Below, piece by piece: positions 1 through 64,000 of a DNA stretch of 64,000 nt (position 1 is its first letter; every line of letters starts with the position of its first letter). Source of the stretch: Bryobacter sp. CoA8 C33 (GTDB lineage: Bacteria; Acidobacteriota; Terriglobia; Bryobacterales; Bryobacteraceae); the NCBI GenBank assembly GCA_019931185.1, contig JAINDK010000028.1, forward strand, positions 1 through 64,000, written 5' to 3'. The position numbers and the translations under genes were made by a program. A model generated the notes under the pieces. That model was given only the letters and a program-made list of their open reading frames with translations. It searched no databases and had not been told where the DNA came from.

Positions 1-5
1 GCAGC

Positions 6-122
6 CTAGATCTGTTCGGCCACGCGCTTGTTCGCCTGCTCCGTGCTCTCACGGATCTGGCGGCCACGCCAAGTGTACTTGTACCACCAGTTCTTCGAGC
101 CTTTCTGTTTGTAGACCGGCAT
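6..122 (-). pseudogene. N-terminal fragment of a tyrosine recombinase (phage-type integrase), cut by a stop codon
   Basis: The frame reads MPVYKQKGSKNWWYKYTWRG and then an I-R-E-S-T-x-Q-x-N-K-R-x-A-E-Q-I run of 38 residues before TAG. This matches the N-terminal arm-binding start of site-specific recombinases, where the peptide normally continues E-A-A. Here the next codons after the stop are GCT GC., so a single G-to-T change (GAG to TAG) would explain the break. The catalytic domain would lie beyond base 1 and cannot be seen. A sequencing error or a truly dead integrase are both possible. It marks the edge of an old mobile island. Confidence 0.6.
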
Positions 123-540
123 CGCGTTTGCTCCCAGAATATGGCTGCCGCGCGCTGGTTCAACCGATTTCTACGTCGCACGGGAAAATCGCTGAACTGG
201 TTGTGATCGCGTGCGATGTTTTCCCACGCGTCGGCGGCGCGGTGGCTCTTTTCGGCCAAACGTCACCCCTGCCGCTCGTAGGCAAAAAACCGCGGCCCCC
301 ATGGGCGGGAAAAGGCGCACCGGACGTCATTCGACTTCTCAGCCTTTTCCAGCGGTCGGAGTCACACGCGGTAGTGGAATTTAAAGGGCTGTGCACCAAG
401 GGCCTCGGAAACAGTGCCTAACTCGCGGCGGATGAAGAGGATATCTTGTCATCCACACCAGCCCTTCGCGGTGCCATTTGGTGCACACACGCACGGCTCG
501 AAAAATATATCCAATCTTGTATGATCGAAGAGTGGCGAGC
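123..540. other. Stretch with no recognisable gene
   Basis: I see no frame with family resemblance, ribosome binding site or repeat here. Short open frames on both strands overlap each other and read as noise. The right end, at 520-525, has a TATGAT that could serve as a -10 box for the toxin fragment that follows, but the -35 is weak. Confidence 0.5.
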
Positions 541-705
541 TTGAAACCAATCGCCTGGCTGGGCGACAGCTTGGCCCGGTTGCGTGCCGCCTCGGCGGAC
601 ATTCGCTCGGACCCGGGCTACCAATTGGACCTCGTTCAACGCGGTGAGACGCCAGCGGATTTCAGGCCGGTGCCGGGCGTCGAAAAGAGAAGAGTCCGAA
701 GGTAG
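541..705 (+). pseudogene. Truncated HigB/RelE-like toxin (Gp49/COG4679-type)
   Basis: From a TTG at 541 the product (54 residues) reads L-K-P-I-A-W-L-G-D-S-L and later R-G-E-T-P-A-D-F-R-P-V-P-G-V. This is the pattern of the N-terminal half of phage-derived HigB-like toxins, mRNA-cleaving partners of HigA antitoxins. Full members run to about 110 residues with a C-terminal strand rich in basic and aromatic residues; here the frame ends after V-E-K-R-R-V-R-R. No HigA-like helix-turn-helix gene follows. I infer a dead toxin remnant. The frame also stays open upstream to 478, but that extension has no family resemblance. Confidence 0.5.
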
Positions 706-778
706 ACCTTTGGCGGGCTTCCGCCCTTCTCAGTAGGTTTGTCTGGCCCAAGGAAGATCACAGTCGGCTGTGTCATCT

Positions 779-1126
779 TCACGGTCCCACGCCGGTACCC
801 TCACTCAAAATCGCTAGATATTCCGCATACGCATAAATCCGGTCCCGCTGTTTGCCGGTGATCTCATGCAGGATTCCAAGATTCTGCATGTGCTCCACGG
901 CACCGGCCACCGTAGGATAGGAAAGGCCGGTGACGTTCACGGCCCCACGAATAGAAAAAATCGGACGCGTTTGCGTGTACTGATGAATGCGCAAAACTGA
1001 GGCGGCTGGGCGGCCAAGTCCGTCCTTCTTGGCTTCGTAGCCAATGCACTCGATTTCCCCGTGGAAGGTAAACGGGCTGCGATCACGGGTTCGGAAGAAC
1101 AAGAACGTGGGTACACCATTCCCCAT
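779..1126 (-). pseudogene. Fic-family C-terminal fragment behind a foreign N-terminus
   Basis: The last 70 or so of 115 residues resemble the C-terminal winged helix of Fic/DOC proteins: R-P-A-A-S-V-L-R-I, T-R-P-I-F-S-I, G-L-S-Y-P-T-V, N-L-G-I-L-H-E-I-T-G-K-Q-R-D-R-I-Y and Y-A-E-Y-L-A-I-L-S-E-G-T. The Fic active-site motif HxFxDGNGR is absent. The first 40 residues (F-L-F-F-R-T-R-D-R-S-P-F-T-F-H-G) look more like the end of a DUF3427-type helicase or nuclease. The frame therefore appears to be a deletion chimera and not a working AMP-transferase. The upstream end also merges with an IS3 OrfA fragment. Confidence 0.5.
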
Positions 1127-1220
1127 GCTCCCGGCAGAACTCCTCTACGCTCTTGTTCGTGCTCGCTCCGGCTTCCAAGATCCGCGCGATCTCTTCATTG
1201 CTGTACCGCTTCTTCTTCAT
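1083..1220 (-). pseudogene. IS3-family OrfA start, truncated at a junction
   Basis: A 45-codon frame starts at 1220 behind a very good ribosome binding site (AAAGGAGAG on the minus strand). It opens MKKKRYSNEEIARILEAG and then has K-S-V-E-E-F-C-R-E-H-G, the helix-turn-helix start of IS3-type transposase OrfA. After H-G, where family members continue I-S-x-x-T-F-Y-R-W, the sequence becomes unrelated and stops. The break at about 1122 coincides with the start of the chimeric Fic frame, so one recombination event probably made both. No OrfB and no terminal inverted repeats are visible. Confidence 0.6.
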
Positions 1221-1270
1221 TGATCTCTCCTTTCATTTTGAAAGATCCTATGATTTCTGCTGGTACGATT

Positions 1271-1680
1271 CTAGGGCGTCAGGTCACGCCAAGTTGGGCC
1301 TGGTTGACGACTACAGGCGCCCAGGGCGACGGCCTGAATGCTAAACTTCCTCGTCCCCTCAGGCCGATATCCGATTCGCAGATGAGGAATCTGCGCATCG
1401 AACTGCCAGAAGCGTAAACGCGTGACGCCCGATCTCCCCTCTTTGGGGCCGCCCACGAAAGTCCCCTGCTCAAATGCTTCTCCCAACGATCCGGCAAAAT
1501 TCATCCCCGTCAACGTAGCTCCGCCACTTCTAAACTGATCCATGGAGTGATGCACCAACCCGCTGATTCCCCCAAAAAGACCTCGCTGGCCCGGGAAATC
1601 GTTTTCCGGGCTGTAGATCGCAACGGATTCAACGCGATCTTTGGATCCTTCCTGCGCAAAGGGAATCCTACCGCTTTTCT
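1271..1680 (-). pseudogene. Broken open frame of unknown origin
   Basis: The minus-strand frame is open from a TAG at about 1681 to 1271, giving some 136 codons, but the first ATG or GTG lies well inside it (1558). The upstream part still reads like real protein (R-I-P-F-A-Q-E-G-S-K-D-R-V-E-S-V-A-I-Y-S, then G-L-F-G-G-I-S-G-L-V-H-H-S-M), which suggests a gene that lost its start. I do not recognise the family. It lies among other relics. The C-terminal 30 residues look random. Confidence 0.3.
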
Positions 1681-1710
1681 AGAACGTGGCAGGGCAGAAA
1701 GAAGCGCCGC

Positions 1711-2283
1711 TCAGCGGCGAGCCGCGCGCTGGGGAGGGCTGGCTTTCGTTCCGCCTAAACGCTTCCGCCCTCCGGGCGAAACCAGGCTCCACTGCAGCCT
1801 CCCCTCCCCAGCGCAAGAAGTCTGAAACTGAGAAAAATAAATCCAAGGGTGGGCAAAATGAGAACATCCAAGTGGGCCACGCCGGAGTAGCGAACTCAAT
1901 CGCGCGATCTGTATCGCTCCGTCTGTATAGCCAGTGCCAGAAATGTAGATCGCCCCTACATCAGGTGGTCGAACCATGACTCGAGCGGCGTGCTGACCCA
2001 ACTCAGTGCCGAATTCATCTTTCAGCCATTTCATCTCGACGACATAGACGTGTACGTCAAGTTCGATGGCGCCATCGATCTGCTCAGTAATGATTCCGTT
2101 GGGTCCACTGGCTACCGTATATGCCTCACGGACTTTCAGCCCAGACGTCGCGAAAAGTCGGCTGAACGTGTGAACCTTCCCTGTGACCTGTCGCAATTTC
2201 AACAGGCTTCGGCCCCGGCCAGCATTGCTACGGTGTGTCCCATGCTCTCGTCCAACATTGCCGCCTCCACCATTCCAGCCCAA
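1711..2283 (-). pseudogene. Decayed PD-(D/E)XK restriction-like nuclease (Mrr-type fold)
   Basis: Residues 40-131 keep a nuclease core: F-S-R-L-F-A-T-S-G-L-K-V-R-E-A-Y, then D70 in Q-I-D-G-A-I-E-L, E83-M-K85-W, and the family strand A-I-Y-I-S-G-T-G-Y-T-D. This is the D...ExK metal site plus the following strand of Mrr-like proteins that appear as orphan nucleases in many genomes. The N-terminal 35 residues are low-complexity and the last 55 run into a GC-rich palindrome, so both ends are lost. I judge it non-functional or at best a shortened domain. Confidence 0.5.
1726..1814. repeat. GC-rich imperfect palindrome (REP/MITE-like)
   Basis: GCGCTGGGGAG at 1726-1736 is the exact reverse complement of CTCCCCAGCGC at 1804-1814, and the next five bases inward (GGCTG, 1737-1741) pair with CAGCC at 1795-1799 after a four-base bulge. 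The interior contains further short complementary runs. It lies exactly where the nuclease homology ends, so it probably interrupted that gene. I do not see a second copy in the window. Confidence 0.4.
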
Positions 2284-2368
2284 AACAAATTCATTTCTAC
2301 CCCAGTTTCAACCACTTAACTCCACACCCCGCACGCTCCCCTCCCCCCCGCTGCCAGCCTGAGCCCCG

Positions 2369-3673
2369 ATGGAACTCGTATTCGTCCACGGCTACAGCGT
2401 TCGCAATACTGCCACGTATGGCGACCTCCCCACCCGCCTCGAGCGGGAAATGGCCCGCCTCGGCCTCCCCCTCAACATCGAACACATCTACCTTGGCAAA
2501 TATGTCAGCTTCAACGATCAGGTCTCCCTCGACGACCTCAGCCGCGCCTTCGATTCCGCCATCCGCGAAAAAGGCCTCACCCGCTTTGCCTGCATAACCC
2601 ACTCCACCGGCGGCCCCCTCGTCCGCAATTGGATCACCCGCCACGGCGGCGCCCGCCTCACCCACCTCATCATGCTCGCCCCGGCCAACCACGGCTCCGC
2701 CCTCGCCCAGCTCGGCAAAGGCCGCCTCGCCCGCATCAAAGCCTTCTTTGAGTCCGTCGAGCCCGGCCAGCGTATCCTCGATTGGCTCGAACTCGGCAGC
2801 GAAGCCCAATGGGCTCTCAATTCCGCCTGGCTCGATTTCGACGGGCCCGCCCGCCGCCTCTTTCCCTTCGTCCTCACCGGCCAGTCGATCGACCGCAAAC
2901 TCTACGACCACCTCAATTCCTACACCGGCGAACCCGGCTCGGATGGCGTCGTCCGCGCCGCCGCCGCCAATCTCAACTATTCCCGCGTCCGCCTCCTCCA
3001 ACAACCCTCCGGCGAACTCACCCTCGTCTCCTCGCGCCGCACCGCCCCCACCCCCTTTGCCATCCTCCCCGGTCTGTCCCACTGCGGCCGCTCCCTCGGC
3101 ATCATGACCAGCGTCACCCTCGACGAGGCCCCACACCCCACCGTCGCCACCATCCTCGATTGCCTCCGCGTGACAAACGAAGCCAGCTACCAGGCCGCCC
3201 GCCACGCCTTCGCCCTCTTAACAAAACAAACCCAATCCGCCGAAGCCCCCGCCAGCCCACCCCATTCCCTCGTCTGCTTCCGCCTCCTCGACGACGAGGG
3301 CCAATTGCTCGAGGACTACGACCTCCTATTCACCGCCGGCGCCGACGCCTCCCCCGACCGCCTTCCCAAAGGCGTCTTCCGCGACCGCCAGCGCAACCGC
3401 GTCCACCCCGGCCGCCTCACTTACTACCTCGATCACTCCCGTCTGACAAACGAACCCATCGGCTTCGAGGTCCACGCCCGCCCCGACTCCGGCCTCATAC
3501 ACTACGCCCCCGCTCACATCCCGCCCCAGGCCCTCGGCGCCCTCCTCCGGCCAAACGAAGCCATCCTCGTCGAAATCATCCTCCGCCGCCGCGTCGACCG
3601 CAATTGCTTCACCCTGACTGAAAATCGCGCGCCCGAACCCATCTCTGGCGCCCCCGCCGGCCCGATCTGCTAA
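2369..3673 (+). CDS. Alpha/beta hydrolase of the lipase/phospholipase type
   Basis: The product has 434 residues. It opens with the strand E-L-V-F-V-H-G-Y-S, the usual start of the fold with the oxyanion HG. A nucleophile elbow T-H-S79-T-G-G follows at residues 77-82, then a segment resembling lipase lids. D211 or D215 (G-S-D-G-V-V) and the later L-S-H-C-G-R give plausible acid and His residues. The 180-residue C-terminal part is unlike typical hydrolases and may be a beta-rich accessory domain. There is no signal peptide, so it is likely cytosolic. Substrate unknown. The upstream 80 bases are pyrimidine-rich with no clear ribosome binding site. Third codon positions are strongly C-ending, as in smc next to it. 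Confidence 0.75.
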   Translation: MELVFVHGYSVRNTATYGDLPTRLEREMARLGLPLNIEHIYLGKYVSFNDQVSLDDLSRAFDSAIREKGLTRFACITHSTGGPLVRNWITRHGGARLTHLIMLAPANHGSALAQLGKGRLARIKAFFESVEPGQRILDWLELGSEAQWALNSAWLDFDGPARRLFPFVLTGQSIDRKLYDHLNSYTGEPGSDGVVRAAAANLNYSRVRLLQQPSGELTLVSSRRTAPTPFAILPGLSHCGRSLGIMTSVTLDEAPHPTVATILDCLRVTNEASYQAARHAFALLTKQTQSAEAPASPPHSLVCFRLLDDEGQLLEDYDLLFTAGADASPDRLPKGVFRDRQRNRVHPGRLTYYLDHSRLTNEPIGFEVHARPDSGLIHYAPAHIPPQALGALLRPNEAILVEIILRRRVDRNCFTLTENRAPEPISGAPAGPIC

Positions 3674-3724
3674 ACAAACCCAACCCCCTCCCAATGAGGC
3701 TCTCTCCCCCGCAGGGAGTCTTCT

Positions 3725-3756
3725 TTGACACAACATGTTGTGGCCAGTCGATTTTT
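3725..3756 (+). promoter_or_regulatory. Candidate smc promoter with palindromic operator
   Basis: TTGACA at 3725-3730 is a perfect -35 box. CACAACATGTTGTG at 3729-3742 is a perfect 14-base palindrome that overlaps it and runs into the spacer, as a repressor operator would. The -10 near 3748-3753 (TCGATT) is poor. No regulator for it is encoded nearby. Confidence 0.4.
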
Positions 3757-3889
3757 AACCACAAGATGAGCTAAGCTACTTTACAAGCGGTTCAATCTGC
3801 GTTAGCCTGATCTTACTCCCCCCCGAGTGCCGGCAACCTGTTTGGGCTGCCCGGTTATTTTTCTGTCCTTCTGCGAGGGGAGATCTCGA

Positions 3890-6800
3890 TTGCTCAAACT
3901 GAAACGTCTGGAATTGCAGGGCTTCAAATCCTTCTGCGACCGCACGGAGATGCGCTTTCACGGTGACGGCGTCGCCGCCATCGTCGGGCCAAACGGTTGT
4001 GGCAAGTCCAATCTGAGCGATGCCATCAGCTGGGTTCTCGGCGAACAGTCCGCCAAGAGTTTGCGCGGCGGCCGCATGGAAGATGTCATCTTCGCCGGCA
4101 CCAAGGACCGCAAGCCGCTTGGCATGTCCAGTGTCACCATGACCATGGTCGACTCCGACGGCTCCTACCTCGAGCGCGTCCTGCCCACTGAAAAACCAGA
4201 AAACGAGCCCGCCGACAAGCCCAAGGGGCCCCGCGAAATCACCATCACCCGCCGCCTCTACCGCTCCGGCGATAGCGAATACCTCATCGACGGCAAACTC
4301 GCCCGCCTCCGCGACATCCAGGACGTCTTCATGGGCTCCGGCCTCGGTCCCGAGAGCTACGCCATCATCGAACAGGGCCGCATCGGCCAGATTCTGTCAA
4401 ACAAACCCATGGACCGCCGCGCCATCATCGAAGAAGCCGCCGGCGTCACCAAGTTCAAGACCCGCCGCCGCCTCGCCGAAAGCCGCCTCGAGAGCGCCCG
4501 CCAAAATCTCAATCGCGTCTTCGACATCCTCGAAGAAGTCGGCCGCCAGGTCAACAGCCTCAAGCGCCAGGCCGCCAAAGCCAAGCGCTACGAAGAACTC
4601 AAGACCGAACTCGACGGGCACACTAAGCTTGTTCTCTCCAACAAGTTCCGCTATCTCGAACGCGAAGCCGCCCGCGTCGCCCTCGAGCTCGGCGAAGCCA
4701 CCACGGCCTATAACGAACTGGCCGCCGCCGTCACTGCCAGCGACGGCGAACAGCAACAGCTCCAGGCCCGTTTCTTTGAAATCGAATCGGCCCTCACCGC
4801 CGCCCGCCGGCAGCTTGCCGACCAGGAGCTCGAGGCCGAACGCACCCGCGGCCGCCTCTCGAGCCAGTCCCAGCAGATCGCCAACATCGACCAGCGCCTC
4901 GCCACCAGCGAAGCCGAAGTCGCCAATCTCGAAACCCGCCTCGGCGAAATCCGCACCGAACTGGAAAACGCCCGCCAGGAAGCCGAACAGCTCCAAACCC
5001 AGGCCCAGCAGTGGCGCGATCAGGTCGAGGAAAAATCCCGCCAGCGCGACCAGCTCGCCACCCAGTTCCGCGAACGCTCCAGCCAGCTTGAACGCAACCG
5101 CCAACAGATCTTCGCTCTCCTCGGCGAAGTCAACCGCCTCCGCAACCAGTTCACCCAAGTCGAAACCCAGCAGCAGGGCGTGCTCCGCAACGCTGAACGC
5201 GCCACCCGCGAGGAAGCCGAGGCCCAGACCGAGACCGAACGCCTCGAAGCCGTTCGCGCCGACCTCAGCGAAAAGCTCAGCGCCCGTCAGATGATGCTCG
5301 AAAGCCTGGCCGACCGCCGCAAGTACGTCGAGACCGAACTCCAGGCCCGCCGCCAGCAGGTCAACGATACCCGCCGTCAGCAGGATCTTCTCCGCACCGA
5401 GGCCTCCCGGCTCAAGGCCCGCCGCGATTCCCTCGAAGACATCATCAATCACCGCAGCTACACCACCGATTCCGTAAAAAAGCTCTTCACCGCCATCGGC
5501 AAAGGCTCCGCCACCGGCATCCAGCCCATGGGCGTTCTCGCCGACTTCATCGAAGTCGATGCCGCCTATGAAAAAGCCACCGAAGAGTTCCTCATCGAAG
5601 AACTCGAATACGTCGTCGTCAAGCTCTGGGATGACGCCCAGCGCGGTATCCAGCTCATGAAGCAAGACCTCGAAGGCCGCGCCACCTTCCTCGTTCACCC
5701 CGACCCGGAATCAAACTTCACCCGCGGCCGCGTCGAAGAACCCCCCGTCGGCCCGGAAACCGGCATCGTCGGCCGCTTGAGCGATGTCCTCAAGATGACC
5801 AACGGCTTCAAGTACGGCCCCACCGATCTGCTGCCCCGCATCACCCGCTGCTTCCTGGCCGAGAATCACGAAGCCGCCCAGCGTCTCGCCCTCCAGTACC
5901 CCGATGTCTACTTCCTCCTGCCCGATGGCGTCTGCTACCACGGCTACGCCGTCACCGGCGGTAAGAAAAATTCGAGCGGCCCCCTCGCCCTCAAGCGCGA
6001 ACTCAAGGAACTCAACACCCAGTACCAGCACAAACAGGTGGAACTAGAACAGTCCGGCACTCTGCTCCAGCAGCTCGAAGGCGAGTTGAACGCCCTCACC
6101 GCCGACCTCGAAAAACTCCGCCAGGAACAGCAGCAGGAAGAAAAAAGCGCCCTCGTCCTCGACCAGGAACAGCGCCGCCTCGCCGCCGACATGCAGCGCG
6201 CCGCCCGCCTCCTGTCCAATGCCCGCGTCGAACTCGAACGGCTCTCCGGCGAAGGCAAACGCCTCAGCGGTCTGCGCGAAAACCTCGAGCTCGGCATCAC
6301 CGAAAAAGACGCCGCCCGCCTCGCTCTCGAATCCGCCCTCGAGGCCGAACGCGCCGCCCTCGATGCCCTCCAGCAGCAGGTCAACACCGCCAACGAAGAA
6401 CACTCCTCCCTCCGCGCTCAACTCGCCAGCGGCGAAGAACGCCTCCGCAACGCCACCGGCGCCGTCCAGCGGCTCAATAACTCCCTCAACGAACAGGGCC
6501 GCCGCAAGGACTTTCTCGCCGCCGACATGGAACGGCTTGGCGTCGAGCGCGCCCGCCTGCTGAACGACAACATCGAACTCGATGAAAAAGCCGGCGCCCT
6601 CGCCGCCCAGATCGAAGCCGGTAAAGCCGCCGTCGCCGCCCTCGCCGCCGAGGAAGAAGCCGTCCGCTCCCAACTCGCCACGATCGAGGAAAAGCTCCGC
6701 ACCCTGCGCGGCTCCGCCGCCACCCTCAGCGAAAAACGCCAGTCGGCTGAGCTCGAACTCGTCCGCCGCCAGAGCGACATCAAACACCTCGAGGAAACCT

Positions 6801-7576
6801 GCCAGAAAGAACTCGGCCTCGCCGTCGCCGAACTCGCCGCCCAGCAGGAAACCGTCCTCGATGAAATGCAGCTGGCCGACGCCGAGGAAAAATACAACGA
6901 AGTCCGCCGCAAAATCGAAGCCCTCGGCCCCGTTAACCCGGACGCCCTCGCCGAATATGAGGAAAGCCAGCAGCGCTACGACTTCCTCAATACCCAGCGC
7001 CAGGACCTCCTCGACAGCATCCGCGATACCGAAAAAGCCATCCAGGAAATCGACGTCGAGTCCAAGAAACGCTTCCAGGAAGCCTTCGATCAGATCAACG
7101 AATACTTCCGCGGCATGTACCAGATTCTGTTCAATGGCGGCTCGGGCGAGATGCGCCTCACCGACCCCGCCAACGTCAATGAGTCCGGTATCGACATCGT
7201 CGCCTCGCCTCCCGGCAAGCGCCTGCAAAACGTCCTGCTGCTCAGCGGCGGTGAGCGCGCCATGACCGCCATGGCCCTGCTCATGGCGATCTTCAAGTTC
7301 CAGCCCAGCCCCTTCTGCGTGCTCGACGAAGTCGATGCCCCGCTCGATGAGGCCAACATTCTCCGTCTGACCAAGCTGGTGAAAGAGATGTCCAACCACA
7401 CCCAGTTCATCTTCATCACCCACGCCAAGCGCACCATGGAGGCCGCCAACACCATGTACGGCGTCACCATGCAGGAGCCCGGCGTCTCCAAGCTCGTCAG
7501 CGTCAAGTTCCACGGCGGTGAAAAACCCGTCGTGCCCGTGCCACCCCCCACCCAGGACATGGCCGTCACAGCCTGA
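3890..7576 (+). CDS. smc: Chromosome partition protein SMC
   Basis: This is the condensin ATPase that organises and separates replicated chromosomes, acting with ScpA/ScpB. I start it at the TTG at 3890, eight bases behind a GAGGGGAG ribosome binding site; the protein then opens M-L-K-L-K-R-L-E-L-Q-G-F-K-S-F like other SMCs, whereas the longer ATG start at 3827 adds 21 unrelated residues. Length 1228. Walker A G-P-N-G-C-G-K-S at 33-40, long coiled coils at about 160-500 and 690-1010, a hinge at about 520-680, signature L-L-L-S-G-G-E-R near 1115 and Walker B F-C-V-L-D-E-V-D near 1142. No scpA/B lies in the window. Confidence 0.93.
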   Translation: MLKLKRLELQGFKSFCDRTEMRFHGDGVAAIVGPNGCGKSNLSDAISWVLGEQSAKSLRGGRMEDVIFAGTKDRKPLGMSSVTMTMVDSDGSYLERVLPTEKPENEPADKPKGPREITITRRLYRSGDSEYLIDGKLARLRDIQDVFMGSGLGPESYAIIEQGRIGQILSNKPMDRRAIIEEAAGVTKFKTRRRLAESRLESARQNLNRVFDILEEVGRQVNSLKRQAAKAKRYEELKTELDGHTKLVLSNKFRYLEREAARVALELGEATTAYNELAAAVTASDGEQQQLQARFFEIESALTAARRQLADQELEAERTRGRLSSQSQQIANIDQRLATSEAEVANLETRLGEIRTELENARQEAEQLQTQAQQWRDQVEEKSRQRDQLATQFRERSSQLERNRQQIFALLGEVNRLRNQFTQVETQQQGVLRNAERATREEAEAQTETERLEAVRADLSEKLSARQMMLESLADRRKYVETELQARRQQVNDTRRQQDLLRTEASRLKARRDSLEDIINHRSYTTDSVKKLFTAIGKGSATGIQPMGVLADFIEVDAAYEKATEEFLIEELEYVVVKLWDDAQRGIQLMKQDLEGRATFLVHPDPESNFTRGRVEEPPVGPETGIVGRLSDVLKMTNGFKYGPTDLLPRITRCFLAENHEAAQRLALQYPDVYFLLPDGVCYHGYAVTGGKKNSSGPLALKRELKELNTQYQHKQVELEQSGTLLQQLEGELNALTADLEKLRQEQQQEEKSALVLDQEQRRLAADMQRAARLLSNARVELERLSGEGKRLSGLRENLELGITEKDAARLALESALEAERAALDALQQQVNTANEEHSSLRAQLASGEERLRNATGAVQRLNNSLNEQGRRKDFLAADMERLGVERARLLNDNIELDEKAGALAAQIEAGKAAVAALAAEEEAVRSQLATIEEKLRTLRGSAATLSEKRQSAELELVRRQSDIKHLEETCQKELGLAVAELAAQQETVLDEMQLADAEEKYNEVRRKIEALGPVNPDALAEYEESQQRYDFLNTQRQDLLDSIRDTEKAIQEIDVESKKRFQEAFDQINEYFRGMYQILFNGGSGEMRLTDPANVNESGIDIVASPPGKRLQNVLLLSGGERAMTAMALLMAIFKFQPSPFCVLDEVDAPLDEANILRLTKLVKEMSNHTQFIFITHAKRTMEAANTMYGVTMQEPGVSKLVSVKFHGGEKPVVPVPPPTQDMAVTA

Positions 7577-7592
7577 TTGTCAGCCATGGCAA

Positions 7593-7634
7593 TTGAGTAC
7601 GCGTGACGAAGACCGGTCTCGCGCACGTACTCAA
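7593..7634. repeat. Inverted repeat between smc and the photolyase gene
   Basis: TTGAGTACG at 7593-7601 is mirrored by CGTACTCAA at 7626-7634, with a GACCGGTC palindrome in the loop. There is no T-run, so it is a weak terminator at best. It could instead be a binding site for control of the photolyase operon. Confidence 0.35.
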
Positions 7635-7674
7635 CAATTAGCGCTGTGACGCCTGTCCCGGCATCCCTACCAGT

Positions 7675-9183
7675 GTGCAGCTCGTAGTCGTACTCGGAGA
7701 TCAGCTCAATCACAATAGTCTGGCCTTCGACGGCCTCGACCCCGGCCAGGATCTCATCTTCATGGCCGAGGTGGCCGCCGAGGCCAGCTATGTCTGGAGC
7801 CACAAGGCCCGCATTACTCTCTTTCTCGCCGCCATGCGCCACTTCCGCGATGAGCTGCGCGCCCGCGGCTTCCGCGTTGAATACCGCACCCTCGACCACC
7901 CGGCCAATCTCGGCTCGCTCGAAGCGGAAGTCCGCGCCGCCATCGAGCGCCACCAGCCCACCCGCACCGTCTGCGTCGAGCCCGGCGAATACCGCCTGCG
8001 GGAACAGTTTCTCGCCCTCGGCCTCGAGCTGCTCGAAGACCGCCACTTCCTCGCCTCGGCCGCGGACTTCGCCCGCCACGCCGAAGGCCGCAAGCAGTTG
8101 CGCATGGAATACTTCTACCGCGAGATGCGCAAACGCCACGGTTACCTGATGGACGGCGGCAAGCCCGCCGGCGGCGACTGGAACTACGATGAGGAAAACC
8201 GTGGCAGCTTCCCCAAGTCCGGCCCCGGCCCCCTGCCTAGCCCGCTGCGCTTCACCCCCGATGCCATCACTCGCGAGGTGATCGCCCTCGTCAGCCAACG
8301 CTTCGCCTCCCATCCCGGCCGCCTCGATCACTTCGACTGGCCCGTCACCGCCGCCGAGGCCCGTGCCGCCCTCGACGACTTTCTCACGCACCGCCTCGAG
8401 CGCTTCGGCCTCTACCAGGACGCCATGTGGACCGCTGAGCCCTGGCTCTACCACTCCTTCATTTCCTCCTCGCTCAACCTCAAGCTGCTCGACCCGCGCG
8501 AGGTCTGCCAGGCCGCCGAAGACTCGTGGCGCCGCCGCGAGGCGCCGCTGGCCGCCGTCGAAGGCTTCATCCGCCAAATCCTCGGCTGGCGCGAATACGT
8601 CCGCGGCATCTATTGGCGCTACATGCCCGGCTACCTCGACAAGAACGAACTCGGCCACACCGCCCCCCTGCCAGACTTCTTCTGGACCGGTGAGACGGAA
8701 ATGCGCTGCCTCAGCGAGGCGATCGGGCAAACGCTCAACCATGGCTACGCTCATCACATCCAGCGCCTCATGGTCACCGGTCTGTTCACGCTGCTGCTCG
8801 GCGTCGATCCGCGCCGCGTCCACGAGTGGTATCTCGCCGTTTATGTCGATGCCGTCGAATGGGTCGAGCTGCCGAATACCCTCGGCATGAGCCAGTTCGC
8901 TGACGGCGGCATCATGGCCTCCAAACCCTATGCCGCCACCGGCAAGTACATCCAGCGCATGTCGAACTACTGCGCCCATTGCCCCTACGATCCCGCCGAG
9001 TCGGCCGGGCCCAATGCCTGTCCCTTCACCACGCTCTACTGGGACTTCCTCATGCGCCATGAAGCCAGGCTCAGCCGTGTCGGCCGCATGGACATGCAGT
9101 TGCGCAATCTCGTCCGCATCGAGCCGGCCCGCAAGGCCGCCATTCTCACCCAAGCCCAAGCACTCAAGGATAAATACGCATGA
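7675..9183 (+). CDS. phrB: Iron-sulfur (6-4) photolyase, PhrB/FeS-BCP family
   Basis: Light-driven flavoprotein that repairs (6-4) pyrimidine photoproducts in DNA. The 502-residue product has the N-terminal strand L-V-V-V-L-G-D-Q-L of the family and C345, C433, C436 and C449. The spacings of 88, 3 and 13 between these cysteines equal those of the four cluster ligands in Agrobacterium PhrB as I remember them. G-W-R-E-Y-V-R-G and [12 protein letters not shown] are FAD-pocket signatures. The start is GTG at 7675 with no strong ribosome binding site. The stop overlaps the next ATG by four bases, so both are probably translated together. Confidence 0.9.
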
Positions 9184-9890
9184 AGTATGTGATCGCCGCC
9201 GCCTATGGCGGCATTGGCGCCGCCCTCACCCACCGCCTGGCCGCCGCCGGCCATGAACTGCTCCTGCTTGGCCGCAACGGCGATCGCCTCGCCGCCCTCG
9301 GCTCCTCGCTCAACGCCCAGCATGCCGTCGTCGACCTCACGCAGGTCGAGCCCGTCGCCGCCGCCGTCGACAGCTTCGGCCCCATCGACGGGCTGGTCAA
9401 CTGCGCCGGCAGCATCCTGCTCAAGCCCGCCCACATCACCACCGAGGCCGAGTTTGAGCAGACGCTCAACACCAATCTCAAGACGGCCTTTGCCTGCTTG
9501 CGCGCCGCTGTCAAGAGCATGCCCCAGGGCGGCTCGGTGGTGCTCATCTCGACGGCCGCCGCGCGCATCGGCTACGCCAACCATGAGGCGATCGCCGCCG
9601 CCAAGGCTGGCGTCATGGGCCTCGCCTTGTCGGCCGCCGCCACTTACGCCCCGCGGCAGATCCGCGTGAATTGTGTCGCCCCCGGTCTGGTCGATACCCC
9701 GCTCGCCAGCCGCATCACCGGCAACGAGATGGCGCTCAAGGCCTCCCAGGCCATGCATGCCCTCGGCCGCATCGGCAAGCCCGATGAGGTGGCGGCGATG
9801 ATCGAATTCCTGCTCGCCCCGGCCAACAGCTGGATTACCGGGCAGGTCTTTGGTGTCGATGGGGGCTTGGGTACGCTGCGGGCCAAGTAG
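9180..9890 (+). CDS. Short-chain dehydrogenase-like protein lacking the catalytic Tyr
   Basis: The 236-residue protein has a Rossmann fold: A-A-A-Y-G-G-I-G at 6-13 replaces the standard TGxxxGxG, N-C-A-G at 74-77, N99, S124, and the C-terminal P-G-L-V-D-T-P loop. K142 is in place, but the residue four before it is I138 where SDR enzymes have Tyr, in the block [10 protein letters not shown] remember the same NHEA block in photolyase-linked SDRs, so this is likely a family trait and not a mutation. Oxidoreductase activity may be lost or use H135. Translational overlap with the photolyase gene ties it to that pathway. Confidence 0.75.
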
Positions 9891-9905
9891 AAGGCGAAGT
9901 AGGGT

Positions 9906-9980
<75 letters not shown>

Positions 9981-9993
9981 GGATCGGAAGGAA

Positions 9994-11127
9994 CTAAACC
10001 TCAGGGTAGCGCTCTTGCCAGGGCCCCGTCAAACCAAAGGGTTCGAGCGCCGCGAGCAGGCTCCGGGCGACGGTGGCGGCGTCATGGTGCTCACGGGTGT
10101 GGATGGCGGCGTGCCGGCCGATGCTGTGCCGCGCCTCCGGATTGAGCGCCAGCCAGGCCATGTAGTGCTCAAGCTGCTCCTGCTCGGCCAGCCCCGGGTC
10201 GATGCGGATGGCCGCGGCTTCCGGCAGGTCCTCGGTCTCGAGGCTGCGCGTGAGAACAACCGGGCGGCCAATGCCCATCAGGCGCGTGGCGATGCCGCTC
10301 GATTCCCCGGCCAGCGGCCAGCGGAGATTGAGCCCGGCGTCGAGTGCGTGCGCCTGCAGCCACCATTCCGCCTCGGGCAGATAGCCGCGGCGCAGCACCC
10401 AGCGCTCGGCCAGCTCCGGGGCGAGCGCCCGCTCGAGTTCCTCGCCGACAAAGCGGCCCTGCACGAGCAGCCGCAGCGGCACGCCGGCGCGCACCAGACG
10501 CCCGGCGGCGCGCAGCACGACGGCCAGACGCTTGGATTCCCGCAAGTGCCCCAGCACCGCGAACAGGCAAGCCTCGCGGCCGGTGCCGAGCACCTGCTCG
10601 CGGTAAGTGTCGATCTCGCGGTAGCTGTACTCCGGGGGCGGCACGAACAGATGGGGCAGCACCAGAACCGGCGCCGTGGGGGCGTGTTCGCCGACGGCCC
10701 GCGCCGCGGCCGGGTTATGGACGACAACGAGCCGGGCCCGCTCGCAGAGCCGCTTGAGCAGTGGCCGCGCGAAATAGCGCATGTCGGCCCCGCTCTGCCC
10801 GCGGCTTTGCCAGTAACGGGCGGCGGCTTCTTCAAACCAGGCCCCATAGTTGTAGACGAATTCGGCGATGTACTGCTCCCGGCTGAGCCGCCCGAGCAGG
10901 AGGTGGTGCAGACAGGCATCGTGCAGCAGCACGACGCCGGGCTCGGCCAGTGCCCGGTCATAGAGGGCGCCATGCAGGGCGTTGTTGCCGATGTGGTAAA
11001 GATTCAGCTCGCCCGGCTGATTGAGACGCAAGCTGACATGCTCGCGCAGGCGTCCGGCAAGGGCCTCGGCGTATTCGGCCACTCCCGTCGGCGCCGGCGG
11101 CAGCGGCGCGAAGTAGCCCAGCGTCAT
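9994..11127 (-). CDS. GT4-type glycosyltransferase
   Basis: The 377-residue protein has the two Rossmann lobes of GT-B enzymes. It opens M-T-L-G-Y-F-A-P-L-P-P-A-P-T-G-V-A-E-Y, the donor-loop start of group 1 transferases. Later come L-F-A-V-L-G-H-L-R-E-S-K-R-L, typical of the second lobe, and A-G-E-S-S-G-I-A-T-R-L-M-G-I-G-R-P-V-V, which stands for the usual ExxxxxxxE nucleotide-sugar motif. Acceptor and sugar are unknown; a cell-envelope or exopolysaccharide role is a guess. The start overlaps the yggS stop by four bases. There are no membrane segments. Confidence 0.8.
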   Translation of the reverse strand: MTLGYFAPLPPAPTGVAEYAEALAGRLREHVSLRLNQPGELNLYHIGNNALHGALYDRALAEPGVVLLHDACLHHLLLGRLSREQYIAEFVYNYGAWFEEAAARYWQSRGQSGADMRYFARPLLKRLCERARLVVVHNPAAARAVGEHAPTAPVLVLPHLFVPPPEYSYREIDTYREQVLGTGREACLFAVLGHLRESKRLAVVLRAAGRLVRAGVPLRLLVQGRFVGEELERALAPELAERWVLRRGYLPEAEWWLQAHALDAGLNLRWPLAGESSGIATRLMGIGRPVVLTRSLETEDLPEAAAIRIDPGLAEQEQLEHYMAWLALNPEARHSIGRHAAIHTREHHDAATVARSLLAALEPFGLTGPWQERYPEV

Positions 11128-11789
11128 TGTGGCTTCTGCCGCTTGCCGAACAGGGCCGTGCCGACGCGCACGATGGTCGAGCCCTCTTCGATGGCTACCT
11201 CGAGGTCGTTGGACATGCCCATCGACAGATGCGGGAGGCCAAAGGCGGCGGCGAGCTCACGCAGGCGGGCAAAATAGGGGCGGGCCGTCTCGGCGTCTTC
11301 GTCCCAAGGCGGCATGGTCATCAGGCCCGTCAGCCGCAGCTTCGGGCAGGCGGCGATGGCGTCAACCAGGGCCGGCAGATCCGCCGGGTCGCAGCCGTGC
11401 TTGGCCTGCTCGGAGGAAAGCTTGACCTCGATCAACACCTGCTTTTCGCCGGTGGCTGCTTCGTCAAGCCGGCGCGCGAGCTTGGCCGAGTCGACCGTGT
11501 GGAAGTGGGTGAACAGTTCAGCCGCCTTGCGTGACTTGTTCGACTGCAGGTGGCCAATCAGGTGGAAGCGCGCCCCGGCCAGGCCGGAGACAAGCGGGTA
11601 CTTGCCTTCGAACTCCTGGACATAGTTCTCGCCGAAGTCGCGCAATCCGAGGGCATAGGCCTCGAGGATGGACTCGGCGGGAAAGACCTTCGTTACCGCC
11701 AGCAACAACACATCCTCAGGCCGGCGTCCCGCCCGGGCACAGGCCCGGGCGAGGCGGTCTTCCACTTCAGCTAATCGTTCAGACAACAC
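11124..11789 (-). CDS. yggS: YggS/PROSC-family pyridoxal-phosphate protein
   Basis: A PLP-binding protein thought to hold and deliver pyridoxal phosphate; no enzyme activity is established. At 221 residues it is close to family size. K34 in L-A-V-T-K-V is the PLP lysine, followed by D-F-G-E-N-Y-V-Q-E, then H-L-I-G-H-L-Q-S-N-K, G-L-M-T-M-P-P, the S-M-G-M-S-N-D phosphate loop and V-R-V-G-T-A-L-F-G at the end. The frame sits 24 bases downstream of the secreted protein gene and overlaps the glycosyltransferase gene, giving a three-gene minus-strand operon. Confidence 0.93.
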   Translation of the reverse strand: MLSERLAEVEDRLARACARAGRRPEDVLLLAVTKVFPAESILEAYALGLRDFGENYVQEFEGKYPLVSGLAGARFHLIGHLQSNKSRKAAELFTHFHTVDSAKLARRLDEAATGEKQVLIEVKLSSEQAKHGCDPADLPALVDAIAACPKLRLTGLMTMPPWDEDAETARPYFARLRELAAAFGLPHLSMGMSNDLEVAIEEGSTIVRVGTALFGKRQKPQ

Positions 11790-11813
11790 CAGACTTCAGT
11801 TTGGCATGGCGGC

Positions 11814-13022
11814 TTAGGGCAGAATCCGGGCCACCTCGGACTCGGGCAGCATGACTGTGAGCCGGATGTAGGCGGCCAGTGCCGGGTCCCCGGCGGATGC
11901 GAGCTGATGCAGGCGGCCGCGGTTCTTCGCCGCCCACTCGCGGAAGGCGCGGGCCGCGCGGAACCAGGCTTGCGGCCGGTCTTCGCGCAGCCGGCTGTGC
12001 GCCACGAAGTGGACCCAGGCCTCCAGTACAAGATCGCGCTGGGGCGCGTTCTCGAGACGGTGAGCTAAACGTTGGTATAACAACGATTTCATCTCTTCGT
12101 TCGCGACGGTCAAGCCGGGCTTCTGCTCCAGTTGAAACTTCTCGATTTCCGTCAGCACGCTGCGGATGGCCGTATCGTCAAAGGCCACGGTTTCCGCCTT
12201 GTGGCGCAATGCGAAGCCGTTCGGCTCGATCTCCCGCGTGGAGGTATGGGTGGCGCGAACCTTTGCCGCTTCGGCCTCGAGCGGGGGCACGCCGCGCAGG
12301 CGCGCGGCCAAGCGGTTGAAATCACGGAAAAGGCCTTCAAACTCCTCGGCGCGGTTCCCGGCGCAGCGCCGGGCGGCGAGATGGCGGACGAGAAAGGCGC
12401 GGTAGTGCAACAGAAGGCTCCGGCCGAGCGGGGCCGGCAGCAGGCCCGCAAGCTCGAGCGTCGAATTGTGCAGGGCGGTGTAACGGATCGCTTCGACAAA
12501 CTCGCGGTCCGACTCGCGCGCTTGATCGAGGGCAATTAGCAGGCTGGGAAGATACTCAAGCTCGCTGCTCCTGGCCAGGAGCGCCTCAGCCAGGCGCCCC
12601 ACCTCGACGGCGGAGCGCACATGGCGGGTTGCCATCTCAAACTCGCGGCGGCCGGCTTCGATCGCGACGCGGTAGTAGTCTCCCGGGTCGGAGACCTCGG
12701 CATCGGCGCAACCGGCCAGGGGGGAAACCAGACGCAAGGGGAAGTCGAGTGCCGCCTGCGTCTCACGGTCGAAGCTGGTCCGATAGACAAGCCAAGCGCG
12801 CAGGGCAACGGTCTTGTCGGCCCCGGCCAGATGAAAAGCTTCCTCGGCGAGAGGCGTGATTTGCCGCGGGGCGAGCTTGGCGGAAGGCAGCAAGGCCAGA
12901 ATTACCGCGCCGGAATAAGGAGCCGGCAAAGCACGGGCGAGGGCGAGCCGCGCTTCGAGTTCGATTGGCAGGGGGTCGTTGGCCGCGGCCAGGAGCCAAA
13001 GGAAAGCCAAGGCAAACGCCAT
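11814..13022 (-). CDS. Secreted helical protein of unknown function
   Basis: I start at 13022, where M-A-F-A-L-A-F-L-W-L-L-A-A-A gives a clear signal peptide cut near A-A-N-D. The longer frame to 13157 only adds sequence that belongs to the duplicated block. The mature part, about 385 residues, is helix-rich with many Ala, Leu, Glu and Arg residues and no motif I know (for example R-R-E-F-E-M-A-T-R-H, L-L-Q-R-L-A-H-R-L-like blocks near the end). It resembles tetratrico-type helical repeats only loosely. First gene of an operon with yggS and a glycosyltransferase. Confidence 0.65.
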   Translation of the reverse strand: MAFALAFLWLLAAANDPLPIELEARLALARALPAPYSGAVILALLPSAKLAPRQITPLAEEAFHLAGADKTVALRAWLVYRTSFDRETQAALDFPLRLVSPLAGCADAEVSDPGDYYRVAIEAGRREFEMATRHVRSAVEVGRLAEALLARSSELEYLPSLLIALDQARESDREFVEAIRYTALHNSTLELAGLLPAPLGRSLLLHYRAFLVRHLAARRCAGNRAEEFEGLFRDFNRLAARLRGVPPLEAEAAKVRATHTSTREIEPNGFALRHKAETVAFDDTAIRSVLTEIEKFQLEQKPGLTVANEEMKSLLYQRLAHRLENAPQRDLVLEAWVHFVAHSRLREDRPQAWFRAARAFREWAAKNRGRLHQLASAGDPALAAYIRLTVMLPESEVARILP

Positions 13023-13039
13023 GTCCGCAGCATAGCGCA

Positions 13040-13142
13040 GCCGGGCGTCGGCCTTGCTCGAGCGGGGGGAGGCGCCGCTGGCGCTTGAGGAGAGCCGGTT
13101 TCGCGTTGAAGTCACGCCGAAGAGTACGTGGCTCGAGGCCTG
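13040..13142. repeat. Direct repeat, copy of the start of the gene at 13235 (partner 13284-13386)
   Basis: 103 bases at 13040-13142 match 13284-13386, offset 244, with only three mismatches by my alignment. The partner lies inside the coding start of the nuclease-like gene. In this copy the same frame reads A-L-L-E-R-G-E-A-P-L-A-L-E-E-S-R and then meets TGA directly after the repeat, so it encodes nothing useful. Confidence 0.85.
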
Positions 13143-13144
13143 AG

Positions 13145-13194
13145 AAAGGAAAGCCAAGGCAGGCGCTAAGCTCGCGGCATAGCGCAGCCGGGCG
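13145..13194. repeat. Direct repeat, decayed copy of the start of the secreted-protein gene (partner 12998-13047)
   Basis: 50 bases at 13145-13194 match 12998-13047 at offset 147 with seven mismatches. The original contains the ATG and signal-peptide codons of the minus-strand gene; in this copy the start codon (CAT on +) has become TAA-like sequence. Together with the 103-base repeat it shows that the whole divergent junction was duplicated in tandem and the first copy lost its spacer. Confidence 0.75.
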
Positions 13195-13234
13195 CTTCTT
13201 GGTTTGGCAGGCCGTTTGCAGGGATGAGGAAGCG

Positions 13235-14710
13235 ATGGGACCAGACCGGATCGCCAGCACGATTGCCGAGTTTGTTGCCTCCTGCCGGGCGCCGGCCTTG
13301 CTCGAGCGGGGGGAGGCGCCGCTGGCGCTTGAGGAGAGCCGGTTTCGCGTCGAAGTCACGCCGAAGGGTACGTGGCTCGAGGCCTGGGATGAGCAGCGTG
13401 TCTGGTCGCGCCGCATCCTGCGCGTGGCCTCGCGGACAGGGAAGAAATTGGAACTGGAGGCGTTTCGATTCGGGAAAAAGAACCTGCCGGTGTCGTTGAT
13501 CGACAGTGCGGACGCGCGTTCGGCGCCGGCGCTCGACAAGACGCGGCGGTCGGCGTTTTCCGAACAGTTCCGGCTTTTTCTCAACCGGCATTACGGGGCC
13601 TGGCGTTGGGAGGCGTTCCGCAGCGAGGCCAAGCTGGAGCACTCGTTTTCGCCGGTCTTTCCGACCGCTCTGCTGACCAGGGGCAATCAAGCCGTGGCGG
13701 CGCTGGGGGCGCCGGCGCGGGACACGGGTTTTCATGCGCTGACCTTCGCACTGGTGTGGCTTGACTGGGTGCGGCGCGAGCACGGGGAGCGGGCGGCGGC
13801 CCGGCTGCTGCTGTATCTGCCGGAGGCCCATGCGGGGGCGGTGATACCGCTGGCGCGGCAACTGGCGCCGGGCCGTTTGGTGATCGATATCTGGCTATAT
13901 GACGGCGAGGGCCAGGAGCGGCTGCTCGACCCGGCCGATTGCGGCAATTTGAGCTCGACGCTATGCCCGCGCTACAGCCGGCTGGGGGGGCCGGCCTGGT
14001 GGCTTGAGTACCTCGAGCGGCAGCCGCTGCTCGATTGCCTGGAGGAGCCGGACGGGGCGATCAGCTACCGGTTGCGGGGGCTTGAGCTGGCGCGGCTGTC
14101 GGCTGCCGGCGGCGGCAATTGCCTGCCGGCACTCAGTTGGGGGCTGGGCCGGCGCCGGACGGCACGCTCGGAGGGGCTGGCGGGCTTTGAGGCGCTGTTC
14201 CGGGAAGTGGCCGCGACGCGACAGGCCGCCCCGGCCGAGCGCACTCACCCGCAATACCTTGCCGAACCGGAGCGCTGGCTGGAAAGCCAGGTGCGGCGGC
14301 ATCTGGCCGAGATCGACCCTGGCCTTGATGCGGCCTGTTTGTATGGGCAATCGATTGGGGTGATGGGGCGGCACCGCACCTCGCTTGACCTGCTGGGGAT
14401 CGGCTATGACGGGCGGCTGGCGATCCTGGAGCTGAAGGCGAGCGAGGACATTCATCTGCCGCTGCAAGCCTTTGATTACTGGCTGCGGGTGCGGCAGCAC
14501 CTGGCCCGCGGGGAGTTTGGCGCGAGCGGCTACTTTCCCGGCCGCGAGATCAGCCGGCAGGATCCGGAACTGTTTTTGGTCTCACCTTCGCTGCACTTTC
14601 ATCCGATGACACAGGTGGTGACCGGATATCTGCCGCCCAGTTGCCCGATCCGGCAAATTGGCGTGAATGCGCAATGGCGGGAACGTCTGGATGTCGTCTT
14701 ACGTAGATAG
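13235..14710 (+). CDS. Large protein with a C-terminal PD-(D/E)XK nuclease-like domain
   Basis: I start at the ATG at 13235 (ribosome binding site GAGGAAG); the frame stays open to 12965 but that part lies in the duplicated block. The product has 491 residues. The C-terminus has D385 in S-L-D-L-L-G-I, then L-A-I-L-E399-L-K401 and a following helix L-Q-A-F-D-Y-W, the D...ExK layout of NucS-like and related nucleases. The N-terminal 370 residues are unfamiliar, with motifs such as W-R-W-E-A-F and L-L-Y-L-P-E-A. A role in DNA repair or defence is possible but unproven. It is followed 12 bases later by a membrane-type protein. Confidence 0.65.
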   Translation: MGPDRIASTIAEFVASCRAPALLERGEAPLALEESRFRVEVTPKGTWLEAWDEQRVWSRRILRVASRTGKKLELEAFRFGKKNLPVSLIDSADARSAPALDKTRRSAFSEQFRLFLNRHYGAWRWEAFRSEAKLEHSFSPVFPTALLTRGNQAVAALGAPARDTGFHALTFALVWLDWVRREHGERAAARLLLYLPEAHAGAVIPLARQLAPGRLVIDIWLYDGEGQERLLDPADCGNLSSTLCPRYSRLGGPAWWLEYLERQPLLDCLEEPDGAISYRLRGLELARLSAAGGGNCLPALSWGLGRRRTARSEGLAGFEALFREVAATRQAAPAERTHPQYLAEPERWLESQVRRHLAEIDPGLDAACLYGQSIGVMGRHRTSLDLLGIGYDGRLAILELKASEDIHLPLQAFDYWLRVRQHLARGEFGASGYFPGREISRQDPELFLVSPSLHFHPMTQVVTGYLPPSCPIRQIGVNAQWRERLDVVLRR

Positions 14711-14722
14711 AATGAGGGAAGA

Positions 14723-15589
14723 ATGATGAGTCTGCTGAGGCAGTTTCGCGAAGCCGTCGGTTCGCTGAACCCGCACGAAGTGCGGGACGCCGCCGAGCGC
14801 CGGATATCCGTGCATCTGATCGCGTCCAAGGCTTCCTCCTACTCGGCGATGGCCGACTGGTTGTTGCCGGAAGGGCTGAGCCGGGCCAAGCGCGAAGAGG
14901 CCTCGCGGATGATCTATCTCGAGGGGGAAGACAAGCGCCCGGAAAAGTTTGATTTGGAGATCTACGCCGAGGATGCGATCGCGCCGGTAGGGGCCTTCAT
15001 CTTTGAGAAGGAAGACCCGCGGCGGGTGGTGCGGGCGATTCTTGACCGGCAAGAGCATCTCGGTTTGCCGCTGGCACGGCTGTTTCCACCGTTCCGGGAG
15101 GAAGTTTGCGCGCGGCTGATCCACAAGCTTTCGCTTGAGAACGCGATGTTCTCGGTGGCGACGGCGCTGCCGAATATCGCTCCGTTTTTGGGGATCGGCT
15201 GGGCGGTGGGGGAGTTTGCTTCTGATTCGGTGGTATTGACGATGAATCAGTTGCGGCTGGCCTTCTATCTGGGTGCGGCGAATGACCGTCCGGTCGGCTA
15301 CGGGCCGCAGCGGGCAGAAGTGGGTTCAATCATTGCCGGTGCTTTCGGCTGGCGCGCGGTGGCGCGGGAATTGGTGGGGAAGATTCCGATGGGGGGCGGC
15401 TTGGCGCCGAAGGCGGCGGTAGCCTACGCGGGCACTTATGTGGTGGGCCGGAGCCTCGAGCGCTATTACCGCTTTGGCTATAAATACACGCGGGCGGAGC
15501 GCCGGGCGGCCTATGAAGACGCTTTCGAGAAGGGCAAGAGCATTGCCACGGGGTTGATCGAGCGCTTCAAGGGACGCAAGAGCGCTTAG
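14723..15589 (+). CDS. DUF697-like membrane-associated protein
   Basis: The 288-residue product has a soluble N-terminal half (residues 1-130) and a C-terminal half with hydrophobic stretches: F-S-V-A-T-A-L-P-N-I-A-P-F-L-G-I near 150, then S-I-I-A-G-A-F-G-W and P-K-A-A-V-A-Y-A-G-T-Y-V-V-G-R. This resembles DUF697/YcjF C-terminal domains found near GTPases, but I see no GTP-binding motif. Two adjacent ATG codons (14723 and 14726) follow a purine-rich stretch. It lies 12 bases after the nuclease-like gene and may work with it at the membrane. Function unknown. Confidence 0.6.
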   Translation: MMSLLRQFREAVGSLNPHEVRDAAERRISVHLIASKASSYSAMADWLLPEGLSRAKREEASRMIYLEGEDKRPEKFDLEIYAEDAIAPVGAFIFEKEDPRRVVRAILDRQEHLGLPLARLFPPFREEVCARLIHKLSLENAMFSVATALPNIAPFLGIGWAVGEFASDSVVLTMNQLRLAFYLGAANDRPVGYGPQRAEVGSIIAGAFGWRAVARELVGKIPMGGGLAPKAAVAYAGTYVVGRSLERYYRFGYKYTRAERRAAYEDAFEKGKSIATGLIERFKGRKSA

Positions 15590-15646
15590 CGCGGCGGGGC
15601 CGGGCGCAAGGCCGTCCGGGTCCTGTGATAGCTTGGACGTTTCGCT

Positions 15647-16927
15647 ATGACACAGCAAAGTGAGCAAAAGAGCTTCTACGGCTGGTGGATTGTCGCCTTC
15701 GCCTTTTTGACCTTCGGCATCTCGACGGGTATTCCCTATTACGGGATGCCCTTCTTTTACGACTATTACGAGAAGACTTTCGGCTGGACGCGGAAGGACA
15801 TTACGCTGGGCTTTCCGTTGGCGGCGACGCTGACGCTTTGGGTGGGGCCGATGATTGTGCACCGGTTCAGCCCGCGGAAGCTGCTGACGATCGGCACGGG
15901 ATTGACGGGGCTGGCGTTTTTGGGATTTGGCTCGATGGGCGGGACCTTGCCGGTCTACTATGCGATCTGGGTGCTGTATACGCTCGGCTATATCCTGTCG
16001 GGGCCGATTGTGCACCAGGTGATAGTCAGCCAGTGGTTCCGCAAGAATCGCGGCAAGGCGATGGCGATTGTGTATACAGGCGTGGGGCTGATCGCGGGCA
16101 TCTCGCAGAAGGCGATTGCCAAGCCGCTGACGGAGGCATATGGATTCCAGACGGCGCTGATGATGATTGGCGGCATCATGCTGCTGGCCTGGCCGATTGC
16201 GCTGATTCTGATGCGGGACAGGCCGTCGGAGAAGGGGCAGTTCCCCGACGGGGCGAGCTTTGCGCCCGCCGAGACGAAGGCCGAGCCGAAGAGTTTTTCC
16301 TACCTGGTGAGCCAGCCGGCATTCTGGCTGCTGCTGATCGGCAGTTGCTGCTCGATCGGTTCAATCGGCTCGATCAACCAGCATATGAAGTTTGTCTTCA
16401 AGGAACAGGGCTTCACCGAGCAGAGCGTGTTGAACCAGATGAGCGCCGATGCGACGCAATACATCCTTTGGAGTTCGATTGCGGGGCGGCTGGTGATGGG
16501 TTGGCTGGCGGACCGTTTCTCGAAGAAGATCGTGATGATGGTGACTTACTTCCTGGTGGCGGGTACGATTCCGCTGCTGCTGCTGGTGCGGCCGGGCCAG
16601 GACATGAATCTGTACCTGTTCGCGGTGCTGTTCGGGTTTGGCATGGGGGCGGACTATATGCTGATTCCGCTGATGGCAGCCGAGCAGTTTGGCTTGAACA
16701 CGCTGGCGCGGGCGATGGCGATTATTCTGCCGACGGATACGATCGGGCAGACGTGGTTTCCCTATGGGGTGTCGTGGTTGCGCGAAAATTATGGTGACTA
16801 CGGCATGGCGCTGAACGTGGTGTTCGTGATGGCGGCCGTGGGGGCATTGGCCGTGGCGCTGTTGCCCGGCTCAAAGAAGGACAATGAGGTACTTCCAATA
16901 CAAGACGCTCAACGAGCTGGAAGCTGA
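15647..16927 (+). CDS. MFS transporter, oxalate/formate antiporter-like (OFA) group
   Basis: A 12-helix carrier of 426 residues. The start S-F-Y-G-W-W-I-V-A-F-A-F-L-T-F-G and the later W-F-R-K-N-R-G-K-A-M-A with G-R-L-V-M-G-W-L-A-D-R-F between helices 8 and 9 are typical of OFA and monocarboxylate-type MFS carriers. It probably moves a small organic anion across the inner membrane; the substrate cannot be read from sequence. Its last 44 bases overlap the start of the flavin oxidoreductase, which suggests coupled expression and a joint uptake-and-reduction role. Confidence 0.85.
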   Translation: MTQQSEQKSFYGWWIVAFAFLTFGISTGIPYYGMPFFYDYYEKTFGWTRKDITLGFPLAATLTLWVGPMIVHRFSPRKLLTIGTGLTGLAFLGFGSMGGTLPVYYAIWVLYTLGYILSGPIVHQVIVSQWFRKNRGKAMAIVYTGVGLIAGISQKAIAKPLTEAYGFQTALMMIGGIMLLAWPIALILMRDRPSEKGQFPDGASFAPAETKAEPKSFSYLVSQPAFWLLLIGSCCSIGSIGSINQHMKFVFKEQGFTEQSVLNQMSADATQYILWSSIAGRLVMGWLADRFSKKIVMMVTYFLVAGTIPLLLLVRPGQDMNLYLFAVLFGFGMGADYMLIPLMAAEQFGLNTLARAMAIILPTDTIGQTWFPYGVSWLRENYGDYGMALNVVFVMAAVGALAVALLPGSKKDNEVLPIQDAQRAGS

Positions 16928-18317
16928 GTCGGCTCAGCTCGGCTGTGGGCATGTTTCATTTGTGCAGGACCGGGCCCGGATCCAGCAGGCGCTGGGCCGC
17001 CCGGTGGCGGTGGGCAATCGCACGGTTGGCAACAGCATGTGCATTCATCCGATGGAGGGTTGTGACGGCGATTTAGCCGGCACGCCGGGAGAGCTTACCT
17101 GGCGGCGCTATGTGCGCTTTGCCGAGGGGGGCGCCAAGCTGGTCTGGTTTGAAGCGACGGCGGTGCGGGAGGATGGCCGGGCGAATGCGCGGCAACTCTG
17201 GCTGCATCGCGCCAACGTAGGCGAGTATGCCCGGCTGCTGGCCGAGATCCGGTTGCGGCACAAGGCGAAGCACGGGACAGCGGATGATCTGCTGGTGCCG
17301 GTGCAGCTGACGCACTCGGGGCGCTACTCGGTGCCGCGGAAGACGATTGCTTATCACAACCCGCTGATTGATCAGAAGTCGAATACGCCGGCCGACTACC
17401 CGCTGATTACGGATGATGAGCTGGAGCAGCTGGAGGATGACTATGTGGCCACGGCGGGGTTGGCGCGCGAGGCGGGCTTTGATTCACTCGATCTGAAGGT
17501 GACGCACGGCTATCTGCTGAGCGAGCTGATGGGGGCCAAGCTGCGGGAGGGCCGCTATGGGGGCCCGATTGAGAACCGGACGCGGTTTGCCGTGAATGTG
17601 CTGGGCAAGATTCGCGCGAAGTTTGGGAATGCGTTTGTGCTCACGATGCGGCTAGGCTGTTTTGACAGCGTGCCGTATGTGAAGGACGCGGCGCGGGACA
17701 ATATCGGCGTGCCGCTGCCGTATGAGCTGCCCTATCCGCATGGGTTTGGGGTGAGCGCCGAGGACCCGCTGCGCGAGGATTTGAACGACGTCAAGGCGGC
17801 GATTGCGATCTACCAGCAGGCGGGCATTGAGTTGTTGAACGTCTCGCTCGGCTGTCCTTACTACAATCCGCACGTTGGCCGGCCGTTTGAGAAGCCCGAT
17901 GAGGGCAACTATGAGATGCCGGAGCATCCGCTCAATGGGGTGGACCGGCACTTCCGGATTGCGGGTGAGCTGCAGCGGAGTTTTCCTGGGCTGCCGATGG
18001 TGGGTACGGGCTACAGCTGGCTGCAGATCTATGCGCCGCACGCGGCGGCGGCGAATGTGGAGGCGGGGCGGATCCGTTTCTTTGGCTATGGGCGCGGGGC
18101 GCTGGCGTATCCGCACTTTGCCCAGGACATTCTTGAAAAGGGTGAGCTGGACGCCAAGCAGGTTTGCCGGACAGTGACGTTCTGCACGTGGCTGATGCGG
18201 CAGAAGCACAATGAACTGGGTCAGTTTCCGAGCGGCTGTCCGCCGTATGACAAGGAGACCTACGGGCCGATCATCAAGCAGGCGCGGGAGTTGTTGCGGA
18301 TCCAGAACGCGAAATAG
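16884..18317 (+). CDS. Old Yellow Enzyme-family NADH:flavin oxidoreductase
   Basis: A TIM-barrel FMN enzyme of 477 residues. Family features are N-S-M-C-I-H-P-M-E-G near the start, Q-L-T-H-S-G-R-Y, the active-site strand K-V-T-H-G-Y-L-L with R-Y-G-G-P-I-E-N-R-T-R-F after it, and G-Y-G-R near the FMN phosphate. The standard H-G-A-H-G pair is reduced to one His, so substrate binding may differ from classic ene-reductases. There is no C-terminal iron-sulfur and FAD domain as in 2,4-dienoyl-CoA reductase. The ATG at 16884 sits inside the transporter frame. Confidence 0.85.
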   Translation: MRYFQYKTLNELEAESAQLGCGHVSFVQDRARIQQALGRPVAVGNRTVGNSMCIHPMEGCDGDLAGTPGELTWRRYVRFAEGGAKLVWFEATAVREDGRANARQLWLHRANVGEYARLLAEIRLRHKAKHGTADDLLVPVQLTHSGRYSVPRKTIAYHNPLIDQKSNTPADYPLITDDELEQLEDDYVATAGLAREAGFDSLDLKVTHGYLLSELMGAKLREGRYGGPIENRTRFAVNVLGKIRAKFGNAFVLTMRLGCFDSVPYVKDAARDNIGVPLPYELPYPHGFGVSAEDPLREDLNDVKAAIAIYQQAGIELLNVSLGCPYYNPHVGRPFEKPDEGNYEMPEHPLNGVDRHFRIAGELQRSFPGLPMVGTGYSWLQIYAPHAAAANVEAGRIRFFGYGRGALAYPHFAQDILEKGELDAKQVCRTVTFCTWLMRQKHNELGQFPSGCPPYDKETYGPIIKQARELLRIQNAK

Positions 18318-18444
18318 GGCGGGAAGGGAAACTGAATCGTTGATGAAACCTGATCGGGGAAGATTACATCTTTTTAATTAGGACGGGTTCGTCCGGAACC
18401 ACCGTGAGGGCCCGGCTTGATTCCAAACAGGAGAACAACGAAAA

Positions 18445-18780
18445 ATGAATTGGAAAAGGGTTTTAAGTTTGGCTGCTGTAGGTGCGTTGACACTGGGGGC
18501 GGCCGAGCGGCGTAGTTTAACGATTGCGACACCGAGCCTGCTAAATGGTATGGAACTGAAACCGGGAGAATACCGGCTGGAGTTGGCAGGCGAGAGAATG
18601 GTTTTGCAACAAGGCAAGCAGCGGGTGGAAGCACCTGTGAAGCTGGAAGCGGCGGAGCAGCGTTTTCCGTCGACAACGATCCTCTATCAGAATGCGCAAG
18701 GGAAACCCCAAATCAAGGAAATCCGGCTGGGTGGCACCAAGCACCGGCTGATTTTTGAGGAAAGCCAGGGCGGTCTTTAG
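18445..18780 (+). CDS. Small secreted protein of an acidobacterial type
   Basis: 111 residues with a signal peptide (M-N-W-K-R-V-L-S-L-A-A-V-G-A-L-T-L) and a likely cut at G-A-A-E. The rest is beta-rich with a G-x-x-L-K-P-G-E-Y-R-L-E motif that recurs in short exported proteins of acidobacteria. The ribosome binding site AGGAGA lies seven bases before the start. The 127 bases upstream contain a GGTTC-GTCC-GGAACC hairpin. No enzyme motif. Probably periplasmic or outer-membrane associated. Confidence 0.7.
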   Translation: MNWKRVLSLAAVGALTLGAAERRSLTIATPSLLNGMELKPGEYRLELAGERMVLQQGKQRVEAPVKLEAAEQRFPSTTILYQNAQGKPQIKEIRLGGTKHRLIFEESQGGL

Positions 18781-18837
18781 GGACGGCTCGAGTGCAGGCA
18801 GGCGGGGCTGCCGGTTGGCTCTGATACGCTGAAAGCG

Positions 18838-20016
18838 ATGTGGCGAGCGGTGGCCCTGGCGGCCCTAATGGTGATTTGGGCGGCAGGGCTGCGGGCCGAT
18901 ACGTGGCTGGTGGCGCCGCTGGCGAACCAGACGGGGAAGCCGACGCTTGACTGGATTGGGGAATCGGTGGCGGAATCGATCTCGGAGGCGCTGCGGCGGC
19001 AGGGGATGTTGGTGGTCGACCGGGATGAGCGCAAGGAGGGGGAAAGCCGGTTGGCGTTGCGGGGGAATGCGCCGCTGACGAAAGCGAGCCAGATCAAGCT
19101 GGCGGAGATGCTCGATGCGAATCATCTGATCGCGGGCAGCTATGCGCTGGTGGAGAACGGGACGGGGATGGGAACGTTGCGGATCGAGGTGGAGACGATC
19201 AATGTGCGGGATTTTCGGCGGGGTGGCAAGTTTGAGGAGAAGGGGCCGCTCGAGGATCTGGCGGGGCTGCAGTCGCATCTGGCCTGGCAGGTATTGCGGC
19301 AGACGATGCCGAAGACGGCGCCAGGGGAAGAAGAGTTCCGGCGGGGGAATCTGAACATCCGGGTGGATGCGGTGGAGAGCTATGTACGGGGCCTGCTTGC
19401 GGGGAACGCGGAGGCGCAGGAGCGTTTTTTTCAGCAGGCTTTGAAGCTGGACGGGCGCTATAGCCAGGCGTCGTTTCAATATGGCCGGCTGCTGCTCGAG
19501 CGGGGGAATCTGCCGAGCGCGGCGCTGCAACTGGAGCGGGTGGCGAGTTGGGATCCGCATTACCGGGAAGCGGGCTTTTTGTTGGGGCTGGCGCGGTTCC
19601 GGCTGAAGGAGTTCAAGGCGGCGGTGGCGGCATTTGAGCGGGTGAGCCGGGAAGTTCCGCTGAGCGAGGTTTGGAGCAATCTGGGGCTGGCGCAGTGGCG
19701 GCTGGGGATGCCGGAGGCGGCCGAGAGCCTGCGCAAGGCGCTCGAAGGGGACCCGAACGATGAGGTGTATCACTTTAACCTGGGGTTGGTTTTGCTCTCG
19801 CGGGGCGCCTTTGCCGAGGCGGCCGAGCAGTTTCGGGCAACGCTTGAGCGGATGCCGGGAGAGGCGGAGGCGACCAAGCTGTTGGGGCGCTGTTTGCGGC
19901 CGCAGGCGGGAGCGCCGACGCGGGAGGAACTGGCGGGGAGCGAGAGGTTGAAGGTGGACTTTGCGGAAGCGGCTTACTGGCAGTTGAAGGCGCTGATCAA
20001 CCCGGCAAAAAAATAG
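18838..20016 (+). CDS. CsgG/FlgO-like plus TPR periplasmic protein
   Basis: A signal peptide (about 20 residues) is followed by a domain reading W-L-V-A-P-L-A-N-Q-T-G and W-I-G-E-S-V-A-E-S-I-S-E-A-L. This is the start of the TolB-N/CsgG/FlgO-type fold, also seen in adenylate-cyclase-TPR proteins. From residue 175 on come five or so TPR units (for example A-S-F-Q-Y-G-R-L-L-L-E-R-G, A-G-F-L-L-G-L-A-R-F, Y-H-F-N-L-G-L-V-L-L). It probably scaffolds an envelope complex. 392 residues. Followed directly by a bidirectional hairpin. Confidence 0.7.
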   Translation: MWRAVALAALMVIWAAGLRADTWLVAPLANQTGKPTLDWIGESVAESISEALRRQGMLVVDRDERKEGESRLALRGNAPLTKASQIKLAEMLDANHLIAGSYALVENGTGMGTLRIEVETINVRDFRRGGKFEEKGPLEDLAGLQSHLAWQVLRQTMPKTAPGEEEFRRGNLNIRVDAVESYVRGLLAGNAEAQERFFQQALKLDGRYSQASFQYGRLLLERGNLPSAALQLERVASWDPHYREAGFLLGLARFRLKEFKAAVAAFERVSREVPLSEVWSNLGLAQWRLGMPEAAESLRKALEGDPNDEVYHFNLGLVLLSRGAFAEAAEQFRATLERMPGEAEATKLLGRCLRPQAGAPTREELAGSERLKVDFAEAAYWQLKALINPAKK

Positions 20017-20038
20017 GCCAGCCCACGGGGGGCTGGCC
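20008..20038 (-). terminator. Intrinsic terminator shared by convergent genes, best for ahcY
   Basis: GGCCAGCCC (20016-20024) and GGGCTGGCC (20030-20038) form a perfect nine-pair stem with a five-base loop. Read on the minus strand it is followed at once by TATTTTTTT, a classic rho-independent end for ahcY. Read on the plus strand there is no T-run, so it would stop the TPR gene less well. Confidence 0.85.
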
Positions 20039-20063
20039 GAATCGCTTTGCTGAGAGTTGTGAC

Positions 20064-21491
20064 TTAGTAGCGGTAGTGCTCGGGTTTATAGGGCCCGTCG
20101 ACGGCGACACCGATGTAGTCAGCCTGTTGCTTGGTGAGCTTGGTGAGTTTGACACCGATCTTTTCGAGGTGGAGGCGGGCTACTTCTTCATCGAGGTACT
20201 TCGGAAGGATGTAGACGCCGACCTTGTACTCGTCCTTCTTCTTCCAGAGGTCGATCTGGGCGAGGGTCTGGTTGGAAAAGCTGTTGGACATGACGAAGCT
20301 GGGGTGGCCGGTGGCGCAGCCGAGATTGACGAGGCGGCCTTCGGCGAGCAGGAAGATGCTGTTGCCGGTGGGGAAGGTGTACTTGTCGACCTGGGGCTTG
20401 ATGTTGAGGCGGGAGACGCCGGGCTCGACGTTGAGCTTGTCGACCTGGATCTCGTTGTCGAAGTGGCCGATGTTGCAGACGATGGCCTGATCCTTCATGT
20501 GCTTCATGTGGTCGAGCGTGATGACGTCGACGTTGCCGGTGGTGGTGACGTAGATGTCGGCGATACCGAGGGTTTCTTCGATGGTGGTGACCTCGAAGCC
20601 TTCCATGGCGGCCTGGAGAGCGTTGATGGGGTCGATCTCGGTGACGATCACGCGGGAGCCCATGCCCCGGAGGGAGTGGGCCGAGCCCTTGCCGACATCG
20701 CCATAGCCGCAGACGACGGCGACCTTACCGGCGAGCATGACGTCGGTGGCGCGCTTGATGCCGTCGGCCAGGGATTCGCGGCAGCCGTAGAGGTTGTCGA
20801 ACTTGGATTTGGTGACCGAGTCGTTGACATTGATGGCCGGGACGAGGAGCTTGCCGTCCTGCAGCATCTTGTAGAGGCGATGAACCCCGGTGGTGGTCTC
20901 TTCGCTGACGCCCTTCCATTCGGCGACAATGGGGTGCCAGAAGTTCTGGTTTTCGGCGTAGACCTTCTTGAGCAGGTCTTTGATGACCTTTTCTTCGTGG
21001 GAGCCGGAAGGGGTATTGACCCAGTCGGAACCATTTTCGAGTTCAAAGCCCTTATGGATGAGCAGCGTGACGTCGCCGCCGTCGTCGACGACAAGCTGGG
21101 GACCCTTGCCCTGGCCGTGGTCGATGGCGCGGAGGGTGCAATCCCAATATTCTTCGAGGGTTTCGCCCTTCCAGGCGAAGACCGGAACGCCGGCGGCGGC
21201 AATCGCGGCGGCGGCATGATCCTGGGTGGAGAAGATGTTGCAGCTGGCCCAGCGGACATCGGCGCCGAGATCGATGAGGGTCTCGATGAGCACGGCGGTC
21301 TGGATGGTCATGTGCAGCGAACCGGTGATGCGTACCCCGGCGAGCGGCTTTTCTTTCGCGTATTTGGCCCGAATTGCCATCAGGCCGGGCATTTCATGCT
21401 CGGCGACGGAGATCTCTTTGCGTCCCCACTCGGCGAGGCCGAGGTCGGCGACCTTGTATTCGGTCGCAATCTTGGTTGCGGTTGCAGACAT
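20064..21491 (-). CDS. ahcY: S-adenosylhomocysteine hydrolase
   Basis: NAD-dependent enzyme splitting S-adenosylhomocysteine to adenosine and homocysteine, which removes the inhibitor formed by every SAM-dependent methylation. At 475 residues from the ATG at 21491 (M-S-A-T-A-T-K; an upstream in-frame start at 21509 adds six residues) it has [16 protein letters not shown] for substrate, [12 protein letters not shown] for NAD and the terminal K-P-E-H-Y-R-Y. Divergent from an ArsR-methyltransferase regulator, and ended by a strong hairpin. Confidence 0.97.
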
Positions 21492-21555
21492 GAGACCAGC
21501 ATAGCACAAATTTTGAACTCATCATGATTTATTGATACACTCGGGTTTCCACACT
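21492..21555. promoter_or_regulatory. Divergent ahcY/regulator control region
   Basis: Only 64 bases separate the two starts. They contain the palindrome ATCATGAT at 21521-21528 with a further ATCA-like half nearby (TTGATA at 21532-21537). A regulator bound there could shut both promoters. The gap is too short for a SAH riboswitch. Confidence 0.45.
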
Positions 21556-22470
21556 ATGCCTACCCTGCTAAAGAGCCTAAAGTTGCTGGGCGACGAATCG
21601 CGACTGCGGATTTTGCGGCTGCTGATGCAGGAGGAGTTGAGCGTGGCGGAGTTGCAGGAGATTCTGGGCATGGGCCAGAGCCGGATCTCGATGACGCTGG
21701 CGCAATTGAAGCAGGCGCAACTGGTGGATCTGCGCAAGAGCGGGCAAAAGCATCTGTACCGGTATATCGGGGACCGGACGGTGACGGAGCTGATTGAGGC
21801 GACGGCGGCGGAGATTCCCGAGGCGGGGGAGGACGATAGCGGCCTGCGGTTGGCGATGAAGAAGCGCAAGGACCGGGTGCGGGCGTATTTTGATGAGTTG
21901 GCGGGGCGATTCGGCCGGCATTATGTGCCGGGGCGGAGTTGGCAATCGCTGGCGGAGATGTTTTTGAAGCTGTTGCCGCCGATGACGATCGTGGATATCG
22001 GGGCGGGGGAGGGGACGCTGTCGCTGATGCTGGCGCAGCGGGCGGTGAAGGTGATCGCGGTGGATAACAGCGAACAGATGGTGGCCTATGGGCGGGAGAC
22101 GGTGGCCAAGGCGGGAGTGAAGAATCTGGAGTACCGGCAGGGGGATTTGGAGGAGCTGCCGCTCGAGGCGGGGAGTGTGGATCTGGCACTGTTCAGCCAG
22201 AGCCTGCACCATGCGCTGCACCCGGAGCGGGCGCTGCGGGAGGCGCATCGCGTGCTGCGGCCGGGGGGCAAGCTGATGATTCTCGATCTGAACCGGCACG
22301 GTTTTGAGGAGGCGCGGGAGATGTATGCCGATTTGTGGCTCGGGTTTTCGCAGGTGGAGTTGGGGGAGATGCTGAAGAAGGCGCGGTTTAAGAGTGTGGA
22401 GATGGCCGTGGTGCACCGGGAGGCAGAGGCGCCGTACTTCGAAACGATTCTGGTGACGGCGGAGAAGTAA
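21556..22470 (+). CDS. ArsR-type regulator fused to a SAM-dependent methyltransferase domain (SahR-like)
   Basis: 304 residues from the ATG at 21556 (a TTG at 21532 is possible). Residues 1-90 form an ArsR winged helix (L-G-D-E-S-R-L-R-I-L-R-L-L, then M-G-Q-S-R-I-S-M-T-L-A-Q-L as recognition helix). Residues 100-304 are a class I methyltransferase fold with V-D-I-G-A-G-E-G-T as SAM motif I and S-Q-S-L-H-H-A as the later motif. Proteobacterial SahR has this same build, senses SAH and represses ahcY and methionine-cycle genes. Head-to-head placement with ahcY argues for the same role here. Confidence 0.85.
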   Translation: MPTLLKSLKLLGDESRLRILRLLMQEELSVAELQEILGMGQSRISMTLAQLKQAQLVDLRKSGQKHLYRYIGDRTVTELIEATAAEIPEAGEDDSGLRLAMKKRKDRVRAYFDELAGRFGRHYVPGRSWQSLAEMFLKLLPPMTIVDIGAGEGTLSLMLAQRAVKVIAVDNSEQMVAYGRETVAKAGVKNLEYRQGDLEELPLEAGSVDLALFSQSLHHALHPERALREAHRVLRPGGKLMILDLNRHGFEEAREMYADLWLGFSQVELGEMLKKARFKSVEMAVVHREAEAPYFETILVTAEK

Positions 22471-22550
22471 GGACGATCCGCTGACGGGCGAATTCAGGCC
22501 GTTCACGGGAAAATCATAAAAGATCGGTTATAGCTTGCTAGATTCTCTTT

Positions 22551-24854
22551 ATGGGTTTATCGGGCCGCTTCTTTGCATTATATTTATTGATAATTGGTTC
22601 GCTTTATTCGCAGAGTCTAGTGGAAACGGTGGTGAGCGGGACGGTGATCGACACGCAGGAGCGGCCGGTGCCGCATGCGATTGTGAAGGTGACTGATGGG
22701 CTGGGGCGGGTGCGGTATACGGTGGGGACGCGGGAAAACGGGGCTTACATGGTGCGGGTGGTGGGGGCGGGGCCGTATGCATTTGTGGCGGAAGTAGCGG
22801 GGTTTGACCCGGTGACGACGGATTTGCTGGAGATGAAGGGTGGAACCCTGGTGGTGGATCTGAAACTGGGGGCGCTGGCGCGAGCCGAGGCGGTGTTGAC
22901 GGTGAATGAGCGGGTGGTGGAGCCGGCGGTGGACCAGCGGGACGCGGCGATATTCAACAAAACCTTGTTTACACGGGATGACCAGATTTTTCAGACCTTG
23001 GGGGCGGGGCTGAATTTTGGCCAACATGCGGGCGGGGGCAAGTCACTTGAGGTGCGGCGGTTCGGCTTCAACCTGGATCATGGGGGCACGGGTGGGGGGA
23101 TTCGGATGAATCTGGATGAGATGTTGGTGAACCAGGTGAGCGGCGGGCATGCGCATGGGTATCTCGGGGCGTTGAAGGGGTTGAGCCCGGAATTGGTGGA
23201 GGCGGTGAATCTGATCAACGGGCCGTTCAACTCGCAATATGGAGAATTCAGCGGGTTGGGTGTGGTGAACATCAAGACGCGGGAGGAGATGCCGCAGAAG
23301 GTAACGGGGCGGGTGCAGTTTGGGCAATTCAATACGAGGCGGGCGTTTGCGGCCTACAGCCCGGACTGGGGCAACACGCGGGGGTTAATTGCAAATGAAT
23401 ACAGTTACTCGGACGGTCCGTATGAACAGCCGTTGTTGTACACACGCGACAACTTTACGGCGGCGCTTTTCCGCACGCTGCGGCCGGGGGAGAACGTCGG
23501 GTTCCGGTTACTGGGGGCGTTTAACGATTTCCATAGCGCGGGACAGTTGCCGCTCGACCAGATCGAGTCGGGGAAGCTGCCGATATTCGGGTATGTGGAT
23601 CCGACGGATGGGGGTTTGTCGAAGTCGGCGACGGTGACGGGGTATTACACGAAGGAGCGGGCGAATGGGGAGCGGTTTCAGGCCAACGGGATGGTAAACC
23701 GGGTGCTATTCGATCTGTATTCGAATTTCACGTTCTTTTTGAACAATCCGGAAGAGGGGGACGGGTTTGGGCAGCATGATTCGCGGCTGCAGCAGCAATT
23801 GAATGTGAGCTACAACAAGCCGCACCAGTTGGGCGGGGCGCTGGGCAATCTGACCGGGGGGGTGAATTATTTAGGGAACCAATTGAATCTGAAGTTATAC
23901 GACCGGATCGGGAGGGTGCCAACGGATCTGGTGACGGCGGCGAATGTGCGGATCGACAATCCGGGCTATTTTGTGCAGGAGAATCTGGTGCTGGCGAAGG
24001 GAAAGATCCAGTTGGGCGGGGGATTGCGCTATGACGATTTTCGAATCAGCGCGCGGAACCGCATGGAAGCGGGGGACCGGCCGCGGGCGGGCGGGGGGTT
24101 GTGGCAGCCGAAGGCGAGTTTTGCGTTCACGCCGTGGTTGGGAAAGCCGCTGACGCTGCACGCCAACCATGGGCGGGCGGTGACGAGCACGAATGCACGC
24201 GCGTTTCTCGCCGACCGGAACAGCCCGATTGTGGCGAGCACGGATTTTTACTCCTTCGGCACGTCGCACAACAAGGGGCGCTATTCGCTGGCGACGAATT
24301 TGTTCTGGATTGACCGCTCGAACGAGATGCTCTATGTGGCCGACGACGGGTCGAATGAACTGGTGGGGCCGAGCCGGAGCTATGGCTATGAGGTGAAGAC
24401 ATCGTCGCAGGTGACGCGGTATCTCTCGTTGAACGCGAGTTTGACGAAGGTGTTGAACTCGTTTTACCGGGGGACGACACCGCGGGAGTATGTGGACCGG
24501 GCGCCGCATTTTGTCGGCTATGTGGGGCTGACGCTGACGGAGTGGCATGGGTGGTCGGGGTCGGTGCGGTTTCGGGGGATCAACCGGTTTCGGGTGAATG
24601 GGGAGGGGGAAAATCCGCAACGGGCGCCGGGGCACAGCGTGACGGACGTGAGCCTGTCGCGGCGGCTGACGCGTTGGATGGACTTTAATCTGACGGTGGA
24701 CAATGTGTTTGACCGGACGTATTACGAGACGGTGGATTTGTATACGTCGCGGTTGCGGGGACAGATGCCGATGGAGCGGTTTCACGTGACGCCGGGCTAT
24801 CCGGTGACGGTGGTGGGTGGGGTGACGATCCGGTTGATGCCGAAAAACCGCTAG
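22551..24854 (+). CDS. TonB-dependent outer-membrane receptor
   Basis: 767 residues. A signal peptide ends near Y-S-Q-S, then comes a carboxypeptidase-regulatory beta-sandwich (S-G-T-V-I-D-T-Q-E-R-P-V-P-H-A) at 25-105, a plug (about 120-245, with L-I-N-G-P-F-N-S-Q-Y-G-E-F-S-G) and a barrel. The C-terminal region keeps the F-N-L-T-V-D-N-V-F-D-R-T-Y-Y signature of siderophore and vitamin receptors, so this is closer to classic transporters than the Oar-like ones in the window. Ligand unknown. No clear ribosome binding site. Its stop codon touches that of the convergent receptor gene. Confidence 0.85.
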   Translation: MGLSGRFFALYLLIIGSLYSQSLVETVVSGTVIDTQERPVPHAIVKVTDGLGRVRYTVGTRENGAYMVRVVGAGPYAFVAEVAGFDPVTTDLLEMKGGTLVVDLKLGALARAEAVLTVNERVVEPAVDQRDAAIFNKTLFTRDDQIFQTLGAGLNFGQHAGGGKSLEVRRFGFNLDHGGTGGGIRMNLDEMLVNQVSGGHAHGYLGALKGLSPELVEAVNLINGPFNSQYGEFSGLGVVNIKTREEMPQKVTGRVQFGQFNTRRAFAAYSPDWGNTRGLIANEYSYSDGPYEQPLLYTRDNFTAALFRTLRPGENVGFRLLGAFNDFHSAGQLPLDQIESGKLPIFGYVDPTDGGLSKSATVTGYYTKERANGERFQANGMVNRVLFDLYSNFTFFLNNPEEGDGFGQHDSRLQQQLNVSYNKPHQLGGALGNLTGGVNYLGNQLNLKLYDRIGRVPTDLVTAANVRIDNPGYFVQENLVLAKGKIQLGGGLRYDDFRISARNRMEAGDRPRAGGGLWQPKASFAFTPWLGKPLTLHANHGRAVTSTNARAFLADRNSPIVASTDFYSFGTSHNKGRYSLATNLFWIDRSNEMLYVADDGSNELVGPSRSYGYEVKTSSQVTRYLSLNASLTKVLNSFYRGTTPREYVDRAPHFVGYVGLTLTEWHGWSGSVRFRGINRFRVNGEGENPQRAPGHSVTDVSLSRRLTRWMDFNLTVDNVFDRTYYETVDLYTSRLRGQMPMERFHVTPGYPVTVVGGVTIRLMPKNR

Positions 24855-27482
24855 TTAGAACTCCATATGGAGGAAAAGCTGAAGCTGGCGGGCGGGGCTG
24901 AACTCGATCGGGTCGGCGTAATTGGCGCGGTAGTAGGGGATGAAGCGGATGGGGTTGGAATGATTGAGGAGGTTGTAGGCTTCGACGCCGGCCTGGAGGC
25001 GGAGGTGTTTCTCTTCCCAGTGGATTTCCTTGAAGACGCGGGCGTCGAGTGAAGAGTTGGCGGGGGTGGTGAAGGGGTTGCGGCCGAGGCCGGCGGGGCG
25101 GGCGCTCAAGGGGTAGGCGGCGGTGCGCAGCAGGTCGGCGGACTCGAGGGCGGGCAGGGGGCGGCCGGAGCCGAAGGCAAGAGTGGGGACGATGTGGATG
25201 TGAGCGAGCTTGGGGGAAAGCTTTTCGAGCGCTTCCACTTCAAACAGGCCGGTGGCGGTGAGGCGGTAGCGCTGGTGCTGGCGGCTGCGGGCCCATTCGG
25301 GGGCGAGGTTGAGGGGATTTTGGGGGTGTTCGTCAAAGTCAGAGCCGTTGTCGAGGGTACGGCTGGCGGTGTAGGAGAGGAGGTAGCCGAACTCGCTGGT
25401 CATCTTGCGGCTGAGTGTGACGGTGGCGCCGGAGTAGCTGGAAGTGGCATTCTGCTCGAGAGTGAAGAGGGCGGGGAGGCCGCCGTTGGTATTGCGGATG
25501 CGGGGGAGGTGGAGGCCGCGGACGCGGCTGAAGTCGACAGAGAGGGTGGTGTCGGAATTGAGCTGGCGCTCGAAGCCGGCGGTGAGCTTGGCGCCGTAGG
25601 TGGCGGGCAGGTGGGAGGCGGGGCGATAGATTGCGCGGAAGCTGAGCTTGAGGGTGGGGTATTCGAATTGTTCCCAGGCCTGGCGGCCGTCCTTTTGGAC
25701 GGCTTCGTTGAGGAAGGCGAGGGGGTAGCGGTCGAAGAAGAGGCCGAGGCCGAGGCGGAAGACGGATTTTCGGGTGGCGCCGGGGCTGTAGGCAATGCCG
25801 AAGCGGGGGGAGAAGTTGGCGCGGGGGGCGCGGAAGGCGGCGGGCAGGATCTGGTAATCGTAGCGGAGGCCGGCCTCGAGAGTGAGGCCGTGGCGGGCCT
25901 GCCAGCGGTTGTTGAGCCAGAAGCCGAGGGGGGTAGTTTGGATTGAGGTGGCGGGGGAGCCGAGGGCGCGGAGGCGGAAGTCGGGTTGGTTGGCCTGCCA
26001 GGCGGCGAGGGTGGGAAAGAGGCTGATGCCGCCGAAGCGGTTGGCGAGGCGGGAATCGAGGGTGACATGGTGGAGGCTGATGCCGAAGGAAAGGGCGTTG
26101 CGGCCGCGGAGGAAGGTGAGGCCATTGACGGCTTCGAGGTGGGCTTCGGCGCGCTGCTGATCGAGGCGGGGACCCTGGCCGAAGCTCAGGATGCCGGGGA
26201 TTTCGACGAAGGGATCGCGGGAGTTGGGGGTGAGGCCGGCGCCGCGGCGGCCGTACTGGAGCGTGAGGCTATTGACGAGCGAGACGGAGAAGGCGCTCGA
26301 GAGGTTGGCGACGAGGGAGTGGTCGGCGATGCGGGAGGAGCCGCGGGCGGAGTAATCGCTGTGGTTCTCTATACCCTGCACGCCTTCGCGTACGCGGCCG
26401 AGGGAATAGGCATAGCGGAGCGCGCCGGTGTGCGTGCGATTGAAGATGTGCTGGAGCTTACCGGAGTATTGATAGTTGCGCTCGCCGGCGCGGAAGGTGT
26501 TGCCGGGGCGGAGGGTGGCGAAGGCTTCGCTCCATTCATCGCAATCTTCGCGGTAGGCTTCGGCGGCGAGGGCGAAGAAGGTGCGGTCGCGGGCGAGCGG
26601 GCCACCGGCGGAGGCCCCGGGCTGGGTGCGGCGGAGGCGGGGCCGGCCGGGGATGGCGAATTCGGGATTGCGGGCATTGAGAGCTTCGTTCTGCAGGAGG
26701 AACTCGCCGTGGCCGTGCAGGGTGTTTGAGCCCGAGCGGGTGACGATGTTGACGACGCCGCCGGCGGCGCCGCCGAGCTCGGCCGAGATCGTGTTGGCGG
26801 AGATGCGCAGTTCCTGGATCATTTCGAGCGGCACGGAGACGCGAATGGCGCCGGTGGTTTCGTCGCGGTTGTCGGTGCCGTCGATGGAGACAGAATTGTT
26901 GCGGGAGCGGATGCCGCCGGAGGTGAAGCCAGAATCGTTATTGACGTTCCATGAGGCGGCGGGGCTGCGGCCGGTGGATTGGCCGGAGGCGGGAGTCATG
27001 CCGGGGGCAGTGAGGATGAAATTGACGTAGTTGCGGCCCTGGGAGGAAGAATGCTCCATGCGTTCATAGCCGAAGGTGACGGCGGGGGAGGCGCTGGCGA
27101 TGTCGAGAATGGGGATCTGTTCGACGACGTCTAATTTTTGTTCGACCGAGGCGAGGCGGAGGGTAATTTGCTCGAAGAGGGTCTGGCCGGAGGCGATGAG
27201 GACTTCGGGAAATTCTTTGCCGGTGAAGCCGGGGGCCTGAATGGTGAGGGAATAGGGACCGGCATTCAGATTGGCGATGAGGAAGGCGCCCTGGTCGTCG
27301 GAGCGGGTCTCGCGCAGGAGATTGGTGTCGAGGCTGGTGGCGCGAATGAGAGCGCCGGCGATGGGGACGGCTTGGGGGTCGAGGAGGCGGCCGGAGAAAG
27401 CGCCGGTGCGGTTGGAAACCTGTGCGAACAAATGGGAATGGGATAAAATTATCAGTTGAACAAGTATTGAAGCGTTGCGCAC
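24855..27482 (-). CDS. Oar-like TonB-dependent receptor with carboxypeptidase-regulatory domain
   Basis: I start at the GTG at 27482, which opens directly into a signal peptide ending L-F-A-Q; the ATG at 27545 would overlap the start of deoC on the other strand. 875 residues. Residues 25-110 are the CarboxypepD-regulatory fold (G-A-F-S-G-R-L-L-D-P-Q-A-V-P-I-A-G-A); the plug contains I-S-A-E-L-G-G-A-A-G-G-V-V-N-I-V-T-R-S-G and the barrel ends L-Q-L-F-L-H-M-E-F with a terminal Phe. Such receptors are abundant in Solibacter relatives. Ligand unknown. Confidence 0.85.
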   Translation of the reverse strand: MRNASILVQLIILSHSHLFAQVSNRTGAFSGRLLDPQAVPIAGALIRATSLDTNLLRETRSDDQGAFLIANLNAGPYSLTIQAPGFTGKEFPEVLIASGQTLFEQITLRLASVEQKLDVVEQIPILDIASASPAVTFGYERMEHSSSQGRNYVNFILTAPGMTPASGQSTGRSPAASWNVNNDSGFTSGGIRSRNNSVSIDGTDNRDETTGAIRVSVPLEMIQELRISANTISAELGGAAGGVVNIVTRSGSNTLHGHGEFLLQNEALNARNPEFAIPGRPRLRRTQPGASAGGPLARDRTFFALAAEAYREDCDEWSEAFATLRPGNTFRAGERNYQYSGKLQHIFNRTHTGALRYAYSLGRVREGVQGIENHSDYSARGSSRIADHSLVANLSSAFSVSLVNSLTLQYGRRGAGLTPNSRDPFVEIPGILSFGQGPRLDQQRAEAHLEAVNGLTFLRGRNALSFGISLHHVTLDSRLANRFGGISLFPTLAAWQANQPDFRLRALGSPATSIQTTPLGFWLNNRWQARHGLTLEAGLRYDYQILPAAFRAPRANFSPRFGIAYSPGATRKSVFRLGLGLFFDRYPLAFLNEAVQKDGRQAWEQFEYPTLKLSFRAIYRPASHLPATYGAKLTAGFERQLNSDTTLSVDFSRVRGLHLPRIRNTNGGLPALFTLEQNATSSYSGATVTLSRKMTSEFGYLLSYTASRTLDNGSDFDEHPQNPLNLAPEWARSRQHQRYRLTATGLFEVEALEKLSPKLAHIHIVPTLAFGSGRPLPALESADLLRTAAYPLSARPAGLGRNPFTTPANSSLDARVFKEIHWEEKHLRLQAGVEAYNLLNHSNPIRFIPYYRANYADPIEFSPARQLQLFLHMEF

Positions 27483-27543
27483 ACGCCCAGCATACGGCAA
27501 GGGAGGGGGGAGCGGCAAGATATACTGAGCGGCGAAGGCAACC

Positions 27544-28269
27544 ATGGAACTCGCCTATCTGAACGCCGCCAAGATGATTGACCATTCGCTGCTGAACCCG
27601 ACGCTGACGGAAGGGGCGCTGGAGCAGGGAATCCTGCTGGCGCTGGCCTACGATGTGGCGAGTGTGTGCATTATGCCGTATGCGCTGAAGCGCTGCGCGG
27701 AGCAGTTGAAGGGGTCGGCGGTGAAGGCGAGCACGACGATCGGGTTTCCGCATGGGGGGCACACGACGGCGATCAAGCTGGCGGAGACGGAGCGTGCGCT
27801 TGCCGATGGGGGCGAGGAACTGGACATGGTGGTGAATCTCTCGAAGGTATTGAGCGGGGACTGGGCGTATGTGGAAGCCGACATTCGGGTGGTGGTGGAG
27901 GCGGCGCATGCAGCGGGGCAAAAGGTGAAGGTGATTTTTGAGAACTGTTACTTGAACGAGGGGCAGAAGATTCGGTTGTGTGAGATTTGTTCGGGGTTGG
28001 GGGCGGACTGGGTGAAGACGTCGACGGGTTATGGGACGTCGGGGGCGACGGATGAGGATTTGCGGCTGATGCGGGCGCATGCGGCGCCGGGGGTGCAGGT
28101 GAAGGCGGCGGGGGGGATTCGGGATCTGGATGCGTTGTTGCGGGTGCGGGCGATTGGGGTGACGCGTGTGGGGGCGACGGCGACGGGGGTGATTCTCGAT
28201 GAGTACCGGCGGCGGGCGGGCCTCGAAGCGATTGTGGTGGCGGCGGCGGGAGTGCCGGGCGGCTATTAG
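27544..28269 (+). CDS. deoC: Deoxyribose-phosphate aldolase
   Basis: Cleaves 2-deoxyribose 5-phosphate to glyceraldehyde 3-phosphate and acetaldehyde during salvage of deoxynucleosides. 241 residues in a TIM barrel. The catalytic set is visible: D94 in E-L-D-M-V-V-N, the Schiff-base lysine K158 in D-W-V-K-T-S-T-G-Y, and K187 in Q-V-K-A-A-G-G-I-R. No other deo genes are nearby, and it is transcribed away from the TonB receptor gene with only 61 bases between starts. Confidence 0.95.
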   Translation: MELAYLNAAKMIDHSLLNPTLTEGALEQGILLALAYDVASVCIMPYALKRCAEQLKGSAVKASTTIGFPHGGHTTAIKLAETERALADGGEELDMVVNLSKVLSGDWAYVEADIRVVVEAAHAAGQKVKVIFENCYLNEGQKIRLCEICSGLGADWVKTSTGYGTSGATDEDLRLMRAHAAPGVQVKAAGGIRDLDALLRVRAIGVTRVGATATGVILDEYRRRAGLEAIVVAAAGVPGGY

Positions 28270-28348
28270 ACGGGTGGTTGGCAGGAAATTTTGAGATGGA
28301 ATCGACTTTTCCGGCGGGCGGAGCCGTCTAGAAGAACGGAGTCAGAAG

Positions 28349-28888
28349 TTGATCTTCCGCGAGGTAGAGGATCGGGATCTCGTAATCAAGGCGGCCGAGG
28401 GCAGTGTGGACGCGTTCAACCTGCTCGTTTCACGCCACGAGAAACGTGTGTTCAATTACCTGTTGCGGATTGTGGGTCAACGTGAGGACGCGTTGGACCT
28501 GACGCAGGACGTTTTTCTCAAGGCTTATCAGAATCTGACCAAACTGGGCGATGTGGAGCGGTTTTCTCCTTGGCTGTTTCGCATCGCCCACAATGAAGCG
28601 TTCTCGCTGCTGCGGCGGAACCGGCCGGACACGGCGGAATTGCTGTTTGAGCCGCCGACGGCGGATCTGCGGGACGGGATGTTTCCGGTGGAGATGAGCT
28701 TGGCGGTGGAGCGTGCGCTGGGGCGGCTGACGGCCGAGCAGCGGGAAGCGGTTGTGTTGAAGATCTTTCAGGGATTCAAGTTTGAAGAGATGGCGGAGAT
28801 TTTAGATGTACCGCTGTCGACGATTAAATCGCGGCTTTATGCCGCGCTCGATGTACTAAAGGGTGCGCTGGCGCCCGTGAAGGGATGA
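28349..28888 (+). CDS. ECF-type RNA polymerase sigma factor
   Basis: 179 residues from a TTG at 28349. Region 2 (residues 18-85) has A-F-N-L-L-V-S-R-H and D-A-L-D-L-T-Q-D-V-F-L-K-A-Y, and region 4 (about 118-170) has L-T-A-E-Q-R-E-A-V-V-L-K, E-M-A-E-I-L-D-V-P and S-T-I-K-S-R-L-Y-A-A, as in RpoE-like factors. It overlaps the next gene, a membrane anti-sigma-like protein, by four bases. These two head the secretion gene array, so they probably control it or respond to envelope state. Confidence 0.9.
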   Translation: MIFREVEDRDLVIKAAEGSVDAFNLLVSRHEKRVFNYLLRIVGQREDALDLTQDVFLKAYQNLTKLGDVERFSPWLFRIAHNEAFSLLRRNRPDTAELLFEPPTADLRDGMFPVEMSLAVERALGRLTAEQREAVVLKIFQGFKFEEMAEILDVPLSTIKSRLYAALDVLKGALAPVKG

Positions 28889-29484
28889 AGCGGATGGAAA
28901 ACGAAGCCATCGATCTCAAAGGATTTGCCCTCGGAGAGGGGACGGCGGCCGAGCGCGAGGCAGCGCGGCGCGCGATTGCGGCCGAGCCGGAGTTGCGGGA
29001 AGAATTTGAACGGCTGGAGTTGACGCTGACGGCGCTGCGCGGGGTGAGGGAAGAAGAGATGCCGCGGCGGATCGCGTTTGTGTCGGATCCGGTGTTTGAG
29101 CCGAGTTGGTGGCAACGGTTCTGGGGTAGCGGAAGGTTGGTGTTTGCCGGTGTGGCGATGCTGGCGGTGGCGATTGTGGCCCACGGATATCTGGTGCGGC
29201 CAGGGCCGGCGGCTGTGCCGGTGGCGGCGGGATTGAGTCAGCCGCAGGTGGAGCAGGCCATTGAGACGGCGGTGAGCCGGGCGGTGGCCGAGGTGGAACA
29301 GCGGGCGGCGGCGCGGACGCGGGAGGAAGTGAAGTTGGCTGTTGAGCAAAGCGAGAAGCGGTTTAGCCAGGAATTGCAGATGGTGTCGGCGGCGATGCAG
29401 GAAAACGAGACGATTTTGCGCAAGCAGTTGAACCGGCTTTATGTGACGAACGCGGGCCTGAGCGCGGGGCCCAACCAGGAGTAA
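28885..29484 (+). CDS. Anti-sigma-factor-like single-pass membrane protein
   Basis: 199 residues: a helical cytosolic part (1-75; D-L-K-G-F-A-L-G-E-G-T, A-R-R-A-I-A-A-E-P-E-L-R-E-E-F), one membrane helix at about 84-103 (L-V-F-A-G-V-A-M-L-A-V-A-I-V), then a periplasmic coiled coil rich in Glu, Gln and Ala. Position directly behind an ECF factor, with a four-base overlap, is the main reason for the call. No zinc-binding HxxxCxxC motif, so it is not a ZAS anti-sigma protein. Start codons at 28885 and 28894 are both possible. Confidence 0.7.
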   Translation: MKRMENEAIDLKGFALGEGTAAEREAARRAIAAEPELREEFERLELTLTALRGVREEEMPRRIAFVSDPVFEPSWWQRFWGSGRLVFAGVAMLAVAIVAHGYLVRPGPAAVPVAAGLSQPQVEQAIETAVSRAVAEVEQRAAARTREEVKLAVEQSEKRFSQELQMVSAAMQENETILRKQLNRLYVTNAGLSAGPNQE

Positions 29485-29488
29485 GGCG

Positions 29489-30019
29489 ATGCGTAAGGGA
29501 ATTGGATTGATGGTGGTGGCGTTGACGCTGGTGGCAGCGGTAAGCGAGCCGGTGGTGACGCGGGCGATGCTGGCGCCGCTCGAAAAGAGAATTGACCAGC
29601 GGCTCGAGACGTTGTTTGACGAGCCGTTTCTGTTGCTGGGGATGACGCGGGGGCTGTACCTGGATAAGTTTGGGGTGGTGTTTAGCGCGGAGCTGCAACT
29701 GTTGTCGACGCCGGGCGTCGGGACCTTCGGGTTTACGGTGCCGTCGAAGGAGATGCTGGCGGCGACGAGGAAGAAGAAGCTGGAGCGGTTGCCGCTGCTG
29801 AAGGAGGCGATGCGGGCGCAGTTGGTGTCGGCGGCGGTGGCGCTTGAGAAGTTGCCGGCCGAAGAGAAGGTGGTGTTGGGGGTGTCGGTGTTCCGGCGGG
29901 CGTGGGAGGATTCAACGGGTTTGCCGGCGCAGATCGTTATGCAGGGCGCGCGGCGGGAATTGGTGGCGGCGCGCACGGCGGCGGCCATGGATGCGGCCAT
30001 CCGGGTACAGGAGTTTTAG
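29489..30019 (+). CDS. Exported protein of unknown function, between the sigma module and gspE
   Basis: 176 residues with an N-terminal hydrophobic segment (I-G-L-M-V-V-A-L-T-L-V-A-A-V) serving as signal peptide or anchor. The rest contains F-G-F-T-V-P-S-K-E-M-L-A-A-T and a helical end with A-R-R-E-L-V-A-A-R. I recognise no family. It lies four bases after the anti-sigma-like gene and eight before gspE, so it is transcribed with them and may sense or modulate secretion. Confidence 0.6.
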   Translation: MRKGIGLMVVALTLVAAVSEPVVTRAMLAPLEKRIDQRLETLFDEPFLLLGMTRGLYLDKFGVVFSAELQLLSTPGVGTFGFTVPSKEMLAATRKKKLERLPLLKEAMRAQLVSAAVALEKLPAEEKVVLGVSVFRRAWEDSTGLPAQIVMQGARRELVAARTAAAMDAAIRVQEF

Positions 30020-30027
30020 GCGCCGCG

Positions 30028-31677
<1,650 letters not shown>

Positions 31678-31683
31678 GCGGCG

Positions 31684-32892
31684 ATGACAACGTATCAGTT
31701 CCGCGCGGTGACCAATGACGGGAAGACCCGCACGGGCACCCATACGGCTGAGAACGAGAAGAAGGTGGCGGCGGAGCTAAGGCGGCAGGGGCTGACGCCG
31801 ATTTATATTGGGCTGGGCAAGTCGGGCGGTTTTGAACTGAAGCTGCCGGAATGGGGAGCGGGCAAGCGGCGGGATGTGTTGTTTTTCACGCAGGAAATCT
31901 CGACGCTGCTGAACTCGAGCGTGCCGATTGACCGGGCACTGACGATCGTGAGCGAGTTGACCGAGAAGCCGGCGTTTCGTGCGGTTGTGATTGATATTTT
32001 GCGGCTGATCAAAGGGGGGAAGACGCTGGCCGATGCCCTCGGCACGCACGGCACGTACTTTTCCGATCTTTACGTGAACATGGTGCGGGCGGGCGAGGCG
32101 TCGGGGTCGCTGTCGGTGGTGTTTCAGCGGTTGAGCCACTTTGAGCGGAACCGCGATGAATTGCGGGGCTACATCATCAGTTCGATGATGTATCCGCTGC
32201 TGCTGGCGATCACGGGCGTGGGGGCGATCGTGGTGTTGATGTATTTCGTGGTGCCGAAGTTCGCGACGATATTCGAGGGCGGGAGGATGACGATTCCACT
32301 GCCGACGCTGGTGATGCTGCGCACGAGCGAGTTCTTGCAGGCCTGGGGCTGGCTGATCGGGCTGGGGCTCATCGCCTTTGGAGTGGGCTTTGCGAGCTTT
32401 ATCCGGACGGAGAAGGGGCGGTGGTGGTGGGATGAGTTCCGGCTGCGGGTGCCGCTGCTGGGCGATGCGCTGCGCAAGGCGGAGACGGCGCGCTTCGCGC
32501 GAGCGATGGCGACGCTGGTATCGAACACGGTGCCGCTGGTGCAATCGATTCAGATTGCTGGGGGTACGCTTGCGAATCAGCGGATTGCGCGGGCGCTCGA
32601 CAGCGTGGCGCAGGGCGTGAAGCGAGGGGAAGGGATTGCGGTACCGCTGCGGCGCTGCGGACAGTTTCCGTCGCTGGCCTCGCATTTGCTGAGCGTGGGC
32701 GAGGAAACGGGGAAGCTGGACGAGATGTTCACGCGCATGGCCGACATTTATGAAAACGATACGCGCGATGCGATCAAGCGCTTTACTTCTTTGTTTGAAC
32801 CGTTGCTCATCCTTACCATGGGCATCGTAGTGGGGGCACTGATTCTCAGTATGCTCCTGGCCATTACCAGTATTAATGAGGTTGCCATCTGA
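31684..32892 (+). CDS. gspF: Type II secretion inner-membrane platform protein GspF
   Basis: 402 residues. It has two copies of the GspF/PilC helical domain (for example L-L-N-S-S-V-P-I-D-R-A-L near 80 and A-T-L-V-S-N-T-V-P-L-V near 275) and three membrane helices at about 170-195, 220-245 and 373-397. G-E-A-S-G-S-L and G-E-E-T-G-K-L-D are the repeated loop motifs. It connects the ATPase to the pseudopilus. Starts seven bases after gspE ends. Confidence 0.95.
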   Translation: MTTYQFRAVTNDGKTRTGTHTAENEKKVAAELRRQGLTPIYIGLGKSGGFELKLPEWGAGKRRDVLFFTQEISTLLNSSVPIDRALTIVSELTEKPAFRAVVIDILRLIKGGKTLADALGTHGTYFSDLYVNMVRAGEASGSLSVVFQRLSHFERNRDELRGYIISSMMYPLLLAITGVGAIVVLMYFVVPKFATIFEGGRMTIPLPTLVMLRTSEFLQAWGWLIGLGLIAFGVGFASFIRTEKGRWWWDEFRLRVPLLGDALRKAETARFARAMATLVSNTVPLVQSIQIAGGTLANQRIARALDSVAQGVKRGEGIAVPLRRCGQFPSLASHLLSVGEETGKLDEMFTRMADIYENDTRDAIKRFTSLFEPLLILTMGIVVGALILSMLLAITSINEVAI

Positions 32893-32893
32893 T

Positions 32894-33340
32894 ATGAAAC
32901 AGGAAATCCGGAACCGCCGCCGCAGCCGGCAGGCGGGTGTGACGCTGATCGAGATGCTCGTGGTGGTGACGATCATCGCCTTGTTTGCCTCGATTGTGGG
33001 CCCGCGGCTGTTCAAGGCCGCAGACAGCGCGAAGGTGACGAGCGCGCGCACGCAGATCAACAGCTTCAACCAGGCGTTGTTGCTGTATAAGAATTCGACA
33101 GGCAATTTTCCGACGACGCAGCAGGGTTTGAAGGTATTGCGCTTTCGCCCGGCGGATGTGCCGAACTGGGATGGGCCGTATCTGCAGTCGGATGTGCCGC
33201 TTGACCCGTGGGGCCGCGAGTTTATCTATAAGTTTCCCGGTGTGTTTCCCGACGAGCCGGACATTGTTTCGCTAGGGGCCGACGGGCAGCCCGGCGGCAC
33301 GGGGATCAATGCCGACATCAGTTCGTCTTCGGCGCGCTAG
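32894..33340 (+). CDS. gspG: Major pseudopilin GspG
   Basis: 148 residues from the ATG at 32894. The cleavage motif is Q-A-G followed by V-T-L-I-E-M-L-V-V-V, with Glu at +5 as required for pilus assembly. The C-terminal half has the GspG loop (T-T-Q-Q-G-L, W-D-G-P-Y-L, P-L-D-P-W-G-R-E-F) and the Ca-site region (Y-K-F-P-G, S-L-G-A-D-G-Q-P-G-G). No prepilin peptidase gene is in the window. Confidence 0.95.
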   Translation: MKQEIRNRRRSRQAGVTLIEMLVVVTIIALFASIVGPRLFKAADSAKVTSARTQINSFNQALLLYKNSTGNFPTTQQGLKVLRFRPADVPNWDGPYLQSDVPLDPWGREFIYKFPGVFPDEPDIVSLGADGQPGGTGINADISSSSAR

Positions 33341-33841
33341 ATGAGGAGACGAGGCGCCGAGAGCGGGGTTACGCTGCTCGAGATGCTATTGGTGGTGGGC
33401 GTGATCGGGCTGATGGCGGCGATCTCTTTTCCCTCGTTTTCGGCAGGGCTGGACGGGCTGAGGCTGCGCAGCGCCTCGACGACAGTGGCCTCGGCGTTGA
33501 ACGTGGCGATCAATACGGCGGACCGGCGGCAGGCGCCGGTGCAGGTGTTGATCCAACCGCTCGAGAACCGGATCGTATTGCGGGCGGCGGAGAGCCGGCG
33601 GGATCAGTTTTTCACGATTCCACCGGGGATCCGGATCCGGCGGATTCTGCCGGCGCTGTATCTGGATGAGGCGAAGAAGGACCGCTATTTGATCGTGTAT
33701 CCGAACGGGGCGCCGCCGCAGTTGATCGTGGAGTTGGAGACGCAGCGCGGCTCGATGCGGCAGGTGAAGCTCGATCCGATTACCGGCGCGGCGCGCGTGA
33801 TGGATGTGAATGTGAATGCGAATGCGAACACAAAGAAGTAG
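33341..33841 (+). CDS. gspH: Minor pseudopilin GspH
   Basis: 166 residues. Cleavage site E-S-G followed by V-T-L-L-E-M-L-L-V-V with Glu at +5, then a single helix and a beta-rich domain of GspH type. Starts immediately after the gspG stop codon. The C-terminus is an Asn/Ala-rich tail (V-N-V-N-A-N-A-N-T-K-K) that overlaps the gspI start by 26 bases. Confidence 0.85.
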   Translation: MRRRGAESGVTLLEMLLVVGVIGLMAAISFPSFSAGLDGLRLRSASTTVASALNVAINTADRRQAPVQVLIQPLENRIVLRAAESRRDQFFTIPPGIRIRRILPALYLDEAKKDRYLIVYPNGAPPQLIVELETQRGSMRQVKLDPITGAARVMDVNVNANANTKK

Positions 33842-34238
33842 AGGCGAGCGGGGATTTACGCTGATTGAAGTGCTGGTGGCGGCGGTGTTGTTGGCCGTGG
33901 CGGTGGGGGCGCTGTTGTCGAACCTGTCGGTGTCGACGGGCAATCTGTTCCGGACGAGCGATATCGACCGGCTGACGTTTTTGAGCAAGCGCAAGATGGA
34001 TGAGTTGTTGTCGGTGCAGAACCTGCCGCGGGGGGGAGTGATCGAGGGCGCGCTCCAGATGGACGCAGCACAGAAGAGGGCGACGGCCGGATACCGGGCG
34101 CTGATTCTGACGGCGAGTCCGATGGGGCAGACAACGCGGGAACAACTGGAGCGGGTGCGGCTGGAGACCTGGATTGAATCGGGCAACCGGCGGCGGACGA
34201 TGCAACTGGAATCCTACCGGATGGTGCGGGTGCCATGA
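33816..34238 (+). CDS. gspI: Minor pseudopilin GspI
   Basis: 140 residues. Cleavage site E-R-G followed by F-T-L-I-E-V-L-V-A-A with Glu at +5. L-S-K-R-K-M-D-E-L fits the GspI pattern after the helix. It overlaps gspH by 26 bases and gspJ by four, so all three are likely translated as a coupled block. With GspJ and GspK it would form the tip of the pseudopilus. Confidence 0.85.
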   Translation: MRMRTQRSRGERGFTLIEVLVAAVLLAVAVGALLSNLSVSTGNLFRTSDIDRLTFLSKRKMDELLSVQNLPRGGVIEGALQMDAAQKRATAGYRALILTASPMGQTTREQLERVRLETWIESGNRRRTMQLESYRMVRVP

Positions 34239-34897
34239 GGCGGGGTGAGGCGGGGATCACGTTGATCGAATTGCTGCTGGCGGTGAGCCTGTTTGCCGCG
34301 ATCAGCGTCAGCATGGCGATGGTTTTGAATGTGTCCTTCACCTCGATGAACAAGATTGAGGATAAGGTGGACTTCAACCGGCGGGTGGTGGCGAGCCAGC
34401 GGGCGCTCGATCAGATCCTGCAGGGTCTGATTCCGGTGCTGGCGCCGTGCGGGGGAAAGCCGGTGGGGTTTTCCGGGATGCCGCAGGGGGTGCGTTTTGT
34501 TTCGTCGTATTCGTTGACGGAAGGCAACCGGGGGCGGCCGCAGATCGTGGAATTGTTCGTGGGGCCGAGCCCGAACGGGGGCGTGCGTCTTCTGCTGAAC
34601 GAGCAGCCCTACCTGGGAAAGCCCAGTTTTGTGCTGCGATGTGGATTGCCGTTTGTGGCGCAGGCGAACACGTTTATCTTGGCGGACCGGCTCAAAGAAT
34701 GCAGTTTTGGCTACCGCCGTATCGACCCGGCCAATGGGATGGAGGGCTGGTTCAGCGGCTGGGCCTATCCCGATTGGCCATCGGCGATGCGAATTGCGAT
34801 GTCGCCGCTCGAAATCAAGGCGAATCAAGTTCCGCCCTCGACGATATACGCGCCTTTACTGGTGAAGAACCGGAGCTTTGATGATGTCGTCTACTAG
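34235..34897 (+). CDS. gspJ: Minor pseudopilin GspJ
   Basis: 220 residues, within GspJ range. Cleavage site E-A-G followed by I-T-L-I-E-L-L-L-A-V. Later parts (F-S-G-M-P-Q-G-V-R-F-V, E-C-S-F-G-Y-R-R) follow the beta-domain of this pseudopilin. Two Cys residues could form a disulfide in the periplasm. The ATG overlaps the gspI stop. Confidence 0.85.
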   Translation: MRRGEAGITLIELLLAVSLFAAISVSMAMVLNVSFTSMNKIEDKVDFNRRVVASQRALDQILQGLIPVLAPCGGKPVGFSGMPQGVRFVSSYSLTEGNRGRPQIVELFVGPSPNGGVRLLLNEQPYLGKPSFVLRCGLPFVAQANTFILADRLKECSFGYRRIDPANGMEGWFSGWAYPDWPSAMRIAMSPLEIKANQVPPSTIYAPLLVKNRSFDDVVY

Positions 34898-35900
34898 GGA
34901 GCGGGGAACGGCGCTACTGGCCGTGTTGTGGCTCACGGCGGCGTTGTCGGCGATTGCGTTTTCGGTGGCCGACACGGTGCGGGCGGAAACGGAGCGGGCC
35001 ATCGCGAGCCAGGAGAGTGTGCGGTCGTATTATCTGGCGCGGGGGGCGGTGCAGCGGATCCTGTTTTTGCTGCGCAACGAAGAAACGATGATCGGATCGC
35101 CGCCGGCGGAGCGTTTTGCCGGACGGAGGCGTTTTTATTTTCGCGAGGAGTTTGGGGATACGTTTGTCGAGTTGTTGTCGGAGGGAGCCAAGCTGCCGTT
35201 GCGCGGATTGCACCCGCAACTATTGGCGAACTTGCTGGAATTGACTGGGGAAAACGAGGTTTCGGCGCAGCAGATCGCGCGGCAAGCCTTCAACCTCGAT
35301 CCGGTGGGGATGATGGCATTGGGGGAAAATTTTGCGGCGCCTCCGGCTTTTCGGCCTTCGATTGCGTCCATGGAAAATGTCGAAGAATTGCTGCTTTTGC
35401 CTGGAATCACATCAGAGATGGTTTATGGACGATACGCGCGGATGCCGGATGGGAACCTGGTGAACCTGGGGGGGCTGGTGGATTATCTCAGTGGAGAGGT
35501 TGTGAAAGGCGGGGCAAGGGACGCATTGAGTACGCATCCGAGTCTGCTCATGTTGAATGGCATGCCGGCGCCGGTAGCACGGCAGATGGCGGAGATCCGG
35601 CGCAGCAGCTATGACCTAAGCGTGGTGCTGGGCCGGCTGGCTCAGGCGGGGATTCCCCTCAGCATGGATTTAGGGGATGTATTTCAGATTCGAGCGACGG
35701 GCCGCTTTCGCTTGCCGGATGGCCGATTGTCGGCGACGCGGCGGACGGTGGCGCTGACTGTGAAATACACGCCGGTTTTTTCGCGCTACGTTTGGGTGGA
35801 CCCATGGACGAACCTGCGCTGGAATGACCAAAGCTATAGCGAGACGGCGGCCGCGGATGCAGTGTGGCTCGAGGGAGCCTTGAGGGAGACGCGCAATTGA
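34881..35900 (+). CDS. gspK: Pseudopilus tip protein GspK
   Basis: About 339 residues. The N-terminus E-R-G followed by T-A-L-L-A-V-L-W-L lacks Glu at +5, as is usual for GspK, which sits first at the tip. A large globular insert follows, with N-L-G-G-L-V-D-Y and L-L-L-L-P-G-I-T-S-E-M typical of the helix-hairpin-helix part. Starts at 34881 and 34884 are both behind GGAG at 34872-34875. Overlaps gspJ, and its TGA overlaps the next TTG start. Confidence 0.85.
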   Translation: MMSSTRERGTALLAVLWLTAALSAIAFSVADTVRAETERAIASQESVRSYYLARGAVQRILFLLRNEETMIGSPPAERFAGRRRFYFREEFGDTFVELLSEGAKLPLRGLHPQLLANLLELTGENEVSAQQIARQAFNLDPVGMMALGENFAAPPAFRPSIASMENVEELLLLPGITSEMVYGRYARMPDGNLVNLGGLVDYLSGEVVKGGARDALSTHPSLLMLNGMPAPVARQMAEIRRSSYDLSVVLGRLAQAGIPLSMDLGDVFQIRATGRFRLPDGRLSATRRTVALTVKYTPVFSRYVWVDPWTNLRWNDQSYSETAAADAVWLEGALRETRN

Positions 35901-37333
35901 CACCGGCCGGAATCGAATACGCCACGGAACTGGCTCACCAAACGGAGATCCCGGCGCTGCGCCGATGGCAGAGCATTGGTTCGGGGGTGGGAATCGAGAT
36001 TGGGGCGGCGGACCTGTATGTGAGCGTCGTGGTGGTGCGGCCGGGGGGGATCCGGGTGATTGATGCGATCGAGATCGTGCGCTACCGGGAGCGGCCGGCG
36101 GCGGAATGGGGAGAGGAGTACCGGGTCCTGCTTGAGCGGCATAAATTAAAGCATGTGGCCGCGGCGGTGTTATTGCCATCGCAGGACTGTGTGGCGCGCA
36201 CGCTGGCGATGCCCGGGGTGGAATCGAATGCGCTGGCCGCGGCGGTGCGCTACCAGCTCGATGGGTTGCACCCGTTTGCCGAGGAGGAAGCGGTGCATTC
36301 CTTTGGGCGGCTCAGCGGGGCGCGGCGGACGCATGTGTCGGTGGCGGTCGCCAAGCAGGAAGTGATCCAGGATTATGCGACGCTGTTTGCCGAGGCGGGG
36401 GTGGCGGTGGCGGCGTTTCTCAGCCCGGCGGCGGCGGTGTATTCGGCGATACGGGTTTTGCAGGATGCGCCGGTGAGTGAGTTCCTGGCGGTCCACGAAC
36501 AGGATGATGGCCTGCTGTTGTATGGAGAGACAGAGGCGGCGCCGTTGTACTGCGTGAAGCTGCCGGGCGCCGGGGAGCGCGGGGTGTATGCGACGGCGGC
36601 GCAAATCCGGTTGCCGGAAGGGGCGCCGGTGGTGCGATTGGCGTCGATTCTGCCGGTATCGGACAAACAGGATGTGGCGCGGCCGCTCGCCTACGTGGCG
36701 GCGCTGGCCAGTGCCCTGCCGCGGCTGATTCTGCCGGTGAATCTGCTGCCGGTGGAGCAGCGAAAGAGCAGTTCGCGGTTGAGATGGCTGCCGACGGCGG
36801 TACTGGTGCTGCTGCTGGTGGTGCTGGGGGTGGGGTATGCAAGCTATGAGGATTACGAAAACGGGCGGCTGCTCGAGCGCCTGGACCAGGAGACCGGGCG
36901 GCTGACGCCGCGGCTGAAACAGGTGCGGCAGGCCGAGAGTGCGATTCAATCGACCGAACAACGTTTGAAGTTTTTGTCCGAGGCGGCGGCTTATCCCGGC
37001 CAGGATCTCGAGTTGCTGCGGGAGTTGACGCGGCTGTTGCCGTTGTCGGCCTGGGTGCAGCGGCTCGATATGACGCGGAATGAGGTAGTGTTGACGGGAG
37101 AATTTGATCAGGCGCTCGAGCTGTTGAAGATGCTCGATGCCTCGCCGTTGTTGCGCGATTCGGAGTTCATGGCCCCGCCGTCGCGCACGCCGAACGGCAA
37201 GGAAGTATTTCAGATTCGGGCCAAGCGGGAATTTCCGCAGGCCGGGAAGGCCGCGGCGGCGGCAGGCGCTGGTCTGCCAGCGAATTTGCCGAAAGTGGCG
37301 CCACCGCCACCACAACCGGCGGGGGTGCGCTGA
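35897..37333 (+). CDS. gspL: GspL-like (PilM/PilN-type) assembly protein
   Basis: I start at the TTG at 35897, eight bases after GGGAG and overlapping the gspK stop; a GTG 33 bases upstream lies inside gspK. 478 residues: an actin-like cytosolic part (G-V-G-I-E-I-G-A-A-D-L-Y-V near 31), a membrane helix at about 295-316, a coiled coil and a small ferredoxin-like periplasmic domain, then a Pro-rich tail. This is the order of GspL, or of PilM and PilN fused. It would tie GspE to the inner-membrane ring. Confidence 0.75.
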   Translation: MTPAGIEYATELAHQTEIPALRRWQSIGSGVGIEIGAADLYVSVVVVRPGGIRVIDAIEIVRYRERPAAEWGEEYRVLLERHKLKHVAAAVLLPSQDCVARTLAMPGVESNALAAAVRYQLDGLHPFAEEEAVHSFGRLSGARRTHVSVAVAKQEVIQDYATLFAEAGVAVAAFLSPAAAVYSAIRVLQDAPVSEFLAVHEQDDGLLLYGETEAAPLYCVKLPGAGERGVYATAAQIRLPEGAPVVRLASILPVSDKQDVARPLAYVAALASALPRLILPVNLLPVEQRKSSSRLRWLPTAVLVLLLVVLGVGYASYEDYENGRLLERLDQETGRLTPRLKQVRQAESAIQSTEQRLKFLSEAAAYPGQDLELLRELTRLLPLSAWVQRLDMTRNEVVLTGEFDQALELLKMLDASPLLRDSEFMAPPSRTPNGKEVFQIRAKREFPQAGKAAAAAGAGLPANLPKVAPPPPQPAGVR

Positions 37334-37932
37334 TGCTCGAAAGATTGACGGAGCGCGAAAGAAAGCTGGTATTGGCGCTGGTGCCGGTGCTGCTGGTCAC
37401 GGTGGCGGTGTATTTTTGGACGGAACCAGCGGCGGGGGAAGCCCCGGTGCTCGATAAGGCCGCGGCGGTGGAGACGGCGCGGTTGCGGTTGGAGAAAAGC
37501 CGAATGCAGGCGGCCACGCTGCCGGCCCTAGAAGAGAATCAGAAGAAACTGGCGGCGAGTCTGGCGAGCTGGGAGAAGCGGTTGATCCAGGCCGACACGA
37601 CGGCGCAGGCCGTGGTGCAGTTGAATCAGTTGTTTCGCCGCGTGGCGCGGGCGCAGGGGTCGGCCGTTGAGATTCGCTCGATTGATCTCGGCACGATCCG
37701 GCCGGCCAGTGAGTACCTCGAGGTGATCGTGAACATCAGCTTCGACTGCCAGGTGGAGGGTTTGGTGAATTTGTTGACGGAGCTTTCCTCGCAGCCGGAG
37801 TATCTGACCTGGCGCGACCTGCGTATTTCGAGCAATGACTCCAAACAGAAGCGGATTCAGGTAGCGTTCACGCTTGTGGCTCTAGCGCCGATTTCGATCC
37901 TGAAGAAGCCGGCGGCGGGGGGTAAGGGATGA
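37333..37932 (+). CDS. GspM-like (PilO-type) inner-membrane protein
   Basis: 199 residues. M-L-E-R-L-T-E-R-E-R-K-L-V is the short cytosolic start common to GspM, followed by one membrane helix (about 12-30), a coiled coil (50-85) and a PilO-like ferredoxin fold ending in F-D-C-Q-V-E-G-L-V-N-L-L. It shares one base with the preceding stop codon and four with the next start. Partner of the GspL-like protein. Confidence 0.75.
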   Translation: MLERLTERERKLVLALVPVLLVTVAVYFWTEPAAGEAPVLDKAAAVETARLRLEKSRMQAATLPALEENQKKLAASLASWEKRLIQADTTAQAVVQLNQLFRRVARAQGSAVEIRSIDLGTIRPASEYLEVIVNISFDCQVEGLVNLLTELSSQPEYLTWRDLRISSNDSKQKRIQVAFTLVALAPISILKKPAAGGKG

Positions 37933-38678
37933 GGCGCCCGTTGTTGATGCTGAATCTGGTGCTGCTGGCCGGGCTGGTGGCCGGGAGTATGGAATTACGG
38001 CGGCGTTGGCTGGACAGGCGGGGGCGCGAGGCGCAGGTATTGCGGATTCAGCCGCTGGGCGTCGGGCCGGCGCCGGTGGCGGCGCCCGAGCCGCCGGGAC
38101 GGCTGCAGCCGATGCAGTACTTCGAGGTGGCGGAGCGCTTTCTGTTCGCGCGTGACCGCAACCCGCAGGTGATCGTGGAGAAAAAACCCGAACCACCGCC
38201 GAAGCCCATGCCAAACTTTCCGCTGGTGTACGGCGTCATGGATATAGGAATGGGGCCGACTGTATTCATGAGCTACGATCGCGAGAAACAACAGGGCTAC
38301 CGGTTGGGCGACAAGGTCGGGGAATTTACGCTGAAGGCGGCCAATCAGAAGGACATCACCTTTGAGTGGGAAGGCAAGCCGGTGACGAAGCCGATCGATG
38401 AGCTGAGGCCCAAGCCGGAGGATGCGCCGCGGCAGGCGGAGGCCCCGGCCGTGGCGGCCAACCAGCGGATGAATTCGAACGTGAATAGTGTTCCCGTGGC
38501 GCCACCGCCGAAAATTCCTGAAAATGTGAAGCCTGCTCCCGGCCAGGACATTGGCATGGGGCGGCGCGGTTGTATCCCGGGGGACAATTCTCCGGCGGGT
38601 ACGGTTGCCGATGGCTACAAGAAAGTTTCCTACCAATACGCTTTTGGCCCGATCTGCTATTGGGAATCGGCCCGCTAA
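37929..38678 (+). CDS. GspC-like linker protein (weakly conserved)
   Basis: 249 residues with an N-terminal membrane helix (residues 4-20), a Pro-rich linker (50-65) and a small domain around F-P-L-V-Y-G-V-M-D and G-Y-R-L-G-D-K-V-G-E-F-T-L that resembles the HR region of GspC. HR regions dock on the secretin N-domains. The last 90 residues are Pro/Asn-rich and unfamiliar. The position between GspM and GspD supports the role; sequence alone would not prove it. Confidence 0.55.
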   Translation: MRRPLLMLNLVLLAGLVAGSMELRRRWLDRRGREAQVLRIQPLGVGPAPVAAPEPPGRLQPMQYFEVAERFLFARDRNPQVIVEKKPEPPPKPMPNFPLVYGVMDIGMGPTVFMSYDREKQQGYRLGDKVGEFTLKAANQKDITFEWEGKPVTKPIDELRPKPEDAPRQAEAPAVAANQRMNSNVNSVPVAPPPKIPENVKPAPGQDIGMGRRGCIPGDNSPAGTVADGYKKVSYQYAFGPICYWESAR

Positions 38679-38697
38679 GTTTGAACTGGAGCAAAAC

Positions 38698-39171
38698 ATG
38701 ATTCGAATCCTTGCCTTGAGTTTGACCCTGATCGCCGGACTGGTGTGGGCACAGCAAGCCGCGCCGGTGGCGGCCAGCAAGCCGGCGCCGCGGGCGGCGG
38801 TCGTGAAGCGGCATCCGGACGGACGTCCGCTGGGGATTCCCTACTCGGCAACCAAAATTGCCGACGGGGCCTGGCGCGCCATGGAGAATGGCAAGCCGGT
38901 GATCTACCGCTCGACGGCTTTTGGATTTTCCAAGGTAAGCGAGGAAGAAAACACCCGGATCCAGAAGTTGCTGGACGGGCGGCCGGAGGAAAAAGCGCAG
39001 GCGCCGGAAGGCGTCAGCGTGGAGGAGCGCGAGGGCAAGCTGTACTTCAAGCGCATCACCCCGTTCGGCAACTACGAGTGGGTGAAGGAAAAAGACCAGT
39101 TGAGCGCGGCGGAAAAAGCGGTTGTGGACCGAAGCAAACAGACTGCCGCTCAGGGAGAGACGAAGCGCTAA
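38698..39171 (+). CDS. Secreted orphan protein of the secretion operon
   Basis: 157 residues from the ATG at 38698 (GGAG nine bases before). The signal peptide ends at V-W-A-Q-Q. The mature part has K-R-H-P-D-G-R-P-L-G-I and F-K-R-I-T-P-F-G-N-Y-E-W. Its stop codon overlaps the secretin ATG by one base. I do not recognise the family; it may be a pilotin-like or periplasmic accessory protein, but it has no lipobox. Confidence 0.6.
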   Translation: MIRILALSLTLIAGLVWAQQAAPVAASKPAPRAAVVKRHPDGRPLGIPYSATKIADGAWRAMENGKPVIYRSTAFGFSKVSEEENTRIQKLLDGRPEEKAQAPEGVSVEEREGKLYFKRITPFGNYEWVKEKDQLSAAEKAVVDRSKQTAAQGETKR

Positions 39172-41450
39172 TGCGACTGCAAATTGCTTTCTTGATTGCC
39201 TTGACGCTGCGTGCGCAGCAGCCGGCCCCGGCGCAGGCGGCTCCCCAGGCAACGCCGGCGGCGCCTCAGGGGGCAACCGCGCCGCAGACGGCGGCTCCGG
39301 CTCCGCCCGCGAACCCGACGATGACGCTCAATCTGCCTGGCGCCTCGCTCACGGAGGTGATCGATACGCTGGCGCGCGTGCTCAAGATCAACTACATTCT
39401 CGATCCACGCGTGCGTGGCAACATCACGATTCACACCTACGGGGAAATCAAGGCGATGAATGTGCGCGATCTCTTCGACCTGATCTTGCGCATCAACGGG
39501 GCGGCCATGGTGCAGGTGGGCGACATCTACCGCATCGTGCCGATCGCTGAGGTCCCGCGGCTGCCGGTAAACCCGCTGATGAACGCCGAGAAGAAAGACC
39601 TGCCGAATGACGAGCAGATTCTGCTGAACCTGATTTTTCTGAAGTACACCTCGGCCGGGGAAATCAAGCAGATCATCACACAGTTCCTGGGCGAGGGTGG
39701 CAGTGTATCGAGCTACGACCCGGCCAACATGCTGATCCTGCTTGACAACGCCCGCAACATGAAGCGGACGATGGATCTGATTTCGTTGTTTGATTCCGAT
39801 GTGCTGGCCAACCAGCGGGTGCGGACCTATGAGCTGACCAATAGCCGGCCCTCGGACATGGCAAAGGAATTGAGCGATGTCTTCAAAGGGCTGTCACTGG
39901 CCAGCAAGGCTTCGACGGTGCAGTTTCTCCCGATCGACCGGCTGAATTTGCTGCTGGCGGTGGCGCCGAATCCAGGGGCCTTCAAGGAGGTGGAGAGCTG
40001 GATTGAAAAGCTCGACATCGCGGTGAAGCCGCCCGTTGGGGGAACGGATAACTTTGTGTTCCGGGTGAAGTATGGCCGCGCGGACGCGCTCGCCATGGCG
40101 GTGACGATGCTGTATGCCACGCAGCAGGACAACCCTTACGCGATGATGACGACCATGATGACGATGATGATGATGATCGGCATGACCAGTTCACTGGCCT
40201 CGCTGACGAACAACAGCAACGGGGGCGGCGGAGGTGGTGGTGGCGGCTTTGGCGGCATGGGTATGGGCGGCATGGGAATGGGCGGCATGGGAATGGGTGG
40301 TATGGGCATGTTTCCGGGAATGATGGGGATGGGCGGCATGGGCATGTTTCCGGGAATGATGGGCATGGGTGGTATGGGTATGTTTCCGGGAATGATGGGA
40401 ATGGGCGGTATGGGCATGGGCGGCATGGGCATGGGGATGCAGCCGAACGCCTCAGGTCTGGCCGGTGGCGCGCCGGGCGCGCGAGCCGATGGAACAGGCA
40501 CGTATGTAGGCCAGCAGGGGCAAGGCGGCATGGGCGGGAGCTTCCCCAAAGTGCCGAAAATCGTGCCAAATCCCTTCGACAACACGTTGCTCATCCAGTG
40601 CACCCAGCAGGAATATGAGCAGATTGCGCGGCTGCTGAACCGGCTCGACATACCGCCGCGGCAGGTACTGATTGAAGCGAAGATTTACGAGGTGAGCTTG
40701 ACGGGCGCATTTGCCGCCGGAGTGCAGGCATTCCTGAACGCGCGGCGGAGCGGCTCGGTAAACCGCCAATTGGTGGGCGCCTCGACGGGATCGGGAATCA
40801 ATCTGACGGCGGGAGCGCTGGTGGGACAGTCGCGGGAATTGCTGATGGCGCTCAGTTCTCAGGAAGACGAACGCCGGGTGCGAGTCATCAACTCGCCGCA
40901 GATTATAGCCACGGATAATATCCCGGCGTCGATCTCAGTTGGCCAGCAGGTTCCGACCCTGGCGTCCCAGGCCGTTGCCGCGGGGATTCAACAGGGCGGG
41001 AGCTCGGTGTTTGCCAACCAGGTGTCGCAGCGCAACGCGGGGGTAAACCTGAACATTACGGCCCGTGTTTTGCCGAGCGGAATCGTGACACTGGTGATCA
41101 ATCAGGAGATCAGTGCTCCGCAGGCGCCGGCGGCGAGCGCGGCGATTCAGAGTCCCTCGTTCTCCCAACGGAATGTTTCCACGCAGGTGACCTTGCAGGA
41201 TGGCGACACGATCGCCATCGGCGGCATCATCACCGAGTCTGATACCTTTTCCACCTCCGGCATCCCCGGCTTGCACAAGCTGCCGGTGGTGGGCAATGTA
41301 TTTGGCAGCCGTTCGAAGTCGAAGGAAAGAACGGAACTGGTGTTGTTCATGACGCCACGGGTGATCTACGATATCCCGGACGTGGTGGAGGCGAGTGAGG
41401 AAATTCGCGGACGCTTCAAGCGGCTGAACAAGATCCTGAAGGATCAATAA
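39171..41450 (+). CDS. gspD: Type II secretion secretin GspD with Gly-Met insert
   Basis: Outer-membrane gate of the secretion system, 759 residues. A short signal peptide and Ala/Pro/Gln-rich linker (to about 45) are followed by N0 (T-M-T-L-N-L-P-G-A-S-L), N1 and N2 domains, a split N3 domain and the C-terminal secretin domain with V-P-T-L-A, then T-L-Q-D-G-D-T-I-A-I-G-G and G-I-P-G-L-H-K-L-P-V-V-G. Between N3 halves lie a Met-rich run (323-338), a poly-Gly run and a Gly-Met repeat (361-423) absent from standard secretins. Confidence 0.93.
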   Translation: MRLQIAFLIALTLRAQQPAPAQAAPQATPAAPQGATAPQTAAPAPPANPTMTLNLPGASLTEVIDTLARVLKINYILDPRVRGNITIHTYGEIKAMNVRDLFDLILRINGAAMVQVGDIYRIVPIAEVPRLPVNPLMNAEKKDLPNDEQILLNLIFLKYTSAGEIKQIITQFLGEGGSVSSYDPANMLILLDNARNMKRTMDLISLFDSDVLANQRVRTYELTNSRPSDMAKELSDVFKGLSLASKASTVQFLPIDRLNLLLAVAPNPGAFKEVESWIEKLDIAVKPPVGGTDNFVFRVKYGRADALAMAVTMLYATQQDNPYAMMTTMMTMMMMIGMTSSLASLTNNSNGGGGGGGGGFGGMGMGGMGMGGMGMGGMGMFPGMMGMGGMGMFPGMMGMGGMGMFPGMMGMGGMGMGGMGMGMQPNASGLAGGAPGARADGTGTYVGQQGQGGMGGSFPKVPKIVPNPFDNTLLIQCTQQEYEQIARLLNRLDIPPRQVLIEAKIYEVSLTGAFAAGVQAFLNARRSGSVNRQLVGASTGSGINLTAGALVGQSRELLMALSSQEDERRVRVINSPQIIATDNIPASISVGQQVPTLASQAVAAGIQQGGSSVFANQVSQRNAGVNLNITARVLPSGIVTLVINQEISAPQAPAASAAIQSPSFSQRNVSTQVTLQDGDTIAIGGIITESDTFSTSGIPGLHKLPVVGNVFGSRSKSKERTELVLFMTPRVIYDIPDVVEASEEIRGRFKRLNKILKDQ
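40248..40440 (+). repeat. In-frame tandem repeat encoding Gly-Met units in gspD
   Basis: The DNA repeats GGCATGGGCATG-like units and a longer unit encoding G-G-M-G-M-F-P-G-M-M-G-M three times. All copies stay in frame. Slippage during replication could vary the number, so strains may differ in length here. Confidence 0.85.
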
Positions 41451-41504
41451 CACTAAAAATGCAACTCTGGGCGTAAGGCCGTGTTAGTCTACATTTCGTC
41501 CTGA

Positions 41505-44500
41505 ATGCGCCTGCTGATTATCACTCTATTGCTATTCAGCCTGACACCGGTCTGCTTCCCGCAAGGATCGAGCATACAGGTGGGAGATGGAGCGACCACG
41601 CCGACCATCCGCGAGGAGTTTCTGGCGGCCTACCAGCGTGGAGATTTTTTCTCCACCGTGGCGTTGCCGCCACTGTCCGAGGTGGTGAGCTTTGGCAATG
41701 GCGGGTTTCGCCAGGAATTCAACGACGCGGCGCGGACGGGCACACGCAGCGCGCTGATCCGTCCCGCCGTGCCGGACCTGACATTGGGTGTGAACAACGC
41801 GGTGCGCCAGGTGCGTCCGCCGGTCTACGCGGTATACACGCAAAGCTCGATCGGTGTTTCTAATGCCGGGTTTCCCAACATGGACACGGCGCGCTTCAGC
41901 GTGCCGGTGCCGGGATTGGCGGCGACCTTCCAATCCGGCTTCTATCAGACTTTTGACCGTGGATTCGGCATTTTCGTTTGGGATAATGCACCGGTGAATG
42001 GCTCGCCGGACACGCGATTTACCTTGTCGGGCGCGATCTTTAGCAGTTGGCGGCTGCTGAACTTCGAATTAGTCGGTCCGCCGGTCGTGGCGGTGATTCC
42101 GGCCATCTCTCCGTTCGGCGGGCGCGCCGATTATCAGTTGTTCACGGGTGGGGGCATCTATTCGATCACCGCCGGGGCGGCGAGCGGTAAGGTTTTCTAT
42201 TTGCGGCAGGCCGTACAGGATCTTTACAGCCAAAACGGGGGGCCGACGGGAATTCTGGGTTTGCCGAACGGGGAAGAACTGGTGTTGGCCAACGGGCGGA
42301 GACGGCAGAACTTTGAGGGCGGATCGATGGAGTATGCGGTGAACGGTACGCCGGTGCTGAAGCCGGCGCTCACGAGCCTGTCGATTGCTGGAGAGGATCC
42401 GATTCGGCTGACGGTGGGGCAGACACGCGTGCTGACGGCGCGGCTGCAGATCAGCACGGGCGAGCAGGTTAGCGACCGGGATGTGGTGTGGTCGACCTCG
42501 AATGGGCGGGCGGTGACGGTGACGGGCAGCGGGACGCAGGCGACGGCGCGGGCCGTGGGGGGAGGGACAGCGCTGATCACGGCCACCAGCGAAGGGCGGA
42601 CCAGCAACCGGATTACGATTTTCGTGGCGTCGCAATGCTGTGCAATCGGCGAGGGGGCGCCGACGCAGGCGCTGACGCAAACTTTTCAAGACGCGGTGCA
42701 GCGCAACCGGCTAACGGTGCGAACGCCGGTGGCAAATCCGGTGCGGCGTGCGGCCAACGGGCTGGCGCAGGAGGCGATCGTGCTGCCTTCCGGTGAGCGC
42801 GTGGTAATTGCCAAGGCCGACAGCAGCCCGCTGGCTTTTGTGCTGAGCGGGCGGCTGCTGAGTACTTTTGAGGCCAGTGGGGGCTTGGGCGGGGCGCTGG
42901 GGTTTCCGCTGAGTGATGCGAGCGCGGGGGGGACACAGCGTTTTGAGAATGGGGCGCTGGCAGGTTCGCCGGTGCGCCTGGTCTCGGGCGCGATCCTGAC
43001 GCGATGGCTGGCGCTGGGGGCGGAGACAGGCCCGCTTGGCCCGCCGGTGACCGATACGGTGCAGGCGTTGTCCTTTACCGGACAAGCTGTTTTCAGCCAG
43101 GGCTTTCGCTCCGGGATGCTGTATCAGTTTCCCGCCGCGGCGCGTGCCCTGCTTACGGCGGGCGTCATTGCGGCCAAGCACCAGGAGTTGGGTGGCGCGG
43201 CAGGCGAAATCGGGGCGCCGCTGACGGATGAGTTTGCCAGCGCGGGGCTGGTGCGGCAGGAATTTGAAGGCGCGTTTTTGGAATACGCCCCGGGGGGAGC
43301 GGTGCGCGTGGTGTCGAAGGACCGGCGGCCGGCATTGACGGTCAACCCGGCCAGCGTGCTGCCTGGGGGACGCTTTCGGGTGTCGGTAGGCGGATTTCCC
43401 GCCGATTCCCAGTTGCATTTCACGGTCGGGGGCGGCAGTGCCGCCGGGTTTGATGCCCGCAGCGGGAACGGAGCCTTTGTTTTTGAATCCTCGGCGGCGC
43501 CGGGAGCGCGGCCGGGCGTGGTGGTGATCCGGGCCGCTCTGGCCTCCAATCCGCAGGTGTTTGCCGAGGGCAGCTACACGGTGCGCTCGCTGGCGGAATT
43601 GCGGCCGGCGCTGAGCCGTCTTTCGGGCGATGCGCAATCGGGCGCGCCGGGTACGGTTTTGCCGGCGCCCTTGCGGGTGGTGCTGCGGGATGGATCGGGC
43701 AATCCGATTGCCGGAGTGGCTGTGCGCTTTGAGGCCTCACCGGGCGGGGCGATTGTAGATGCGACGGCGCTGACGGATGCCGACGGTACGGCCCAGGCGC
43801 GGCTGCGTCTGCCGGCGGTGGCGGGCGTGGCGCTGGCCAGCGTTGAGGCGGCCGGACAACTGGTCACATTCAGCGCGCGCGCGGCTGAGCAGATTCTGAC
43901 GGATTTCCCCCGCATGAGCCAGGATGTGGAGGGCACGGTGGGCTCCGGCACGCTGCGGTTGGCCGACAAGGGCGCACTGGTGGCGAGTCTGGCGGCGGTG
44001 ATTCGTTTTCATCAGCAGCGCGGCTCGGTGCCGGCCGACAATGGCTTGGCGGATACACAGCTGTTGAACGCTTATTTGCGCGCCTTCTGCGCAAGCGACG
44101 TGGCGGGGGCGCCGCTCTGTGATGGGTATCTCGATACGGGGGGAGAGCCGCAGCCGAACCTGTTCCGGGCCATTGATTTTGCGGGGGGAGCGCTGGGTAT
44201 CGGCTTCGTGGAGCCGACGCTGGCCGGGCTGCGTGAGGCTTTTGCCGCCAATGGGCCAGTGATTGCCGCATTGAGCCTGAGCCGGGATGGTCAGCCGGCG
44301 GGCGCTCACTTTGTCACCGTGACCGGACTCACCGCGGAAGGCGATCTGGTGATCAGCGATCCGCAGCCGCGCTTTGGCGCAACGCGAATGAATTCTTATT
44401 CGAATGGGTTTCCGCTGGGGTCGAATCTATGGCGGGGGACGCTGGCGGCGGCCATTCAGCTTTCGCCGCGACTGAATGCGCCGGCCTTCCATGCCTACTC

Positions 44501-45419
44501 GGGCAGCGCCTTTGAGCTGGCCAGCCCGGCTCAGCCCTGCAGCCGCGTGGCGGCGTGGCCGGCCAGCTTTGCTCATCCGGGCTCGGCGGCGCCGGCGGGG
44601 CAATTCCGCGTCCAGTTCTGCGACGGCAGCGCACCGGCCTATCAGGCCGTAGTGCCCGAGGCGCCTTACCTCTTGACGCTGACCAGCCTGGGTCCCCCGG
44701 CCAGCCGCACGGCCAGCAGCGGCGCCGTGCCGGCGGCGTTTCGGGTGGCGCGTCCGAGTGGGGAGAATTGGGTGCTGAGCCCCGAGCAAATTCAGGTCAA
44801 TGCCGGGGCGATCGTGAATGCGGCCAGCTTCGATGGCCGTCTGGCGCCGGGGACGATTGTCAGCATTTTCGGAAATGGTTTGCCCCTGGCCGGCCAGGCC
44901 GGCTCGAGTGTTCGCTTCGAGGGGCAGACCTTGCCGGTACTGTTTTCGAATGGATTTCAATTGAATACGGTGCTGCCGGCCGGGGCGGGGGCCGGTTTAG
45001 GAAGTTTGACGCTTGAGTCCGCTTTTGGCGCCGCGCAATTGCGGCTGGATCTGGCCGAGCGGGCCCCAGCGATCTTCGTACTGGATAGCCGCCAGAGCGC
45101 GGCCGCGCTAAATCCAGACGGAAGTGTCAATAGTGTGGTGAATGCCGCGAACCGGGGAGAAGTGATTTCGGTCTTCGGTACCGGGCTCGGCGCGGTACGG
45201 GCGGCGGGCAACGGCTTGTCGGTCGTCGAAAACCCGGTTGTTGTCTCGATTGGCGGGGTCGAACAGACGCCGCTGTTTGCCGGTCTCGCCCCAGGCTTTA
45301 TCGGTTTATACCAGGTGAATGCGCAGATTCCCCAGAATCTCGTTCCGGGGATGGCGGTAGGCCTGCAGTTGCGGCAAGGAGAGGCCGTTTCGAATCTCGC
45401 CGTTCTAACAATTCGTTAA
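41505..45419 (+). CDS. Giant secreted multi-domain protein ending in a TIGR03437-type domain
   Basis: 1304 residues with a signal peptide (1-19). In order: a beta-rich start (20-280), an Ig-like BIG2-type domain (285-375), LGFP-like repeats (about 390-610; L-G-A-E-T-G-P-L-G-P-P-V), a BIG1-type Ig domain (700-790), a peptidase C39-like domain (800-985) and the TIGR03437-type end (1098-1304; I-V-N-A-A-S-F-D-G, then S-I-F-G-N-G-L). In the C39-like part the expected catalytic Cys is A824, while H935 and D952 remain. It follows gspD by 54 bases and is a likely secretion cargo that binds surfaces or polymers. Confidence 0.8.
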   Translation: MRLLIITLLLFSLTPVCFPQGSSIQVGDGATTPTIREEFLAAYQRGDFFSTVALPPLSEVVSFGNGGFRQEFNDAARTGTRSALIRPAVPDLTLGVNNAVRQVRPPVYAVYTQSSIGVSNAGFPNMDTARFSVPVPGLAATFQSGFYQTFDRGFGIFVWDNAPVNGSPDTRFTLSGAIFSSWRLLNFELVGPPVVAVIPAISPFGGRADYQLFTGGGIYSITAGAASGKVFYLRQAVQDLYSQNGGPTGILGLPNGEELVLANGRRRQNFEGGSMEYAVNGTPVLKPALTSLSIAGEDPIRLTVGQTRVLTARLQISTGEQVSDRDVVWSTSNGRAVTVTGSGTQATARAVGGGTALITATSEGRTSNRITIFVASQCCAIGEGAPTQALTQTFQDAVQRNRLTVRTPVANPVRRAANGLAQEAIVLPSGERVVIAKADSSPLAFVLSGRLLSTFEASGGLGGALGFPLSDASAGGTQRFENGALAGSPVRLVSGAILTRWLALGAETGPLGPPVTDTVQALSFTGQAVFSQGFRSGMLYQFPAAARALLTAGVIAAKHQELGGAAGEIGAPLTDEFASAGLVRQEFEGAFLEYAPGGAVRVVSKDRRPALTVNPASVLPGGRFRVSVGGFPADSQLHFTVGGGSAAGFDARSGNGAFVFESSAAPGARPGVVVIRAALASNPQVFAEGSYTVRSLAELRPALSRLSGDAQSGAPGTVLPAPLRVVLRDGSGNPIAGVAVRFEASPGGAIVDATALTDADGTAQARLRLPAVAGVALASVEAAGQLVTFSARAAEQILTDFPRMSQDVEGTVGSGTLRLADKGALVASLAAVIRFHQQRGSVPADNGLADTQLLNAYLRAFCASDVAGAPLCDGYLDTGGEPQPNLFRAIDFAGGALGIGFVEPTLAGLREAFAANGPVIAALSLSRDGQPAGAHFVTVTGLTAEGDLVISDPQPRFGATRMNSYSNGFPLGSNLWRGTLAAAIQLSPRLNAPAFHAYSGSAFELASPAQPCSRVAAWPASFAHPGSAAPAGQFRVQFCDGSAPAYQAVVPEAPYLLTLTSLGPPASRTASSGAVPAAFRVARPSGENWVLSPEQIQVNAGAIVNAASFDGRLAPGTIVSIFGNGLPLAGQAGSSVRFEGQTLPVLFSNGFQLNTVLPAGAGAGLGSLTLESAFGAAQLRLDLAERAPAIFVLDSRQSAAALNPDGSVNSVVNAANRGEVISVFGTGLGAVRAAGNGLSVVENPVVVSIGGVEQTPLFAGLAPGFIGLYQVNAQIPQNLVPGMAVGLQLRQGEAVSNLAVLTIR

Positions 45420-45783
45420 TCTTGGCCTGGGTCAAACCGGAAAAAGTGTGTCGAAAGGGTGCAGGTTGTGTCAGAATGCCACAAAGAGCGGAGCGATTGG
45501 GGTGTAACCCATGCACTTTCAGCATCTTGCCAAGAAAATTCCTTGACTCGAGGCAATGGATTCTGCTACTACTAGAATGTCTGTAAAGTGACAGGCGGCT
45601 TTCATCACGGCGACGTGAATCCCGCGAGCACAGAAATCCAAGAGATTTACAAAAGAAGTCGCTTCGGCTTGGAGTCGTAGTAAAGGTTTGAGTCGTAGTA
45701 CAAAAGCTGTAACAAGAGGCTCAGGTTGAAAGAGAACTTCCATCAATTCAAAAAACAAGACAACACTTCACAAGGAGAAGGAA
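45420..45783 (+). promoter_or_regulatory. Long leader region of the major surface protein gene, with direct repeats
   Basis: 364 bases without a gene. A candidate promoter is TTGACT at 45543-45548 and TACTAC at 45567-45572 (spacer 18). GAGTCGTAGTA occurs at 45672-45682 and again at 45690-45700, 18 bases apart, possibly a dimer-type binding site or a leader structure. The region ends in AAGGAGAAGGAA just before the start codon, a near-perfect ribosome binding site. Confidence 0.5.
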
Positions 45784-48219
45784 ATGTCGCATTTTCGTAA
45801 AATGCTTTTGGCCGTAGCGGCCGTAGCTTCCTTTTTTGGGGCTGCGGATTCCGCCAAGGCGCAAGCAAATCCCTACGTCTGCAACACCAGCTTTTCGCCC
45901 CTCGTCGTTCGAAGCGAAGGGCTGCGCGAGCTTGTAGGCGATATCGTAGTTACCTGTAACGGTGGCAATGCTGTCACCGGCTACTTCAATCTGTCTCTCG
46001 TAACCGGGTTCAGCCCCAATGTTCCCCAAGTGATTCCGGCAGTCGGCGTGGGCGCCAACGCCGGGTCGCAATTATTGTACACAGCAACGGGCTATGTTGC
46101 TGGGAGCGTACCAAACCTTGGCACCGGTGTGAATCTTCCGACTGGCTGCTGGGTTGGCGGTGTGATCAGCAACGCTACGCCGTGCACCGGTTACAGCGGT
46201 GGCACCGTCACGGTGACGCTCGCCAATGTGGTTGTACCGGCGATCAATATTTCCGTGACTGTTGCCGGTACCCGTATCACCAACCGGATTTTCGGCACGA
46301 GCAACCTGACGGATGCATTGTTGTTCATTGATGAACCGACCACGGCGAGCACAGGAAGCATGATCAGCAACCAGAATCCTTGCGCTAACGCCGGCACCAC
46401 GGTAGGCACGGCTGGCGTCTGCACGGGCCAGAACTACTTCTTCAACAATGGAACCGCGATTGCTTCTGGCTACGGTACCGGTACTAATTCCAATACGGGC
46501 GGCACCACGGCTGGCAACCCGCTGAATGTCTATCAGGCTCAGTATGGCGTGGGTGGCGGTTTTGTTCCGAACGAGCAGACGATCACCTTCGTTGGCGTGC
46601 CGGTAGTGCAGCCTGGTGCGGGTAACGGCAATCGCGTGTACCGCATCAAGAACATCCGCGTGCAGGTGGCCAATGCGTTCCAGGTGAACGGCCAGATCCA
46701 GGCCTTCATTTCGATCCAGAACCCGCCGGCGAACCTCGTCCTGAACAATGCTCAGGGCGTGGTGGGCTTTGTGCAACGTGGTCTGTTCTTTGACACGATT
46801 TCGGGCGGCCCCTATGCCCAGTGCTTGGGCTGGAACGCCACTTCGGGTGGCGCTTTCCCAACGGAAGGTGCATCGCCAGCTGGCGGCCTCGTTTCTACGG
46901 GTGCGCTGAGCTTCACCGAAGCTTATGGCGTTGCATTTAAGCGCCGCGGCTACTCGGGCGGCACAAGTGGCGCCTTTGCCAACAACTCCGGCCTGGATGT
47001 TCAGGATCCTCAGTTCAATCAGTTCTTCACGAATAATGTTGGCCAGGCCAACCCGACTGTGAACTACAACAATGAATCTGGCTTCTACAACACCAGCTTC
47101 ACCAACGTGAATAGCTTGAATGTGGCCGGTATTGCTTCCAATGGAACGCGTCTGCGCGCTCGCTTCTCAGGCATCCCGGCGCAAGTTCGCCTATATGTTT
47201 CGGCACAACCGGTTACGGCCGGTGCGGGTTGCGCTTCCGGCACGGCTGCTGGACGTATCGGTCGCAACGCTGACAACTCCTCCGGCTTCTGCATCGGTCA
47301 GGGAACCGATGCCAGAAATGCGGCCTATGCCATAGACGGCGCGAGTGCTGATGGTGCTCGCGAAGGTTTTGCCCCCCTTACCACCCAGGCTTTCACCGTC
47401 AACGCGGGAACGGGTGGTGTGGCTGCCGTACAGGGTAGCGCGGCGATTGGCTTCGCTGGCCCTGGCGCTGCCTATGCCGGTTACAGCATCCCCTCAATCG
47501 GTGGCATCCGCTTGATCCGCGTTCCCATTGCCGCCGATGGCACGGGCGTCTTCTTCTGGGAAGTTCTCCGCGCTGAGGACAACGTGCTCGACCGCTTCGA
47601 TTTTATCGTGGCGATCGCCTTCACGCCGACCACCAGCATCGTGACGGATGCCAACACCAGTGTTGTGGCCAACGCTTCGGGCAACTTTGCTCCGATCCAG
47701 GCCACCGGTGGTAACGGCTATCCTTCGGTGCCGGCCTTTGCGCTGCAGCTGCCGGAAGAAGTCCGCCCGATCTTCACGATCACCAACTGCGCGACGAACC
47801 TGCTGTATCCGTTCGTTAGCAGCGTGACCGGCTTCAACACCGGTATCGCTGTGACGAATGCCAGCAAGGATCCGTTTGGCACCGTGAATGAAACCGGTAT
47901 CTGCCGCGTGTTCTTCTACGGTACGACCGCGGGCGGTGGTGTGGATCCCACGCCGCAGGCCTTCAACAAGTCTGTTCCCTCCGGTCAGGTTGCCACCTTC
48001 AACCTGCTCTTCGGTGGTCCGGATTACGGTATCCAACCGGTCGCTGGCTTCCAGGGCTACATCATCATCTCGTGCAACTTCCGCTGGGCGCACGGCTTCG
48101 CTTTCGTGAGCGATCCGTCCAACCTGCAGACCGCGCACGGCTATCTGGCCCTCATCCTGGATGCTGCGGGTCTGCGTCGCAGCACCGGCGCCTCCGTGGC
48201 TGAAGCCCTCGACAACTAA
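45784..48219 (+). CDS. Abundant secreted surface protein (acidobacterial type)
   Basis: 811 residues. The signal peptide ends at A-K-A-Q-A. The protein is rich in Gly, Asn, Thr and Val and poor in Lys, like S-layer or fibre proteins. The C-terminal part has C-A-T-N-L-L-Y-P-F-V-S-S-V-T-G and N-T-G-I-A-V-T-N-A-S, a block I remember from many Solibacter exported proteins, with paired Cys residues. Codon use is visibly more even and less GC-biased than in its neighbours. With the strong ribosome binding site and the strong terminator this points to high expression. Cargo of the secretion system next door is plausible. Confidence 0.75.
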   Translation: MSHFRKMLLAVAAVASFFGAADSAKAQANPYVCNTSFSPLVVRSEGLRELVGDIVVTCNGGNAVTGYFNLSLVTGFSPNVPQVIPAVGVGANAGSQLLYTATGYVAGSVPNLGTGVNLPTGCWVGGVISNATPCTGYSGGTVTVTLANVVVPAINISVTVAGTRITNRIFGTSNLTDALLFIDEPTTASTGSMISNQNPCANAGTTVGTAGVCTGQNYFFNNGTAIASGYGTGTNSNTGGTTAGNPLNVYQAQYGVGGGFVPNEQTITFVGVPVVQPGAGNGNRVYRIKNIRVQVANAFQVNGQIQAFISIQNPPANLVLNNAQGVVGFVQRGLFFDTISGGPYAQCLGWNATSGGAFPTEGASPAGGLVSTGALSFTEAYGVAFKRRGYSGGTSGAFANNSGLDVQDPQFNQFFTNNVGQANPTVNYNNESGFYNTSFTNVNSLNVAGIASNGTRLRARFSGIPAQVRLYVSAQPVTAGAGCASGTAAGRIGRNADNSSGFCIGQGTDARNAAYAIDGASADGAREGFAPLTTQAFTVNAGTGGVAAVQGSAAIGFAGPGAAYAGYSIPSIGGIRLIRVPIAADGTGVFFWEVLRAEDNVLDRFDFIVAIAFTPTTSIVTDANTSVVANASGNFAPIQATGGNGYPSVPAFALQLPEEVRPIFTITNCATNLLYPFVSSVTGFNTGIAVTNASKDPFGTVNETGICRVFFYGTTAGGGVDPTPQAFNKSVPSGQVATFNLLFGGPDYGIQPVAGFQGYIIISCNFRWAHGFAFVSDPSNLQTAHGYLALILDAAGLRRSTGASVAEALDN

Positions 48220-48244
48220 ACCTGTCCAGGTCTGAAAAACACTT

Positions 48245-48277
48245 CGGGGTGGACTTCGGTCCACCCCGATTTTATTT
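48245..48277 (+). terminator. Strong rho-independent terminator
   Basis: CGGGGTGGAC (48245-48254), a TTCG tetraloop, and GTCCACCCCG (48259-48268) form a perfect ten-pair stem followed by ATTTTATTT. It ends the transcript of the surface protein gene. Confidence 0.95.
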
Positions 48278-48350
48278 GTCAGAGTTGCCTTTCTCTGTTA
48301 ACCTATAAAAGCTGCGTCCTTCTATCTCTTTAGTTCTGAAGAGGATCCCC

Positions 48351-51300
48351 ATGTTCAGGTTATTACTGTCTCCGCTTGCTGGTTTCGTCTTGTTGTTGCC
48401 GGTTCAAGCCTCCAACATAATCGTTCTCCCCCAGGAGAATTCCGGGAATACCACCGGCTACATATATAGCCCGGAACCCTTTAGCCAAATCGGCACATTC
48501 GCGGTGGATCCGCTGGCCTTCGAGGCGGTGTTCCATCCGAACGGACAGAAGTTCTACGTTTTTTCGAAGAGCCTGACGAAGTCGATTGCTGTCCACAGTG
48601 GCTCGGCGCCCTATGCCGAGACGACCTCGCGCTCGCTTGCGAACATCTCGACAGCCAAGATCTCTCCCGACGGCCGCCGCCTGGTGGTGCTGTCGCAGGC
48701 GGTGCGCATCTACGACACCGCGACGGACCAGGAAATTACCGGGATCAATACTTGCGGCAATACGCTCTGTACTCCCCTGGATGTGGATTTTTCGCTCGAT
48801 TCGAATCGAGCTTACGTCTTGAACAGCGATGGGTCGATCGTGGCGATCAATTTGGGGAACAACTCAATCGGCAGCCGCCTGACTGTGGCAAACTCGCCGA
48901 CGACACTGGCGGTAGGGCCGACGGGACTGCTGTATGTGACGGCCCAGAACCGTCTGCTCGAGTTGGATGGACGGGAAGCGATTGCGCAGATTGGCAGCGA
49001 GATCCCGATCACCGGATCGAACTGTCTTCGGCCACAGTTTACGCCGGACGGCAGTCGGCTGGTGGTGACTTGTAATGTCATCGGTTCCACGCAAATTTAT
49101 GTGGTCGATACCATCACGCGCACCGTTTCTCAAGCGTCGATCGCCAGTGCGCTGACGGAACGCTTCAAGGTGATTTCCAATTCATCGGCGCTGTACTACA
49201 TCGGGGTGAGCAATACAGTCTACCGGGGATCTCTGGCGACGCCGCTGGCGAATCCGATCCAATTGGAATTGTCAGGAACGGGAGTGCTGACCGGGGGCCG
49301 ATTCCTGGTGACTTCTGACGAGCAACCAACGAACCGCTACTTCTTCTCCAATGTCTCCAACACGCTGTCCCGCATCAACCTGGAGACGAACAGCTTAAAC
49401 ACCACGATTTCGCAGCCGACATTCGTTGGCCCCACGTTTTTTACGGGTCGCGCCCCGACCGGGATTCCCTTCAGCCTGATTACGATCAATCCTTCGCAGA
49501 GCGTGGTTTCCGCGCAGCGGGGACGTCCGCTAGTGGTCCGGGCTCTGGATAGCGCCACCCGTCCCTTGAGTGGCGTGACGGTGAACTTCAGTTCTTCCAG
49601 TTCCGCTTTCCAATTCGATTCGACGGCTGCGGTCACCAACAAAGATGGCTATGCCACGGTAAACTACACCGCCCCGACGCCCACGGGCACCTATACGGTG
49701 AATGCCTCGACCGGCGGAGCACAAGCACCTGCCTTCACCATCAATGTGACGGGCGGCTCCGGTTCAACGAATCCAAATAACCCGGGCACGCCGACCGGAC
49801 CGCAGCCGATTGAGATCGTTTCTGGTAATGGACAGCTACTCTTGGCCCAGTTCCTGGCGCCACAGCCGCTGGTGGTTCGGCTAAGAGATGGGTCGGGCAA
49901 CCCGCAATCGGGCGTTACGGTGAGCTGGCAGGTGCAATCGGGCGACGGCAACGTGACGCTCAGCACGACCACAACTGATTCCCGTGGCCTAGCGCAGACC
50001 CAGTTCGGGTCGGTACTGTTCTACAACGATTCCTTTAATGGGCCGCGCGCTAGTGTGGTTCGTGCCAGCTCGCCGAATGGGAATTTGGATTTCACGCTTA
50101 CAGCGTATCCTTCCTCCGGGCCGCCGCCACAACTCCTGCCGGCCAATCCGCCGAATATCAATCTGATCTCTCCGGCGGAAAATTCCGTCATTCGCGTACA
50201 AGCGGGTACGACGACCCCGGCGGCGATTCGGGCCTCGATAGTCAGTGGCACTTTGGCGGGCTTTGGCTCTCCCATGGCCAATATCGGGTTTTCGGGTTCA
50301 ACGGGCAATGAGCCGGAGGTGGGCCCCACTGCTTCCTGCCTGCAGACGAAATTGTCGAATTCCCAGGGTGAAGTAGCTTGCGATCTGGTCGCGGGCTCGC
50401 GTCTGGGGCAGGCCAATTTCCAGGTCTGCCTGGGTAGTTGCCAGAACCCGGGGCGACCCTTCACCTTCAACCTGGAAGTAGTGCCGGGGCCGCCTGGTGC
50501 CATCTTGAAGCGCCAGGGCGATAATCAGTCCGGTGGGCCAGGGACGCTGACGCCGTTGGCACTGCGGGGTACTTTAACGGACTCCTTCGGAAATCGACTG
50601 GGCGGAACCACGGTGCGTGTTGAAGTGATTAGCGGCGAGGCGACGATCGAGTCGCTGTTCAGCACGACGAATCAAGAGGGTGACTTCTCCTTCCTGGTTC
50701 GCTTCGGATCCAGCCCGGGCGAGGTGCGCGTGCGCACCTCGGCGGGCAACGCAAGCACGGTCTGGACGCTGACGAATAATGTTACTGTAGGGAATTTCGT
50801 CAAGGTGAGTGGAGACAACCAGTCGGCTGTCATTGGACGGCCCTTCGCCAATCCGCTTTCCGTACAGTTGTTTGATGCACAGAGCCGGGCGATCGCCGGC
50901 GCCACGGTGACCTTCGCGATACAGAGCGGGCAGGCGAGCCTGTCGGCCACGAGCGCGGTGACCAACAGCCAGGGTATTGCCACTGTGAACGCAACGGCGG
51001 GGGCCAATCCCGGTCAGATTTCGATTTCGGCCAGTGCGGTAAACCGCGTCGTGACCTTTGCTCTGACGGCGCTGCCGCCGGGGCCGACGATCACCTCGGT
51101 ATCGAACGCGGCCAGCTTTGAGGCCGGTGTCGTACCTTGCGGTCTGGCGACGGTCTTCGGCTCGAATCTCGCGCCGAACCTGAACGGCGTGGTGATGGGG
51201 AATTCCTTTGTGGGCCCCTACCCGCTGCGCCTCAACAATGTGGGGATCGAAATTGGCGGCCGCACGGCGCCGATCCTCTCGCTGGCGAATGTGAGCGGGC

Positions 51301-51815
51301 GCGAGCAAGCGACATTCCAGGCGCCCTGTGATCTGACGCCCGGCAATTCGACGATTCGCGTGACGGTGAATGAAGGCTCGAGCACGGCGGCGGTTACTGT
51401 TCTCGAAGTGCAGCCGGCTATCTTTGAGACGACGGATTCGGCGGGGCGCCGTATCGGTGTCGTGGTGAAGGCCGACGGCACCTACATGACGCGGGAAAAT
51501 CCGGCTGTGCGAGGGGAGAACCTGATCGGCTTCTTCACTGGCCTCGGCCAGACGGTGACGCCGATGTCCACGAATAACCCCGGATTGTTTACGAACCCAT
51601 CGCCGGTGGCGGCGCAGATCATCATTGGGATCAACAATGAGGGCGCGCCGGTTGTTTCCGCAACGATGGCGCCGGGTCTGGTGGGCATCTATGTGGTGCA
51701 GTTTGCCGTGCCCGACAATGCCACGACCGGCGTGGACCGTCCTTACGGCATCGGCGCGATCGGCTCGAATGGCGCTTATGTCGGCGGCAACCCGTCGCTG
51801 ATCCATATCCGCTGA
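48351..51815 (+). CDS. Secreted beta-propeller/Ig-domain protein ending in a TIGR03437-type domain
   Basis: 1154 residues with a signal peptide (1-20). Residues 20-370 have repeats of the form F-x-P-D-G-x-x-L-V-V (S-P-D-G-R-R-L-V-V-L, T-P-D-G-S-R-L-V-V-T), as in YVTN/WD-like propellers. Several BIG1-type Ig domains follow (about 385-480, 500-580, 710-905; G-A-T-V-T-F and T-N-S-Q-G-I-A-T-V motifs). The end (920-1154) is TIGR03437-type (V-S-N-A-A-S-F-E-A-G, A-T-V-F-G-S-N-L-A-P). Start at 48351 behind GAGGATCCCC. Probably adhesive, on the cell surface or released. Confidence 0.8.
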   Translation: MFRLLLSPLAGFVLLLPVQASNIIVLPQENSGNTTGYIYSPEPFSQIGTFAVDPLAFEAVFHPNGQKFYVFSKSLTKSIAVHSGSAPYAETTSRSLANISTAKISPDGRRLVVLSQAVRIYDTATDQEITGINTCGNTLCTPLDVDFSLDSNRAYVLNSDGSIVAINLGNNSIGSRLTVANSPTTLAVGPTGLLYVTAQNRLLELDGREAIAQIGSEIPITGSNCLRPQFTPDGSRLVVTCNVIGSTQIYVVDTITRTVSQASIASALTERFKVISNSSALYYIGVSNTVYRGSLATPLANPIQLELSGTGVLTGGRFLVTSDEQPTNRYFFSNVSNTLSRINLETNSLNTTISQPTFVGPTFFTGRAPTGIPFSLITINPSQSVVSAQRGRPLVVRALDSATRPLSGVTVNFSSSSSAFQFDSTAAVTNKDGYATVNYTAPTPTGTYTVNASTGGAQAPAFTINVTGGSGSTNPNNPGTPTGPQPIEIVSGNGQLLLAQFLAPQPLVVRLRDGSGNPQSGVTVSWQVQSGDGNVTLSTTTTDSRGLAQTQFGSVLFYNDSFNGPRASVVRASSPNGNLDFTLTAYPSSGPPPQLLPANPPNINLISPAENSVIRVQAGTTTPAAIRASIVSGTLAGFGSPMANIGFSGSTGNEPEVGPTASCLQTKLSNSQGEVACDLVAGSRLGQANFQVCLGSCQNPGRPFTFNLEVVPGPPGAILKRQGDNQSGGPGTLTPLALRGTLTDSFGNRLGGTTVRVEVISGEATIESLFSTTNQEGDFSFLVRFGSSPGEVRVRTSAGNASTVWTLTNNVTVGNFVKVSGDNQSAVIGRPFANPLSVQLFDAQSRAIAGATVTFAIQSGQASLSATSAVTNSQGIATVNATAGANPGQISISASAVNRVVTFALTALPPGPTITSVSNAASFEAGVVPCGLATVFGSNLAPNLNGVVMGNSFVGPYPLRLNNVGIEIGGRTAPILSLANVSGREQATFQAPCDLTPGNSTIRVTVNEGSSTAAVTVLEVQPAIFETTDSAGRRIGVVVKADGTYMTRENPAVRGENLIGFFTGLGQTVTPMSTNNPGLFTNPSPVAAQIIIGINNEGAPVVSATMAPGLVGIYVVQFAVPDNATTGVDRPYGIGAIGSNGAYVGGNPSLIHIR

Positions 51816-51836
51816 GCACAGCCAGCCAGTACAATC

Positions 51837-51873
51837 AAGAGGCCGCCTTCCCTCGTGGAGGCGGCCTCTTTCC
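51837..51873 (+). terminator. Terminator hairpin that contains the next gene's ribosome binding site
   Basis: AAGAGGCCGCCT (51837-51848) and AGGCGGCCTCTT (51859-51870) form a perfect twelve-pair stem ending in TTT. The only ribosome binding site for the kinase gene, GGAGG at 51857-51861, lies in the loop and the right arm, and the kinase ATG begins at 51874. Confidence 0.85.
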
Positions 51874-53442
51874 ATGAAACAGTCGCGGCTATTTACCGCC
51901 GTATGGGTGGCTTTGTGGGTGGCGCTGGCGGCGCTGGTGGCGCTGCAGTTTTATTGGGCGCGCGAGCTGAGCGTTGCCTATCAGCAGCGGCTGGCGCAGT
52001 CGGTGGCGGAATCGGCGGCAAGCTTCCGCCAGGCATTTGCCGGGGATTTATCGGCGTTGCTCAGCGCGCTGAAGACCGTGCAGCCGGGCCGTGGCGCCGG
52101 CGTACCCGTCTCCCCGCTGCCGTACCGGCTCTACCATGCCGACGCGGCGGCGATCGGCTTGACGGTGCTCAATGCCGCCTCCTCGCGCTTTGTCGCGGCA
52201 GCGTGGCCGGCTTCCTGGCGGCCGCTGGCCGCGGAACTCCTTGATTATGGCGAACAGGCGCGCCTGCTGACAGAGCGGCGCTGGTACAGCCGCCCGTGGT
52301 TGGCCTCGGGCGAGCTTCCGGTGCTATACCGGGCGGCCGATTCCGGGCTGGAGGAGGAAGGCGCCCGCGATGGCGGCTATCTCATCCTGGCTCTTGATGC
52401 GAAGGCGCTGGGGCCGCGGTACTTCGCCGAGGTGCGCGGCCGTAGTTTCGGGGGCTTGCTGCGCGAAACACAAGTGGCGGTGCGGGCGGCGGGCCAGGTG
52501 ATTTATGATTCGAGCCCCGGGGCCCGGCCTGAGCCGGGAGCTTTCGAACTCGACCTGTTCGGCGGCGTGGCGGCGGCGCTGCTGCGCCTTGCCGCGGAGG
52601 AATCAGTCTGGCGGATGGAGGTCAGCCCGCTGGCCGGCACTCTGGATGCCGCGGTCGACACGCTGCGCTACCGCAATCTGGCTACCGGCCTGGGCGTGGC
52701 GCTGGTGCTGTGCGGGGGAATTCTGTTCCTGCTCTTGGCGGCGCGGCGGGCCGAACGGCTGCGTCAGGCCCAAACGAATTTTGTCGCCGCCTTCTCGCAT
52801 GAATTGCGGACGCCGCTGACGGCCATTTCGATGCTCGCCGGCAATTTGCGCGATGGGCTGGTGGTGAGCCCGGAGGAGACGGCGCGCTACGGGGAACTGC
52901 TCTCGGGGCAAAGCGCGCGGCTCGGCCGGCGCATCGAGGATATTCTTGCGTTTGCTGCTGGCCGGGAGCCAAGCCTCACGCTTATGCCGCTCGAGTTGGC
53001 GCCACGCATTGCCGCGGTGCTCGAGCAGGAAGCGCCGCTGCTGGCCACCCTGCGCGTCGAACCGGATTGCGCCGCCGGCCTGCCGCCGGTGCTTGCCGAC
53101 GAGGCCGCCTTGCGCTCGGTGCTGGGTAACTTGATTGTGAACGCGGCGAAGTATGCCGGCGCGGGGCAGCGCGTGCGCATCGAAGCGGAAGCGGGTGGTG
53201 GCGGCATGGTGGAGATCCGGGTGAGCGATTCCGGGCCGGGGCTGCCGGCGGCGGAGCGCAGGCGTTTGTTTGAGCCATTCTTTCGCGGGGAGGCGGCCCG
53301 CCGCGGCCAGGTGCCCGGCTCGGGGCTGGGCCTCTATCTGGTGCGGCAACGGGTGCAAGCCATGGGCGGGACGGTTCGGGTGGATTCCGCGGCTATCGGC
53401 GGTCTATGCTTTAAGATCCGGCTGCGCGCCGCTGTGTCATGA
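51874..53442 (+). CDS. Sensor histidine kinase
   Basis: 522 residues. Two membrane helices (about 8-28 and 270-290) enclose a periplasmic sensor of 240 residues with no known fold. H309 in F-S-H-E-L-R-T-P-L-T is the phosphorylated His, with an N box near 435 (N-L-I-V-N-A-A-K-Y-A), G1 (D-S-G-P-G-L) and G2 (G-S-G-L-G-L-Y-L-V). There is no HAMP domain. The stop overlaps the response regulator start by four bases. Its translation start sits right behind a hairpin. Confidence 0.93.
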   Translation: MKQSRLFTAVWVALWVALAALVALQFYWARELSVAYQQRLAQSVAESAASFRQAFAGDLSALLSALKTVQPGRGAGVPVSPLPYRLYHADAAAIGLTVLNAASSRFVAAAWPASWRPLAAELLDYGEQARLLTERRWYSRPWLASGELPVLYRAADSGLEEEGARDGGYLILALDAKALGPRYFAEVRGRSFGGLLRETQVAVRAAGQVIYDSSPGARPEPGAFELDLFGGVAAALLRLAAEESVWRMEVSPLAGTLDAAVDTLRYRNLATGLGVALVLCGGILFLLLAARRAERLRQAQTNFVAAFSHELRTPLTAISMLAGNLRDGLVVSPEETARYGELLSGQSARLGRRIEDILAFAAGREPSLTLMPLELAPRIAAVLEQEAPLLATLRVEPDCAAGLPPVLADEAALRSVLGNLIVNAAKYAGAGQRVRIEAEAGGGGMVEIRVSDSGPGLPAAERRRLFEPFFRGEAARRGQVPGSGLGLYLVRQRVQAMGGTVRVDSAAIGGLCFKIRLRAAVS

Positions 53443-54140
53443 ACCACATCCTGTTGATCGAGGACGAAGAAGCGATCTCGGCGGCGCTGCGGCTGCGCCT
53501 CGAGCGCTCGGGCTATCGCGTCGATACGGCCGCGAGCGGGCCGGCCGGCTTTGAGCTGGCCCTGACGGGCCGCTACCAGTTGATCCTGCTCGATCTCGAA
53601 CTGCCCGGCAAGGGCGGCCTCGATATCTGCCGCGATCTCCGCCAGCAGGGCATCGCGACGCCCATTCTGATGCTCACCGCGTATGGAGAAACCAGTGACC
53701 GCATCCTGGGGCTCAAGCTCGGCGCCGATGACTACCTCGCCAAGCCCTTTGATCCGGGTGAATTGCTTGCGCGCATGGAGGCGATCCTGCGGCGGGCCGC
53801 GCCAGCCCCGGCCGCCGTGCTCGTCCACGGGCGGCTACGCGTCGATCTGCGCGCGGCTACGGTGCATTGGCGCGGCGCCCTGCTGGCGCTGTCCGCCCGT
53901 GAGTACCAGTTGCTGGCTTACTTTGCCCAGCATCCGGCGCGCGTGGTTTCCCGCGAGGAATTGCTGCGGGAAGTCTGGGGCTATGACGAGTCGGCGCAGA
54001 CCCGCACGATCGATGTGCACATCGGCTGGCTGCGGCAGAAGCTCGAGGACGACCCCCGCAATCCAGCCCTGCTGCTGACGCGCGTCGGCCTTGGCTACTA
54101 CTTCGCTCCGCCGCCGGACGAGCCTGTAAAATCCGCGTAA
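53439..54140 (+). CDS. OmpR/PhoB-family response regulator
   Basis: 233 residues. Receiver domain with acid pocket E8-D9, phosphoacceptor D52 (L-L-D-L-E-L-P-G), T80 and K102, then a winged-helix DNA-binding domain (S-A-R-E-Y-Q-L-L-A-Y and R-T-I-D-V-H-I-G-W-L-R-Q-K-L). It pairs with the kinase in front of it. The likely targets include the following Spy-like and peroxidase genes. Confidence 0.95.
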   Translation: MNHILLIEDEEAISAALRLRLERSGYRVDTAASGPAGFELALTGRYQLILLDLELPGKGGLDICRDLRQQGIATPILMLTAYGETSDRILGLKLGADDYLAKPFDPGELLARMEAILRRAAPAPAAVLVHGRLRVDLRAATVHWRGALLALSAREYQLLAYFAQHPARVVSREELLREVWGYDESAQTRTIDVHIGWLRQKLEDDPRNPALLLTRVGLGYYFAPPPDEPVKSA

Positions 54141-54222
54141 AGAAGCTTTTGCCAAGCCTTTACCAACCTCCTCTCGCTTTCCCGCGTTTCCTTCTTCAAG
54201 ATGAAAGTGAAAGAAGAGGATC

Positions 54223-54654
54223 ATGCTCCCGCGAATACTTACCCTGCTGTTGCTAGCCGTGCTTCTCCCGGCCCAACCCCCGCGCCGCGGACCACGGCCG
54301 GATGAATCCTTTGCCGAGCGCCGCGTTCAGGATCTCACCCGGCGATTTGAGCTGAGCGAGGCCCAACGGCGGCAGACTCTGTTGATTTTCAACGAAGCGG
54401 ACCGCAATGCCGAACCCATCGAAGACCGGATCGAGAAAACGCGGCGCGAATTGCGCGACGCGGTGGTGCGCGGCGCCAGCCCAGCGGAGATCGATCCGAT
54501 CGCCGCGCGGCTCGGCGAGGCCATCGGGCAACTCGAGGCCGTCGACGCCCGTGCCCAAGCTGCTTTTTATTCCACGCTGACCGACAAACAGCGCGAACTC
54601 ATTCCCCGGTCGACGCGTGGCCATCGTGGCCCGCCTCGCCCCCCCCGTGACTGA
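54223..54654 (+). CDS. Spy/CpxP-like periplasmic protein
   Basis: 143 residues: signal peptide (1-18), then a helical protein with R-F-E-L-S-E-A-Q-R-R-Q-T-L and later A-F-Y-S-T-L-T-D-K-Q-R-E-L, the layout of LTxxQ-motif proteins such as Spy, CpxP and CnrX-type sensors. Ends in a basic Pro-rich tail. Position behind a two-component system supports an envelope-stress or metal-sensing role. The 82 bases before it probably carry its promoter. Confidence 0.7.
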   Translation: MLPRILTLLLLAVLLPAQPPRRGPRPDESFAERRVQDLTRRFELSEAQRRQTLLIFNEADRNAEPIEDRIEKTRRELRDAVVRGASPAEIDPIAARLGEAIGQLEAVDARAQAAFYSTLTDKQRELIPRSTRGHRGPPRPPRD

Positions 54655-54671
54655 TGATCCGGAGAACTCTC

Positions 54672-56456
54672 ATGAAACGATTTCCTCTTTTATTGCTCGC
54701 CTTGCCCTTGCTGGGGCAGCCCAGTCTGCGCACGGTGCCCGTGCCGCGGCCGGCGAATCTCGAAGGCGTGGTGCGCGACAGCGCCGCGCTCACGGTTCTC
54801 GGTAAGGCGCTGTTCTGGGACAGGCAAGCCGGCTCGGATGGCAGCACGGCCTGCGCCACCTGCCACTTCCATGCCGGGGCCGATCACCGTTCCCAACACC
54901 AATACACGAATCCGCACTTCCGCTACGACGCCAACGCGATTCTCACCGCCGAAGACTTTCCTTTTCGCCTGCTGAGCGACCCGGCGAACAATGGCTCAGC
55001 GGTGCGGCGGGAGAACACGGGGGTTTATGGCTCGGCCGGTGTTTTTCGGCGCCAGAGCACCGGTGCGGCCGCCGATGGCGGCGCCGAGCAAGGCTATGAC
55101 CTCGCTGATTCGCAAACGCCCGTCTGGGAAGGACTCAATGTGCGTCAGATTACGGCGCGCAATGCGCCTTCGGTCATCAATGCCGTCTTCAATGCGCGCA
55201 ACTTCTGGGACGGGCGGGCGCGCAACGTGTTCAACGGTCTCAATCCCTTTGCCAGCACCGACCCGCGGGGGCAAATCATGGCCTGGCGCAACGGGCAATT
55301 CGTTGCGGTGGCAATCCATTCGGCGAATGCCAGCTTGGCTTCGCAGGCCGTTGGCCCTCCGCTCAACACGATGGAGATGGCCTATGGCGGCGTGACCTGG
55401 CCGGAGTTGGGGCGCCGGCTGCTGCGTGCCGCGCCGCTGGCGGGCCAGCGCGTGGCGGCCGATGACAGCGTCCTCGGCGGCTATGCCAACCCGAAGGGCA
55501 AAGGGCTCCAGCCGGGGCTCAACTACCAGGCGCTTGTCGCCGCCGCCTTTGCCCCGGAGCTGTGGCAGTCTCCGTCCTCGTATCAGGGCTACTCGCAAGC
55601 GGAATGGAACTTTTCACTCTTCTTCGGCCTCGCGATTGAGAGATATCAGGCTACGCTCGTCTCCGACGACAGCCCCTTTGACCGTTTCGCCGCCGGTGAC
55701 GCCCGCGCCTTGACGCCACAACAGTTGGCCGGCCTGAATCTGTTTCGCGGCCGCGCGGAATGCAATACCTGCCATGCCGGGCCGGAGTTTACGGCGGCGA
55801 CAGTGGCCGGGCTGAGCATCAATGGCCCAGGTGGGCCCGGTGGGCCGGGGGGACCAGGTCCGGGCCGGGGCGGGCTTCCCAATCAGGGGCCTGATACCGG
55901 TTTCTTCCGCACCGCGGTTGCCCCGATCGACCGCGATCCGGGCCTGGGAGGCGTCGATGATTTCGGCCAGCCGTTGACGAACAACCCGAATCTGCGCGGC
56001 GCCTTCAAAACGCCTGGCCTGCGCAACGTCGAATTCACTGGCCCGTACTTCCACAACGGCAGCCAGGCGACGCTCGAACAAGTGGTGGAGTTCTACAACC
56101 GCGGCGGCGATTATCCGGCCGGCGGCGTGGGGCCCAACATCCGGCGCCTCAACCTCAATGCCACCGAGCGGGCCGCGCTGGTTGCCTTTATGCTGGCCTT
56201 GAGTGACGACCGGGTCCGCTACCAGCGGGCGCCCTTTGATCACCCGGAGCTTTGCGTGCCGAATGGCCACAAGCCGGCCGTGCAAACGCAGGATGCGCAA
56301 TTCACCTTGAGCGCCGATGAGAACTGGGCGCTGGTACCGGCCACGGGCCGCGGCGGGGCCAGTGTGCCGCTGCAAAGCTTCCTCGAGATGTTGAATGGCG
56401 TGGGCAATGACGGCTCCCGGGCGCACTCGCTGGCCGAAGCCTGTCCGGCGCCTTAA
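54672..56456 (+). CDS. Di-haem cytochrome c peroxidase-family protein (MauG-like)
   Basis: 594 residues from the ATG at 54672 (GGAG eight bases upstream; the ATG at 54654 adds six residues). Signal peptide, then haem sites C61-A-T-C64-H65 and C364-N-T-C367-H368, about 300 residues apart, as in bacterial peroxidases. A Gly/Pro-rich run follows the second haem. K-T-P-G-L-R-N-V and G-P-Y-F-H-N-G-S are family motifs near the distal side. It is longer than CcpA (about 330 residues) and resembles larger acidobacterial relatives. Periplasmic; substrate unknown. Confidence 0.85.
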   Translation: MKRFPLLLLALPLLGQPSLRTVPVPRPANLEGVVRDSAALTVLGKALFWDRQAGSDGSTACATCHFHAGADHRSQHQYTNPHFRYDANAILTAEDFPFRLLSDPANNGSAVRRENTGVYGSAGVFRRQSTGAAADGGAEQGYDLADSQTPVWEGLNVRQITARNAPSVINAVFNARNFWDGRARNVFNGLNPFASTDPRGQIMAWRNGQFVAVAIHSANASLASQAVGPPLNTMEMAYGGVTWPELGRRLLRAAPLAGQRVAADDSVLGGYANPKGKGLQPGLNYQALVAAAFAPELWQSPSSYQGYSQAEWNFSLFFGLAIERYQATLVSDDSPFDRFAAGDARALTPQQLAGLNLFRGRAECNTCHAGPEFTAATVAGLSINGPGGPGGPGGPGPGRGGLPNQGPDTGFFRTAVAPIDRDPGLGGVDDFGQPLTNNPNLRGAFKTPGLRNVEFTGPYFHNGSQATLEQVVEFYNRGGDYPAGGVGPNIRRLNLNATERAALVAFMLALSDDRVRYQRAPFDHPELCVPNGHKPAVQTQDAQFTLSADENWALVPATGRGGASVPLQSFLEMLNGVGNDGSRAHSLAEACPAP

Positions 56457-56461
56457 GCCGC

Positions 56462-58099
56462 TTAGGAATGAATCCCGGGAGCTTCGTGGCCCATGGCCGC
56501 GACGTATTCCCGGTAGCTGCCGAGATACTGACGGGGGGAGCGGTCTTCGCCGCTCTCCCCGCCTATTTCGAGTACGCGCGAGGCCAGCCCCTGCAGGAAC
56601 ATGCGGTCGTGGGAGACAAAGATCATCGTGCCCTCAAAGTCCTTGAGCGCCTCGACCAGCATCTCCTTGGTGGCGAGGTCGAGGTGGTTGGTGGGCTCGT
56701 CGAGCACCAGAAAATTCGGCGGATGATAGAGCATCCGGGCGATGGCGAGGCGCGATTTCTCCCCGCCCGACAAGGACCGGATCTTCTTGTCGGCCTCTTC
56801 GCTTGAGAACTGAAATGCGCCGGCGAGCGTGCGCAACGAGCCGATGGAATCCTTGGGGAAATCCTTTTGCAGTTGCTCGATCACAGTGAGGTCGGCCTCG
56901 AGGATGTCGAGCGCCTGCTGGGCGAAGTAGCCCATGTTGAGGCTCGCGCCGAGCTGGACGGCGCCGCGGTCGGGCTGGGTGGTGCCGGCGATCATCTTGA
57001 GCAACGTGCTCTTGCCCGCCCCGTTGCGGCCCATCACGGCCCAGCGCTCGCCGCGGCGGATCGTGAAGTTGAAGCCGTTATAGATCACGCGCGAGCCGTA
57101 AGCCTTGTGCAGGTCTTCACAGACGGCGACCAGATCGCCGCTGCGCGGCGGCACGCGAAAGTCAAACTTCACGATCTGGCGTTTCTTCGGCAACTCGATC
57201 TTCTCGATCTTGTCGAGCGCCTTGATGCGGCTCTGCACTTGCGCGGCCTTGGCCGCATGCGTCTTGAAGCGCTCGATGAAGCGCTGCTCCTTGGCGAGCA
57301 TGGCCTGTTGGCGGGCGAAGGCGGCCTGCTGGTTCGTCTCGCGGATCGAGCGTTCGCGCTCGTAGAAATCGTAGTCCCCCGAGTAAGTGTTCACCTCGCC
57401 CTCGTCGATTTCGAGGATCTTACTGACGATGCGGTTCATGAACTCGCGATCGTGTGAGGTCATCAGCAGCGATCCGGCGTATTGCTTGAGAAACTGCTCG
57501 AGCCAGACGATCGATTCGATGTCAAGGTGGTTGGTGGGTTCGTCCATCAGCAGCACGTCGGGGCGGCCCAGTAGCACGCGGGCCAGTGCCACGCGCATCT
57601 TCCAGCCGCCGGAGAGCGCGCCGACATCGCCATCAATCTGTTCGTCGTGAAAGCCAAGCCCGGCCAGCACTTCGCGGGCCTGCGCCTCCAGCGTGTAGCC
57701 GCCGAGATGTTCGTATTCCTCCTGTACTTCGCCGAAGCGGTCGAGGATGCGGTCCATTTCACCGGCGCGCGCTGGGTCTTCCATGGCGTTCTGCAGGCTG
57801 GTCAACTCATGATGCAGATCCCCCACGCGGCCGCTGCCGGCGATGGCCTCGTCGATCACCGGACGGCCCGACATCTCGCCGACATCCTGGCGGAAGTAGC
57901 CGATCGTCACCTTCCTTGGCACGGAGATCTCCCCGTCGTCCGGGGTCTCCTCGCCCATGATCATGCGGAAGAGCGTCGTCTTGCCGGCGCCGTTCGGCCC
58001 CACCAGGCCAGCCTTTTCGCCCGGATTCAACTGAAAGGAAGCACCGACATAGATCACCTGTTTGCCGTACTGCTTCTGCACATTGGAAAAAGAAATCAT
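56462..58099 (-). CDS. ABC-F family ATPase (ribosome-associated type)
   Basis: 545 residues with two ATPase domains and no membrane part: Walker A G-P-N-G-A-G-K-T and G-R-N-G-A-G-K-S, signatures L-S-G-G-W-K-M-R and L-S-G-G-E-K-S-R, and Walker [12 protein letters not shown] in both halves. The linker (about 240-300) is charged and helical. This is the EttA/Uup/YbiT group, which acts on translating ribosomes. Convergent with the peroxidase gene, six bases apart. Confidence 0.93.
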
Positions 58100-58154
58100 C
58101 CAGCTTTCTACGCTAGCATTGCCCTCCCCGGCCAGGAAATGTTAACTTAATCGT

Positions 58155-58565
58155 ATGTTTCAGCCCGGCCGGTTGCGTTTTCCGCTATCGCGCCTGGGGT
58201 GTCTCTGCGCCCTGCTGGCCGGGCTCTTATGGGCTCCTCTCGCGCCGGCTCTGGCGGCGCATGAAGCGGGCATGGCCTGTTGCCGCAACGGCAAGAAGCA
58301 CGCCTGCTGCTCCCGTTTGGCCAAGAAGAGGATGGGCCGTGCTCATTCGGCGGCGATCACGGCGCTGGCCACTTGCGGCAAGAGTTGTTGCCAGAAAAGT
58401 TCTCTGCCCTCGGCGGACTCCGCGCAACTGATTGCCCCACCCGCCCCGGGCCGGCTTCTGGTCTTGTCTCAGCCCCTGTTGATTGCCGGCACCGGCCGCG
58501 GCGTCGCCACTCCCTTGCCACAGCCGCTGTTTCAGCGCCCTCCCCCCGCTCTTTTCGTTCTCTAG
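58155..58565 (+). CDS. Small Cys-rich exported protein
   Basis: 136 residues with a signal peptide ending near L-A-A-H-E-A. The mature part has A-C-C-R, H-A-C-C-S, and T-C-G-K-S-C-C-Q-K, which makes it a likely metal binder, and a Pro-rich end. It precedes a TonB receptor by 38 bases. Small exported CC-rich or His-rich proteins often stand before copper or other metal receptors, which is why I link it to metal handling. Not a recognised named family. Confidence 0.6.
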   Translation: MFQPGRLRFPLSRLGCLCALLAGLLWAPLAPALAAHEAGMACCRNGKKHACCSRLAKKRMGRAHSAAITALATCGKSCCQKSSLPSADSAQLIAPPAPGRLLVLSQPLLIAGTGRGVATPLPQPLFQRPPPALFVL

Positions 58566-58603
58566 TTTCCCCCCAAAAAACTTTTGCCCGAAAAGAGGTT
58601 TCC

Positions 58604-61489
58604 ATGCGGCTTCTCCCTTGCCGGCTATTTTTCTTTTTCCTGTGTCTGGGCGCGGCCCGGCCGCAAAATATCGGTGGCTCTCTCACGGTGGAACTGTGTG
58701 ACAGCCAGGGCTTGCCCCTCGAAGGCACACCCGTCGCAGTGGTTGACCAGCGCTCGGGGTTTCGCCAGACGGCTCCGACCGGGCGCGAGGGCCGGGTCCA
58801 TTTCTCGAGTCTTCCTCCTTCCGAGTATGTTGCGAGCGCGGCCCGAAAGGGTTTCCTGCCGGGGCAGTCGCCGCCGGTTCGAGTCGAGATTGGCCAAGCG
58901 CCCTCGGTGCGTCTGACTCTGGCGCCGGAGGGGGGCTCGAGTACGATCGAGGTGCAGGCCGAGGTGCAGGTGCTGCGCATGGATACACCCGAGCGCGGGT
59001 CAACCTACGGCGCCGCATTGATGAATGACCTGCCCATGGCCGGCGGCGGCACGGGGCGCAACTTTCGCACTCAGGCTTACCTCACCCCCGGAGTGGCCGT
59101 CTCCCCCGGCGCCCACCGGCCCTTTGCCGTCTCCGGCGCTCGCAATCGCAACAACAATTATCTGGTCGACAGCAACGACTTCAATGAAGCCGAGGGCGGG
59201 CTGCTGATGGGCCGAGGCGCCTCCGAACAGTTGATCTCAACGGAGGCTATCGACGGCATGCAGGTGCTGACCCACAACTTCAAGGCCGAGTATGGGCGGC
59301 AGAACGGTTCGATCGTTTCCCTCATCACCAAGCGTGGCGGCAACGAGTTTCATGGCTTGCTCTTTCATTACTTACGCAACGAGCAACTCGATGGCCGTAA
59401 TACCTTTGATCTCGTGCGCCCACCCTTGCGCGGCAATCAATTCGGCTTCAATTTCGGCGGACCTCTGCGGCGCAACCGTACCTTTTTCTTCGTGAATTCT
59501 GAGTGGAACCGCCGCCGCACGACAAGCCCGGCTACGATCCAGACGCTGACGCCGTCCCAGCGCGCGCTTGCTCATCCCGCAGTTGCCCCGCTTGTGGCGC
59601 TTTATCCGGAGCCGAATGTCGCGGGTACAAATCTGCACCGCGCTAATCCGCGCTCGGGGGTTGATCAGTCGAGCCAGGTCTTCCGCATCGACCATGACCT
59701 CAAGGCCAATCAGCGCCTGTTTTGGCGCACGACGCGGCTTGCCGCGCGCAACGATGGGGTCAGCGGCGCCTCCTTCGCCCGCTTCGCCTCGCGTGTCGGC
59801 CCCGCCGGCCACTCCCTCCAGCACATCTGGACCCTCTCGCCCAATCTCCTCAACGAAGCCCGGCTCAACTTCACCCGCTTCGATCTGAACGACGACTTTC
59901 TCGACCCTGTGCAGTTGGGCAATCCCGCGCTCAACGGCCTGCTTGGCTCGCTTGCCGTAAATGGCCTTTCCTCGCTCGGTCATTTTGCCTTCATGGCTCG
60001 TAAGACCGCGCAGAATACCTTTCAATGGGCCGACGACCTCAGTTGGAACCGCGGAGCGCACACCTTTAAATTTGGCGCCAATCTGCGGCGGCTGCAGTTG
60101 AACAGCGGCACTTTTGCTCCGGCCTTTACCGGCGTGCTGCGCTTCAATTCGGTTAGCGATTTTCTCGCGGCCCGCCCTGCCTCCTACTCGCGCAATCTTG
60201 GCAATCCCTATATCGGGCTGCGCGCCAGCGAGATCAATTTCTATGCCCAGGACGACTGGCGGCTGCACTCGCGGCTGACCCTCAATCTCGGTCTGCGCTA
60301 TGAGTTCAACTCCGTTCCCCGTGAAGTCAATGGATTGATTGAGGAGCGCTACCGCTTCGCGCCCGATTACAACAACTTCGCTCCCCGCCTCGGCCTCGCC
60401 TGGCAGTTGGATCGCGCCCGCCGCACGGTGCTGCGCACGGGCTATGGACTTTATTTCAATGTCATCGAGTTGAGCTTTGTCGGCCTGACACGGTTCAATC
60501 CGCCGCGAATAAGGAATTTCGCCGCCGCGAATCCCGTCTTCCCCGATCTGCTGGCCACGGCTCAATCCGCTTTACCGACGGGCTTGGTGATTCCGCAGCC
60601 GGATGCGCGGCAGCCCTACTCGCAGCACCTCAATTTCGCCATCGAGCGCCAACTGCCCGGGCCAGAGACCCTGCTGAGTGTCGCCTACACGGGCACGCTC
60701 GCCCGCAAGCTGCCCCGTGCCTCGCGCCCCAACGGCGGCGACGGCCTCGCGCAGGCGCTGCGGCCCGACCCCCTCACGGGTGTGGTCAATCGTCTGGAAA
60801 CAGCGGCGAATTCCTCCTATCACTCCCTGCAACTCAGCCTCGAATCACGCTTCCGCCACACCCTCCTGCGCACTGCCTACACCTGGTCGCGGTTTCTCGA
60901 TGAGACCAGCGACTTCCCCAGCTCGAATACCGGAATCGACCGCGGCATCCTTGCTCTCGATGAGAACCGCTGGTCGCTCAACCGTGGCCTCTCCGACTTT
61001 CATCTCGGCCATGTGCTGACCACGGCGCTCAGCCGGGATCTGCCCTGGGGCTTCCGTCTCAATGGCATCCTCACGCTCCAGTCCAGCCGCCCGTTCACGC
61101 TTTACTCGGGCTCCGATTCTCCCATCGGCACAAACAATAACCGGCTCATGGCGGTGGCTGGCGCTCTGTTCTTCACCCCGTCGCAGCGGCGCGCCATCAC
61201 AGTGGACCCGGCGCTGCGCGCGCTACTCACCCCGAGCCGCGGCGTCTTCGGAACGAGGGGCCGCAACACCGCCTTCGGCGACGGGCTGACCAGCCTGAGC
61301 CTCGGCCTGCACAAACAGTTTGATCTGGGCGATCGCGGCCGGCTCGAGTTCCGCGCCGAAGCCTTCAACCTTGCCAATACCGTCAATTACAACCTTCCGG
61401 ACGCAGTCCTGACCAGCCCGAATTTTGGGCAGGTCTTGACGGCCGGCGACCCGCGGCAAATTCAACTCGCTCTGCGATTCAGCTTTTAA
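58604..61489 (+). CDS. Oar-like TonB-dependent receptor of the Cys-rich cluster
   Basis: 961 residues from the ATG at 58604 (AAGAGG before it; an open frame upstream overlaps the Cys-rich gene). Signal peptide, CarboxypepD-regulatory fold (G-S-L-T-V-E-L-C-D-S-Q-G-L-P-L-E-G) at 25-100, a plug with F-A-V-S-G-A-R-N-R-N-N-N-Y-L-V-D, F-K-A-E-Y-G-R-Q-N-G-S and a barrel ending F-S-F. Ligand not readable. The sialidase-like gene starts 12 bases after its stop, so the three genes probably form an operon. Confidence 0.88.
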   Translation: MRLLPCRLFFFFLCLGAARPQNIGGSLTVELCDSQGLPLEGTPVAVVDQRSGFRQTAPTGREGRVHFSSLPPSEYVASAARKGFLPGQSPPVRVEIGQAPSVRLTLAPEGGSSTIEVQAEVQVLRMDTPERGSTYGAALMNDLPMAGGGTGRNFRTQAYLTPGVAVSPGAHRPFAVSGARNRNNNYLVDSNDFNEAEGGLLMGRGASEQLISTEAIDGMQVLTHNFKAEYGRQNGSIVSLITKRGGNEFHGLLFHYLRNEQLDGRNTFDLVRPPLRGNQFGFNFGGPLRRNRTFFFVNSEWNRRRTTSPATIQTLTPSQRALAHPAVAPLVALYPEPNVAGTNLHRANPRSGVDQSSQVFRIDHDLKANQRLFWRTTRLAARNDGVSGASFARFASRVGPAGHSLQHIWTLSPNLLNEARLNFTRFDLNDDFLDPVQLGNPALNGLLGSLAVNGLSSLGHFAFMARKTAQNTFQWADDLSWNRGAHTFKFGANLRRLQLNSGTFAPAFTGVLRFNSVSDFLAARPASYSRNLGNPYIGLRASEINFYAQDDWRLHSRLTLNLGLRYEFNSVPREVNGLIEERYRFAPDYNNFAPRLGLAWQLDRARRTVLRTGYGLYFNVIELSFVGLTRFNPPRIRNFAAANPVFPDLLATAQSALPTGLVIPQPDARQPYSQHLNFAIERQLPGPETLLSVAYTGTLARKLPRASRPNGGDGLAQALRPDPLTGVVNRLETAANSSYHSLQLSLESRFRHTLLRTAYTWSRFLDETSDFPSSNTGIDRGILALDENRWSLNRGLSDFHLGHVLTTALSRDLPWGFRLNGILTLQSSRPFTLYSGSDSPIGTNNNRLMAVAGALFFTPSQRRAITVDPALRALLTPSRGVFGTRGRNTAFGDGLTSLSLGLHKQFDLGDRGRLEFRAEAFNLANTVNYNLPDAVLTSPNFGQVLTAGDPRQIQLALRFSF

Positions 61490-61501
61490 GGAGTTTCCAT
61501 C

Positions 61502-62746
61502 ATGCGTGCATCCTCCCTATTCCTTGCTACGCTGATCACGGCGGCCACCTTGCCGGTGGCCGTCGTGTCTTTTGAAAAAACGCCACAGCCGCTTTCCGCC
61601 GGCCCGGCCAAGAGCCCGAAAATCCTCTCCCGCCGCGCCCAGGGCCTGATGGCGATCTATACGGCGCCGGGGGCCAGCGGCGCTGATCTCCTCTATTTGT
61701 CCTCGGCCGATCTGGGCGACAGTTGGTCGGCGCCGCAGCGGGTGAATTCCGTGCCCGGCGAGGTCTCCGATCATGGGGAGAATTCCCCCCAGTTCTTCCT
61801 CTCTCCCGATGAAATGTCGATCTATGCGTTCTGGAACGCGCGCGATGCGAAGTCGCCCGGGGCCAGCCACGTGCGCTTCTCTCGCGCCGGCGCGATGATG
61901 ACCACTTGGTCTCCCGCCCAGACCCTCGACGACGATCCGCTACCGAACTCGCACGGCTTCCAGACCGCCGCCGTGGGCCCGGACGGCACGCTCTATGCCG
62001 CCTGGCTCGATGGCCGCGACAAGGACAAGGCCAAGACGCGCGACTACACGGCTGGCGCCGCCGCGCTCTATCTCACTACATCGCGCGATGGCGGCCGCAC
62101 CTGGTCGGCCAACCAGCGCATTGCCACCGATGTCTGCCCCTGTTGCCGGCCGGCTTTCGCCTTCACGGGCAACCTGGCTCTGCTTGCCTGGCGCGGCGTC
62201 GATGACGGAGACCGGCGCGACATCTACTCGGCGCTTTCGGTCGATCCGGGCCGCAATTGGCAGGCGCCGCAACTGGTTCATCGCGACAACTGGAAGATCA
62301 AAGGCTGCCCGCATGTGGGCCCGAGCCTGGCCACCGCCGGTGGCCGCATCCATGTCGCCTGGTTCAGCGAGGCCGCCGGCAAGCCCGGTATCTTCCTGTC
62401 CTCCACCGCCGACGGCCGCAACTTCTCCCCCAAGCGGTCGCTGTCGGAGGGCACGGTCGACCCGACCCACCCGGTGCTGGCCAGCAATGAAGGCCGGCTG
62501 GCCGCCGCCTTCCAGGCCCGGGACGCGCGGGCCAAGGATTCCTGGGGCAAGATGAGCATCTACTACCGCGAGGTTTTGCCCTCTGGCGCTTTGTCGGCTC
62601 TGGTGAAGGCGGGAGAGCCGGCCGAGGGCGCCGTCACTTATCCCTCCCTCACGCTGGGCATGTCCGGCCGCACTTTCCTCGGCTGGACAGAGACGCGCGG
62701 GGAGGCTGGGCCGAAGGCGCTTCTGCTGCGCGGCCGGCCGCGCTAG
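61502..62746 (+). CDS. Sialidase-fold (BNR) exported protein with CxCC and GCPH motifs
   Basis: 414 residues with a signal peptide. BNR-type repeats (S-x-D-x-G-x-x-W: S-A-D-L-G-D-S-W, S-R-D-G-G-R-T-W) place it in the six-bladed propeller fold of sialidases. D-V-C-P-C-C-R-P near 217 and K-G-C-P-H-V-G-P near 265 are motifs I have seen in a subgroup of these proteins, and they suggest a bound metal or disulfide. The catalytic Arg triad of true sialidases is not evident. It lies in a likely operon with a Cys-rich protein and a TonB receptor. Confidence 0.7.
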   Translation: MRASSLFLATLITAATLPVAVVSFEKTPQPLSAGPAKSPKILSRRAQGLMAIYTAPGASGADLLYLSSADLGDSWSAPQRVNSVPGEVSDHGENSPQFFLSPDEMSIYAFWNARDAKSPGASHVRFSRAGAMMTTWSPAQTLDDDPLPNSHGFQTAAVGPDGTLYAAWLDGRDKDKAKTRDYTAGAAALYLTTSRDGGRTWSANQRIATDVCPCCRPAFAFTGNLALLAWRGVDDGDRRDIYSALSVDPGRNWQAPQLVHRDNWKIKGCPHVGPSLATAGGRIHVAWFSEAAGKPGIFLSSTADGRNFSPKRSLSEGTVDPTHPVLASNEGRLAAAFQARDARAKDSWGKMSIYYREVLPSGALSALVKAGEPAEGAVTYPSLTLGMSGRTFLGWTETRGEAGPKALLLRGRPR

Positions 62747-62781
62747 CCCCGCCCCGTGCCGTCGAGGCTTACCCTAGTCTC

Positions 62782-63618
62782 ATGGGCTCAGATGCTGGCT
62801 CGAGCCAGCCACGTTTTCCCATTCTCATTCTCGGCGCCGGCTATACGGGCTCGCGCGTGGCCCGTCTGCTCAGCGATTCGGGTCACGCCGTCAGTGCCTT
62901 GCGCCGCGCTGATCTCGATTTCAACGCCCCCGACGCGCCGCGCCGGCTCGCCGAACTGGCCCCGCCCGGCTGCCGCGTGCTGCACTCCGTGCCGTCCCTG
63001 CCGGAGCTCGCCGACGCCCGCCTGCTCGCGGGGCTCGACGGAAAAGCGGAACGCGTCGTCTACCTTTCGACCACGGGCGTTTATGGCGCGTCCAGCCTGG
63101 TTGATGAAACCACGCCGATTGCGCCGCGCCACCCGCGGGAACAGGCCCGCGCGGCAACCGAAGCCGCTGTCGCCGCCGGCCCCTGGACTTCGCTGATCCT
63201 CCGCCCGGCTGCCATCTATGGCCCGGACCGCGGCGTGCATGTCGCGATGGCCCAGGGCCGCTACACCCTGGTCGGCGATGGCTCGAACTACATCAGCCGC
63301 ATCCATGTCGACGATCTGGCGCGGATCGCCGCCGCGGCGCTGCTCGTCGATTGGACCGGCGCCTATCCGGTTGCCGATCTCCACCCCTGCCCCTCCCGGG
63401 AGATCGCCGAGTATTGCGCCCGCCACTTCGGGCTGCCGCCGCCGGTCCTGGCGCCTGACAGCGAAGTGCCCGAATCCCGCCGCAACAACCGCCGCGTTGA
63501 CGGCCGCGCGATCTTCACCCGGCTTGGTCTCGAATTGCTCTATCCTGGCTACGAGCAGGCTCTCGCCGCCGTCTTAACCACTTCTCTCCCTCAACGGCAA
63601 AAAACAACAGGCTGCTGA
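62782..63618 (+). CDS. NAD(P)-binding epimerase/dehydratase-type protein
   Basis: 278 residues. The N-terminal dinucleotide fold is I-L-I-L-G-A-G-Y-T-G-S-R, followed by V-V-Y-L-S-T-T-G-V-Y-G and R-P-A-A-I-Y-G-P-D-R-G, as in YeeZ-type and extended SDR proteins. The Tyr of YxxxK is not clear. Substrate unknown. Its last 104 bases overlap the convergent ATPase gene. Confidence 0.8.
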   Translation: MGSDAGSSQPRFPILILGAGYTGSRVARLLSDSGHAVSALRRADLDFNAPDAPRRLAELAPPGCRVLHSVPSLPELADARLLAGLDGKAERVVYLSTTGVYGASSLVDETTPIAPRHPREQARAATEAAVAAGPWTSLILRPAAIYGPDRGVHVAMAQGRYTLVGDGSNYISRIHVDDLARIAAAALLVDWTGAYPVADLHPCPSREIAEYCARHFGLPPPVLAPDSEVPESRRNNRRVDGRAIFTRLGLELLYPGYEQALAAVLTTSLPQRQKTTGC

Positions 63619-64000
63619 CGCCCAACGCCACCGCCAGTTGCTCCCCGGACAGGGCGCGCGTGCCAAACCAGTCTTCAAAAACGGGTACATAGAGCAGCAA
63701 CAATTGCAGGCTCACCGTCAAGGCCACCGCCGCCGCCAGCCAGGGGTTCGACAGAAAGCCCAGGCGGAATGTGCTCTCGTGCTCGCCGCGGATCGCCAGC
63801 ACGTGCGCCATCTGGGCAAAGACCATCGTTGTGAACAGAATCGATTGCCACTGCTCCACGCCCTGTTGCCAGTACCACCAGCCCGTGCCAAGACAGAGCG
63901 CGGCCATCAGTGCGCCCACCCATCCCACATGCAGGCCCAATCCGCGGGCAAACACACTTTCATCCGGCTTGTGCGGCGGCCGCGACATCACGTTGCGCTC
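63515..64000 (-). CDS. C-terminus of a P-type cation-transporting ATPase (partial)
   Basis: The visible 161 residues begin E-R-N-V-M-S-R-P-P-H-K-P-D-E-S, the cytosolic linker before the last membrane helices in Ca2+/Mg2+-type P-ATPases. After it come helices such as W-V-G-A-L-M-A-A-L-C, then I-L-F-T-T-M-V-F-A-Q-M-A-H, and a final one before E-K-W-L-R-R-R. The phosphorylation domain lies beyond the window. It shares 104 bases with the convergent epimerase gene; the last 20 or so residues are unlike the family. Confidence 0.8.
   Translation of the reverse strand, partial: ERNVMSRPPHKPDESVFARGLGLHVGWVGALMAALCLGTGWWYWQQGVEQWQSILFTTMVFAQMAHVLAIRGEHESTFRLGFLSNPWLAAAVALTVSLQLLLLYVPVFEDWFGTRALSGEQLAVALGVSSLLFFAVEGEKWLRRRREPARSQDRAIRDQAG

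Follow-up and report, generated by a model that had tools for sequence, protein, structure and literature searches.

A likely copper-responsive uptake operon in Bryobacter headed by a candidate arrest-peptide uORF with a C-terminal RPPP

What might a small cysteine-rich exported protein, a TonB-dependent receptor, and a sialidase-like propeller be doing together in one tight row of genes? The question arises from the window, by which we mean the whole stretch of DNA analyzed here (64,000 nucleotides from Bryobacter sp. CoA8 C33, contig JAINDK010000028.1), in which three genes follow one another on the forward strand with gaps of 38 and 12 nt. The head open reading frame (ORF; 58155..58565, 136 amino acids) encodes a Sec signal peptide, called by eye from the sequence, followed by a Cys cluster and a C-terminal RPPP, and it has no family match in Pfam or NCBIfam. 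Behind it, at 58604..61489 (+), lies the gene for a 961-residue Oar-type TonB-dependent outer-membrane receptor that matches the Pfam families OMP_b-brl_4 (PF25183; 483 bits), CarboxypepD_reg (PF13620), and TonB_dep_Rec (PF00593); the NCBIfam copper-receptor model of the OprC kind (TIGR01778) gave no call, and such NCBIfam hits as there were came from generic models or models of other receptors, none of which reached its cut-off. The third gene (61502..62746, +) encodes a 414-residue exported beta-propeller of sialidase fold with a CxCC and a GCPH motif and a Pfam match to BNR_2 (47 bits). A promoter scan of the region gave a chance-level result. The coordinates and the close spacing are exactly those given by an earlier sequence-only reading, which took the trio for a unit for uptake or maturation of a metal such as copper, in which the small protein captures the metal, the receptor imports it, and the propeller handles it in the periplasm. 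Outer-membrane copper acquisition is poorly understood, and copper-sensing upstream ORFs (uORFs) have experimental proof in just a few proteobacteria. We consider it likely that the three genes form a copper-responsive uptake operon headed by a CruR/CutF-like arrest-peptide uORF and controlled by a Shine-Dalgarno (SD) hairpin switch.

The gene set is conserved elsewhere. A search with the propeller returned orthologues at 65 to 75% identity and a second tier at 37 to 57%, and each of the 22 loci examined (propeller at least 35% identical, upstream sequence included) had the small ORF, with an adjacent TonB receptor in 20 of them. The order uORF-receptor-propeller accounted for 16 of these loci (the window included), uORF-propeller-receptor for 4, and uORF-propeller for 2, and the set was found again in at least 20 other genomes. 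A profile of the uORF family matched in 131 of 200 Bryobacteraceae genomes. Of the 150 uORF-family places listed, at least 63 have a listed propeller less than 6 kb downstream of them, and the distance between the two among the matches listed is mostly 2.9 to 3.1 kb, which corresponds to one receptor gene between them. The sequence-only reading had named a failure of the three genes to occur together elsewhere as fatal to its proposal; they do occur together, and the recurrence of the uORF-receptor-propeller order across loci answers that objection and establishes the three-gene unit as real.

The most informative feature of the small protein, absent from the earlier reading, is the RPPP near its C terminus (R128-P129-P130-P131; codons at 58536..58547, +). 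In an alignment of the window protein with 23 homologues (n = 24), the only invariant residues are M1, C42, C43, C51, C74, R128, P130, and P131, and identity is otherwise low (20 to 40%). The C terminus reads FQRPPP followed by a short run of further residues; a sister group has QKRGPP there instead. Genomes differ in the codons they use for RPPP (CGC CCT CCC CCC, CGT CCA CCT CCC, CGG CCT CCT CCA, or AGA CCT CCA CCT), so selection appears to act at the peptide level. An R[P/G/A]PP lies near the C terminus of 100 of 100 distinct family members found with the profile (RPPP in 45, RGPP in 54, RAPP in 1), a figure that is partly circular because the profile ORFs were chosen by the motif and the profile itself holds it; at the ends of unrelated background frames, the motif occurs in 0.35%. 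Independently of the profile, an RPPP/RGPP-type ORF was found at every locus located via the propeller. The last Cys and the Arg also stand at a nearly fixed distance, 46 to 50 residues in 34 of the 45 RPPP members and 48 to 55 in 40 of the 54 RGPP members, the shorter spacings being due to an extra Cys near the C terminus. In the window protein, the Cys cluster (C42 C43 .. H49 .. C51 C52 .. C74 .. C78 C79; pattern CC/CC/C/CC), which contains the pairs pointed out in the earlier reading, lies 48 residues from the Arg.

Being exported, rich in Cys, and a constant companion of the unit, the small protein could be a structural carrier that binds copper, or a periplasmic protein of the metallothionein type, and pass copper on to the receptor or the propeller. 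We regard this as quite improbable: RxPP is as invariant as the Cys, without an obvious role in metal carriage, and it is rare at other frame ends (see above), identity is low outside the invariant residues, and tandem copies occur ahead of one receptor. Moreover, the closest described cases, CruR and CutF, are regulators, and CutF is quickly degraded after export. The capture role assigned to the small protein by the sequence-only reading is probably wrong, given that only four Cys and the C-terminal RxPP are conserved in an ORF that comes first in the operon, that the spacing between them is near that of CruR and CutF, and that an anti-SD sequence follows directly after RPPP. As judged from these sequence features, the small Cys-rich protein is probably a regulatory arrest-peptide uORF rather than a metal carrier.

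The mechanism class to which such a uORF would belong is already known. In B. pertussis, the operon led by CruR has three genes, one of them for a TonB receptor, and is repressed by copper; when a nascent CXXC senses copper, the arrest at an RAPP lying 45 residues further on is relieved, and termination by Rho follows (PMC9426467). The receptor of that operon, CrtA/BfrG, imports chelated copper (PMC12914433). In R. capsulatus, CutF controls translation of CutO via an SD-shielding stem-loop, and its CxxxC motif lies 45 residues from a proline-rich end (PMC9973294). RGPP and RAPP are arrest motifs (PMC12992588, PMC10951233), uORFs bearing them occur upstream of TonB and copper genes throughout Gram-negatives (PMC12992588), and when RAP occupies the P site and Pro the A site, RAPP prevents the peptide bond from forming (PMC10951233).

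The head ORF shares with CruR and CutF both its position (the first ORF, ahead of Cu genes or a TonB receptor and on their strand) and its build (a short exported protein with a conserved Cys motif and a C-terminal proline-rich motif at near-fixed spacing). As in the B. pertussis CruR-CrtA/BfrG-PepSY_TM operon, an exported Cys uORF with a C-terminal RxPP heads a TonB-dependent receptor in a set of three genes, and the Cys-to-RxPP spacing is 45 residues in CruR and about 48 here. The two differ in that CruR has RAPP and one CXXC, whereas our protein has RPPP, several Cys pairs, and no DUF2946 call; our operon, for its part, has a short gap with an SD hairpin, an Oar-type receptor, and a CxCC propeller in place of PepSY_TM. 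As for CutF (cutFOG), the common elements are an exported Cu-motif peptide with a proline-rich C terminus and a stem-loop shielding the downstream SD. CutF, however, switches on a multicopper oxidase in the presence of Cu, while the target here is a receptor and the uORF tail itself contains the anti-SD arm. With a receptor rather than a multicopper oxidase as the target, a response opposite to that of CutF would be expected; since copper raises expression via CutF and lowers it via CruR, analogy by itself does not fix the direction.

Some observations count against this proposal. Pfam DUF2946 (PF11162, the CruR/CutF family) did not match the window protein and gave weak matches (best E, 0.025) to just 4 of 24 relatives, and any DUF2946 protein was found in 2 of the 61 genomes carrying the uORF family. 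Of the XPPP motifs tested in E. coli, RPPP stalled ribosomes most strongly (PMC4176338), which favors the proposal; unlike RAPP and RGPP, it is rescued there by EF-P, which weighs against it. RAPP-like arrest peptides are characterized by a C-terminal R(A/G)PP, which the window protein, with its RPPP, does not have; the RGPP relatives in Bryobacteraceae and other members of their bacterial class do look like peptides of the RAPP/RGPP kind. An RPPP class goes without mention in the main text of the RAPP/RGPP survey, which extracted RAPP and RGPP proteins (PMC12992588).

How might a stall at RPPP affect the receptor gene? Nucleotides 58549-58557 (CTCTTTTCG, +), in the tail of the uORF, are predicted to pair with 58589-58597 (CGAAAAGAG, +), which overlap the SD of the receptor gene (AAAGAGG). 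With the folded stretch running from the last Pro codon of the uORF to the receptor start, the hairpin has an energy of -12.9 kcal/mol (z = -3.15), and 1 of 200 shuffles was as good. The tail/SD hairpin was found in all 8 loci folded (the window and seven related loci; z from -2.05 to -4.76), and the same fold is built from other sequences in L007 (CCCCTTTCTTTC/GAAAGAAAGGGG) and L005 (TTCCGTTC/GAACGGAA), where L numbers denote loci. Among six Bryobacter-clade loci, matched tail-SD pairs had a mean of -13.4 kcal/mol versus -10.4 kcal/mol for permuted pairs (P = 0.007, all 720 permutations), and the same comparison over 14 loci gave a P of 0.0015. This was a permutation test on fixed windows; column-wise covariation was dropped, since two rows of the MAFFT alignment were shifted by a column. 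One short-tail genus (...RPPPVA*; L047-L050, L052, L059) has no anti-SD arm after RPPP, so the hairpin does not occur throughout the family. The tail in these loci is two residues long, yet their proline codons (CCTCCT) are themselves anti-SD-like, and they may use a different hairpin.

In the mechanism we propose, the head ORF would be a short exported arrest peptide serving as a cis-acting copper sensor. When copper is scarce, the ribosome would stall at the C-terminal R-P-P-P, with P130 in the P site (58542-58544) and the last Pro codon in the A site (58545-58547). Going by typical toeprint distances, a ribosome in this position is expected to reach about 58557 and to cover the anti-SD arm, leaving the receptor SD unpaired, and the freed SD would permit translation of the receptor and then of the propeller behind it. 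Copper would bind the nascent Cys cluster, freshly out of the exit tunnel 48 residues before the Arg, and relieve the stall; the ribosome would finish, the hairpin would close, and the operon would be shut down. We infer the stalling at RPPP, the metal binding, the identity of the metal as copper, the direction of regulation, and the function of the propeller. As to the products, it is reasonable to suppose that the receptor imports a copper complex and that the propeller, with its four-Cys site, handles Cu(I) in the periplasm.

The same uORF sensor could instead act through Rho-dependent termination, as B. pertussis CruR does (PMC9426467), in which case the hairpin would be incidental; the C-rich tail of the uORF and the existence of members without the hairpin would both suit such control. 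Yet the uORF-receptor gap is short here (27 to 54 nt in most loci and 38 nt in the window, versus 162 nt in B. pertussis), and the SD pairing co-varies between species, so we consider Rho control unlikely and retain the SD-hairpin switch as our reading.

Arrest-type uORFs also occur as tandem pairs (RGPP-RPPP, RGPP-RGPP, or RPPP-RPPP), with a single receptor or copper gene behind them. There were 13 such pairs among 84 locus-strands (L098, L101, L105, L128, L134, L135, L136, L154-L158, and L160), and two sensors in a row could provide AND logic or two-signal sensing.

Copper, the metal suggested in the sequence-only reading, is also our best guess, and the support for it comes from the neighborhoods of propeller homologues and of uORF relatives. 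The survey of CxCC propeller neighborhoods that the earlier reading had proposed was run on annotated plasmids of Roseobacteraceae and Bacteroidota: copper genes lie beside the propeller homologue in 9 of the 10 loci read, a count that covers CxCC propellers only and is drawn from loci that are not fully independent (several are close relatives). The neighbors include genes for multicopper oxidase, copper-binding protein, plastocyanin, CopC/CopD, Cu P-type ATPase, and RND efflux. A propeller among plasmid resistance genes fits copper handling, not uptake specifically. On one Sulfitobacter plasmid (L173), the CxCC propeller sits between multicopper-oxidase fragments and a mercury-resistance operon.

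Relatives of the uORF point the same way. One heads an MbnP/MbnH operon in L099 (MbnP, 281 bits against a cut-off of 140; MbnH, 456 against 363), others head genes that are MbnP-like by sequence in L109 and L124, and still others head CcmH and CusF genes in L104. In a second acidobacterial family of the class, uORF relatives head receptors in most loci read, including a uORF-headed receptor with a propeller in L155. Another locus of that family (L156) has tandem uORFs, a receptor, a 485-residue gene product, and a CopC-like protein clustered together. A search of the window's own genome for MbnP gave no match, and control searches were equally silent. With copper as the signal deduced from gene neighborhoods, the sensor might in principle respond to a different metal, such as zinc or iron, or to thiol/redox state, such as disulphide stress, the more so as some family-headed genes are CcmH-like or without a clear role and distant propellers adjoin TlpA-type thioredoxins. 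The MbnP/MbnH, CusF, and CopC-like neighbors and the copper clusters around the propeller in other phyla argue otherwise, and we rate such a signal as distinctly unlikely.

If copper is the metal, what would the propeller contribute? Its only four Cys lie in D-V-C-P-C-C-R (residues 210 to 216) and K-G-C-P-H (residues 267 to 271), motifs that had been picked out in the earlier reading and that now stand beyond chance, since C212, C214, C215, and C269 do not vary across an alignment of 29 homologues that spans Acidobacteriota, Bacteroidota, and Chromatiales and reaches down to about 20% identity. The codons of C212-P-C214-C215 are at 62135..62146 (+) and those of C269-P270-H271 at 62306..62314 (+); P270 is invariant as well, and some distant members carry V or M in place of H271. 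CxCC and [GA]CP are found in each of the 10 homologues read from plasmids. An AlphaFold2 model (pLDDT 89.3, pTM 0.89) gave sialidases and related lyases as the closest Foldseek matches, which places the protein in the sialidase propeller fold; a sequence search of the PDB gave nothing significant. The CxCC and C269 are in loops 55 residues apart, about one blade, and by this spacing the four Cys could meet on one face. Bacteroidota and Chromatiales relatives adjoin TlpA-like thioredoxins, as expected if the Cys are kept reduced for Cu(I). In one Chromatiales locus (L009:5815-9680), receptor, propeller, and TlpA-like thioredoxin genes stand back to back; a CruR-like ORF was looked for before this receptor-propeller pair and in the Bacteroidota propeller loci and was not found.

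Oar-type receptors are plentiful in Acidobacteriota and are often believed to import polymers, and an Oar-type receptor next to an enzyme of sialidase fold could belong to a glycan utilization unit. The propeller resembles the GH33-like sialidases (NanA, Neu2) in its fold but not in its conserved residues: of the sialidase catalytic set (Arg triad, Tyr/Glu pair, and Asp), the only invariant residues of these types are R231, R239, and D240, and no Tyr or Glu that could form the nucleophile pair is invariant among the aligned homologues, which argues against sialidase chemistry and bears out the earlier statement that clear sialidase catalysis is lacking. Together with the four invariant Cys, the copper neighborhoods, and a window without glycan genes between or directly beside the three genes, this makes glycan utilization very improbable, and the copper-responsive uptake operon remains our reading. 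In the archaeon Nitrososphaera viennensis, a putative sialidase-family gene is drawn with DsbD among the clusters upregulated under copper limitation (PMC7785015), a pairing of a sialidase-like gene with a thiol reductase gene that would point to copper as well; membership of that protein in the CxCC family is a lead only.

The earlier statement that no described system has this exact set holds for the propeller as the third gene, as far as the partly covered literature that we searched goes, and does not hold for the first two genes, which match cruR-crtA/bfrG in kind. In that same partial coverage, the acidobacterial RPPP family, the SD hairpin, the tandem sensors, and the copper-linked four-Cys propeller were undescribed. 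We put at about even the chance that Acidobacteriota hold a large undescribed class of RPPP/RGPP copper-sensing arrest peptides, often in tandem and with the coding tail as a possible anti-SD arm that unmasks translation of an importer, and that the CxCC propeller is a new four-Cys copper family present in several phyla. To the known copper-sensing uORFs, this would add a dominant soil phylum, an RPPP stall motif class, a simple SD-hairpin switch, and tandem sensor pairs. It would also tie to copper a family that is spread across phyla and whose sole annotation at present is "sialidase family protein," a label that probably misleads the glycan annotation of genomes and plasmids.

Just upstream, at 51874-56456, consecutive genes that may make up a second metal-related cluster encode a histidine kinase, an OmpR-type response regulator, a small protein resembling Metal_resist/LTXXQ, and a di-heme peroxidase resembling MauG/MbnH. 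Membership of these genes in the unit was rejected: an antisense ABC-F gene intervenes, and they are outside the conserved unit. A MauG gene lies upstream of the unit in L004 also. In the window's own genome, the sole clear uORF of the family is the window's copy, and a second, divergent CxCC propeller is encoded on contig C67 (L060:8894-9937).
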